A stretch of DNA of 34,476 nucleotides from Lachnospiraceae bacterium (GTDB lineage: Bacteria > Bacillota > Clostridia > Lachnospirales > Lachnospiraceae): assembly GCA_017620155.1 (NCBI GenBank), contig JAFZQY010000036.1:1-34476 (forward strand), in the 5' to 3' direction. This document shows positions 1 to 34,476 of this stretch, piece by piece. The translations under genes and the position numbers were made by a program. Every line of letters starts with the position of its first letter. The stretch's first letter is position 1. The notes beneath the pieces are model-generated. The model did no database searches. It had not been told where the DNA came from and was given only the letters and a program-made list of their open reading frames with translations.

Positions 1-429
1 AACCTCTTCGTTGCAGGATTCATGGGATCACCTCAGATGAACTTCCTTGATGCTGAAGTTGAGGTTAACGGCGAAGAAGCAAGCCTTAAGATCGGCGGCA
101 AGGCTATTCCTCTTCCTCCTGCAAAAGCTAAGAAGCTTGTTGAAGGCGGCTACAACGGAAAGACCGTTACATTCGGTATCCGTCCCGAGGATGTATATGA
201 TTCCGAGATGTTCATCGAGACCGCTAAATGCGTATTCGAGTCCAACATCAAGGTTTACGAGCTCCTGGGTGCTGAAGTTTATCTGTACTTTGATCTTGAA
301 GAGTTCCCGATCACTGCAAGAGTTGATTCCAGAACTACCGCAAGACCCGGCGATACAGTTAAGTTTGCATTCGACGTTGAGAAGATCCATATCTTCGACA
401 AGGAGACCGAGCAGACCATTACTAACTAA
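1..429 (+). CDS. Sugar ABC transporter ATP-binding protein, C-terminal part (MsmX/UgpC type)
   Basis: This is the 3' end of a gene that begins outside the window; the reading frame is open from base 1 and ends in TAA at 427-429. The 142 visible residues are the C-terminal OB-fold/TOBE region of CUT1 sugar-importer ATPases. They include the GFMGSPQMNF segment and the FGIRPEDV motif, which are typical of MalK, MsmX and UgpC. The ATPase core with its Walker motifs lies upstream and is not seen. Such proteins sit on the cytoplasmic face and can power several permease pairs. This matters here because two sugar importers further along have no ATPase of their own. A strong hairpin terminator follows the stop. 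The family call is confident, the substrate is unknown. Confidence 0.9.
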   Translation, partial: NLFVAGFMGSPQMNFLDAEVEVNGEEASLKIGGKAIPLPPAKAKKLVEGGYNGKTVTFGIRPEDVYDSEMFIETAKCVFESNIKVYELLGAEVYLYFDLEEFPITARVDSRTTARPGDTVKFAFDVEKIHIFDKETEQTITN

Positions 430-446
430 TCAAAATATGGTAAGAT

Positions 447-480
447 ATGGGGGATGGGAAACCATCCCCCATTTTTTATT
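447..480 (+). terminator. Rho-independent terminator after the sugar ABC ATPase gene
   Basis: A perfect 11-bp stem (447-457 with 462-472) closed by a GAAA tetraloop is followed by a run of T. It lies 17 nt after the ATPase stop codon and its T-run ends only 15 nt before the next start codon. Confidence 0.92.
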
Positions 481-495
481 TTGCGAGGTAATCAT

Positions 496-1584
496 ATGAT
501 ATCCATTCAGACCGTCAGAAACTGCATCGATGACCTGAAGACGATCACTAAGACAGACTTCGGGGTATATGATCCGGCAGGATCTCTTCAGACATCAACA
601 GGTGAAGTAGAGCACCCGGGGGTGAATGTCGTAAGCAGTTTTGCGGAGTCACCCGCCGATTCGCAGGTTGTCGGAATGCATCATCTTCTCAAGGTATATG
701 ACAGCGAGGAGATCCTCTATATCCTGGATGCGCTGGGAACTTCCGAGGAGACCTATACATACGGCCGTATAGCCGTAAGCTCTATTCAGAATCTCGTTGT
801 CGCTTATAAAGAAAAGTTCGACAGGGGAGGCTTTTTCCAGAATCTGATAATGGATAACCTCCTGCTCGTGGATATCTATAACCGCGCAAAAAAACTGCAC
901 ATAGAGAGCAATGTCAGACGCGTTGCCATGCTGATAGAGACCGAACCCGACAAGAATGCCCTGGGTCAGGAGATCCTTGGCGGCATGTTCTCACCGCAGA
1001 ACGGGGATTATATCACCGCCATAGACGAGAACGGTATCGTCCTTATCAAAAAGATCGAGGAAGATCAGGACTACGAGGATGTACGTGCGGTGGCCGACAC
1101 GATAGTCGACATGATGCAGATGGAAGCCATGATAAACGTCCGTGTCGCATACGGAACCATCGTGGATGAACTGAAAAATGTATCCAAGTCTTTTAAGGAA
1201 GCCATGATGGCTCTTGAAGTCGGCCGCATATTCTATAACGAGAGCAGGGTTGCCGCCTACAATAATCTGGGCATCGGCCGCCTGATCTATCAGCTGCCCG
1301 AAAACCTCTGTCATATGTATGTTGAGGAGATATTCGGAGATAATGTTCCGGATGATCTTGATGAAGAGATGGTTAATACGATCAACAAGTTCTTTGAGAA
1401 CAGCCTGAACATATCAGAGACATCCAGACAGCTCTTCGTACATAGAAATACGCTTGTTTACCGTATAGAGAAACTCCAGAAACAGACAGGCCTGGATATC
1501 AGACTCTTCGATGATGCACTTACATTGAAGATCGCTCTGATGGTTGTGGAGTATCTTAAGAACCTGGAAAAACAGAAAATTTAA
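496..1584 (+). CDS. PucR/CdaR-type transcriptional regulator with C-terminal helix-turn-helix
   Basis: A 362-residue protein. The last ~65 residues (about 292-355) are a helix-turn-helix of the PucR/CdaR (HTH_30) type, with the hallmark SRQLFVHRNTLVYRIEKLQ stretch. The middle (about 130-280) resembles the GGDEF-like ligand domain of that family; residues 1-125 are not recognised. The family includes regulators of sugar-diacid and purine use, so this is probably a cytoplasmic, ligand-responsive DNA-binding protein. I start at ATG 496 because GAGG lies 8 nt upstream; an in-frame ATG at 454 lies inside the terminator stem and is unlikely. The gene follows the ABC ATPase closely, suggesting a link to sugar uptake. 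The effector is unknown. Confidence 0.82.
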   Translation: MISIQTVRNCIDDLKTITKTDFGVYDPAGSLQTSTGEVEHPGVNVVSSFAESPADSQVVGMHHLLKVYDSEEILYILDALGTSEETYTYGRIAVSSIQNLVVAYKEKFDRGGFFQNLIMDNLLLVDIYNRAKKLHIESNVRRVAMLIETEPDKNALGQEILGGMFSPQNGDYITAIDENGIVLIKKIEEDQDYEDVRAVADTIVDMMQMEAMINVRVAYGTIVDELKNVSKSFKEAMMALEVGRIFYNESRVAAYNNLGIGRLIYQLPENLCHMYVEEIFGDNVPDDLDEEMVNTINKFFENSLNISETSRQLFVHRNTLVYRIEKLQKQTGLDIRLFDDALTLKIALMVVEYLKNLEKQKI

Positions 1585-1850
1585 AAACCGTGCGCCTTCC
1601 GTCGAACCGCCGTCCGTATAGGTTTCCCCTGCAGTAAGCTCCGCCAGGCACCCTCACGGCACATGGGACATTCCGCTTAGTGCTGCTGCATTCCTGCCCT
1701 GACACGGTTCACGGACACCCATTGCGTAAGACCCAAACTTCATCACCACTTACAGAGGGCGTTTACACAGACTTAAGCCCTCGGGTCGGCATAACCCCTG
1801 CTGGAGCGGATTGCAGGTACAGGGCTCCGCTAATTCCCCGGTTGCACGGC
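1585..1850 (-). ncRNA. ffs: Signal recognition particle RNA, large Bacillus type (SRP RNA, 4.5S/scRNA homologue)
   Basis: About 266 nt on the minus strand. The S domain is canonical: CAGG, then the GCA-GGAA-UGC hairpin with its GGAA tetraloop (loop at 1691-1694), then AGCAG, which is the Ffh binding site. The 5' part has the CCUGUACCUGCAAUCCGC segment of the Alu domain found in Bacillus and Clostridia. The ends pair (GCCGUGC near 1850 with GCACGGU near 1588) and the 3' end runs into T residues. The RNA forms SRP with Ffh and targets nascent membrane proteins. A tadA neighbour is common for this gene in Firmicutes. Ends are estimated to within a few nucleotides. Confidence 0.95.
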
Positions 1851-1856
1851 TTATAT

Positions 1857-1885
1857 AGTATATTGAATTGAGCGATTATTGTCAA
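1857..1885 (-). promoter_or_regulatory. Sigma-70 promoter of the SRP RNA gene
   Basis: On the minus strand TTGACA (1880-1885), a 17-bp spacer and TATACT (1857-1862) form a near-consensus promoter. Transcription is expected to begin about 7 nt downstream, near 1850, exactly where the SRP RNA 5' stem starts. Confidence 0.92.
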
Positions 1886-1901
1886 ACTAATACATGGATT
1901 C

Positions 1902-2408
1902 ATGAGTCAGGACTATTCCCCGGAAGATATCAAATACATGAAAGAAGCGCTTCAGCAGGCAAGGCTTGCCTATAAGCACGGTGAAGTGCCTATAGGCTGC
2001 GTGATCGTATATGAAGGCCGGATCATAGGCAGAGGATATAACCGTCGCAATACCGACAAATGTACATTGTCGCATGCCGAGATCACCGCGATAAAGCGTG
2101 CGAGCAAAGAGATGGGTGACTGGCGGCTTGAAGAATGCACGATGTATGTGACATTAGAACCCTGTCAGATGTGCGCCGGAGCCATCGTTCAGGCCCGGAT
2201 CCCGACCGTATACGCGGGTGCGAGCAGCCCCAAAGCCGGATGTGCGGGCTCCGTATTGGATATACTTACAAACAATGAATTCAACCATCAGGTAGAGTAT
2301 GAGCAGGGGCTTCTTGAGAAGGAGTGCTCCGATCTTTTGAAAAAATTCTTTGTCGAGCTTCGGGTTAGAAACAAAGAAGAAAAAATGCTGAAGAGGGAAG
2401 ATACGTGA
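1902..2408 (+). CDS. tadA: tRNA adenosine-34 deaminase
   Basis: A 168-residue cytidine/deoxycytidylate deaminase-fold enzyme that converts the wobble adenosine of tRNA-Arg(ACG) to inosine. The zinc site is intact: HAE at 58-60 (H58 ligand, E60 proton shuttle) and PCQMC at 87-91 (C88 and C91). Length is normal with a slightly long charged tail. ATG 1902 has no visible Shine-Dalgarno sequence; the start is supported by the usual N-terminal length of the family. The gene diverges from the SRP RNA and its stop overlaps the GTG start of the next gene, so the two are cotranscribed and probably translationally coupled. Confidence 0.95.
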   Translation: MSQDYSPEDIKYMKEALQQARLAYKHGEVPIGCVIVYEGRIIGRGYNRRNTDKCTLSHAEITAIKRASKEMGDWRLEECTMYVTLEPCQMCAGAIVQARIPTVYAGASSPKAGCAGSVLDILTNNEFNHQVEYEQGLLEKECSDLLKKFFVELRVRNKEEKMLKREDT

Positions 2409-3043
2409 ATTATATTTTCGATGTGGACGGAACACTCTGGGATACCACCGGGATAGTTGCCATCGCGTGGAATGACGCTGTGGAAGATGTAGGGCTTTTA
2501 GATGAACTGGGCAGATTTGTAACCGCTGATATGCTGAAAAAAGAGTTCGGAAAACCCATGGATGTCATCATAGACGATCTTTTTCCCGGTCAGGATCAGA
2601 ATAAAAAGGATGAGCTCATGGTCAGGATCAAGATCCGTGAGCAGGATTATGTCAGCAAGTGTACAGAAGATCTGTCTTATCCCGGCGTGGTTGATACTAT
2701 AAAGAAACTGGCCGAAGACAACTCCCTGTTTATTGTGAGCAACTGTCAGGAAGGGTATATTCCGCTTGTAACCGATAAACTGGGCATTACCCAGTATATA
2801 AAAGATCAGGAGTGTTTTGGGGCTTCAGGTCTTCTTAAAGCCGATAATATCAGGCTGGTTTTGGAAAGGAATAGCATTCCTGCCGAAGATGCCGTGTATA
2901 TAGGGGATACCAAAGGGGATTACGACTCAGCCGTGGAGGCGGGCGTGAACTTTATATATGCGGCATACGGATTCGGGGATCCTCTGCCGGTACCCGATTA
3001 TAAAGGAAGGACCATAAACAGGTTTACGGAACTTAAGGCATGA
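2405..3043 (+). CDS. HAD-superfamily hydrolase (phosphoglycolate phosphatase-like)
   Basis: A 212-residue haloacid-dehalogenase-fold phosphatase with all four motifs: DVDGT (D6 nucleophile, D8 acid), S112 in FIVSN, K145, and GDTKGDYD (D168, D172). An alpha-helical cap sits between motifs I and II (about 15-90), as in subclass I enzymes of the Gph/PGMB kind. The GTG start at 2405 overlaps the tadA stop and has a good GAGGG ribosome site inside tadA. A strong terminator follows. The substrate is a small phosphorylated metabolite that cannot be named from the sequence; a housekeeping phosphoglycolate or sugar-phosphate phosphatase is most likely. Confidence 0.88.
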   Translation: MNYIFDVDGTLWDTTGIVAIAWNDAVEDVGLLDELGRFVTADMLKKEFGKPMDVIIDDLFPGQDQNKKDELMVRIKIREQDYVSKCTEDLSYPGVVDTIKKLAEDNSLFIVSNCQEGYIPLVTDKLGITQYIKDQECFGASGLLKADNIRLVLERNSIPAEDAVYIGDTKGDYDSAVEAGVNFIYAAYGFGDPLPVPDYKGRTINRFTELKA

Positions 3044-3077
3044 AGAATGCGGACAGCTACTGTCCGCATTCTTTTTG
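3043..3077 (+). terminator. Rho-independent terminator of the tadA-HAD operon
   Basis: A 12-bp perfect stem (3045-3056 with 3060-3071), extended by A-T pairs, has a CTA loop and is followed by a T-run. It begins at the stop codon of the HAD gene. Confidence 0.92.
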
Positions 3078-3111
3078 CTTTCATGGATTGTTTTTTCCGC
3101 ATGAATGATTT

Positions 3112-4125
3112 TCAGGATGTCAGGTCCAGCTGGGCGAGGGTCCCTGCCCCTCCCGACTCTCTCAAGAATACCCCGCTCGAGCGCATAAATGCATTCGTGT
3201 GGCCTAATCTGTCATTCAGGGAAAACTGAGTTCCGACTCTTCCCAGACATATCGCTCCGACATCGGCTTCTTTTAAGCTGATCAGCATGTCGTTACCGTT
3301 CTCGTCTTTGGTCCAGACGCGGAGTTTTTCGAAGATCTCATCGGCTTCGTCTATCCAGCCGTTTCCGTCCGAATCGAATTTGGCCAGATCGGCGAATCCG
3401 TCTCCGCTTTTTGTCCCGAAGAGCTCGCTGCCGTCGTTAATGACGCCGTCTTCGTTTAGATCAAGTGCCAGGAATCCGCTTCCGGCACCGGCGAACGAAA
3501 TGTTTTCTTTTACTCCGTCGCAGTCTAAATCAAAAAGGAACTTGAAATCCGAGACTTCGGTCATATCCGTATCGAGGTTGATCACGAGCGGATCGGTGAC
3601 AAAATAATCCTGAGCCGTAAGCATCTCAAAGACCTGGCAGAAGGCTCTGGACATACTGAATTCGACGCCGAACGCGATCTCGCGGCCGTCAGCTGTCCGG
3701 ACTATTCCCGAGGATGAGAAGGATGTGGTTTCCTCCTCATAATATGTGAAGCTTGTTGAAGTTCCCCTTTTCCATACAGATGCCGGATAAATACTGCTGT
3801 CCTGCGGGGCGTTGCTGACAACTTCACCGCTCGATACATCATAGACATTCGACGATCCGTAGGAATAGGCTCCTCTGAGGAAGTCAAAGATCCTGTGCAA
3901 AAGCTGCATCCGGATCGACCTGATGGCGTCGGGACTGCTCATGTTCGCATTCCGCGCCCGTAGCTGGTTTAATTGTTTCATGGGCTGGTTCAGGAATTCC
4001 TGATAGAATCCGGGCATAGTATCGCCCGAAGATGCTTTTTTGCGGTAGCCGGATGACCTTATGTTCGCATACTCCAGATGAGTACGCGAAGAAGCCATAG
4101 ATACCGCGCTTTCTGAGATTCTCAT
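3112..4125 (-). CDS. Uncharacterised protein with EF-hand-like calcium-binding repeats
   Basis: A 337-residue protein of unknown function. Residues 200-265 carry three aspartate-rich, calcium-loop-like motifs: DLDCDGVKE (199-207), DLNEDGVIND (222-231) and DSDGNGWIDE (251-260), followed by a leucine-rich stretch with LRVWTKDENGN. This arrangement resembles the EF-hand-type segments of RTX/VCBS-like proteins. There is no signal peptide or membrane segment, which is odd for a calcium binder. The N-terminus is Ser/Arg rich, and the C-terminus (about 305-337) has an SGVFLRESGGAGTL segment that I recall from other Lachnospiraceae proteins of this kind. ATG 4125 is preceded by an AAAGAGG site. It is transcribed convergently to the HAD gene from a long leader. 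Confidence 0.7.
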   Translation of the reverse strand: MRISESAVSMASSRTHLEYANIRSSGYRKKASSGDTMPGFYQEFLNQPMKQLNQLRARNANMSSPDAIRSIRMQLLHRIFDFLRGAYSYGSSNVYDVSSGEVVSNAPQDSSIYPASVWKRGTSTSFTYYEEETTSFSSSGIVRTADGREIAFGVEFSMSRAFCQVFEMLTAQDYFVTDPLVINLDTDMTEVSDFKFLFDLDCDGVKENISFAGAGSGFLALDLNEDGVINDGSELFGTKSGDGFADLAKFDSDGNGWIDEADEIFEKLRVWTKDENGNDMLISLKEADVGAICLGRVGTQFSLNDRLGHTNAFMRSSGVFLRESGGAGTLAQLDLTS

Positions 4126-4288
4126 GCATACCTCTTTCCGGGGGCGAATGTGTCTGACTGACCTGCCCCCTTTCTGATGAGGTGCTCCTGTTCAGTAGGG
4201 TAGATGTCCTTACCTCTCCTGAAGCTGATCAGTTACACATTTACGCTTACGCCTCCCCACGGTGTCCATAACGTGGTAAACCTGAGAC
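4126..4288 (-). promoter_or_regulatory. Candidate structured 5' leader of the EF-hand-like gene
   Basis: Roughly 160 nt between a minus-strand TATAAT (4291-4296) and the start codon contain several complementary segments: CCACG/CGTGG near 4261-4276, a two-part helix (4174-4178 with 4228-4232, 4179-4183 with 4212-4216) enclosing an alternative GGTA/TACC pairing (4199-4202 with 4211-4214), and a 6-bp GC helix (4140-4145 with 4165-4170) ending just before the ribosome site. Competing helices followed by a GC hairpin next to the Shine-Dalgarno resemble a translational riboswitch or attenuator, but it matches no class I recognise. Confidence 0.35.
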
Positions 4289-4290
4289 AT

Positions 4291-4296
4291 ATTATA
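4291..4296 (-). promoter_or_regulatory. Possible -10 element of the EF-hand-like gene
   Basis: A perfect TATAAT on the minus strand within a TATATAAT context. No convincing -35 is present at 16-18 bp, so the promoter may need an activator or another sigma factor. Confidence 0.45.
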
Positions 4297-4309
4297 TATC
4301 GGCGCATAT

Positions 4310-4338
4310 TTGGGCATTCTTTACTTGCGCGGTATAAT
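4310..4338 (+). promoter_or_regulatory. Promoter of the CNNM/CBS membrane protein gene
   Basis: TTGGGC (4310-4315), a 17-bp spacer and a perfect TATAAT (4333-4338), giving a leader of about 40 nt before the TTG start at 4387. Confidence 0.7.
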
Positions 4339-4386
4339 GATAGATGATATCATTTAACATATTTTTAATTAAGAAAGGATTTTGTT

Positions 4387-5799
4387 TTGGATACCCCCGG
4401 TGTCATACAACTTATAGTCTTGATCGTACTGCTGATCATGTCAGCATTCTTTTCATCAGCGGAGACCGCTTTTACCACTGTTAATAAAGTGCGGATACGT
4501 ACCCTTGCAGAGGACGGCAATAAGCGGGCCGTCAAAGTAGAGCATATCTTATCGAGCTATTCCAAGATGCTCTCCACGATCCTTGTAGGTAATAACATAG
4601 TCAATATTGCGGCAGCTGCGATCACAACTGCTCTGACCTTACGCCTTACAGACAATAATATGTATGTAGGCATATCTTCAGGCATACTCACCTTTGTCGT
4701 GCTCATATTCGGCGAGGTGGTTCCCAAGAGCTGGGCCAAGATAAACAGCGACAAGCTCTCGCTTGCTTATTGCAATGTGCTCAGGTTCTTCATGGTGATC
4801 CTTACGCCCATCGTATTCATCGTGGATAAGCTCTCCAGAGGCGTCTTAAGGCTCGTTCGCATAGATCCCGATGCACAGGATGAGCAGATCACCGAAGATG
4901 AACTCAAGACCTATGTGGACGTAAGCCATGAGGGCGGCGAGATAGAGTCCGAAGAACACGAGATGATCTACAACGTGCTCAACTTCTCGGATTCCGAGGC
5001 AGAGGACATCATGATCCCGAGAGAGGATATGACCACCGTCGATGTGAATGCCTCTTATGATGAGATCATGGAAGTCTTTAAGGACAAGATGTTCACGCGT
5101 ATCCCCGTATGGGAGGAAGACCATGACAACTTCATCGGTCTGGTCAATGTGAAGGACTTCATACTTGTGGAAGATAAAGAGCATTTCGCTATCCGCGATA
5201 TCATCCGCGACGGTATGTATACGGTAGAGCACAAGAAGACGCTGGATCTGCTTAAGGAGATGAAGGAGAAGACCCTGAGCCTTGCCTTTGTTCTAAATGA
5301 ATACGGCAGCTGCGTCGGAATGATCACCATGGAGGATCTGCTTGAGGAGATCGTCGGCGACATCCGCGATGAGTTTGACGAGGACGAAGAGGAGAACATC
5401 ATCGAGCTCGGTAACCGTTCGTATCTGATAGAAGCTTCGATGAAGACCGACGATATCAATGATGCGCTTGAGACCGAACTACATTCCGAGGACTACGACT
5501 CGATCGGCGGCCTGATGATAGAGGCGCTCGAGAGGCTTCCCGAGGACGGAGAGGTCGTTGAGCTCGCAGACGGTACCCTTCTTCAGGCAAAAGGAATACA
5601 CCAGAACCGCATCCTCAAGGTGCTGATGACCGAGCCCGAGCCTAAGGCTGATACAGATGAGGATGAAGAAGCGCCTGAATCCAAAGAAAAAGCCAAAGAT
5701 AAGGACAAGGATGAAGTACCCGAGATCTCTGTCGGAGATAACGATACCGATGATAAGCCCGCAGTTGAGATAGGTGAGAATGTGGAAGTCACCTCCTGA
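4387..5799 (+). CDS. CNNM/DUF21 and CBS-pair membrane protein (CorC/HlyC family)
   Basis: A 470-residue inner membrane protein. Order: DUF21/CNNM transmembrane domain (about 5-155, with helices near 6-25, 65-85, 95-112 and 130-150 and an FFSSAETAF motif), paired CBS domains (about 205-330, with a MIPREDM start), a CorC_HlyC/transporter-associated domain (about 338-415), then an acidic, lysine-spiked tail (about 417-470). Relatives act in magnesium/cobalt handling; older annotations call them hemolysins. The start is TTG with AAGAAAGGAT about 6 nt upstream. The disordered tail is longer than usual. rlmH follows 29 nt downstream and is probably cotranscribed. Confidence 0.88.
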   Translation: MDTPGVIQLIVLIVLLIMSAFFSSAETAFTTVNKVRIRTLAEDGNKRAVKVEHILSSYSKMLSTILVGNNIVNIAAAAITTALTLRLTDNNMYVGISSGILTFVVLIFGEVVPKSWAKINSDKLSLAYCNVLRFFMVILTPIVFIVDKLSRGVLRLVRIDPDAQDEQITEDELKTYVDVSHEGGEIESEEHEMIYNVLNFSDSEAEDIMIPREDMTTVDVNASYDEIMEVFKDKMFTRIPVWEEDHDNFIGLVNVKDFILVEDKEHFAIRDIIRDGMYTVEHKKTLDLLKEMKEKTLSLAFVLNEYGSCVGMITMEDLLEEIVGDIRDEFDEDEEENIIELGNRSYLIEASMKTDDINDALETELHSEDYDSIGGLMIEALERLPEDGEVVELADGTLLQAKGIHQNRILKVLMTEPEPKADTDEDEEAPESKEKAKDKDKDEVPEISVGDNDTDDKPAVEIGENVEVTS

Positions 5800-5828
5800 C
5801 GGATACTTATGCTGACAGGTAAGATGCT

Positions 5829-6308
5829 ATGCAGATAACCTTAATTTGCGTGGGGAAAATTAAAGAAAAATTTTTTAAAGACGCTATCGACGAATACTCG
5901 AAGCGTCTTATGCGTTACTGCCGCTTAAATATCGTGGAAGTGGCGGATGAGATGACTCCTGACGGGGCATCTGACGCACAGGTCGATCAGATCCTTACAA
6001 AAGAGGCTGACAGGATCGTATCGAAGATCCCTGCCGGCGCGCATGTTATTACGCTTGAGATACGGGCAAAAGAATTCTCTTCAGAAGATCTTGCCGCGCA
6101 CATAGAAAGCCTGGGTACCGGCGGAGTCAGCCATATCGTTTTTGTGATAGGGGGATCTTTGGGGCTTCACAGAACGGTCACAGAACGCGCGGATACGCAC
6201 CTTAGTTTTTCCCGCATGACCTTTCCTCACCAGCTGATGCGGGTGATCCTTTTGGAACAGATATACAGAAGCTTCAGGATAATAAACGGCGAACCCTACC
6301 ACAAATAA
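5829..6308 (+). CDS. rlmH: 23S rRNA (pseudouridine-1915-N3) methyltransferase
   Basis: A 159-residue SPOUT (trefoil-knot) methyltransferase, the exact usual length. It has the N-terminal MQITLICVGKIKEKF, the SAM-binding GGSLGL loop (108-113) and the conserved C-terminus QIYRSFRIINGEPYHK (144-159). It methylates pseudouridine 1915 in helix 69 of 23S rRNA on the assembled 70S ribosome. The ribosome site is weak (AGGT 10 nt upstream), so translation may depend on coupling with the upstream gene. It converges with the AraC-type gene 22 nt away and no clear terminator separates them. Confidence 0.97.
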   Translation: MQITLICVGKIKEKFFKDAIDEYSKRLMRYCRLNIVEVADEMTPDGASDAQVDQILTKEADRIVSKIPAGAHVITLEIRAKEFSSEDLAAHIESLGTGGVSHIVFVIGGSLGLHRTVTERADTHLSFSRMTFPHQLMRVILLEQIYRSFRIINGEPYHK

Positions 6309-6330
6309 GCTTTAGATACCACAAAAAGCT

Positions 6331-7188
6331 TTACGCATACCGCATCTTACGGTACTGGGTAGGCGTCATGCCTTTGATCTGTTTGAACATGCGGATGAAT
6401 GCGGACAGGCTCTCGAATCCCGAGGAACTTGCGACGTCCGTGATAGACAGGTCTTCTCTGGCGAGCAGCAGCTCTGCATGCTCGATACGCTTATGACTTA
6501 CATATTGATAGAATGTCTGGCCTGAGAACTGCTTGAAGAGGCGGCTGAAGTGGAACTTGGAGAATCCGCTTAAGTCAGCCATATGATCAAGCGAGAGGTC
6601 CTCGGTACAGTTGTTTGCGATATAATCGCAGATGGATATGAATTTGGCGGTATACTCCTGACGCTTATCGGTCGTGGTGTCAAAGGATGTCGCGTTGGAC
6701 ATGTAGTATCTGCCCGCAATAACGAGCATCTCGAGCACTTTGCTGTATATTACTGCCTCAGAGAGAGAGTTGAAGTCCTGATATTCATAAGAGATATCGA
6801 GCAGAAGTTGTCTGATATCGGGATAGATATCAGGTGCATTGTGGGCCGTGATGAGCCGCACGGGCGCCATCAGAGAGAGTATAGCATCGATATCCTTTAG
6901 CTGGTGGAGAAACTGCATTTCAGGCTGGAAGATGATCCTTTTGCCTTTGGGCGGAGCATAGAGTGTGTGCAGATTACAGGGAAAAATGAACAGGATATCC
7001 CCTTCGCGAAGTTCGAATCTGTGTCCTGCGACTTCCGCGATATAGTAGCTCTCCAGGGGCATTATTATCTCCATGGAGGAGTGCCAGTGCGGAGGATAAT
7101 CCTCGGCCTTGTCGTTCATATATAATCTGATATTGGTGTCATCACGATGGTTGACTGTCTCAAATATACCCTGCAGATTCTCTATCAT
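6331..7188 (-). CDS. AraC-family transcriptional regulator with cupin sensor domain
   Basis: A 285-residue regulator. Residues about 15-150 form a cupin-type ligand domain (HWHSSMEIIMPLESY, later GDILFIFPCNLHTL), and residues about 185-285 hold the two AraC helix-turn-helix motifs (LSLDHMADLSGFSKFHFSRLF and DVASSSGFESLSAFIRMFK regions). The conserved GMTPTQYR signature is near the end. Such proteins usually activate sugar-uptake genes on binding the sugar. It lies downstream of the LplB/LplC/binding-protein genes on the same strand, 106 nt after the binding-protein stop and behind a hairpin. It is therefore the likely local regulator of that importer, possibly also of the divergent importer. 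Confidence 0.9.
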   Translation of the reverse strand: MIENLQGIFETVNHRDDTNIRLYMNDKAEDYPPHWHSSMEIIMPLESYYIAEVAGHRFELREGDILFIFPCNLHTLYAPPKGKRIIFQPEMQFLHQLKDIDAILSLMAPVRLITAHNAPDIYPDIRQLLLDISYEYQDFNSLSEAVIYSKVLEMLVIAGRYYMSNATSFDTTTDKRQEYTAKFISICDYIANNCTEDLSLDHMADLSGFSKFHFSRLFKQFSGQTFYQYVSHKRIEHAELLLAREDLSITDVASSSGFESLSAFIRMFKQIKGMTPTQYRKMRYA

Positions 7189-7229
7189 GAACTATAACCT
7201 TTCGTTTCGGAATTGCCTGTTTTGGTTTA

Positions 7230-7263
7230 ATAAGACCTCCGGGAAGAACCCCGGAGGTCTTAT
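7230..7263 (-). terminator. Hairpin between the solute-binding protein and AraC genes
   Basis: A perfect 14-bp inverted repeat (7230-7243 with 7250-7263) with a 6-nt loop. On the minus strand it is followed by TTAAACC rather than a long T-run, so it may be a leaky terminator or a 3'-end stabilising hairpin that lets some transcription reach the AraC gene. Confidence 0.65.
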
Positions 7264-7294
7264 GGTTATTGTGAGTTGATGTAAAAGTTACGAA

Positions 7295-9079
7295 TTACTG
7301 AAGAGCGAGCTTAGCATCGATCTGAGGCTGCCACTTAGCAACGTCGAACTCATACAGATCCTGGAATCCCATTCCGTCCAGAGTTTCTGTCATCTCATCC
7401 CACATGGAATCGAATGTAGCATCGTCATCAACGAAGATCATCTGCCATGAATACTGCTCGATGGTCTCTTCGCACTGATTACGGATAACGGAGATGTCTG
7501 CCGTATCGGATACGAGGGTAACTGCTACGTTAGGAGAAATAACAAGCTTGTTGTTCTTCTTCATCCACTCAGCGGGTTCAGCAGCACCAAAGGTGTCAGC
7601 CCAGTCTTTTTTCATCTGAGTCTGGGTTGAAGCTTTCCATGATGACCAGTAATCCTTAGCATAGGTCTCACCGGTGTTAGGATTGATGGAGTTTGCGCTT
7701 ACGATCCACTCGTTGATCTGGTTGTTACCGTCGCTGTAGCCTGCTCCGCCGTACTCTTCGGGAACATTGAGGTTGTCCATAAGAGCGTTGTCGTTGATAA
7801 CTGTGTACTTGCCGTCATCACCTACAGTGTAGTTGAATTCAGGAATACCTGCGTGCTCGAACTCAAGTCCTTCGGGAGATGCATACCAGTCAAGGAACTC
7901 AAGGATGGTCTTATACTTCTCATCGTCAACGCCTGATCCGATACCGAATACACGGCCGCTTCCGTAGTAAGCATCTGCATCTGCATAGTAGTTCTGATCG
8001 CCAACAGGGATGAATATCATGGCTGTACCGTTGTCAAGACGCTCCTGGCTGTTCCAGAAACCTACCTGCCAGCTGTACCAGAAGAGGTTAACCTGTCCTG
8101 CACTCATCTTTGCGCAAGCTGCGTTCCAGTCCTGTGAACCTGAATCGGGATCTACAAGTCCCTTTCTGTACAGAGTGTTCAGGAACTTAAGCATCTTGTA
8201 GTATGTAGCGTTTTTGTCGGTAAGAGGAGTGAAGGTCTTGCCGTCAGCCTTAAGGATAGCTGAATCTTTGATCTTCTCGCCGTACCATGTGGTCAGCTGA
8301 ACAACGTTAGCGATACCGAGCATGTTGTCGTTGCCGTCCCAGTCAGGCCAAAGTGAAACTGCGTAGCAGGGATCACCGGCATCGTTGGTGGGATGTGCAT
8401 CCTGCATCTGAGCAAGAACATCTACGAGACCGTCAAGATCCTTGATCTCAGGGCATCCGAGCTCCTGATAATAATCCCAGCGAAGCAGAGGGCTTGAATA
8501 GATAACGTCCTGTGAATAGGATGTGGGTGAAGTATTCATCATCTGAGTAGGAATACCATAGATCTCGCCGTTATTTCCCTCAAGACCGCTGTTATAAGTC
8601 TTGATCTGATCCATATAAGCGTTCAGGTTGGGATAATTAGGCAGGTCAGCAGTGATATCCTTGATGAGTCCGGCCTTAACGCAGTCTGCAAAGTCAACTG
8701 AGTCAAGAAGAACGATATCACCCAGGTTACCCGAGCTTGTTCTGGTCTGATAGATTGCGTCGCCTGCAACCTGAGGAGCGATGATGTTAAGGTCGATGTT
8801 GAAACGATCCTTAACTACCTTGTCGAACCAACCGGTCTGAAGACCCTGATAGTTGGCTGCAGCATCGTAGACTTCTATCTCCATGGCTCCGCTTGAACCT
8901 GAAGAAGCAGTATCGCTGCTTCCGGAATCGGATGAGCCTGAATCAGAAGTTGTGGTAGCAGCAGTATCTGAGCCACCTGTTGCTGCGGGCTGGTCTGTCC
9001 CGGTGCTTCCGCAGCCTGCAAGAGTTCCGACAAGCATTGCGGTCACAAGAGACAATGAAACTAGTTTTTTGATTTTCAT
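7295..9079 (-). CDS. Extracellular solute-binding lipoprotein of a CUT1-type sugar ABC importer
   Basis: A 594-residue secreted lipoprotein. It has a signal peptide with lipobox LAGC (C23 lipidated), a Ser/Thr/Gly-rich linker (about 24-65) and a long family-1 binding domain. The length fits the LipO/LplA-like group that pairs with LplB/LplC permeases and binds complex or branched oligosaccharides. GGGAGG lies just upstream of ATG 9079. It is the third gene of a minus-strand operon after the two permeases, 65 nt from the second. No ATPase is encoded, so a shared MsmX-like protein must supply energy. The ligand is not predictable; plant-wall oligosaccharides fit the neighbourhood. Confidence 0.92.
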   Translation of the reverse strand: MKIKKLVSLSLVTAMLVGTLAGCGSTGTDQPAATGGSDTAATTTSDSGSSDSGSSDTASSGSSGAMEIEVYDAAANYQGLQTGWFDKVVKDRFNIDLNIIAPQVAGDAIYQTRTSSGNLGDIVLLDSVDFADCVKAGLIKDITADLPNYPNLNAYMDQIKTYNSGLEGNNGEIYGIPTQMMNTSPTSYSQDVIYSSPLLRWDYYQELGCPEIKDLDGLVDVLAQMQDAHPTNDAGDPCYAVSLWPDWDGNDNMLGIANVVQLTTWYGEKIKDSAILKADGKTFTPLTDKNATYYKMLKFLNTLYRKGLVDPDSGSQDWNAACAKMSAGQVNLFWYSWQVGFWNSQERLDNGTAMIFIPVGDQNYYADADAYYGSGRVFGIGSGVDDEKYKTILEFLDWYASPEGLEFEHAGIPEFNYTVGDDGKYTVINDNALMDNLNVPEEYGGAGYSDGNNQINEWIVSANSINPNTGETYAKDYWSSWKASTQTQMKKDWADTFGAAEPAEWMKKNNKLVISPNVAVTLVSDTADISVIRNQCEETIEQYSWQMIFVDDDATFDSMWDEMTETLDGMGFQDLYEFDVAKWQPQIDAKLALQ

Positions 9080-9107
9080 CTTGTACCTCCCTTTAGAGTT
9101 TTTATTT

Positions 9108-9131
9108 GTTATAAGATCCGAAGATCATAAC
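9108..9131 (-). other. Small hairpin between the permease and binding-protein genes
   Basis: GTTATGATC, TTCG loop, then GATC(TT)ATAAC on the minus strand. A UUCG-type loop in the 65-nt gap before a highly expressed binding-protein gene suggests an mRNA processing or stabilising element. There is no T-run, so it is not a terminator. Confidence 0.4.
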
Positions 9132-9144
9132 GAACTTAATTTGT

Positions 9145-10128
9145 TTATCCCTTTACGGCACCGATCATGATACCTTTTACGAAGTACCTCTGGAAAATGG
9201 GATATACCAGAAGTATCGGGGCAACGACGACTATCGTAACCGTCATTCTTATGGATGTAGCGGTAGCCGCATGTGCGAGAGATGCCGCAAGTGAAGCGGC
9301 GTTACCCGTACTGTTTACGAGTGCTTTCAGCGAGCTGGCCTGATTAATGTACTGATACAGCGTAAACTGCAGTGTGGACAGCTTGGGATCGCTGGTAAGG
9401 AGCAGCGTATCCTGGAAGGAGTTCCACTGACCGACCGCACTGAATATCGCGACGGTCGCAAGTATCGGTTTGATGACCGGTATGATGACGGAAATGAATG
9501 TACGTATCGTACCCGCTCCGTCAAGCTCGGCCGCATCGGTAAGTTCTTTGGGAACCGACTCGACGAAGGTCTTGCACAATACTATATAGAATGGAGACAC
9601 GATCGTAGGCAGGACATATACCCAGAAGGTGTCGTACAGGCCTATGTTCTTCATCGTGATGAAGAACGGGATGATGCCTGCGTTGAAATACATGGTCGCG
9701 ATCACCAGACGATACCATAACTTACGGTGCCACATGGTCTCACGTGTAAACATGTATCCGAGGAAAGCGGAAGCACCCACGGTGAGCAGAGTTCCCAGGA
9801 CGGTTCTTGCCAGGGAAATACGGAAAGCACCTATCAGCGACGGAATGTGAGATACATTGATATAGTTGGTGAAATGTATCTCCTTGGGCCAGAATGTGAT
9901 CTTGCCTCTGGCACTTAAGTCATTGGAACTGATCGTATTTATAAATATGTAGTAGAACGGATACACACATACAAAAGCGAAGAATGTATAAACTATGTAT
10001 GTGAGGATACTCATGATGGTATCGGTGGGGTCCAGTTTATGTCTTTTTTTCTTTACGGCAACCGGTTTGGAGGTTACGTCTTTGGCGGTTTCGGTCATGT
10101 CTTTGGTGGTTTCGGTTACGTCTGCCAT
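9145..10128 (-). CDS. CUT1 sugar ABC transporter permease, LplC/MalG type
   Basis: A 327-residue inner membrane permease with about six helices. Its EAA loop, which contacts the ATPase, reads DAAELDGAGTIRTFISVIIP. The C-terminus (YFVKGIMIGAVKG) is the standard MalG-type ending. I choose ATG 10128 because GGGAGGG lies 9 nt upstream and the codon forms a TGATG overlap with the stop of the upstream permease gene; a longer frame to 10179 would run back into that gene. A charged, Thr/Lys-rich cytoplasmic N-terminus precedes the first helix. It functions as a heterodimer with the LplB-type partner. Confidence 0.93.
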   Translation of the reverse strand: MADVTETTKDMTETAKDVTSKPVAVKKKRHKLDPTDTIMSILTYIVYTFFAFVCVYPFYYIFINTISSNDLSARGKITFWPKEIHFTNYINVSHIPSLIGAFRISLARTVLGTLLTVGASAFLGYMFTRETMWHRKLWYRLVIATMYFNAGIIPFFITMKNIGLYDTFWVYVLPTIVSPFYIVLCKTFVESVPKELTDAAELDGAGTIRTFISVIIPVIKPILATVAIFSAVGQWNSFQDTLLLTSDPKLSTLQFTLYQYINQASSLKALVNSTGNAASLAASLAHAATATSIRMTVTIVVVAPILLVYPIFQRYFVKGIMIGAVKG

Positions 10129-11036
10129 CAGATGAATCCCTCCCCTCTTGTTAATTTCGCTATGGCGTTCATGGAACAAAGGAGAATGATACTGATCAGA
10201 CTCTTGAGTACGCCTATGGCGGTCGACAGCGAATATCCTCCGCTGCCCATCGCGAGATTATATACATACAGGTCCAGAACCTGGATGTAGTCTTTGTTGA
10301 AGTTGTTCTGGAATACGTAGAACTGTTCCATGCCGTTTGACAGGAAGTTCGCCATGTTCAGGAACAGCAGCACCAGATATGTGGGCAGGATGCTGGGGAT
10401 GGTGATATGCCATATGGTCTTCCAGCGGTTCGCGCCGTCTACCCTGGCCGCATCTATGAGCTCTTCATCAATGCCGGTGATCGCGGCGATATACATGATG
10501 GCTGCCCAGCCTGCATTCTTCCAGGTAAGCCACAGCCACATCTTGAACCAGATGTGCTTGGATGACTGGAGGAACATGATGGGCTTCTCGATAACGCCCC
10601 ATGAGGTCAGCAGCGAATTGACAACGCCCGTACTGTTGAATACACAGAAAGCGATCGAATAAACGAGAACCCAGCTGATGAAGTTGGGAAGAGTGGTAAC
10701 TGTCTGTACGAATTTCTTATATGGTTTGCACTTGATCTCATTAAGAAATACAGCGAACATCATGGGGAACCATGAGAAAAGCATGCTCAGGCCGCTCACC
10801 GCAAATGTATTCATGAGAACCTGAAGGATCTGCTTGCGCTTGATATCATTGTCGGCCATGTAGTGGAACCATTTGAATCCGACAAAAAGAGATTCCGATA
10901 ACGGAGTCGGCGGTTTGTAATCATAGAAAGCATATACCCAGCCGTACAGCGGATAGTATGCAAAGATCAGCACCAGGACGATAAAGGGAAGAACATAGAG
11001 GAATTCCCTGTAGCCGCGTAGTTTCTTCTTATTCAT
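10128..11036 (-). CDS. CUT1 sugar ABC transporter permease, LplB/MalF type
   Basis: A 302-residue permease with six predicted helices. It starts MNKKKLRGYREFLYVLPFIV, typical of LplB proteins, and its EAA loop is DAARVDGANRWKTIWHITIP. GAGGGG sits upstream of ATG 11036. It is the first gene of the minus-strand importer operon, driven by the strong promoter at 11101-11129, and overlaps the LplC-type gene by one base. It forms half of the transmembrane channel for the sugar bound by the 594-residue lipoprotein. Confidence 0.93.
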   Translation of the reverse strand: MNKKKLRGYREFLYVLPFIVLVLIFAYYPLYGWVYAFYDYKPPTPLSESLFVGFKWFHYMADNDIKRKQILQVLMNTFAVSGLSMLFSWFPMMFAVFLNEIKCKPYKKFVQTVTTLPNFISWVLVYSIAFCVFNSTGVVNSLLTSWGVIEKPIMFLQSSKHIWFKMWLWLTWKNAGWAAIMYIAAITGIDEELIDAARVDGANRWKTIWHITIPSILPTYLVLLFLNMANFLSNGMEQFYVFQNNFNKDYIQVLDLYVYNLAMGSGGYSLSTAIGVLKSLISIILLCSMNAIAKLTRGEGFI

Positions 11037-11100
11037 ATAACCCCTCAGAAAAACAAAATTGTGAATTTATGATAACGAAATAATAAACCCCAACACCAAA

Positions 11101-11129
11101 ATTGTATGCTTTATAGCAAACTAAGTCAA
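11101..11129 (-). promoter_or_regulatory. Promoter of the LplB-LplC-binding protein operon
   Basis: Minus-strand TTGACT (11124-11129), a 17-bp spacer and TACAAT (11101-11106), giving a leader of about 58 nt before the permease start. Confidence 0.85.
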
Positions 11130-11142
11130 CAAAACGGTTTCA
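11129..11142 (-). promoter_or_regulatory. Possible cre/LacI-type operator upstream of the importer promoter
   Basis: TGAAACCGTTTTGT matches 12 of 14 positions of the CcpA/LacI-family cre consensus TGWNANCGNTNWCA; only the final CA differs. It lies directly upstream of and touching the -35, a location where a carbon-catabolite regulator could act. Confidence 0.35.
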
Positions 11143-11315
11143 AAATCTTGCTGAAAAGGACATAAAAATTGCCATTTCCTATACAAAAGTTGCACTTTTT
11201 CACAAAAAGCGGATAGATGAGGAGTGAAAAACATACTAGTACACCAGTTAAAATAGCCAATGAATAGCAATAATTGATAATCAAAAAACAATAATTCGAA
11301 AGAAGACCCATTTTG

Positions 11316-11326
11316 GGTGTGATAAT
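11316..11326 (+). promoter_or_regulatory. Possible extended -10 promoter for the second sugar-binding protein operon
   Basis: GGTGTGATAAT contains an extended -10 (TG at 11318-11319 before GATAAT at 11321-11326) with no good -35. It lies 87 nt before the ATG at 11413. The 375-nt space between the divergent importers holds no gene; it is AT rich and also has a small GGCAGC/GCTGCC hairpin at 11366-11382 just before the ribosome site. Confidence 0.45.
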
Positions 11327-11412
11327 TTTAGAGTAGTCGCATTTGCGATATGCTTTGCGGCGAATGGCAGCATAGGGCTGCCGAAAAACCATTCTTTATA
11401 GGAGGTATTATT

Positions 11413-12789
11413 ATGAAAATGAAACGTTTAGTTTCAGTTCTCTTAGCAGGTGCTATGACTCTTTCGCTCGTAGCATGCGGAAGCGCAGCAGAACCCGCTA
11501 CAGAGACAGCTCCCGCAGCTACTGAAGAGGCAGCTGTAGAAGAGCCCGCAGCTGAGGAAGCTGCACCCGCAGCTACTGAAGAAGCTCCCGCTGAGGAAGT
11601 AGCTTCTGATGAGCCTGTAACTCTTACCATGTGGTGTATCGCTACTGAGGGTGACTCCAACCGTCACGCTTATGAAGAAGCAATCGCTGAGATGGAAGAG
11701 CTTTATCCCAACGTAACACTTGAGTGGGAAGCAATTGAAAACGAAGCTTACAAGACCAAGATCAGTGCTGCAATGGCATCCGGTGAAGATCTTCCCGACA
11801 TCTTCTTCACATGGTCATGTGCATTCCTTGGCGACTTTGTAGAGCAGGGTCGTGTATACTGCCTCGATGATACTCTTGCACAGTTCTCAGATGAACTTCC
11901 CGAGAGTATGCTTGGCAACACCACTTATGATGGAAAGCACTATGGTGTTCCTACAACCATGAACATCGTTGCTCTGTTCGCTAACATGGACCTTCTTGCA
12001 GAAGCAGGTTGGGAGAAAGTTCCCGAGGATTACGATGAGCTGATCCAGTGCTGCGACGATCTTGTAGCAGCAGGTATCATTCCTTTCGGATGTGCAGGCG
12101 GCGAGACTTGGTGTGTTACCGAGTATCTTGAGCCCATCATCGAGAAGAGCATCGGTGCTGACGCTCTGAACGACATCTTCCTTGGTAGAGAGACCTATAA
12201 CAACGCTGACGTTGCTAAGGCTGTTGATACTTTCCAGGAAATGATCGACAAGGGTTACTTCGATCCCGCAGGTGCTTCTCTGAGCAATGACGAAGTTAAG
12301 GCTAACTTCATGGCCGGCAGAACCGCATTCTATCAGAATGGTACATGGAACTGCGCTGACTTCGCAAACGACGAAGAGTTCCTTCCTAAGGTTAAAGTTA
12401 CTGAGTTCCCTGTAATTGATTCCAGCAAGTCCAAACTCGGACAGCTGATCGGTGGACCTTCCGATACTCTTGCAGTTACAGCTTCTTCCGAGAACGCTGA
12501 GCTTGCAGCTGAGTATGCAGCTAACCTTGGTAGACTGATCTGCCACTATGGATATCTTGATGGCTGTGGACTTCCTGCATGGATTCCTTACGGCGACACA
12601 AGTGATATCAATCCTCTTACCCAGACAGTAGCTGACATCTGCGCTAACGCTGATGCATATGTTCTGTTTGGTGATACCGCAATGAGCGCAGTTGACAAGG
12701 ATCCTTACCTTGACGCTGTAGCTAAGGTTTATGGTAAAGAACTTGACGGCCAGGGCTTCATTGATGAACTGGCAAGTTCCATCAGATAA
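11413..12789 (+). CDS. Sugar ABC transporter solute-binding lipoprotein (family 1)
   Basis: A 458-residue secreted lipoprotein with a signal peptide ending LVAC (C22 lipidated), an Ala/Glu/Pro-rich linker (about 23-62), and a family-1 sugar-binding fold starting VTLTMWCIATEG. GGAGG lies 8 nt before ATG 11413; the frame runs open further upstream but without a ribosome site. Codon use is strongly biased (GCT, GAA, CTT repeats), consistent with high expression. A hairpin follows the stop, then two permeases and a GH3 glycosidase, so the likely ligand is a beta-linked oligosaccharide such as a xylo- or gluco-oligosaccharide. Confidence 0.93.
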   Translation: MKMKRLVSVLLAGAMTLSLVACGSAAEPATETAPAATEEAAVEEPAAEEAAPAATEEAPAEEVASDEPVTLTMWCIATEGDSNRHAYEEAIAEMEELYPNVTLEWEAIENEAYKTKISAAMASGEDLPDIFFTWSCAFLGDFVEQGRVYCLDDTLAQFSDELPESMLGNTTYDGKHYGVPTTMNIVALFANMDLLAEAGWEKVPEDYDELIQCCDDLVAAGIIPFGCAGGETWCVTEYLEPIIEKSIGADALNDIFLGRETYNNADVAKAVDTFQEMIDKGYFDPAGASLSNDEVKANFMAGRTAFYQNGTWNCADFANDEEFLPKVKVTEFPVIDSSKSKLGQLIGGPSDTLAVTASSENAELAAEYAANLGRLICHYGYLDGCGLPAWIPYGDTSDINPLTQTVADICANADAYVLFGDTAMSAVDKDPYLDAVAKVYGKELDGQGFIDELASSIR

Positions 12790-12814
12790 TCGATCTTAAT
12801 TATCTGTAAATTAA

Positions 12815-12859
12815 CGGCCTTTCCCGTTTTCCCAAATGGGGATGGGAAAGGCCGCTTTT
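12815..12859 (+). terminator. Attenuating terminator between binding-protein and permease genes
   Basis: An 11-bp stem (12815-12825 with 12844-12854) encloses a smaller CCC/GGG helix and is followed by CTTTTA. In importer operons such hairpins let the binding protein be made in excess over the permeases. Confidence 0.85.
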
Positions 12860-12895
12860 AATCAATCATTTTCCTCATAACGGAAGGATTTGATC

Positions 12896-13783
12896 ATGCA
12901 CAAAAAGAACAAACCATTAACAATCATCCTTTTTCTGCTTCCGGCTCTTATTCTGTTTCTCGGTATACTGATCTATCCTATTTTTGCATCGATCCATCAT
13001 AGCTTGTATGTATATCCTCAGTTTACGGATCCGGGAGACTTTGTCGGATTTCAGAATTACATCGATCTGTTTTCTCCGAAATATGATTTCGGAAGGGCTG
13101 TTTTAAATGCTTTGGTACTTGCAGCCCTGTCAGTTTTTATCCAGCTGCCGCTGGCCCTCGGCCTGGCACTTATGTTGGGTAAAGGAATTAAAGGCGAACG
13201 TTTCTATCTCTCAGTATATTTTGCACCGGTACTGATCTCTGCGGTTGTTATCGGTATGCTGTGGGAGAAAATATACAATCCCATCTATGGCCTGGTGACT
13301 AAAGCGGCTGAAGCATTAAGCATCGCTATTCCGCCGGAAGGTCTTCTCGGTAATCCGAAGACAGCACTTCTTGCCGTATTCATCCCTACGATATGGCAGT
13401 ATGTCGGATACCATATGCTGCTGATGTATGCGGGTATCAAAGGAGTATCTCCTGAGCTCCGCGAGGCAGCCATGCTTGACGGTGCGACACCCGGTCAGGT
13501 CGACAGATATGTAGTTATTCCTACTATCAAGCCGATCATCAAGGTCAGCATCATATTTGCCATAACGGGATCCTTAAAGTCATACGATCTGATCAAGGTA
13601 TTTGCAAAAGATGCCTACAACTGTTCCTATAAGGTTCCGAGCTTGTTGCTTGTTCGGTATGCATTCCATAATGCGGGCGGTATAGCCAGTGCCATCGCGG
13701 TCATTATGATCATAATGTGCTTCGGCTTTGCTATCCTCATTAACTGGTTATTCAAGGAGAGAGATCCATATGGCAAAAAGTGA
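12896..13783 (+). CDS. Sugar ABC transporter permease, MalF/UgpA type
   Basis: A 295-residue permease with six helices and an EAA loop REAAMLDGATPGQVDRYVVIP. ATG 12896 is preferred because GGAAGG is 8 nt upstream; an in-frame TTG at 12890 is too close to that site. It pairs with the following permease, which it overlaps by 14 nt, and works with the lipoprotein encoded just upstream. No ATPase is encoded in the operon. Confidence 0.93.
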   Translation: MHKKNKPLTIILFLLPALILFLGILIYPIFASIHHSLYVYPQFTDPGDFVGFQNYIDLFSPKYDFGRAVLNALVLAALSVFIQLPLALGLALMLGKGIKGERFYLSVYFAPVLISAVVIGMLWEKIYNPIYGLVTKAAEALSIAIPPEGLLGNPKTALLAVFIPTIWQYVGYHMLLMYAGIKGVSPELREAAMLDGATPGQVDRYVVIPTIKPIIKVSIIFAITGSLKSYDLIKVFAKDAYNCSYKVPSLLLVRYAFHNAGGIASAIAVIMIIMCFGFAILINWLFKERDPYGKK

Positions 13784-14690
13784 TGTATTTTCATATAACA
13801 CAGAGATCTACAGTGTTAAGAAGACTAATAAGGTTCTTAATGCACTGATATATGTCGGACTTATCGTCTGGCTGCTTATCGATCTGTTCCCGCTTTATTA
13901 TCTGTTTACTTTCTCTCTTAAGAGTTCCAAGGAGATCACGGGAACAAATGTTATCGGTCTTCCCAAGGAATGGCTGTGGAGCAACTATGCCAGAGTTTTC
14001 CAGTTAGGTAAAAAGACCGGAAAGCCCGCCATGAGACATTTCTTTGCAAACGGCGGTCTTGAAAAGTGCTTTTCAAACAGTGTTCTGATAGCGGCAGCCA
14101 CTATCCTCATATGTCTGGTAGCAGGACTTATGGCTACATACGCGATCACCAGGATAGCATGGAGAGGAAGCCAGACATTAAACAGCATTTTCATGTTGGG
14201 TATCACGATCCCTATGCATGTTGCCCTCTATCCGATTTATTCGATATTCGGATCGATGCATATCCTGAAAAGTTATGCTGCTCTCATTATTCCGTACGCG
14301 GCGTTCTCGCTATCGATGGCGATCATGGTCTGTACCGGATTCATGAATGACATACCGAAGGAACTGGATGAATCTGCCTGCATCGATGGGTGCGGTCCCT
14401 GGGGTACATTCTTCCATATAATCGTTCCCCTCATGAAACCCGCGCTTGCAACGATGGGCATCTACATCTTCCTTCAGTGCTGGAACGAGTTCATGTTCTC
14501 GAGCGTATTTGCGGATGAAGCTCATTACACTCTGCCCGTATTCGTATCGAACTTAAAGGGCAGCAACATCACTGACTGGGGTCTGGTTGGAGCAGGCCTT
14601 GTGCTCGCAACTTTCCCGATGCTCATCACTTATGTATTCATGAGCAGACGTATCCAGGAGAGCTTCATGGTCGGCGCAGTGAAGGGATAA
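13770..14690 (+). CDS. Sugar ABC transporter permease, MalG/UgpE type
   Basis: A 306-residue permease with an EAA loop DESACIDGCGPWGTFFHIIVP and the C-terminal SFMVGAVKG ending of MalG-like proteins. ATG 13770 has AAGGAGAG 7-10 nt upstream, inside the preceding permease gene; the overlap of 14 nt points to translational coupling. Between helices 1 and 2 it carries a somewhat long extracytoplasmic segment (about 60-90). Confidence 0.93.
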   Translation: MAKSDVFSYNTEIYSVKKTNKVLNALIYVGLIVWLLIDLFPLYYLFTFSLKSSKEITGTNVIGLPKEWLWSNYARVFQLGKKTGKPAMRHFFANGGLEKCFSNSVLIAAATILICLVAGLMATYAITRIAWRGSQTLNSIFMLGITIPMHVALYPIYSIFGSMHILKSYAALIIPYAAFSLSMAIMVCTGFMNDIPKELDESACIDGCGPWGTFFHIIVPLMKPALATMGIYIFLQCWNEFMFSSVFADEAHYTLPVFVSNLKGSNITDWGLVGAGLVLATFPMLITYVFMSRRIQESFMVGAVKG

Positions 14691-14733
14691 TGCTTGCATT
14701 ATCCCGAAAAGGTAGATTTTATAGGATTGATCA

Positions 14734-16920
14734 ATGAACAAACACGAATTAAGAGATAAAGCCAGAAGTGAGGCCCGCAGCAAAGCAGAGGCGCTTGTTT
14801 CCAAGATGACGCTTGAGGAAAAAGCCTCCCAGCTCAAATATGATTCACCTGCGATCGACAGGCTTAATATACCTGCCTACAATTGGTGGAACGAGGGACT
14901 CCACGGAGTGGCCAGAGCCGGCGTGGCTACAGTTTTTCCCCAGGCTATCGGTATGGCTGCTTCCTTCGATGAGGATCTTCTGGAAAAGGAAGGCGACTGC
15001 GTAGCTATCGAGGGCAGGGCGAAATATAATGCCTACTCAGCACTCGGCGATCGTGACATATACAAGGGACTGACCTTCTGGTCTCCGAATATCAACATAT
15101 TCAGAGATCCCAGATGGGGACGCGGACATGAGACGCTGGGTGAGGATCCTTATCTTACATCCAGACTGGGTCTGTCTTTTGTAAAAGGACTCCAGGGTGA
15201 AGGCGGCGAACTCAAAGCCGCTGCATGCGCCAAGCATTATGCTGTCCATTCAGGTCCCGAGGGCATCCGTCACGAGTTCGATGCACAGGCTACCGTTAAG
15301 GATATGGAAGAAACATATCTGCCGGCATTCGAAGTACTCGTAAAAGAAGGTGACGTCGAGTCCGTCATGGGAGCTTATAACCGCGTAAACGGAGAAGTCT
15401 GCTGCGGTAGCAAGACCCTGCTCAAGGATATCTTAAGAGACAGATGGGGATTCAGGGGCCATGTCGTATCCGACTGCTGGGCCATCGCGGATTTCCACAC
15501 GCATCATATGGTCACTTCCACACCACAGGAGTCAGCAGCTCTTGCCATGGAGAACGGATGCGACCTAAACTGCGGTAACACATATCTTCATATGATGAGC
15601 GCATATGATCAGGGACTCGTTACGGAGGACCAGATCACGGAAGCGGCGGTAAGACTCTTTACCACACGTTACCTGCTCGGAATAATGGACGGCAGTGATT
15701 ATGATTCTGTCGGATTTGATCAGGTTGAGTCCAAAGAGCACATCGAACTGTCTAAGCGCGCAGCACGCGAGTCGGTTGTCCTTCTACAGAATAAAGAAGG
15801 TATCCTTCCGCTTAACAAAGATAAGATCAAGACAATCGCCGTGATCGGCCCCAATGCCGACAGCATCAAGGCACTCGAGGGCAACTATCACGGAACCAGC
15901 TCACAGTATGTGACCGTACTTCAGGGTATCAGATCATATGTTGGTGACGGCTCAAGAGTATATTACTCACCGGGATGTCATCTGTTTAAGGATCGCACCG
16001 AGCATCTTGCAGTAGCGGATGACCGCATAAGCGAGGCTGTCGCCATCGCTAACTTAAGCGATATCGTCATCCTGTGCGTAGGTCTCGATGAGACGCTTGA
16101 AGGTGAAGAGGGAGATACCGGCAACAGCTATGCATCCGGTGACAAAAACGATCTGCTCCTTCCCGAATCACAGAGAAGCCTGTGCGAGGCTATCGCAAAG
16201 ACCGGCAAGAAGGTCATCTATATCAATATGACCGGTTCAGCCATGGATCTGTCATTTGCGGCAGACCACTTCGACGCCATCCTTCAGGCATGGTATCCGG
16301 GCGCAAGAGGCGGCGAGGTATTGAGCGAGATCCTGTTCGGCGATGTATCGCCTTCAGGCAAGCTTCCGCTGACCTTCTACGACAGCTCATATAAGTTGCC
16401 CGAGTTCACCGATTATTCGATGAAGGGCAGAACATACAGATATATAGACGGCGAGGCACAGTATCCGTTCGGATTCGGACTTACATATTCGGATGTATCC
16501 GTGAAGAGCGCGACAGTGATCCGTCAGGATGTCACCGACATATCCGATGAGGAAAAAGCGCACCGCGCACTTGTAGCTTCGGACTCCAAAGTCTATTCTG
16601 CCGAGATCGAGCTGGTTGTCGAAAATTCCGGCAAGGTCGATACCGATGATGTAGTCCAGATCTATATCGGAGCAGAAGGCTGCAAGGACGCTCCGCCTAA
16701 CCCGATACTCGCAGGATTCAAGCGTGTACATGTAGCTGCAGGAGCTTCCGTCACAACTGTGATCAAGCTGGAAGATCCTTCATTTACCGTAGTGACTGAC
16801 GCCGGTGAGAGGGTTCATGCGCAGAACTCATTCAGGCTCTATGCGGGCATATCACAGCCCGATTCGCGCAGCTTCAAGCTGACCGGCCACGCACCGATGA
16901 TCGTAACGCTTACGTTCTAA
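14734..16920 (+). CDS. Glycoside hydrolase family 3 beta-glycosidase (beta-xylosidase/beta-glucosidase type)
   Basis: A 728-residue cytoplasmic enzyme without a signal peptide. Order: GH3 N-terminal TIM barrel (about 15-320), GH3 C-terminal alpha/beta sandwich (about 350-590), and a fibronectin-III-like domain (about 615-715). YNWWNEGLHGVAR (49-61), RWGRGHETLGEDP (127-139) and KHYA (167-170) are hallmarks of GH3 beta-xylosidase-like members. D247 in VVSDCWAI is the nucleophile, and the acid/base glutamate is probably in the LEGEEGDTGN region. It follows the importer operon at 43 nt, so it most likely trims imported oligosaccharides to monosaccharides. Xylosidase, arabinosidase and glucosidase activity cannot be separated by sequence alone. 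Confidence 0.93.
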   Translation: MNKHELRDKARSEARSKAEALVSKMTLEEKASQLKYDSPAIDRLNIPAYNWWNEGLHGVARAGVATVFPQAIGMAASFDEDLLEKEGDCVAIEGRAKYNAYSALGDRDIYKGLTFWSPNINIFRDPRWGRGHETLGEDPYLTSRLGLSFVKGLQGEGGELKAAACAKHYAVHSGPEGIRHEFDAQATVKDMEETYLPAFEVLVKEGDVESVMGAYNRVNGEVCCGSKTLLKDILRDRWGFRGHVVSDCWAIADFHTHHMVTSTPQESAALAMENGCDLNCGNTYLHMMSAYDQGLVTEDQITEAAVRLFTTRYLLGIMDGSDYDSVGFDQVESKEHIELSKRAARESVVLLQNKEGILPLNKDKIKTIAVIGPNADSIKALEGNYHGTSSQYVTVLQGIRSYVGDGSRVYYSPGCHLFKDRTEHLAVADDRISEAVAIANLSDIVILCVGLDETLEGEEGDTGNSYASGDKNDLLLPESQRSLCEAIAKTGKKVIYINMTGSAMDLSFAADHFDAILQAWYPGARGGEVLSEILFGDVSPSGKLPLTFYDSSYKLPEFTDYSMKGRTYRYIDGEAQYPFGFGLTYSDVSVKSATVIRQDVTDISDEEKAHRALVASDSKVYSAEIELVVENSGKVDTDDVVQIYIGAEGCKDAPPNPILAGFKRVHVAAGASVTTVIKLEDPSFTVVTDAGERVHAQNSFRLYAGISQPDSRSFKLTGHAPMIVTLTF

Positions 16921-16970
16921 ACCGGTGCAAAAACAAAATGCATATTAGAAATGGTTTTACCACTCTCTCA

Positions 16971-17012
16971 AAAAGTCGCAGGTCCAACGGACCTGCGGCT
17001 TTGTTTTTGGGG
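16971..17012 (+). terminator. Rho-independent terminator of the sugar-uptake/GH3 operon
   Basis: A 12-bp stem (16974-16985 with 16989-17000, one G-U pair) with an AAC loop is followed by TTGTTTTT. It ends the sugar region, 13 nt before the first regulatory repeat of the next island. Confidence 0.92.
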
Positions 17013-17024
17013 AAAATGAAAAGA

Positions 17025-17066
17025 TGACAGATTTGACAGATTTTCTTCGGAACGTTCATGTATAGT
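17025..17066 (+). promoter_or_regulatory. Island promoter A: tandem TGACAGATT operator and -10
   Basis: Two perfect tandem copies of TGACAGATT (17025-17033, 17034-17042). The second TGACA (17034-17038) is followed by 22 nt and then TATAGT (17061-17066). The 14-bp core is centred at about -41.5 from the expected start near 17073. A TTGACA is present but 22 bp from the -10, too far to be an ordinary -35. The same layout occurs at 19003-19044 and 24369-24410. Confidence 0.7.
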
Positions 17067-17098
17067 ATGGGTATATTCTGAAAGGAGGAACTGTAGAT

Positions 17099-17509
17099 AT
17101 GAAATATTGTTGTGAGGATTGTTTAAAGTACAAGGTTTTTGATGAAGCATTTTCGAAGAACTGTGTGGATGGCGGCACTTGCGACTACTGCGGAGCCACG
17201 CATGTTAAGGTGGCAGATGTCACGACCTTAAGAGACAGCATTCTTAAGAAGATCGAAAAGGAGTATTCTTCTACGGATTTGATTGAAGGCTTCCATAATG
17301 ATCTGGACGGGACATATATTGATTATGAGATGATAGATCCCAGATATCATGGGTGTATCCGTGAACTTCACAGCCCCATGTCTATTCATCAGATTATGGA
17401 ATTCGATTATGATGAGCTGGATGAGAAACTGGCAGAAGACATTTTCGAGGGATATGAAGACTTCGATTATGAGGATTACATAGACAACGAGCAGATATAC
17501 GGGGATTGA
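17099..17509 (+). CDS. Small zinc-ribbon protein resembling a HEPN/RES N-terminal domain
   Basis: A 136-residue protein. The first ~40 residues hold C4, C5, C8, C22, C28 and C31 in CCEDC and CDYCG pairs, which should bind zinc. The pattern CCEDC...CDYCGATHVKV and the following amphipathic helix resemble the N-terminal domain found ahead of RES-type toxins (HEPN/RES NTD). No RES domain follows; the rest is acidic and tyrosine rich (DYDELDEK, DFDYEDYIDNEQ). AGGAGG lies 10 nt before the ATG. It converges with the WYL gene. Its promoter carries the same operator as the AAA+ operon, so it probably belongs to that system. The family resemblance is from memory and is moderate. Confidence 0.75.
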   Translation: MKYCCEDCLKYKVFDEAFSKNCVDGGTCDYCGATHVKVADVTTLRDSILKKIEKEYSSTDLIEGFHNDLDGTYIDYEMIDPRYHGCIRELHSPMSIHQIMEFDYDELDEKLAEDIFEGYEDFDYEDYIDNEQIYGD

Positions 17510-17524
17510 TATGATCAATCCCCG
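17500..17524. terminator. Possible bidirectional terminator between convergent genes
   Basis: A perfect 11-bp inverted repeat with an ATG loop overlaps the stop codon of the zinc-ribbon gene and lies between two convergent genes. T-runs are poor on both sides, so termination efficiency is uncertain. Confidence 0.5.
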
Positions 17525-17537
17525 TTCTGAATAATCC

Positions 17538-18926
17538 TTATTGAAGTCTCTCGTACTTTTCGTATATCTCTTTAATCTTATTTCGCACTTCATCTACCAG
17601 CTCCGGCGGATCGATGAGTGTGAGTGTGTTGGAATGCTCGACAGCAAAGTCGATTGCATTTTCGCGCTGGACGCCAAGAACTGTGGCCTTGATATAGTTC
17701 TTTGGATTGCCGTTTACATCGAGCTCTTCTTCGGGGTGAGCAATTGGCGTTTCTTTCAACTTGATCTTATTTCCGAAATGATCGATCAGTATCTGCAGTG
17801 TGATGGTCGTACACTCGAAATGGCAGTCGACCAGGTCTTGTTCACCGTAAATCTTCATTGCCGGATATGTGTTGGTATACTTGATCGCATCAAATTCGAG
17901 CACTCCGTTTTTTCTATGAAAGAAAGGAGCCAGAGTAGGAGGTATGGGCCTCCTTTTATATACTTTTTCGGTAATGTTGCCATCCTTATCCTTTTTGGTT
18001 CCCTTGTGCGGGCGGATCTCGAGAATACGGTCTATTCTGAAATGAACGGGATTCTCGTATCCGTAATGAGTCGCGATCAGATAGTATTCTCCGTTGTTCC
18101 AGATCATGGCATAGGGGTTTAAGAAGTAGGGCTTATTCGGATTCCTGGGATGAAAGTCAAGCTGCCTGGTCCCTTCGGTCATGTCATACATGCCGTATGT
18201 GATTTCTATCTGCTGTTCCTCCCTAATTGCCTCGTAAAGCATCTGAATATGTGCGAGTATGGTCTCGCTGTTGGCCGGAAGCCAGTAATGCCCGCTAGAC
18301 TCTGGGGTTTTGGAAGTTTTATTCGCATGAGTACTTACTTTGGCCGGAAGTTTGTTATAGACCTGCATAAGAAGACCCACATCTGCCGGATCATATACGG
18401 ACTTAAGCACGCTGAGGCGTGAGATCAGATAGTTCTTTTCGGGTTCTGACAGAAACCTGTTGCTTGTAAGTCCTGCACATATCATATCCAGATCACTGCC
18501 GTCCAAAAGTGGTTCGAAGTAGTATCTGTTCTGAGTTCCCTTGGCATTTTTATTCGCTCCGCTTACGATCCCGCTGGCCTGACTGGTTTTGACCCTGCCG
18601 CCGGTCAGTATGGTCATGATCCAGCCGAGAGTCTGATATGCTTTCGTTCGTGGATTAAGCAAATCGTCAAGCAGGTTTGCTTTTCTGTATAGGTTTCTCG
18701 CGGAAAAAGAGTAATCATCCGGGATCATGGATGGAAAGATCGCGTTTAGTTTCTGTGTGATCTCGGGCACGGACATAACATTTTCCGGTCCGCTGTAAGC
18801 CTTCAGTACCGCCATGATAAGGGGCAGGTCAAAGCTATGGAGAGCGTTTTTTTCATCATCACGGATAGACTGCTGGTTTGACAGGGGGGCCGGTGGAATC
18901 ATGTTCGAGGGTGTTGAAGGTGGCAT
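17538..18926 (-). CDS. WYL-domain transcriptional regulator
   Basis: A 462-residue protein. Residues about 30-90 look like a winged-helix region (FDLPLIMAVLKAY, VPEITQKLNAIF, FSARNLYRKANLLDDLL). Residues about 236-305 are the WYL ligand-binding core with FLNPYAMIWNNGEYYLIATH and the RIDR motif at 297-300; the name-giving W-Y-L is Y281-Y282-L283 here. A C-terminal extension domain (about 350-462) follows. WYL proteins sense nucleotides or nucleic acids and often control stress or phage-defence genes. AGGAGG lies 8 nt before ATG 18926. It is divergent from the AAA+ gene, and the shared control region contains the island operator. Confidence 0.88.
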   Translation of the reverse strand: MPPSTPSNMIPPAPLSNQQSIRDDEKNALHSFDLPLIMAVLKAYSGPENVMSVPEITQKLNAIFPSMIPDDYSFSARNLYRKANLLDDLLNPRTKAYQTLGWIMTILTGGRVKTSQASGIVSGANKNAKGTQNRYYFEPLLDGSDLDMICAGLTSNRFLSEPEKNYLISRLSVLKSVYDPADVGLLMQVYNKLPAKVSTHANKTSKTPESSGHYWLPANSETILAHIQMLYEAIREEQQIEITYGMYDMTEGTRQLDFHPRNPNKPYFLNPYAMIWNNGEYYLIATHYGYENPVHFRIDRILEIRPHKGTKKDKDGNITEKVYKRRPIPPTLAPFFHRKNGVLEFDAIKYTNTYPAMKIYGEQDLVDCHFECTTITLQILIDHFGNKIKLKETPIAHPEEELDVNGNPKNYIKATVLGVQRENAIDFAVEHSNTLTLIDPPELVDEVRNKIKEIYEKYERLQ

Positions 18927-18987
18927 ATATTAATCCTCCTTATTGCCGGAAAAGCGCCCAAACAGGTGGTTTGTAAATGATATAACG

Positions 18988-19017
18988 ATTATAGGATAAA
19001 GATGACAGATTTGGCAA
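18988..19017 (-). promoter_or_regulatory. Promoter of the WYL regulator gene, with the operator inside it
   Basis: Minus-strand TTGCCA (19012-19017), an 18-bp spacer and a perfect TATAAT (18988-18993). The tandem operator (19003-19020) covers its spacer and -35, so a protein bound there would block this promoter. Confidence 0.75.
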
Positions 19018-19044
19018 CTTTATATATGAGGGGTATGTTTTAAT
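19003..19044 (+). promoter_or_regulatory. Island promoter B: tandem operator and -10 of the AAA+ operon
   Basis: TGACAGATT (19003-19011) followed by the weaker copy TGGCAACTT (19012-19020), then 22 nt after the second pentamer the hexamer TTTAAT (19039-19044). The geometry is identical to promoter A. An alternative reading is TTGGCA (19011-19016), 17 or so bp and TATGTT near 19034-19039. The leader to the ATG is about 53 nt. Confidence 0.65.
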
Positions 19045-19103
19045 GTTACCGTGGCAAGGCCGGAAGGTCTGAATTATAACGAAAAAATACGGAGGAACAC
19101 ATC

Positions 19104-21197
19104 ATGAATAGAATCAATCTGTTAAAGCCCGATGTTGTAAATGGTTTTCTGGAAGGGGGAAAGGGTCAGGAGGTGACCTATCTGAATATCGATCCGGAAC
19201 TATCTCCCGACAAGCTGGACGAAGATATCGCGAATGGTGCAACGTATCTGTCCGAAGTCCGTGAACTTATGAACAAAAAGGTCAGCCGTGTGGTAGCGAT
19301 CAAATGCAGGAGCCGCGAGGAAGGGCTTCTCGGAGTGTCGTATCTGGCGTCCTACTACAATATGAAGGACGGAGCGGATGCAAGTGAAGTGGACTGCGAT
19401 GAAAACATCGTAGCGGAAGTTCGGACCAAGTCTCCTTTTGAGATGACCGAGAAAGATATCGCCGAGGATATGGACAGGGCCGGGGACTTTGAGTTTACGG
19501 ATCAGTACACACCAATAGACGGGCTCACGGATGATTGGGAACCTTCAGCCGAATCCGATGATGAGGATGAAGATGACTGGGAAGACGGGGCAATCTGGGA
19601 GGAGACACCGTGGAAGATCCCGATCGTGGATATGGGGGCTATCAGCGTCGATATCGCTGACTGTAACAATCCATTTTATTCGGGCAACTATGGATTCGAC
19701 AGACGCACCGACAACAGAAACCAGACGCCGTACTGGAAGTATACCCGCAGGGAAAGTATCTGTATAGAATTCAATGCTCAGGGCGGAACACTGGGACTTG
19801 GCGGATTTAACAATGATGTCTTTAAGAGGTTTAAGAATAACAAGCATCTGTATGTGCTGGTGATCGATACGGCTGCGGAGTTCAATGAGCAGCTGCGGAG
19901 AGATTCAATCGATGATTATGATGATGAAGATGATTATTACAATCCCTTCGTATGTTGCGGAGACTGGTATGAAGCCAACCTGACCGGGTTCGTGCTCGAA
20001 GAGGCTGCAGAGATAATCTCCATTCATCACGGCGAAGACAAGCTTGAGAAGTATTATCAGAATCTGTTTGAGAACTGGGTCGGCTTTTACCGCTTTTCTC
20101 TGGACAAGGGCTTCCCGGTGGCAGAGATCTCCAAGAAGATCGTCGATATGGACAATCCGTCAAAATCCGATCTGATCGACAAGGTCGTGAGCTATGTGAT
20201 CAAGGACTTTGATGAGCCGGCTGAGCTTACCGAGACAGATTTTAATGTTCTCTACAAGCTCCACGGCCTGGGCTTTAAGCGGAAGATCGACGAAAAAGAA
20301 CACAAGAGCCTCAATAAGATGGAGAAAAATCTTGTCGGGATGGAGGATATCAAGGATCAGATCACTTCCATAGTCGAGACTTTCCGATTCATGAAAAAAA
20401 GAAAAGCGGCAGGCCTGCAGGGCGGCGGATACCACAATGTCCATATGATGCTGGGTGCACCCGGAACCGCCAAGACTACAGTCGCACAGCTTCTCGGAGA
20501 GATCATGGCAGAGGAGAAACTTTTAAAGAGCAACAGGTTTGTGTCCGTTAACGGAGCCGAGCTCAAGGGCATGTATGTCGGCCACTCTGCACCGAAGGTC
20601 AAGTCGCTGTTTGAAAAAAATGACATTATATTTATTGATGAGGCATATGCGGTGGCAGCAGGCCGTGATGGCGAGAGTGATTCCTTCAGTCAGGAAGCCA
20701 TAGCACAGCTGATTGTGGAACTGGAAAAACACGGACTCGACCGTCTGGTCATTTTTGCAGGATACGGCGGGCCGAGAGTGAGTGCAAAAGACAACAGGAT
20801 GCAAGACTTCGTGAATGCGAACCCCGGTATCAGGAGCCGCATCAACTCTACTATATACTTCGAGTCTTATGACGCCGATCAGATGGTGGAGATTTTTAAA
20901 GGACAGGCCAGAATCAATCAGTACATAGTTCCGAAAGCCGCAGATAAATATGTTCATGCATTCTTCGAGAAGCGCGTATCCGCACCCGATTTCGGTAACG
21001 GCCGTGAAGCCAGGAGTCTGCTCGAGAACGCTATGGTCCAGGCTGCCAGAAGGATCGCTTCGGTTCCCGATAAGGATCTGACCAGGAAGCAGCTTCAGCA
21101 GATCACTGTGAATGATATCCGCCTCGCGATAGAGAAGATGAAGAATGCCACGGTGACCCAGAAGGGTACATGCCGAAAACTGGGCTTCGGGGCGTGA
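19104..21197 (+). CDS. CbxX/SpoVK-type AAA+ ATPase with unknown N-terminal half
   Basis: A 697-residue protein. The C-terminal ~300 residues form an AAA+ module of the CbxX/CfxQ-SpoVK clade: VGMEDIKDQI (411-420), Walker A GAPGTAKTT (451-459), Walker B IIFIDEA (508-514), the FAGY sensor region (551-554) and NPGIRSRI (573-580) with the likely arginine finger; a helical lid follows. Relatives remodel protein complexes as hexamers. The N-terminal ~400 residues match nothing I recognise and contain two very acidic stretches (about 142-168 and 268-279). CGGAGG precedes the ATG. It is the first gene of a plus-strand operon and the only clear enzyme of the island. Its target is unknown. Confidence 0.88.
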   Translation: MNRINLLKPDVVNGFLEGGKGQEVTYLNIDPELSPDKLDEDIANGATYLSEVRELMNKKVSRVVAIKCRSREEGLLGVSYLASYYNMKDGADASEVDCDENIVAEVRTKSPFEMTEKDIAEDMDRAGDFEFTDQYTPIDGLTDDWEPSAESDDEDEDDWEDGAIWEETPWKIPIVDMGAISVDIADCNNPFYSGNYGFDRRTDNRNQTPYWKYTRRESICIEFNAQGGTLGLGGFNNDVFKRFKNNKHLYVLVIDTAAEFNEQLRRDSIDDYDDEDDYYNPFVCCGDWYEANLTGFVLEEAAEIISIHHGEDKLEKYYQNLFENWVGFYRFSLDKGFPVAEISKKIVDMDNPSKSDLIDKVVSYVIKDFDEPAELTETDFNVLYKLHGLGFKRKIDEKEHKSLNKMEKNLVGMEDIKDQITSIVETFRFMKKRKAAGLQGGGYHNVHMMLGAPGTAKTTVAQLLGEIMAEEKLLKSNRFVSVNGAELKGMYVGHSAPKVKSLFEKNDIIFIDEAYAVAAGRDGESDSFSQEAIAQLIVELEKHGLDRLVIFAGYGGPRVSAKDNRMQDFVNANPGIRSRINSTIYFESYDADQMVEIFKGQARINQYIVPKAADKYVHAFFEKRVSAPDFGNGREARSLLENAMVQAARRIASVPDKDLTRKQLQQITVNDIRLAIEKMKNATVTQKGTCRKLGFGA

Positions 21198-21221
21198 AAC
21201 GGTATGAAGGAGGATTTGGCG

Positions 21222-21470
21222 ATGATTGAAGAGAAAACATATGAACAGTTAACAGAGGCGTTATCGAAAGAGCGAGAGAGCAACCGGATCCTGCAGGAAG
21301 TTAACAGCACGCTGGAGAGGGAGATTGAGAAACTCAGGCAGGAATTGGAAGAAACCAGAGAGACTCTTGAGGAGAATACTATTGCAGCGCTCCGAATGGG
21401 GAAAAGGCACAATGCTCTGTTTAAAGAATTGCAAGAGACCAGGAGGCGCTTCGCTAAACACTCTCGATAA
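21222..21470 (+). CDS. Small coiled-coil protein
   Basis: An 82-residue protein that is almost entirely heptad-repeat coiled coil, rich in Glu, Leu and Arg (NSTLEREIEKLRQELEETRE). ATG 21222 has AAGGAGG 8 nt upstream; the ATG at 21204 lies upstream of that site and is unlikely. It begins 24 nt after the AAA+ gene and is surely cotranscribed, so it may be an oligomerising adaptor or substrate of the ATPase. No homologue is recognised. A 7-bp hairpin (21470-21490) without a T-run follows the stop. Confidence 0.7.
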   Translation: MIEEKTYEQLTEALSKERESNRILQEVNSTLEREIEKLRQELEETRETLEENTIAALRMGKRHNALFKELQETRRRFAKHSR

Positions 21471-21608
21471 CACCGCGAAGTATGCGGTGTGAACCATGAG
21501 TTTATAGAGAATTCCGCTATCCGGACATAGAATAGATGTTGGAATAAGCTATAGATGGTGCCTGATAGGAGATGAATGGCATTGCTAAATAGTCGGAGGA
21601 GACACTTG

Positions 21609-22526
21609 ATGAATATAAATCTGTTGCAATGTAAGGCTATATTTGATGCTCTGCTGGACAAAACGATCCGGTGGGTAGAACAGGGTTCAACAGATGCTGT
21701 TCAGTATTGTTTTGTTCTTCTTCCGATGAAGAACCTTGAGCAGCAAAAAATGATCCTATATCGGTATGACAGACGATCCCGGACTATCTGTAAGCGGGTC
21801 GAAATCATCTCGACCACGGAGCGGCCCGATGAGTACTTTGATTTCAACCCGGATCAGAGTATACCACTATCTAGAGAGGATCTCGATGACTATGTGACCA
21901 ATGATTTGCTGGAAGAAGCACTGAACCTTCGCTCAAGTTTACCGGCTACGGGCCGGCTTAAGTGGGACGGTCTGTATCGGACTTATTGTATGCGCCTTTA
22001 CGGAGATTCGTTTTATGAGTTGATGGATTTGGATGTGGATGTCAACACTCTTGATATATCATGGCAACATATATGGTTAGAACCGATGCTTTGGCACGGA
22101 TTTGGAATCAACGGTATGGACGGAGAGTATTTGAACTATGACTGTCTGCATGTTGACGATAATATCGTTATCTTTCATACATTTGCCATTGAATATATTT
22201 ATAATACTGACGTGGATGAAATGGCGGGAACCTTATCATTGAAAAACAGAAACATCAGGGCCTTTAATGTTTATGAAGTTTGTGATGATAAGCCTATAAT
22301 TGGTTCGCCGTTTAAATTGAAGTATATTCGAGAAACCGGTGAGTTCCTTCAGACATTCTTCACTTTGGATCAGGCTAAACAATTCGTTAAGGCAATCCTT
22401 ATTAGAAGATTGAGGACAGAATTGGCCAAATGCAAGCCTGAAGTAAGAGATGAATTCTATAAATCCTTTAGCCCGGAAGAAAAAGATAGGATGTTAGAAA
22501 TCCTCGGCTTAAGCACGGAGTATTAA
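21609..22526 (+). CDS. Protein of unknown function in the AAA+ operon
   Basis: A 305-residue soluble protein with no signal peptide or membrane segment. It is rich in aromatic and acidic residues (WQHIWLEPMLWHGFGING, NYDCLHVDDNIVIFHTF) and ends in a helical, charged region. I recognise no family. ATG 21609 has CGGAGGA about 8 nt upstream; an in-frame ATG at 21576 has its own AGGAG but with a short 4-nt gap, so a protein 11 residues longer is possible. It looks more AT rich than the AAA+ gene, which may hint at separate acquisition. The 138-nt gap before it has no convincing promoter. Confidence 0.72.
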   Translation: MNINLLQCKAIFDALLDKTIRWVEQGSTDAVQYCFVLLPMKNLEQQKMILYRYDRRSRTICKRVEIISTTERPDEYFDFNPDQSIPLSREDLDDYVTNDLLEEALNLRSSLPATGRLKWDGLYRTYCMRLYGDSFYELMDLDVDVNTLDISWQHIWLEPMLWHGFGINGMDGEYLNYDCLHVDDNIVIFHTFAIEYIYNTDVDEMAGTLSLKNRNIRAFNVYEVCDDKPIIGSPFKLKYIRETGEFLQTFFTLDQAKQFVKAILIRRLRTELAKCKPEVRDEFYKSFSPEEKDRMLEILGLSTEY

Positions 22527-22547
22527 TGCGGAAACAATAAATATGCA

Positions 22548-22566
22548 AATGGTGCCAGGCACCATT
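22548..22566. repeat. GGTGCC-A-GGCACC palindrome before an unknown gene
   Basis: A perfect 9-bp inverted repeat about a single A, ending one base before the AGGAG of the next gene. Part of the same sequence (ATGGTGCC) recurs at 21554-21561 ahead of the preceding gene, also followed by AGGAG. A related GTGCCCGGCAC lies at 32544-32554. Confidence 0.5.
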
Positions 22567-22576
22567 AGGAGAAATG

Positions 22577-23635
22577 ATGAAAAGAGAAAAATATTATCTG
22601 ATAACATATCCGTCGTCCTGGGGTATGGGAAGCAATTACGATACAGGGCTTATAACCGAAACAAATCTCAGGGAGCTGATCATACGTGAGACTGACCGGT
22701 ACAGGGACGGTGACAGATTCGCCGATGACAGGTTTTCCGGAACATGGAATGAAGAGGTTTTCTGTGACAGTGATGATCCGGAAGAGGTTATAGCCGATGT
22801 GATAAACAAGAGGCTTAACACCATATCTACCTACGCGGGCCATAATGATCTGATCCTGCTCCCGGAATCTATACCGGTAAAAGTATCGGATATGAAGCTG
22901 GAGAATACTATAGTAAGACTGACCAATCAGTTTGGATTTGGCAGGGATATCATATTCGGCGAGGGCTACTTCACGCTGTATTCCGTATATCTTGATTCGG
23001 CTTTTCTGGCGGAAGTCGGTATCGAACGTTCGCTTGAATCAGACTGCTGGAGCAGATTCGTTGATTACAGCCTCAAAAATGTGGCTGAAAACCACATGTC
23101 TGGGTATAGAGAGTTGAGTTATCTTTTGAGAGTAGAGGAGGATAAGCTCGCCAGAATGAACGCTAAACAGGACGGCAAAGAAATAAAGCATAGGGGCGCA
23201 TATATTACGGATCTTTTACCTGAGATCGCTACTCCCGATTACGTTGCGGATATGATAGCGGAAGCCCAGGCTACGATAGACAAATTTTTCAACCTGCCTG
23301 TGATGGAAGACACCTATTCTGAACATCTGTATGATCTGAATAATTGCCGTTATGAGTACAGGCGACAAATTCTTGAGCAGATCATGGAAGAAGACAAGGC
23401 TGCGGATCATACGCAGATAGCATATGATTATCCCATATCTACAAAAGAATTCGGAACCATATATGAGAATACGGAACATGATGGTTCACATTATCTGGCA
23501 TATTCTGAACTTTTCCAAAAGGGATATGACATGAGATATCTGATCGCTGACCTCTCGAACGATGCAGACACGGAGGAAGAACTGGGCGCTCCCGATCTTG
23601 TCGCCGTATTCCGCTCCGCCTTCGCCTACGATTAA
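22577..23635 (+). CDS. Protein of unknown function, last gene of the AAA+ operon
   Basis: A 352-residue protein without signal peptide or clear membrane segment. The N-terminal part (KYYLITYPSSWGMGSNYDTG, then acidic residues) and the mid-region helices match no family I know. ATG 22577 is 5 nt from AGGAG (22567-22571); the adjacent ATG 22574 is only 2 nt away, so it is less likely. The gene follows the 305-residue gene by 50 nt on the same strand and stops one base before the stop of the convergent minus-strand gene. Confidence 0.72.
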   Translation: MKREKYYLITYPSSWGMGSNYDTGLITETNLRELIIRETDRYRDGDRFADDRFSGTWNEEVFCDSDDPEEVIADVINKRLNTISTYAGHNDLILLPESIPVKVSDMKLENTIVRLTNQFGFGRDIIFGEGYFTLYSVYLDSAFLAEVGIERSLESDCWSRFVDYSLKNVAENHMSGYRELSYLLRVEEDKLARMNAKQDGKEIKHRGAYITDLLPEIATPDYVADMIAEAQATIDKFFNLPVMEDTYSEHLYDLNNCRYEYRRQILEQIMEEDKAADHTQIAYDYPISTKEFGTIYENTEHDGSHYLAYSELFQKGYDMRYLIADLSNDADTEEELGAPDLVAVFRSAFAYD

Positions 23636-23636
23636 A

Positions 23637-24335
23637 TTAGATGATTTCAAGTTGATCGATGTCCTCCCAGTCGAGATCTATATGATCGGGATAGCCGGGG
23701 GCGTATATCGGACGGAGAATGACACCTGTTTCATCCATTGATTCTATGGTCAGCAAGACTGAGTCGTCTCCGTTCAGATAACAACGGGTGCCAATCCGCA
23801 GCTCCTGATTCAAAGCGTATTTATCCGCATCCGAACCGTACACCCCGGCGTTATCTCCGGTCTTAAGCATTTCGGCGATATGGATCGGGAGACCGGGATA
23901 TATTTTTGCATAGGGACATATCAGATCGACCGACATTTCATCCGGCGCGCCTTTGCCTTTTCTGTAGATGACGATAGGCAAGGGGTATGCCTGCTCGCGT
24001 TCTTCCGATTCATACAGTTCTATTAACGCTTGGTCAATATCGTCATTAAGTTCCTCCTCCAGGAATTCTTCGTCATATCCTTCCGGGAGCGGAAAGCGGA
24101 TAACCAGGATCGGAGAATCCGGATAATCCGGCACAGTCCCGTTAAATGACGGCCGGCAATAATACATATGCCGGGCCAGTGCATACGGTGTCAGGTCCTC
24201 AAGCGTTCCGGTATATTTCCGATGAAGGAAGTGATATGAATCGAAGAAACCGTAACCGAGACGATCGTTAAGTGCTTTTCCCGTCATAGCCCATGCTTTC
24301 GACATGGGGATCGAATTCCACTCTGTATGTTTCAT
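23637..24335 (-). CDS. Protein of unknown function at the distal end of the island
   Basis: A 232-residue protein without signal peptide or membrane helix. It has an acidic central stretch (YDEEFLEEELNDDIDQALIE, about 95-115) and a C-terminal beta-rich part; no family is recognised. GGAGG precedes ATG 24335. It is transcribed toward the AAA+ operon and its stop is separated from the neighbour's by one base. Its promoter carries the same operator as the other island promoters (site C), which argues that it belongs to the same system even though it faces the other way. Confidence 0.75.
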   Translation of the reverse strand: MKHTEWNSIPMSKAWAMTGKALNDRLGYGFFDSYHFLHRKYTGTLEDLTPYALARHMYYCRPSFNGTVPDYPDSPILVIRFPLPEGYDEEFLEEELNDDIDQALIELYESEEREQAYPLPIVIYRKGKGAPDEMSVDLICPYAKIYPGLPIHIAEMLKTGDNAGVYGSDADKYALNQELRIGTRCYLNGDDSVLLTIESMDETGVILRPIYAPGYPDHIDLDWEDIDQLEII

Positions 24336-24368
24336 GTTCTGCCTCCTTCCGCGACGCTGCGCATCATC

Positions 24369-24410
24369 ATAGTATCATCAGCTCTTCAAGAAAAAATGAC
24401 ATATCTGACA
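24369..24410 (-). promoter_or_regulatory. Island promoter C: tandem operator and -10
   Basis: On the minus strand TGTCAGATA (24410-24402) and TGTCATTTT (24401-24393) form the tandem, and 22 nt after the second pentamer comes TACTAT (24374-24369). Geometry equals promoters A and B. The leader to the ATG at 24335 is about 27 nt. Confidence 0.65.
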
Positions 24411-24441
24411 TCTTTTTCGAAAAAGAATCGCACTGAAACCG

Positions 24442-24495
24442 TTAAGGTTAAATTAAGGTTCACCGATTTTGCCGGAAAGGTTCGCCCTGTATGAT
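24442..24495 (+). promoter_or_regulatory. Response-regulator-type direct repeat and promoter of the DUF975 two-component operon
   Basis: TTAAGG occurs at 24442-24447 and 24453-24458, an 11-bp period (TTAAGGTTAAA then TTAAGGTTCAC) as expected for an OmpR/PhoB-family dimer. A -10-like TATGAT lies at 24490-24495 without a good -35. The downstream operon encodes an OmpR-type regulator, so autoregulation is likely. Confidence 0.6.
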
Positions 24496-24580
24496 GTACC
24501 TGTAAGCAACAGAGATACACCGTATCGAGTAGCTAACGCAGATGTGATAAAATCAATATATCTAACGGAGGAAAATGAAA

Positions 24581-25516
24581 ATGTGGACCAGAAAAGAACT
24601 TAAGGAACAAGGCAAGGCAGCCTTTAAAAGAAATTATTGGAAGACCGTACTCGTGTCATTCCTGATCATGATGGTCATCGGAGGCGGAGCGGGAGTCAGC
24701 AGCTTCTCAAACGGATTTAACTCAGCGGCGCATGTGAGCACTACCCCCGATACCGACATAACCGTAAACGGATATCCGGATAACACTCAGATCATAGTAA
24801 ACGGTGAGTCCGTAGAGCTTTCCGCAGAGATCGCCAATGATCTGATCGAGGATCTCGAAGATGCAGGACTTGATATCGATGTATCCGGTGACGGAGTAGA
24901 GAACTTCAATGAAGCAGTCGGCGGAGCCGCTATAGGAGCGATGGTAGTCGCAGCTGCTTTTGCGGCACTCGTAGCATTCGTTGTAGTAATGGCTGTAGTA
25001 CTTGCGTTTAACGCATTCGTCATCAATCCTTTCTTAGTCGGCGGATTCAGATTCTTCACTAAGAACCTCGACGAGGAAGCAAGCGTATCCAACATCGGTT
25101 ACGGATATGACAACAACTATAAGAACATCGCGACCACCATGTTCTTCAGAGACCTGTACACACTGCTTTGGAGCCTGCTGTTCATCATCCCCGGCATCAT
25201 TAAGGCTTACGAATACCGCATGATCCCTTACCTTCTCGCTGAGGATCCTAACATGACCAAGGAACAGGCATTTGCGATCAGCAAAGAGATGATGACAGGC
25301 AATAAGTGGAAGGCATTCGTACTTGACTTATCCTTCCTCGGATGGCATATCTTAAGCATCTTCACACTGGGAATCCTCGAGGTCTTCTGGGTACAGCCTT
25401 ATGAGAATTCCACCGATGCGGCACTTTACAGAAGACTCCTCATGGAGCGCGGCGCTGCTCAGCCTATGCCCGTAGAGACCTACGTACAGGAGAATGTAAA
25501 CACTGATGAGTTATAA
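24581..25516 (+). CDS. DUF975-family integral membrane protein
   Basis: A 311-residue membrane protein. The N-terminal RKELKEQGKAAFKRNYW is typical of DUF975, followed by a first helix (about 18-36), an acidic extracytoplasmic loop (about 50-110), a long Ala/Val-rich hydrophobic segment (about 113-148), the GGFRFFTKNLDE motif and two further helices (about 190-210, 245-265). GGAGG is 9 nt before ATG 24581; ATG 24575, two codons earlier, is also possible. The function of DUF975 is unknown. Its stop overlaps the response regulator start, so it may be part of the sensing or response of that two-component system. Confidence 0.85.
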   Translation: MWTRKELKEQGKAAFKRNYWKTVLVSFLIMMVIGGGAGVSSFSNGFNSAAHVSTTPDTDITVNGYPDNTQIIVNGESVELSAEIANDLIEDLEDAGLDIDVSGDGVENFNEAVGGAAIGAMVVAAAFAALVAFVVVMAVVLAFNAFVINPFLVGGFRFFTKNLDEEASVSNIGYGYDNNYKNIATTMFFRDLYTLLWSLLFIIPGIIKAYEYRMIPYLLAEDPNMTKEQAFAISKEMMTGNKWKAFVLDLSFLGWHILSIFTLGILEVFWVQPYENSTDAALYRRLLMERGAAQPMPVETYVQENVNTDEL

Positions 25517-26189
25517 GATCTTAGTAGCAGATGACGAGCCGGAGATAAGAGATCTGCTCCGGCTCTATCTCGAAAATGAAGGGTACGAAGTCATCGAGGC
25601 GGAGAACGGCGCTGAAGCCCTCCGCCTTGTAGGCGAGCAGGCGCCGGATCTCGTGATGCTTGATATCATGATGCCACAGATGGACGGATATCAGGCGCTC
25701 AAGCATATCCGGGAGAAAAACAATATCCCCGTGATCATCATTTCCGCCAAAGATGCGGATTCCGAGAAGATCCTGGGACTCAACCTCGGAGCGGATGACT
25801 ATATATCCAAGCCCTTTAACCCGCTGGAAGTGATCGCGAGAGTGAACTCCAACCTGCGCAGATTCTATTCACTGGGTGCTACCGCTCAGGAAAAGGAACT
25901 CATCTGCGTGCGAGACCTGGTCCTCGATCCCGAGAGCATCACTCTTACGAAGAACGGTGAACCCATAGAGCTTACCGGCGTCGAGTTCAAGATCATGGAA
26001 CTTCTGATGACGCATCCCGGCAAGGTCTATACCAAGCAGCAGATATATGAATACGCCTGGGGCGATGAGTTCTTCGTGGCTGACAATAACATCATGGTCT
26101 GCATCAGCAAGCTCCGCGCGAAACTCTCCGATGATACTTCGGAATATATCAAGACCTTACGCGGACTCGGATACCGCCTGGAGAAATAA
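25506..26189 (+). CDS. OmpR/PhoB-family response regulator
   Basis: A 227-residue response regulator with receiver domain 1-120 (acidic D9/D10, phospho-acceptor D53 in LVMLDIMMP, S80 and K102) and an OmpR-type winged helix (about 130-227, ending IKTLRGLGYRLEK). Its start overlaps the DUF975 gene by 11 nt. The kinase gene follows after 36 nt. The 11-bp TTAAGG repeats upstream of the operon are its most likely binding site. Confidence 0.95.
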   Translation: MSYKILVADDEPEIRDLLRLYLENEGYEVIEAENGAEALRLVGEQAPDLVMLDIMMPQMDGYQALKHIREKNNIPVIIISAKDADSEKILGLNLGADDYISKPFNPLEVIARVNSNLRRFYSLGATAQEKELICVRDLVLDPESITLTKNGEPIELTGVEFKIMELLMTHPGKVYTKQQIYEYAWGDEFFVADNNIMVCISKLRAKLSDDTSEYIKTLRGLGYRLEK

Positions 26190-26225
26190 CCCTCTGTTTC
26201 CCGATAGTCACATTAATTCATATAG

Positions 26226-27431
26226 ATGGAAGATCTCAAGAACTTAAAACACTTTCTCATAATCAGATTCATCTGGATCGTTGTCGCCACGGCCGTGGCG
26301 GAAGCGCTAATTTTCTATGTTTTGGAGCACACTCTGTTCAAGGCCCTGATGAATGCCTTTTTCCATACGGATAATATAGCGGACATCGGGCTTGCTCAGA
26401 TGGGGGTGGTCGCGCTGTCGATCCTCGCAGGCTCCATACTCGGATTCGTTAAGGCCATAATTCCACAGCAGATGATCAGGTCACTTGATCTGATGCTGAG
26501 CGCGGTCAACAGATTCGCCTCAGGCATCATCAGTCTGCCGGATCCTGCGAATGCAGCGGTATCGGACCTTTCGCCTGTTATGAGGCTGATCCTGGCGCTG
26601 GTCATCCTGGGAATCCTGATACTCGTTCTTTTGCCTTATTTCGTGGCGGCCACGGTCTTCTCCGGGATGGTCATAAGGCAGTTCAGGGCCATCGAGGATC
26701 GTGAGAAAGCAGAGCGCGAGGAATATGAGCGCAAGCGTAACCTCATGCTCTCCGACATCGCACACGATCTGCGCACGCCGATGACCACCGTCGCCGGTTA
26801 TGCCGCGGCGCTTCAGGACGGCATGGTATCCGATGAAAAAAGAGCCGAGATCTGCGCTGCGATTCAGACTAAGTCTGCCAGGATGAGCGATCTCATTAAC
26901 CTGCTTTTTGATTATGTGAAGCTCGACAGCGACGGATTCACTCTGACGAGGGAAGATACGGATGTCTGCGAGATGGTCCGCGAATGTGTGGCATTTCTGT
27001 ATCAGGACATAGAAGATGCCGGGATGGAAGCTGATATAGATATACCGGATGAACCGCTTATGATAAATGCGGACAGGATCCAGCTGTCCAGAGTCATAAC
27101 CAATCTGATCACCAATGCTATCCGCCATAATGAAGCGGGCGCGCGTGTCGGCATTTTTCTCACCCATGACAGCGAAAGGATCGACATCATGGTATGCGAC
27201 AGCGGCCGTTTAATACCGCCCGAGATCGCGGATCATATCTTCGAGCCCTTCGTTACGGGCGATGAGTCCAGGAACAGCCGCGGCGGTACGGGACTCGGCT
27301 TATCCATCGCTCACAAGATTGTTACGATGCACGGATATCGCATCCGTCTTATCCAGAAGCCCGACATCGCCGGGTATAAGCAGGCCGAAAACTATTCCAA
27401 AATGTTTCGCATTACGATTCCCCGTGGTTGA
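26226..27431 (+). CDS. Sensor histidine kinase, partner of the upstream response regulator
   Basis: A 401-residue membrane kinase. It has three predicted helices (about 12-33, 58-80, 119-150), little extracytoplasmic sequence, a HisKA domain with H180 in LSDIAHDLRTPMTT, and an HATPase domain (N box TNLITNAIRHN; G box GTGLGLSIAHKIV). No large sensor domain is present, so it probably senses through its membrane part or a partner such as the DUF975 protein. No clear ribosome site precedes ATG 26226. Confidence 0.93.
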   Translation: MEDLKNLKHFLIIRFIWIVVATAVAEALIFYVLEHTLFKALMNAFFHTDNIADIGLAQMGVVALSILAGSILGFVKAIIPQQMIRSLDLMLSAVNRFASGIISLPDPANAAVSDLSPVMRLILALVILGILILVLLPYFVAATVFSGMVIRQFRAIEDREKAEREEYERKRNLMLSDIAHDLRTPMTTVAGYAAALQDGMVSDEKRAEICAAIQTKSARMSDLINLLFDYVKLDSDGFTLTREDTDVCEMVRECVAFLYQDIEDAGMEADIDIPDEPLMINADRIQLSRVITNLITNAIRHNEAGARVGIFLTHDSERIDIMVCDSGRLIPPEIADHIFEPFVTGDESRNSRGGTGLGLSIAHKIVTMHGYRIRLIQKPDIAGYKQAENYSKMFRITIPRG

Positions 27432-27456
27432 TAGAAACGCCGAAAAGTGCTACATT
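27428..27456 (+). promoter_or_regulatory. Promoter of the amino acid ABC importer operon
   Basis: TTGATA (27428-27433), a 17-bp spacer and TACATT (27451-27456), starting at the stop codon of the histidine kinase; leader of about 50 nt to the ATG at 27513. Confidence 0.7.
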
Positions 27457-27512
27457 TATTAATGTGTTTCCGGACCACCCGGGAACCGGCAGTTTTTTCG
27501 GGAGGATAAATT

Positions 27513-28310
27513 ATGAAAAAGAGATTGATGGCAGTATTATGCGCTGTAACCATGCTTGTAGGGCTTACCGCATGCGGAGGCTCAGGCGCAGCTTCTTCTG
27601 AGAGTGATGTTGAGTATATCAAGAATAAGGGTACGCTCGTAGTCGGCATCACGGATTTCGCACCTATGGACTATAAGGATGACTCAGGCAAGTGGATAGG
27701 TTTCGATGCCGATATGGCGACCAAGATCGCTTCCACTCTCGGAGTTAAGGTAGAGTTTGTTGAGATCGACTGGGACAATAAAATCCTGGAGCTCGACAAC
27801 AAGTCGATTGATGTGGTATGGAACGGCATGACTCTGACGAACGAAGTCAAGAATGCCATGGAATGCACCAAGCCTTATCTTAACAACGCCCAGGTTGTCG
27901 TAGTTAAGAATGATATCGCATCAGACATCACTACGGCTGAGGCGGCTTCTGAACTTCAGTTTGCGGTTGAAGCAGGATCTGCAGGTGAGGCTGCTGCATC
28001 GGACAATAACTTTACATTCACTTCGGTGACCAGCCAGGCAGATGCCGTTATGGAAGTTGAAGCCGGTACATCCGATGCATGCATCATCGATCTGCTCATG
28101 GCAGGCGCCATGGTAGGACCGGGAACCAGCTATCCCGACCTGACCACCACAAGCGTTGAACTCACAACCGAGGAGTATGGCGTAGGATGCCGCAAGGGTT
28201 CGGACCTCGCCGCTTACATCAACGATCAGTTCAAGGCTCTGTATGATGACGGCACCATCAATTCCATAGCCGAGATCTATGGAGTTCAGTACGCAATAGT
28301 CGCACAATAA
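27513..28310 (+). CDS. Polar amino acid ABC transporter substrate-binding lipoprotein
   Basis: A 265-residue lipoprotein with a signal peptide ending LTAC (C21 lipidated) and a family-3 (SBP_bac_3) binding fold: GTLVVGITDFAPMDYKD, GFDADMATKIA and the VVWNGMTLT segment are typical of glutamine/cystine/histidine-type binding proteins. GGGAGG precedes the ATG. It is the first gene of a complete importer with permease and ATPase. The exact amino acid is unknown. Confidence 0.95.
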   Translation: MKKRLMAVLCAVTMLVGLTACGGSGAASSESDVEYIKNKGTLVVGITDFAPMDYKDDSGKWIGFDADMATKIASTLGVKVEFVEIDWDNKILELDNKSIDVVWNGMTLTNEVKNAMECTKPYLNNAQVVVVKNDIASDITTAEAASELQFAVEAGSAGEAAASDNNFTFTSVTSQADAVMEVEAGTSDACIIDLLMAGAMVGPGTSYPDLTTTSVELTTEEYGVGCRKGSDLAAYINDQFKALYDDGTINSIAEIYGVQYAIVAQ

Positions 28311-28313
28311 TAT

Positions 28314-28970
28314 ATGTTTGCAACAGTAACGCTATCTCTTCTTGAGGGATTTTTAGGGACAATCAAATTATTTGCGCTCACGCTCCTTTTTTCTCTTCCG
28401 CTGGGACTTATCTTAAGTTTCGGATCGATGGAGAAGCTGGGCGTGATAAAGTACCCTATCAGATTCCTGATTTGGATCATCAGGGGAACGCCTCTGATGC
28501 TTCAGCTCCTTATCATCTATTACGGCCCCGGTATATTTTTCGGGGTAAACATCTGGGGCGGATCTCCGAACGGAAGATTCATGGCGGCGCTGGTTGCGTT
28601 TGTTATCAACTATTCGTGCTATTTTTCGGAAATATTCAGAGGCGGTATCCAGTCGATACCTGTAGGCCAGTATGAGGCCGGACAGGTCCTGGGCATGACC
28701 AAAAAGCAGATATTCTTCAAGGTTGTCCTGCTTCAGGTCATCAAGCGTATAGTTCCGCCCATGTCCAATGAGATCATAACTCTGGTCAAGGATACGTCCC
28801 TGGCCAGGGTTATTGCTGTTTATGAGATCATCTGGAACGGCCAGGCGTTCATCAAGTCGAGCGGGATCATCTGGCCGCTGTTCTACACCGGCGTCTTCTA
28901 TCTGCTGTTCAGCGGACTGCTCACTCTGCTGTTCGGCTATATCGAGAAGAAACTGAGTTATTTCAGATGA
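28314..28970 (+). CDS. Polar amino acid ABC transporter permease (HisM/GlnP type)
   Basis: A 218-residue permease with about five helices and the family EAA-type loop EAGQVLGMTKKQIFFKVVLLQ (about 120-140), as well as YFSEIFRGGIQSIPVGQYEA just before it. It starts 3 nt after the binding-protein stop with no own ribosome site, implying coupled translation. A single permease gene suggests a homodimeric channel. Confidence 0.95.
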   Translation: MFATVTLSLLEGFLGTIKLFALTLLFSLPLGLILSFGSMEKLGVIKYPIRFLIWIIRGTPLMLQLLIIYYGPGIFFGVNIWGGSPNGRFMAALVAFVINYSCYFSEIFRGGIQSIPVGQYEAGQVLGMTKKQIFFKVVLLQVIKRIVPPMSNEIITLVKDTSLARVIAVYEIIWNGQAFIKSSGIIWPLFYTGVFYLLFSGLLTLLFGYIEKKLSYFR

Positions 28971-29003
28971 TGAGCATATTTGCACGGAGTATATAGATTC
29001 GAT

Positions 29004-29756
29004 ATGTCTATTCTCGAAGTAAACAACATTCATAAAAGTTTCGATTCCGCAACGATACTTAAGGGGATCACTTTTTCCATGGAGGAAGGTGAGTCCGTCT
29101 CGATAATCGGGTCTTCCGGCAGCGGCAAGACCACGCTGCTTCGGTGTCTTAATTTCCTGGAGAGCGCAGACGAAGGGACCATCGCGGTACGGGGCGAGAC
29201 TATATTCGATGCGCATGCTCCGGTTCCGGGGCCTGAGGAGATCCGCAGGCGCAGGCTGCATTTTGGGCTGGTTTTCCAGCAGTTTAATCTTTTTCCGCAA
29301 TATACCGCGCTGGAGAATGTGTGCCTGGCACCGAAGCTCACGACTCAGAATCCGGATATCAAAGCTATAGAAGAACACGGCCGAAAACTCCTTGATCAGA
29401 TGGGCTTATCGGACCGCATGAATAACTACCCTCATCAGCTCTCGGGCGGTCAGCAGCAGCGTGTGGCCATCGCGAGGGCATTGGCGCTCAGCCCGGATAT
29501 CCTCTGTTTTGATGAGCCCACCTCGGCTCTTGATCCGGAGCTTACCGGGGAGGTACTCAAGGTCATCAGGTCGCTCGCCGAGCAGAAGACTACGATGATC
29601 ATAGTCACGCATGAGATGAGTTTTGCTCACGATGTATCCGACAAGGTCATCTTCATGGACGGCGGAGTCATCGTTGAACAGGGCGCTCCGGATGAGGTCA
29701 TCGATAATCCCAAAGAGGAGCGCACGAAACAGTTTCTGGCAGGTTATAACGGCTGA
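29004..29756 (+). CDS. glnQ: Polar amino acid ABC transporter ATP-binding protein (GlnQ type)
   Basis: A 250-residue ATPase: Walker [10 protein letters not shown] (36-44), Q-loop in [10 protein letters not shown], signature LSGGQQQR, Walker [13 protein letters not shown] and the switch histidine in VTHEM. ATG 29004 gives the standard [14 protein letters not shown]-terminus; a TTG at 28980 in the same frame is less likely. The nearest ribosome-site-like sequence is GGAGT 13 nt upstream. It drives import with the permease upstream. Confidence 0.94.
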
Positions 29757-29789
29757 AGTTAGAAGGAGAGGCAAAAAGGAGATCGCGAT

Positions 29790-31409
29790 ATGAGACTTGA
29801 TCTGGCGGGAATATCAGATAAGAACAGGAATGCCTGGGAAGCAAAAGGTTACGAGCTCCCTGATTTTGACATAGATGCGGTCAGGAAGTTTACCTACGAT
29901 TACCCGATATGGGTGCACTTCGGAGCCGGAAACATTTTCCGTGCTTTTCATGCGATGCTCGCCCAGAACCTCCTCAATTCGGGAGCGATGGACCGCGGGA
30001 TCACATGCGTGGAAGGTTATGATTACGAGATCATCGAGAAGATGAACCGTCCGCATGACGAGCTTTCACTCATGGTGACGCTCCGCTCTGACGGAACCAC
30101 GGAAAAGACCGTAGTCGGAAGCATCGCGGAATCCTGCATCCTTGATTCCGATAATGAAGCGGAGTTCGGAAGGCTTAAGACCATCTTCGCATCGCCTTCG
30201 CTTCAGATGGCGACTTTTACCATCACCGAAAAAGGATACAGCGTAAAAGACGCATCCGGAAATGTTCTCCAGGCGATCATGGCTGATTTCGAAGCAGGCC
30301 CCGCTAAGCCCGGCAGCTATCTCGGCAAAGTGGTTTCACTTCTGTACTCCAGATATGAGGCCGGTGCCTATGCGATAGCGATGGTCAGCACGGACAACTG
30401 CTCGCATAACGGCGACAAACTGCATGATGCAGTATATGCTTTTGCAAAAGAGTGGACAGACAGAGGACTGGCCGACAAGGGCTTCCTTGATTATGTGGAA
30501 GATCCTTCCCGCGTGTCATTCCCCTGGAGCATGATAGATAAGATCACCCCCAGGCCAGACAAATCCGTTGAGGAGATGCTTGAAAAAGATGCGATCGAGG
30601 GGCTTGAGAGCGTTATCACTTCCAAGAATACATATGTCGCATCCTTCGTAAATGCAGAAGAATGTGAGTATCTGGTCATAGAGGATGCTTTTCCGAACGG
30701 CAGGCCTCCGCTTGAAAAGGCGGGTGTCATATTTACATCCAAAGAGACCGTGGATAAGGTTGAGCGCATGAAAGTGTGCACATGCTTAAATCCCCTGCAT
30801 ACAGCTCTGGCAGTATACGGATGTCTGCTCGGATACGAAAAGATATCAGATGAAATGAAGGATGAGGATCTGGTCAGACTGATCAGACGCATAGGCTACA
30901 CCGAGGGGCTTCCCGTAGTTACGGATCCCAGAGTCATCGATCCCAAGAGATTCATCGATACGGTCGTCGGGATCAGGCTTCCCAATCCTTTCATGCCCGA
31001 TACTCCCCAGAGGATCGCTACGGATACTTCACAGAAGCTCCCCATCAGATTCGGCGAGACTGTTAAGAACTATATTAAGAACGGACTGGATATCGATTCA
31101 CTGAAGGCTGTTCCGCTTGTTTTTGCCGGATGGCTCAGATACCTGATGGCGGTTGATGATAAGGGCCGTGAGTTTGAGTTAAGCTCGGATCCCAGGTTTG
31201 AAGACCTGCTTCCCATCATGAGTAAGGCAAGTCTCGGCATGGATGAAAAAGAGGCGCGCGAACTGATAGCGCCCATCCTTAAGGATGATACGATCTTCGC
31301 GGTTGACCTGTGGGAGGCCGGACTCGGAGAGAGAGTCAGCGATCTGTTCGTGGAACTGACCCGCGGAACCGGTGCGGTGCGCAAGGTACTTAGCGGGACG
31401 ATCGCTTAG
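29790..31409 (+). CDS. Mannitol dehydrogenase-family oxidoreductase (fructuronate reductase-like)
   Basis: A 539-residue NAD(P)-dependent polyol/uronate oxidoreductase. The Rossmann glycine motif is VHFGAGNIFRAFH (42-54). Conserved TDNCSHNG (201-208), FPWSMIDKITPRP (244-256) and the catalytic triplet K328, N334, H337 in KVCTCLNPLH identify the long-chain mannitol dehydrogenase family that includes mannonate oxidoreductase UxuB. Mannonate/fructuronate, mannitol and altronate are candidate substrates; hexuronate catabolism would fit a pectin or glucuronoxylan user. It begins 33 nt after the ABC ATPase with AAGGAG upstream, so it may be cotranscribed with the importer, an unusual pairing. A terminator follows. 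Confidence 0.9.
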   Translation: MRLDLAGISDKNRNAWEAKGYELPDFDIDAVRKFTYDYPIWVHFGAGNIFRAFHAMLAQNLLNSGAMDRGITCVEGYDYEIIEKMNRPHDELSLMVTLRSDGTTEKTVVGSIAESCILDSDNEAEFGRLKTIFASPSLQMATFTITEKGYSVKDASGNVLQAIMADFEAGPAKPGSYLGKVVSLLYSRYEAGAYAIAMVSTDNCSHNGDKLHDAVYAFAKEWTDRGLADKGFLDYVEDPSRVSFPWSMIDKITPRPDKSVEEMLEKDAIEGLESVITSKNTYVASFVNAEECEYLVIEDAFPNGRPPLEKAGVIFTSKETVDKVERMKVCTCLNPLHTALAVYGCLLGYEKISDEMKDEDLVRLIRRIGYTEGLPVVTDPRVIDPKRFIDTVVGIRLPNPFMPDTPQRIATDTSQKLPIRFGETVKNYIKNGLDIDSLKAVPLVFAGWLRYLMAVDDKGREFELSSDPRFEDLLPIMSKASLGMDEKEARELIAPILKDDTIFAVDLWEAGLGERVSDLFVELTRGTGAVRKVLSGTIA

Positions 31410-31436
31410 ATCGAACAATTAAATTGATTAACATGT

Positions 31437-31470
31437 GAAAAGGACCGCAGACGCGATCCTTTTCTTTATT
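31437..31470. terminator. Terminator between the oxidoreductase and rubrerythrin genes
   Basis: GAAAAGGA (31437-31444) pairs with TCCTTTTC (31457-31464), with a few extra GC pairs inside, followed by TTTATT. It sits between convergent genes and A-rich sequence on its left gives a T-run for the minus strand, so it may act both ways. Confidence 0.75.
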
Positions 31471-31495
31471 ACATGTATTGTATTAATGCCGATAA

Positions 31496-32080
31496 TTATT
31501 TGAAGTATCGCTCGAGCAGACCCTTAAGTGCCTTGCCGTGTCTTGCCTCATCTCTGGCCATCTCGTGAACCGTGTCGTGGATAGCATCGAGGCCGTTCTT
31601 CTTGGCACATGCTGCCAGATCAAACTTGCCTTGCGTAGCACCGAACTCGCAGTCAACTCTCCATGCCAGATTCTGCTTGGTTGAAGCGGTCATGTTCTTC
31701 TCAAGATCGGAACCTAAGAGCTCTGCAAACTTAGCTGCATGCTCAGCCTCTTCAAAAGCTGCTTTCTCCCAATAGAGTCCGACCTCGGGATAGCCTTCTC
31801 TGTGAGCGATGCGCGCCATGCACAGATACATGCCGACTTCAGAGCACTCGCCGTTAAAGTTTGCAACCAGCTGGTCATGTATGAACTTCTTATCCTCGTC
31901 GGTTATATCGGGGTTGTTCTTAACTGTCTTGTCATAGATGCCGAACTCGTGCTCTGCAGCAAGTGTGAGCTCGCCCTCTACTACCTTGAACTTATCACCG
32001 CTCGCATGGCATACGGGGCACTCAGCAGGTGCTTCGTCTCCCTCGTGGATGTAACCGCATACGGAACATACATATTTCAT
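31496..32080 (-). CDS. Reverse rubrerythrin (rubredoxin-first rubrerythrin, NADH peroxidase type)
   Basis: A 194-residue cytoplasmic peroxide-detoxifying protein. The rubredoxin iron site comes first (C5-x2-C8 and C21-x2-C24), followed by the diiron four-helix bundle with [10 protein letters not shown] (E78, E81), EEAEHAAKF (H114), E145 and [11 protein letters not shown] (E178, H181). This inverted order is the reverse rubrerythrin of anaerobic clostridia, which reduces hydrogen peroxide and oxygen with electrons from NADH. AAGGAGGG precedes the ATG. It follows the PerR-like gene at 33 nt on the same strand, forming a peroxide-response operon. Confidence 0.93.
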
Positions 32081-32113
32081 TGTTTTCCCTCCTTAAATAA
32101 ATTAGTTTTTGCT

Positions 32114-32500
32114 TTATGACTTCGGTATACAGCGTCCGCAGATACCGGAGAAAGTGAGATTATGGGATTCGATGATCCCGTCAAAAGTCTTGGAAGCGAT
32201 ATCGTTGATCTCATCTATGGCTTCCATGTCCATATCGATCACCGCGCCGCACTTGTTGCAGAAGAAGTGGTAGTGCTGATGAGTGTCGGCATCGAAGTGG
32301 TCAAGTCCGTCGCCGACCCGAATCTTCTGAAGCTCACCGAGTTCAGTAAGAAGCTGAAGATTGCGGTACACGGTTCCCAGGGAAATGTTGGGATATTCTT
32401 CCCGGATGCTTAAATATACGGCATCTGCGGTAGGATGATCCTTGCGGGACATCAGGTTTTCTTTTATGGCTTCTCTCTGACGGGAATATTTAAGTGCCAT
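32114..32500 (-). CDS. perR: Fur-family regulator, PerR-like
   Basis: A 128-residue metalloregulator. The winged helix occupies residues 1-80 (HPTADAVYLSIR, LGTVYRNLQLL). Structural zinc cysteines are C81/C84 and C121/C124, and HQHYH (74-78) and H22 are regulatory metal ligands. D89 in GAVIDMD is aspartate, as in PerR, where Fur proteins usually have glutamate. The downstream rubrerythrin gene supports a peroxide-sensing role. GGAGG precedes ATG 32500. A perfect 23-bp palindrome overlapping its own transcription start suggests autorepression. Fur or Zur cannot be fully excluded. Confidence 0.87.
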   Translation of the reverse strand: MALKYSRQREAIKENLMSRKDHPTADAVYLSIREEYPNISLGTVYRNLQLLTELGELQKIRVGDGLDHFDADTHQHYHFFCNKCGAVIDMDMEAIDEINDIASKTFDGIIESHNLTFSGICGRCIPKS

Positions 32501-32509
32501 ATGACCTCC

Positions 32510-32532
32510 AAATCAGTAATCATTACTGATTT
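32510..32532. promoter_or_regulatory. Fur/PerR-type operator (perfect 23-bp palindrome)
   Basis: AAATCAGTAAT, a central C, then ATTACTGATTT. Its TAATCATTA core matches the centre of Fur and PerR boxes. It covers the expected transcription start of the perR gene. Confidence 0.85.
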
Positions 32533-32533
32533 G

Positions 32534-32563
32534 ATTATAAGGGGTGCCCGGCACTTGTGTCAA
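32534..32563 (-). promoter_or_regulatory. Promoter of the perR-rubrerythrin operon
   Basis: Minus-strand TTGACA (32558-32563), an 18-bp spacer and a perfect TATAAT (32534-32539). The expected start, near 32527, is inside the palindromic operator. A GTGCCCGGCAC palindrome (32544-32554) lies in the spacer. Confidence 0.88.
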
Positions 32564-32606
32564 TGAAAAAGTAAGCGAATTCTGCCCGCTATTTATGTTA
32601 AATCCG

Positions 32607-33296
32607 TCAGATCTTAAAGCGGTATCCGACACCCCAAATCGTCTCGATATACTGTGGATTGGAGGAGTCGGCTTCTACCTTTTCCCGGATCTTCTTGATG
32701 TGTACCGTGACGGTGGCGATATCGCCTATGGATTCCATTCCCCAGATCTCGCGGAAAAGCTCGTCCTTGGTGTACACATGATTCGGGTTCTCGGCCAGGA
32801 AGGTCAGAAGATCGAATTCCTTGGTCGTGAAGGTCTTCTCCTCTCCGTTTATATAGACGCGTCTGGCGGTCTTGTCGATTTTCAGGCCTCTGATCTCGAT
32901 TATATCGTTGGGCTTGTTGCCGCTTCCGATCAGACGCTCGTATCTGGCCATGTGTGCTTTTACCCTGGCGACGAGTTCAGAAGGGCTGAAGGGTTTGGTC
33001 AGGTAATCGTCGGCGCCGAGCCCGAGTCCTCTGATCTTGTCTATGTCGTCTTTTTTGGCGGATACTATGATGATCGGTATGTCCTTGCTGTCGCGGATCT
33101 CCTTGCATATGTCGAAACCGTCCACACCGGGCAGCATCAGATCGAGGATCACGAGAGCGTAGTCGCCGTTTAAGGCTTCGCGCAGTCCGTCCTCTCCATT
33201 GTTCTCTATGTGAACTTCAAAATCGGACAGTTCCAGGTAATCCTTTTCCAGATCCGCTATTTCCTGTTCGTCTTCTACTATCAAGATCTTGCTCAT
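32607..33296 (-). CDS. OmpR/PhoB-family response regulator
   Basis: A 229-residue regulator with receiver residues E8/D9, D52 in LVILDLMLPG, S79 and K101, and an OmpR winged helix (about 130-229, ending IETIWGVGYRFKI). GAAAGGAA precedes ATG 33296. It lies 40 nt downstream of a histidine kinase gene on the same strand and is surely its partner. The kinase-first order is less common than regulator-first. Confidence 0.95.
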   Translation of the reverse strand: MSKILIVEDEQEIADLEKDYLELSDFEVHIENNGEDGLREALNGDYALVILDLMLPGVDGFDICKEIRDSKDIPIIIVSAKKDDIDKIRGLGLGADDYLTKPFSPSELVARVKAHMARYERLIGSGNKPNDIIEIRGLKIDKTARRVYINGEEKTFTTKEFDLLTFLAENPNHVYTKDELFREIWGMESIGDIATVTVHIKKIREKVEADSSNPQYIETIWGVGYRFKI

Positions 33297-33336
33297 GTTT
33301 TTTCCTTTCTGAAATGATCGTCACGTTGCCTCGTAC

Positions 33337-34455
33337 TTATTTCTTATCATCCGTGGATTCATCGCTCCACTCATCTTCACCGCTTTCTGAGTCATCGGGC
33401 TCAAAGTATTTTCTCAGGACAAAATGGATGCAGGTTCCTTCGCCTTCTTTGCTGGTAGCCCAGATATATCCACCGTGGTCCTCGATGATCTTCTTGACTA
33501 TGGAAAGACCGATGCCGCTGCCTCCCTTGGAGGAATTGCGTGATGAATCCGTGCGGTAGAAACGCTCAAAGATCCTGGCCAGATCTTTGGGGGCAATGCC
33601 CTTGCCGTTATCCTCTATCTCGACACGGATCGAATCCACTTCATCCAATATACGGATGTCGATGACTCCGTCGGGTTTGTCAATGTATTTCACGGAGTTG
33701 CTGATTATGTTATTGATGACGCGCTTCATCTGCTCGGGATCGGCGATCACCATCGTGTCGGGCGCTGTGATGTTTGAGTAGTTGAGCGTGATGTTGCGGC
33801 TCTCTAAGTCTAATCCGACTTCCTCGATACAGTCGCCGAAGTAGTCGGCGATGTTGATCCGGTGGAAATTATAGGGGATGCGGTTCGTATCTATTCCGGC
33901 ATAGAGCGTGAGCTCGTTGATGAGCTTGTCCATGTCATTCGCCTTGTTGTAGATGGTCTTGATGTAGCGGTCCATCTTCTCCGGCGTATCGGCGACTCCG
34001 TCCATGATCCCCTCGACATACCCTTTTACGGAAGTGATGGGAGTCTTCAGATCGTGGGAGATGTAGCTTATGAGCTCACGGTTTGCATGCTCGTGCTCCA
34101 TCATCTCATCCTGCGATTCCTTAAGCCTTAGGCGCATGTCCTCATAGTTGCGGATCATGTCGTATATCTCACCCTTGTCCCTGTATTTCTCGGGATCGAG
34201 CTTGTAGTTTAAGTCTCCCTCTGCGACCTTCTGCAGCGCCTTGTTAAGCTGAGAGACAGGATCGAGGAAACTGCTCCAGATCCACAGACATAGGGAGATG
34301 GAGGTGATCAGCAGGATCAGTACGAGCGTGAACACCAGCCTGGACTGTGCCATGGTATTATACGGCCCCGTGAACATGAACGACACGGATGCCAGCAATA
34401 TGGGCATGAGTATGATCGCGCAAAATGTCGCGATGAGTCTGGTACGGAGTTTCAT
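33337..34455 (-). CDS. Sensor histidine kinase with HAMP domain
   Basis: A 372-residue membrane kinase with two helices (about 7-29 and 39-62) separated by only about nine residues, then HAMP (about 60-113), HisKA with H134 in SYISHDLKTPITS, and HATPase (N box NNIISNSVKYI; G box GGSGIGLSIVKKI). The tail (about 350-372) is acidic. The near absence of an extracytoplasmic domain suggests membrane or cell-envelope sensing. ATG 34455 is 21 nt from the window edge, so its promoter and any upstream cotranscribed gene lie outside. Confidence 0.92.
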   Translation of the reverse strand: MKLRTRLIATFCAIILMPILLASVSFMFTGPYNTMAQSRLVFTLVLILLITSISLCLWIWSSFLDPVSQLNKALQKVAEGDLNYKLDPEKYRDKGEIYDMIRNYEDMRLRLKESQDEMMEHEHANRELISYISHDLKTPITSVKGYVEGIMDGVADTPEKMDRYIKTIYNKANDMDKLINELTLYAGIDTNRIPYNFHRINIADYFGDCIEEVGLDLESRNITLNYSNITAPDTMVIADPEQMKRVINNIISNSVKYIDKPDGVIDIRILDEVDSIRVEIEDNGKGIAPKDLARIFERFYRTDSSRNSSKGGSGIGLSIVKKIIEDHGGYIWATSKEGEGTCIHFVLRKYFEPDDSESGEDEWSDESTDDKK

Positions 34456-34476
34456 AGCATAAGTTTAGCACAGAAC

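Follow-up and report, generated by a model that had tools for sequence, protein, structure and literature searches.

Which regulator, acting from which position, could account for three promoters of one genomic island that share an upstream element? The question is raised by a stretch of 34,476 nucleotides from a Lachnospiraceae bacterium (contig JAFZQY010000036.1 of assembly GCA_017620155.1), referred to here as the window, and the answer offered is that the element is probably the docking site of a WYL activator encoded next to it. A preliminary description, made from the sequence alone, reported three operator cores, each followed after exactly 22 nt by a -10-like hexamer, and cores, gaps and hexamers all lie where it placed them. 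The relevant features are as follows.

16972..17002, + strand: terminator-like hairpin separating the upstream glycoside hydrolase gene from op1
17020..17043, + strand: op1, 24-bp pseudo-palindrome with core TGACAGATTTGACA (17025-17038), 5′ of the ORF at 17099-17509
17061..17066, + strand: -10-like TATAGT, 22 nt past op1
17099..17509, + strand: target 1, 136-aa protein with a weak HEPN_RES_NTD1 match (E 2.3e-5, 25.2 bits; gathering score 27.4)
17538..18926, - strand: wyl, 462 aa, its WYL domain spanning residues 226-305; proposed regulator
18988..19017, - strand: predicted wyl promoter TTGCCA-18-TATAAT (11/12), whose -35 and most of whose spacer are covered by op2
18998..19021, + strand: op2, 24-bp pseudo-palindrome with core TGACAGATTTGGCA (19003-19016), separating wyl from the AAA gene
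19039..19044, + strand: -10-like TTTAAT, preceded by TGT, 22 nt past op2
19104..21197, + strand: target 2, 697-aa SpoVK/CbbX-like AAA ATPase, relatives of which often adjoin a WYL gene
23637..24335, - strand: target 3, 232-aa protein, unmatched in Pfam, NCBIfam and PADLOC at the cut-offs applied
24369..24374, - strand: -10-like TACTAT, preceded by TGA, 22 nt past op3
24392..24415, - strand: op3, 24-bp pseudo-palindrome with core TGTCAGATATGTCA (24410-24397), 5′ of the ORF at 24335-23637

Promoter geometry

Reckoned from the 22-nt gap, the dyad centre is at -41.5 at op1, op2 and op3, and the shared position earlier claimed for the three promoters stands. The 22-nt distance is constant in ten promoter readings, and the summed -10 match over the ten is highest at a gap of 22 (47; next 33), a peak due in part to selection as some readings were picked with a -10 term. 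With spacers of 15-19, the match to TTGACA is 0-2/6 in the op1-op3 promoters, and the same range holds for 10/10 of the readings. The assertion that a normally spaced -35 is absent is correct for the -10 hexamers named, but in the direction of its target op2 also has the alternative TTGGCA-17-TATGTT (9/12 match), so that absence of a -35 there hinges on which -10 is chosen. In printed site alignments inspected by eye, no column conserved between operator flank and -10 was seen that could mark a -26 element.

Occurrence in the genome and family

Within the window TGWCANATWTGNCA has just three exact matches, op1-op3. Tolerating up to two mismatches yields 20, palindrome double readings counted, where shuffled sequence gives a mean of 10.4, which leaves this looser count of little weight by itself. 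Across the whole genome (2.84 Mb) TGWCAGATWTGNCA is present exactly at six places, op1-op3 plus three on other contigs; these last are inside ORFs of 310-762 aa and match TATAAT at only 0-3/6 at the 22-nt distance. Among 150 family genomes, AGATGWCAGATWTGNCA has three places beyond the own genome, all within ORFs and with a -10 match of 1-2/6. The earlier statement that there is no other copy holds inside the window but not for the genome, since contig C16 carries one further regulatory-looking copy, TGACAGATATGGCG, flanked on either side by TATGAT at a distance of 22 nt.

Two genomes of the same genus also have convincing sites, AAAGATGACAGAATTGGCA-22-TATAAT ahead of clpP in G152 and TGACAGATCTGACC-22-TATTAT ahead of a small ORF in G153. 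The C16 and G153 sites were found with a pattern that specifies T as the first and last letter of the -10, and the G152 site is one of seven one-mismatch places from a motif search with no -10 term. Alone of those seven it reaches at least 5/6 at 22 nt (TATAAT, 6), and it is intergenic. Searches likewise free of a -10 term gave 39 other motif places (28 from outside the genus, six with one mismatch, the three family places of AGATGWCAGATWTGNCA and two further ones in the own genome); none of them reaches 5/6 and three reach 4. The 28 are those covered out of 37 non-genus places, two having failed the mid-locus test and seven having no locus. Comparison of the G152 site with these 39 is the fairest test of the 22-nt spacing, and supports it.

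A pattern joining palindrome and -10, drawn from five sites and necessarily matching those five, is also pertinent. It is fitted, with TGACAAGTTTGTCC, by promoters of operons on own-genome contigs C24 and C96 that read as sugar-ABC-like. In genus relatives this sugar promoter has TGACA (G150, G041), TAACA (G151, G153, G154) or TAGCA (G152). These promoters were put aside, by judgement, as belonging to another regulon; that they fit the pattern counts against the WYL regulon reading.

Conservation at related loci

When a model derived from op1-op3 alone was run over locus L063, the top three of 35,878 positions were the two orthologous promoters and the reverse reading of one of them. Both sites, originally spotted by eye, are 22 nt from a -10-like hexamer, so that site and gap alike are kept at two orthologous promoters, and with them the claim of a shared regulon of fixed -41.5 geometry. 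The WYL protein of L063 is 39-40% identical to that of the window, and in its genome the palindrome-plus-10 pattern occurs at two places only, which flank the WYL gene. In a third genome (L092) the top of 37,902 positions is just upstream of the AAA gene and overlaps the last WYL codons. The L063 score of 17.2 is reached by 8 of 1,480,600 positions in 117 other loci, some holding such sites, and the L092 score of 14.4 is reached 24 times in 1,480,600 other positions. The 117-locus set excludes known site-bearing loci and L142-L171 and still contains a few site-bearing ones (L047, L105-L107, L122).

Altogether WYL adjoins AAA in six of the eight loci examined (five of seven besides the window). 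Among the four best positions there is no site near the AAA genes of L061 and L066, nor near those of L062, L064 and L067, whose WYL proteins are more distant (21-24%). The latter three loci, with a distant WYL and no site near AAA, count against the WYL model. An AAA alignment searched against genome contigs gave eight loci, two being the contigs of L061 and L062, and four were examined; L069 and L070, which match over no more than a small portion of the AAA domain and have no WYL match, were rejected. With viral contigs the same alignment found 20 loci, in the AAA part only (26-32%).

The candidate regulator

The WYL domain of the window protein is matched by PF13280 (E 4.2e-10) and PADLOC WYL (E 1.2e-16), and is found in 6/6 homologues. 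About 220 residues precede it. When the six homologues were scanned against Pfam at E 10 no HTH family matched; the lack of a Pfam HTH in the protein counts against the WYL model. The WCX dimerisation domain, PF25583, is matched in one of the six (E 0.0012), and the window protein has no match to it. R77, R81 and K82, in a presumed recognition helix, are common to the window and L063 proteins, and R297 and R300 are invariant in the six homologues. The three-residue spacing of the latter is that of the R204/R207 pair of SiwR, a likeness by spacing alone, the proteins being unaligned.

Full-length orthologues were also sought. The single WYL sequence matches in 86 of 150 family genomes at E <=0.001, own genome included, and the best match outside the own genome (43.7 bits) is confined to the WYL domain. 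A two-row alignment found one other genome, G478, among 392 order genomes at E 1e-25, and a three-row alignment again G478 alone besides the own among 391 class genomes at E 1e-22. Searches of the genome and viral contig collections with the protein, and of viral contigs with the two-row alignment, turned up no relative; the plasmid search gave three records at about 23%, and the search by sequence for relatives of solved structure gave none at E 0.01.

The reading preferred here, and thought reasonably likely, is that the WYL protein is an activator acting from -41.5 on promoters without a -35, switching on island genes and repressing its own. The protein (18926-17538) would bind the 22-24-bp pseudo-palindrome as a dimer, and the dimer, centred at -41.5, would bring in RNA polymerase at promoters with a -10 and no -35. 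The 136-aa gene, the AAA operon and the 232-aa gene would be switched on in this way, and probably also the divergent gene pair on contig C16. As op2 overlaps the predicted wyl promoter, over its -35 and spacer, self-repression is suggested, the same dimer there presumably covering both elements. The sites, their exact spacing, the absent -35 for the -10 in use, the retention at orthologous promoters and the overlap with the predicted wyl promoter are read from the sequence; binding by WYL, dimer form and activation are inferred, as is the sensing of a nucleic-acid ligand by the WYL domain. A more ambitious version, in which a symmetric operator fires two divergent promoters on C16 and, along with self-repression at op2, AAA and protease modules are coordinated on at least two contigs by the -41.5 activator, is put forward tentatively and is open to real doubt.

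The preliminary proposal that the island WYL protein is the regulator is supported, not proven, by position in three genomes, the gene adjoining a site in the window, L063 and L092. The G152 and G153 sites weigh the other way: no orthologue of the window WYL was found in either genome, where matches were to the WYL domain only, and this counts against WYL as sole regulator. These sites would be natural if another regulator of the same specificity, of XRE type or a different WYL, bound the element, with the island wyl as only one of its targets. That is rather unlikely. Genes resembling XRE-type regulators do follow both the C16 and the G152 site, and count against the WYL reading: at C16 a small protein is encoded whose RstR match is weak (E 8.2e-5, below cut-off), and at G152 clpP is followed by a protein that looks XRE-like by eye and has no NCBIfam match. 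However, the flanking of the WYL gene by the only two pattern places of the L063 genome is harder to accommodate, as is the adjacency in the window and L092, and no XRE domain was found by Pfam in the six L063 genes scanned or in the ten window genes scanned.

Improbable too is that WYL represses these promoters, as BrxR does through inverted repeats (PMC9122601). The placing of op2 on the predicted wyl promoter, and over the possible TTGGCA-17-TATGTT, would suit a repressor, and a complete promoter is predicted for wyl, the op1 and op3 targets having no -35 for the -10 used and op2 the possible alternative in the target direction. Yet repression would not need the exact 22-nt spacing present in all ten readings, some of them chosen by it, and in none of these promoters is there a -35 for the -10 in use.

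Symmetry of the operator

The consensus is about AAAnnTGWCAnATnTGWCAnnTTT, a near-palindrome of some 24 bp, for which pseudo-palindrome is a better name than tandem repeat. It had been presented as direct repeats of 9-bp period, in contrast to the inverted repeats bound by several known WYL regulators. That contrast is not upheld, for TGWCA is its own reverse complement and the core is consequently unable to show a direct repeat. A true tandem repeat bound head to tail, which would be compatible with the other alternatives, is a slim prospect. The period-9 self-match of 35/45 over five sites, other periods giving 21 or less, speaks for it, as does column pair 3/12, identical in 5/9 sites, complementary in 1/9 and so leaning to a direct repeat; mirrored pairs in the flanks alone (28/45) are in small excess over the 21.7 expected from composition. 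On the other side, five column pairs are mirrored in at least eight of the nine sites, and the inverted-repeat sum is 68/108 compared with 42 in the next register. Two-fold symmetry is favoured because of these mirrored pairs and the TATGAT on both sides of the C16 copy. As for the notion that three promoters came to be alike by chance, which a short motif in three copies spotted by eye might prompt, it is contradicted by the L063 promoters, by conservation in other loci and by the genome-wide counts, and is scarcely credible.

Comparison with known systems

Class II activators, CRP and lambda CI among them, have their dyad near -41.5 or -42 at promoters with a defective -35. Dyad position and defective -35 are as here; the protein families differ.

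Among WYL proteins, the activator DriD of Caulobacter crescentus has a 20-bp pseudo-palindromic site, ATACGAC-N7-GTCGTAT, at constant distance to weak -10 elements with a very poor -35 (PMC12340889). The site is in the divergent promoter region of driD, the divergent operon is activated, and its authors expect binding to impede driD itself (PMC12340889). The likeness to the window extends to a pseudo-palindrome of about 20 bp, constant -10 distance, poor -35, a site beside the proposed regulator's own gene and, as predicted here, divergent activation. However, the -35 element is the centre of the DriD site (PMC12340889), about -32 by our reckoning, a feature absent from the window, where the centre at -41.5 is about one helical turn further upstream. 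The window consensus, TGWCA-N4-TGWCA with AAA/TTT arms, also differs, as do phylum and targets. PafBC and SiwR are mycobacterial WYL activators dependent on the -26 region, SiwR having a 19-bp imperfect palindrome ahead of a neighbouring operon (PMC10693628); in contrast, no conservation is seen at -26 in promoters of the window type. BrxR, a WYL repressor, acts at 11-bp repeats, spaced by 5 bp, that lie between promoter and gene (PMC9122601). It resembles the proposed window system in being a WYL regulator with inverted repeats and two boxes within its own island, one before brxR, and differs in that it represses and in repeat format.

Literature searches on WYL and Lachnospiraceae, AAA ATPase in Clostridia, and direct repeats gave nothing on this system among the matches listed. 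With its defined operator, exact spacing and putative self-repression site, the regulon would offer a ready reporter assay for WYL activators in Lachnospiraceae and a handle on when an island of AAA or helicase-nuclease type turns on. According to the promoter descriptions compared, the WYL activators work either at -26 or through the -35 element, and the -41.5 position is used by none of DriD, PafBC and SiwR; it would imply different RNA polymerase contacts. What is encoded here looks like a new relative of the known WYL switches, with shifted position.

Operators and adjoining genes

Three promoters in the window share an operator with cores at 17025-17038 and 19003-19016 on the forward strand (op1 and op2) and 24410-24397 on the reverse strand (op3), and a check in the window bore out the preliminary description in that each lies exactly 22 nt from a -10-like hexamer (TATAGT, TTTAAT and TACTAT, respectively). 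The genome is 2.84 Mb in 125 contigs, one of which the window comprises entirely. The relevant features are:

16972-17002: terminator-like hairpin between op1 and the upstream glycoside hydrolase gene
17099-17509: 136-aa protein, 3′ of op1 (first target)
17538-18926: wyl, encoding the WYL-domain protein, between the first two targets and on the strand opposite to both
19104-21197: 697-aa AAA ATPase, 3′ of op2 (second target)
24335-23637, reverse strand: 232-aa protein, 3′ of op3 (third target)

The 697-aa protein matches Pfam AAA and AAA_lid_6; its closest NCBIfam models (SpoVK, CbbX and EccA) are every one far under cut-off, and its PADLOC matches to TRIP13 and IetA are weak. The 232-aa protein has no family match in Pfam, NCBIfam or PADLOC. 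Elsewhere in the window a perfect palindrome, GGTGCCAGGCACC, is at 22551-22563, directly 5′ of an ORF at 22574, with one-mismatch copies at 29320 and 32543 (three in total versus 0.67 in shuffles).

Conservation at WYL/AAA loci

Relatives were reached through a search with the AAA protein. In a Lachnospiraceae MAG (locus L063, JAKSRY010000017.1) the layout is that of the window, a small gene, wyl on the opposite strand, then one gene and the AAA gene, with 39-40% identity between the WYL proteins in alignments and no likeness between the small genes by tblastn. The operator is kept at these orthologous promoters, as CGACATTTTTGACA, 22 nt and TATTCT 5′ of the small gene and TGACAAAATTGACC, 22 nt and TTAAAT between wyl and the AAA operon. 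These sites were initially spotted by eye and scored later; they rank 9th and 8th of 35,890 positions with an operator-only matrix derived from op1-op3, and with flanks and -10 included the top three of 35,878 are both sites and the reverse reading of one. A palindrome-plus-10 pattern built from these five sites finds no third place in that genome.

In locus L092, where wyl and the AAA gene are co-directional and WYL identity is 33-34%, the top-scoring site among 37,902 positions, just 5′ of the AAA gene, reads GGACAGATTTGTCT, 22 nt and TATCCT. This site persuades by its place and not by its score, since 14.4 was equalled or beaten 24 times among 1,480,600 positions in 117 other loci. Among the four best positions of matrix scans there was no site near the AAA gene in three loci whose WYL proteins are 21-24% identical (L062, L064 and L067) or in two without a WYL match nearby (L061 and L066). 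The divergent WYL-AAA pair of L062 (4972-8896), lacking a TGWCA operator, has by eye a different intergenic inverted repeat, CTTCGCA...TTGCGAGAAG, ahead of TATAGT.

Further members and chance occurrence

The preliminary description saw no other copy, which holds for the window; a pattern search of the whole genome gave a fourth palindrome, TGACAGATATGGCG, on contig C16, with TATGAT exactly 22 nt off on each side. On one flank is a gene that we take to be of SIMPL type (NCBIfam 'oxidative stress defense protein', weak, E 1.9e-4), and on the other a small gene whose match to RstR (XRE-type) is weak; adjoining is a protein of 1,123 aa whose two AAA domains are SpoVK-like and whose end is FtsH-like. 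The cluster (L104:1059-10565) is island-like, also having an ATPase and a ClpP-like protein. Among genus relatives, G152 (contig C10, L132:8210-9633) has AAAGATGACAGAATTGGCA-22-TATAAT ahead of clpP (over the NCBIfam cut-off), followed by a gene XRE-like by eye only, and G153 has TGACAGATCTGACC-22-TATTAT ahead of a small ORF. In both, WYL-domain matches were found but no orthologue of the window WYL protein.

Apparent sugar-ABC transporter operon promoters at C24:25230 and C96:17046 of the same genome also fit the palindrome-plus-10 pattern; such promoters carry an extended motif, either TGACAAGTTTGTCCTATTT or a form with TAACA or TAGCA, at 22 nt from a -10-like hexamer, and G150, G041, G151, G152, G153 and G154 have one as well. 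They were set aside by judgement, probably as another regulon, because TGACA there is missing in four of six genus relatives, although the other two retain it.

TGWCAGATWTGNCA occurs at 6 places in the genome, the 3 beyond the window operators being in ORFs of 310-762 aa, and AGATGWCAGATWTGNCA at 3 places beyond it among 150 family genomes, all within ORFs. A 21-mer without a -10 term, loosened to take in the C16, G152 and G153 forms, has 37 extra-genus places in 397 family genomes versus 8 for the reversed control (extra-genus, hand count). Of 28 inspected, 24 are within ORFs of at least 168 aa; the match to TATAAT at 22 nt is 4/6 in two and at least 5/6 in none. The five intra-genus places (op1-op3, C16 and G152) match at 4-6/6, though as a biased sample: the -10 was already considered when op1-op3 were picked, and the pattern that gave C16 fixed T at both hexamer ends. 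G152 is the unbiased case, being among seven one-mismatch places from a motif search without a -10 term, where it alone reaches 5/6 or more (6/6) and, with one other, lies outside ORFs of at least 60 aa. At the other 39 places found blind to the -10 (the 28, six one-mismatch, three AGATGWCAGATWTGNCA and two further TGWCAGATWTGNCA), none matches at 5/6 or more and three at 4/6.

Promoter geometry

If the hexamer spans -12 to -7, the operator is centred at -41.5. Summed -10 match over gaps of 0-35 in ten reads peaks at 22 (47; next 33), a peak inflated in part because some sites were picked with a -10 term. TGn precedes the -10 in three of the ten (op2, op3 and one from L063). The proposed lack of a normally spaced -35 holds for the named -10s, with at most 2/6 matches to TTGACA at spacers of 15-19 in all ten, but not for op2 at large, which allows an alternative forward promoter, TTGGCA-17-TATGTT (9/12), that a repressor model could use. 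A shared regulon with the operator at the class II activator position is well supported by site conservation and spacing. On the opposite strand op2 overlies the -35 and most of the spacer of the region's top promoter-like site, TTGCCA-18-TATAAT (11/12), positioned for wyl; this predicted promoter carries weight through score and place, since promoter-like sites in the region (15) are no more than in shuffles (14.1).

Operator symmetry

Thirteen columns are conserved in eight or more of nine sites (C16 entered once): A-3, A-2, G2, A3, C4, A5, A7, T10, G11, C13, T17, T18 and T19. Mirror pairs 2/13, 4/11, 5/10 and -2/17 are complementary in all nine, -3/18 in eight, -4/19 and 7/8 in six and 3/12 in one. 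The inverted-repeat sum is 68/108 at the chosen centre versus 42 at the next best (38 versus 26 with five sites); flanks alone are mirrored at 28/45, with 21.7 expected by composition. Conservation is tighter in the distal half (TGACA) than in the proximal one (TGNC). The tandem direct repeat of 9-bp period proposed earlier also scores high, at 35/45 in five sites (other periods at most 21), since TGWCA is self-complementary, and pair 3/12 is identical in five of nine; this reading is not upheld but is, on sequence, a less likely alternative. We would call the operator a pseudo-palindrome, mainly in view of its complementary core pairs, of TATGAT standing on both sides at C16 and of the dimeric WYL regulators described in the literature.

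Regulator and comparison with known WYL systems

The WYL protein is likely the regulator; the strongest result against it as sole regulator is the sites in G152 and G153, where no orthologue of it was found. R77, R81 and K82 of the presumed recognition helix are common to the window and L063 proteins, R81 being also in L092; within the WYL domain, R297 and R300 do not vary among six homologues. The likeliest mechanism is that a dimer of the WYL protein would dock at -41.5, stand in for the missing -35 contact and activate, and when bound would shut wyl's own promoter. In L063 (8001-16100) and L092 (1-8966) a PD-(D/E)XK protein is encoded 3′ of the AAA gene, as is a UvrD-type helicase (by Pfam and by reading the translation, respectively); the pair is probably an accessory helicase-nuclease module, since that of L063 is far under addAB cut-offs, and there may be a connection with DNA damage or with defence against phages.

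SiwR is reported to require R38/R42 (HTH) and R204/R207 (WYL domain) (PMC10693628), pairs equal to those of the window protein when compared by spacing. PafBC and SiwR are described as acting at -26 (PMC10693628), and BrxR as a repressor via inverted repeats (PMC9122601). DriD is reported to bind a 20-bp pseudo-palindrome at constant distance to weak -10 elements with the -35 mid-site, and to have its own promoter region divergent from the operon that DriD activates (PMC12340889). Set against that account, the architecture here looks the same but shifted by about one turn upstream on our reckoning; the case is one that would work like a WYL activator promoter, with a dyad position that sets it apart from the DriD type.
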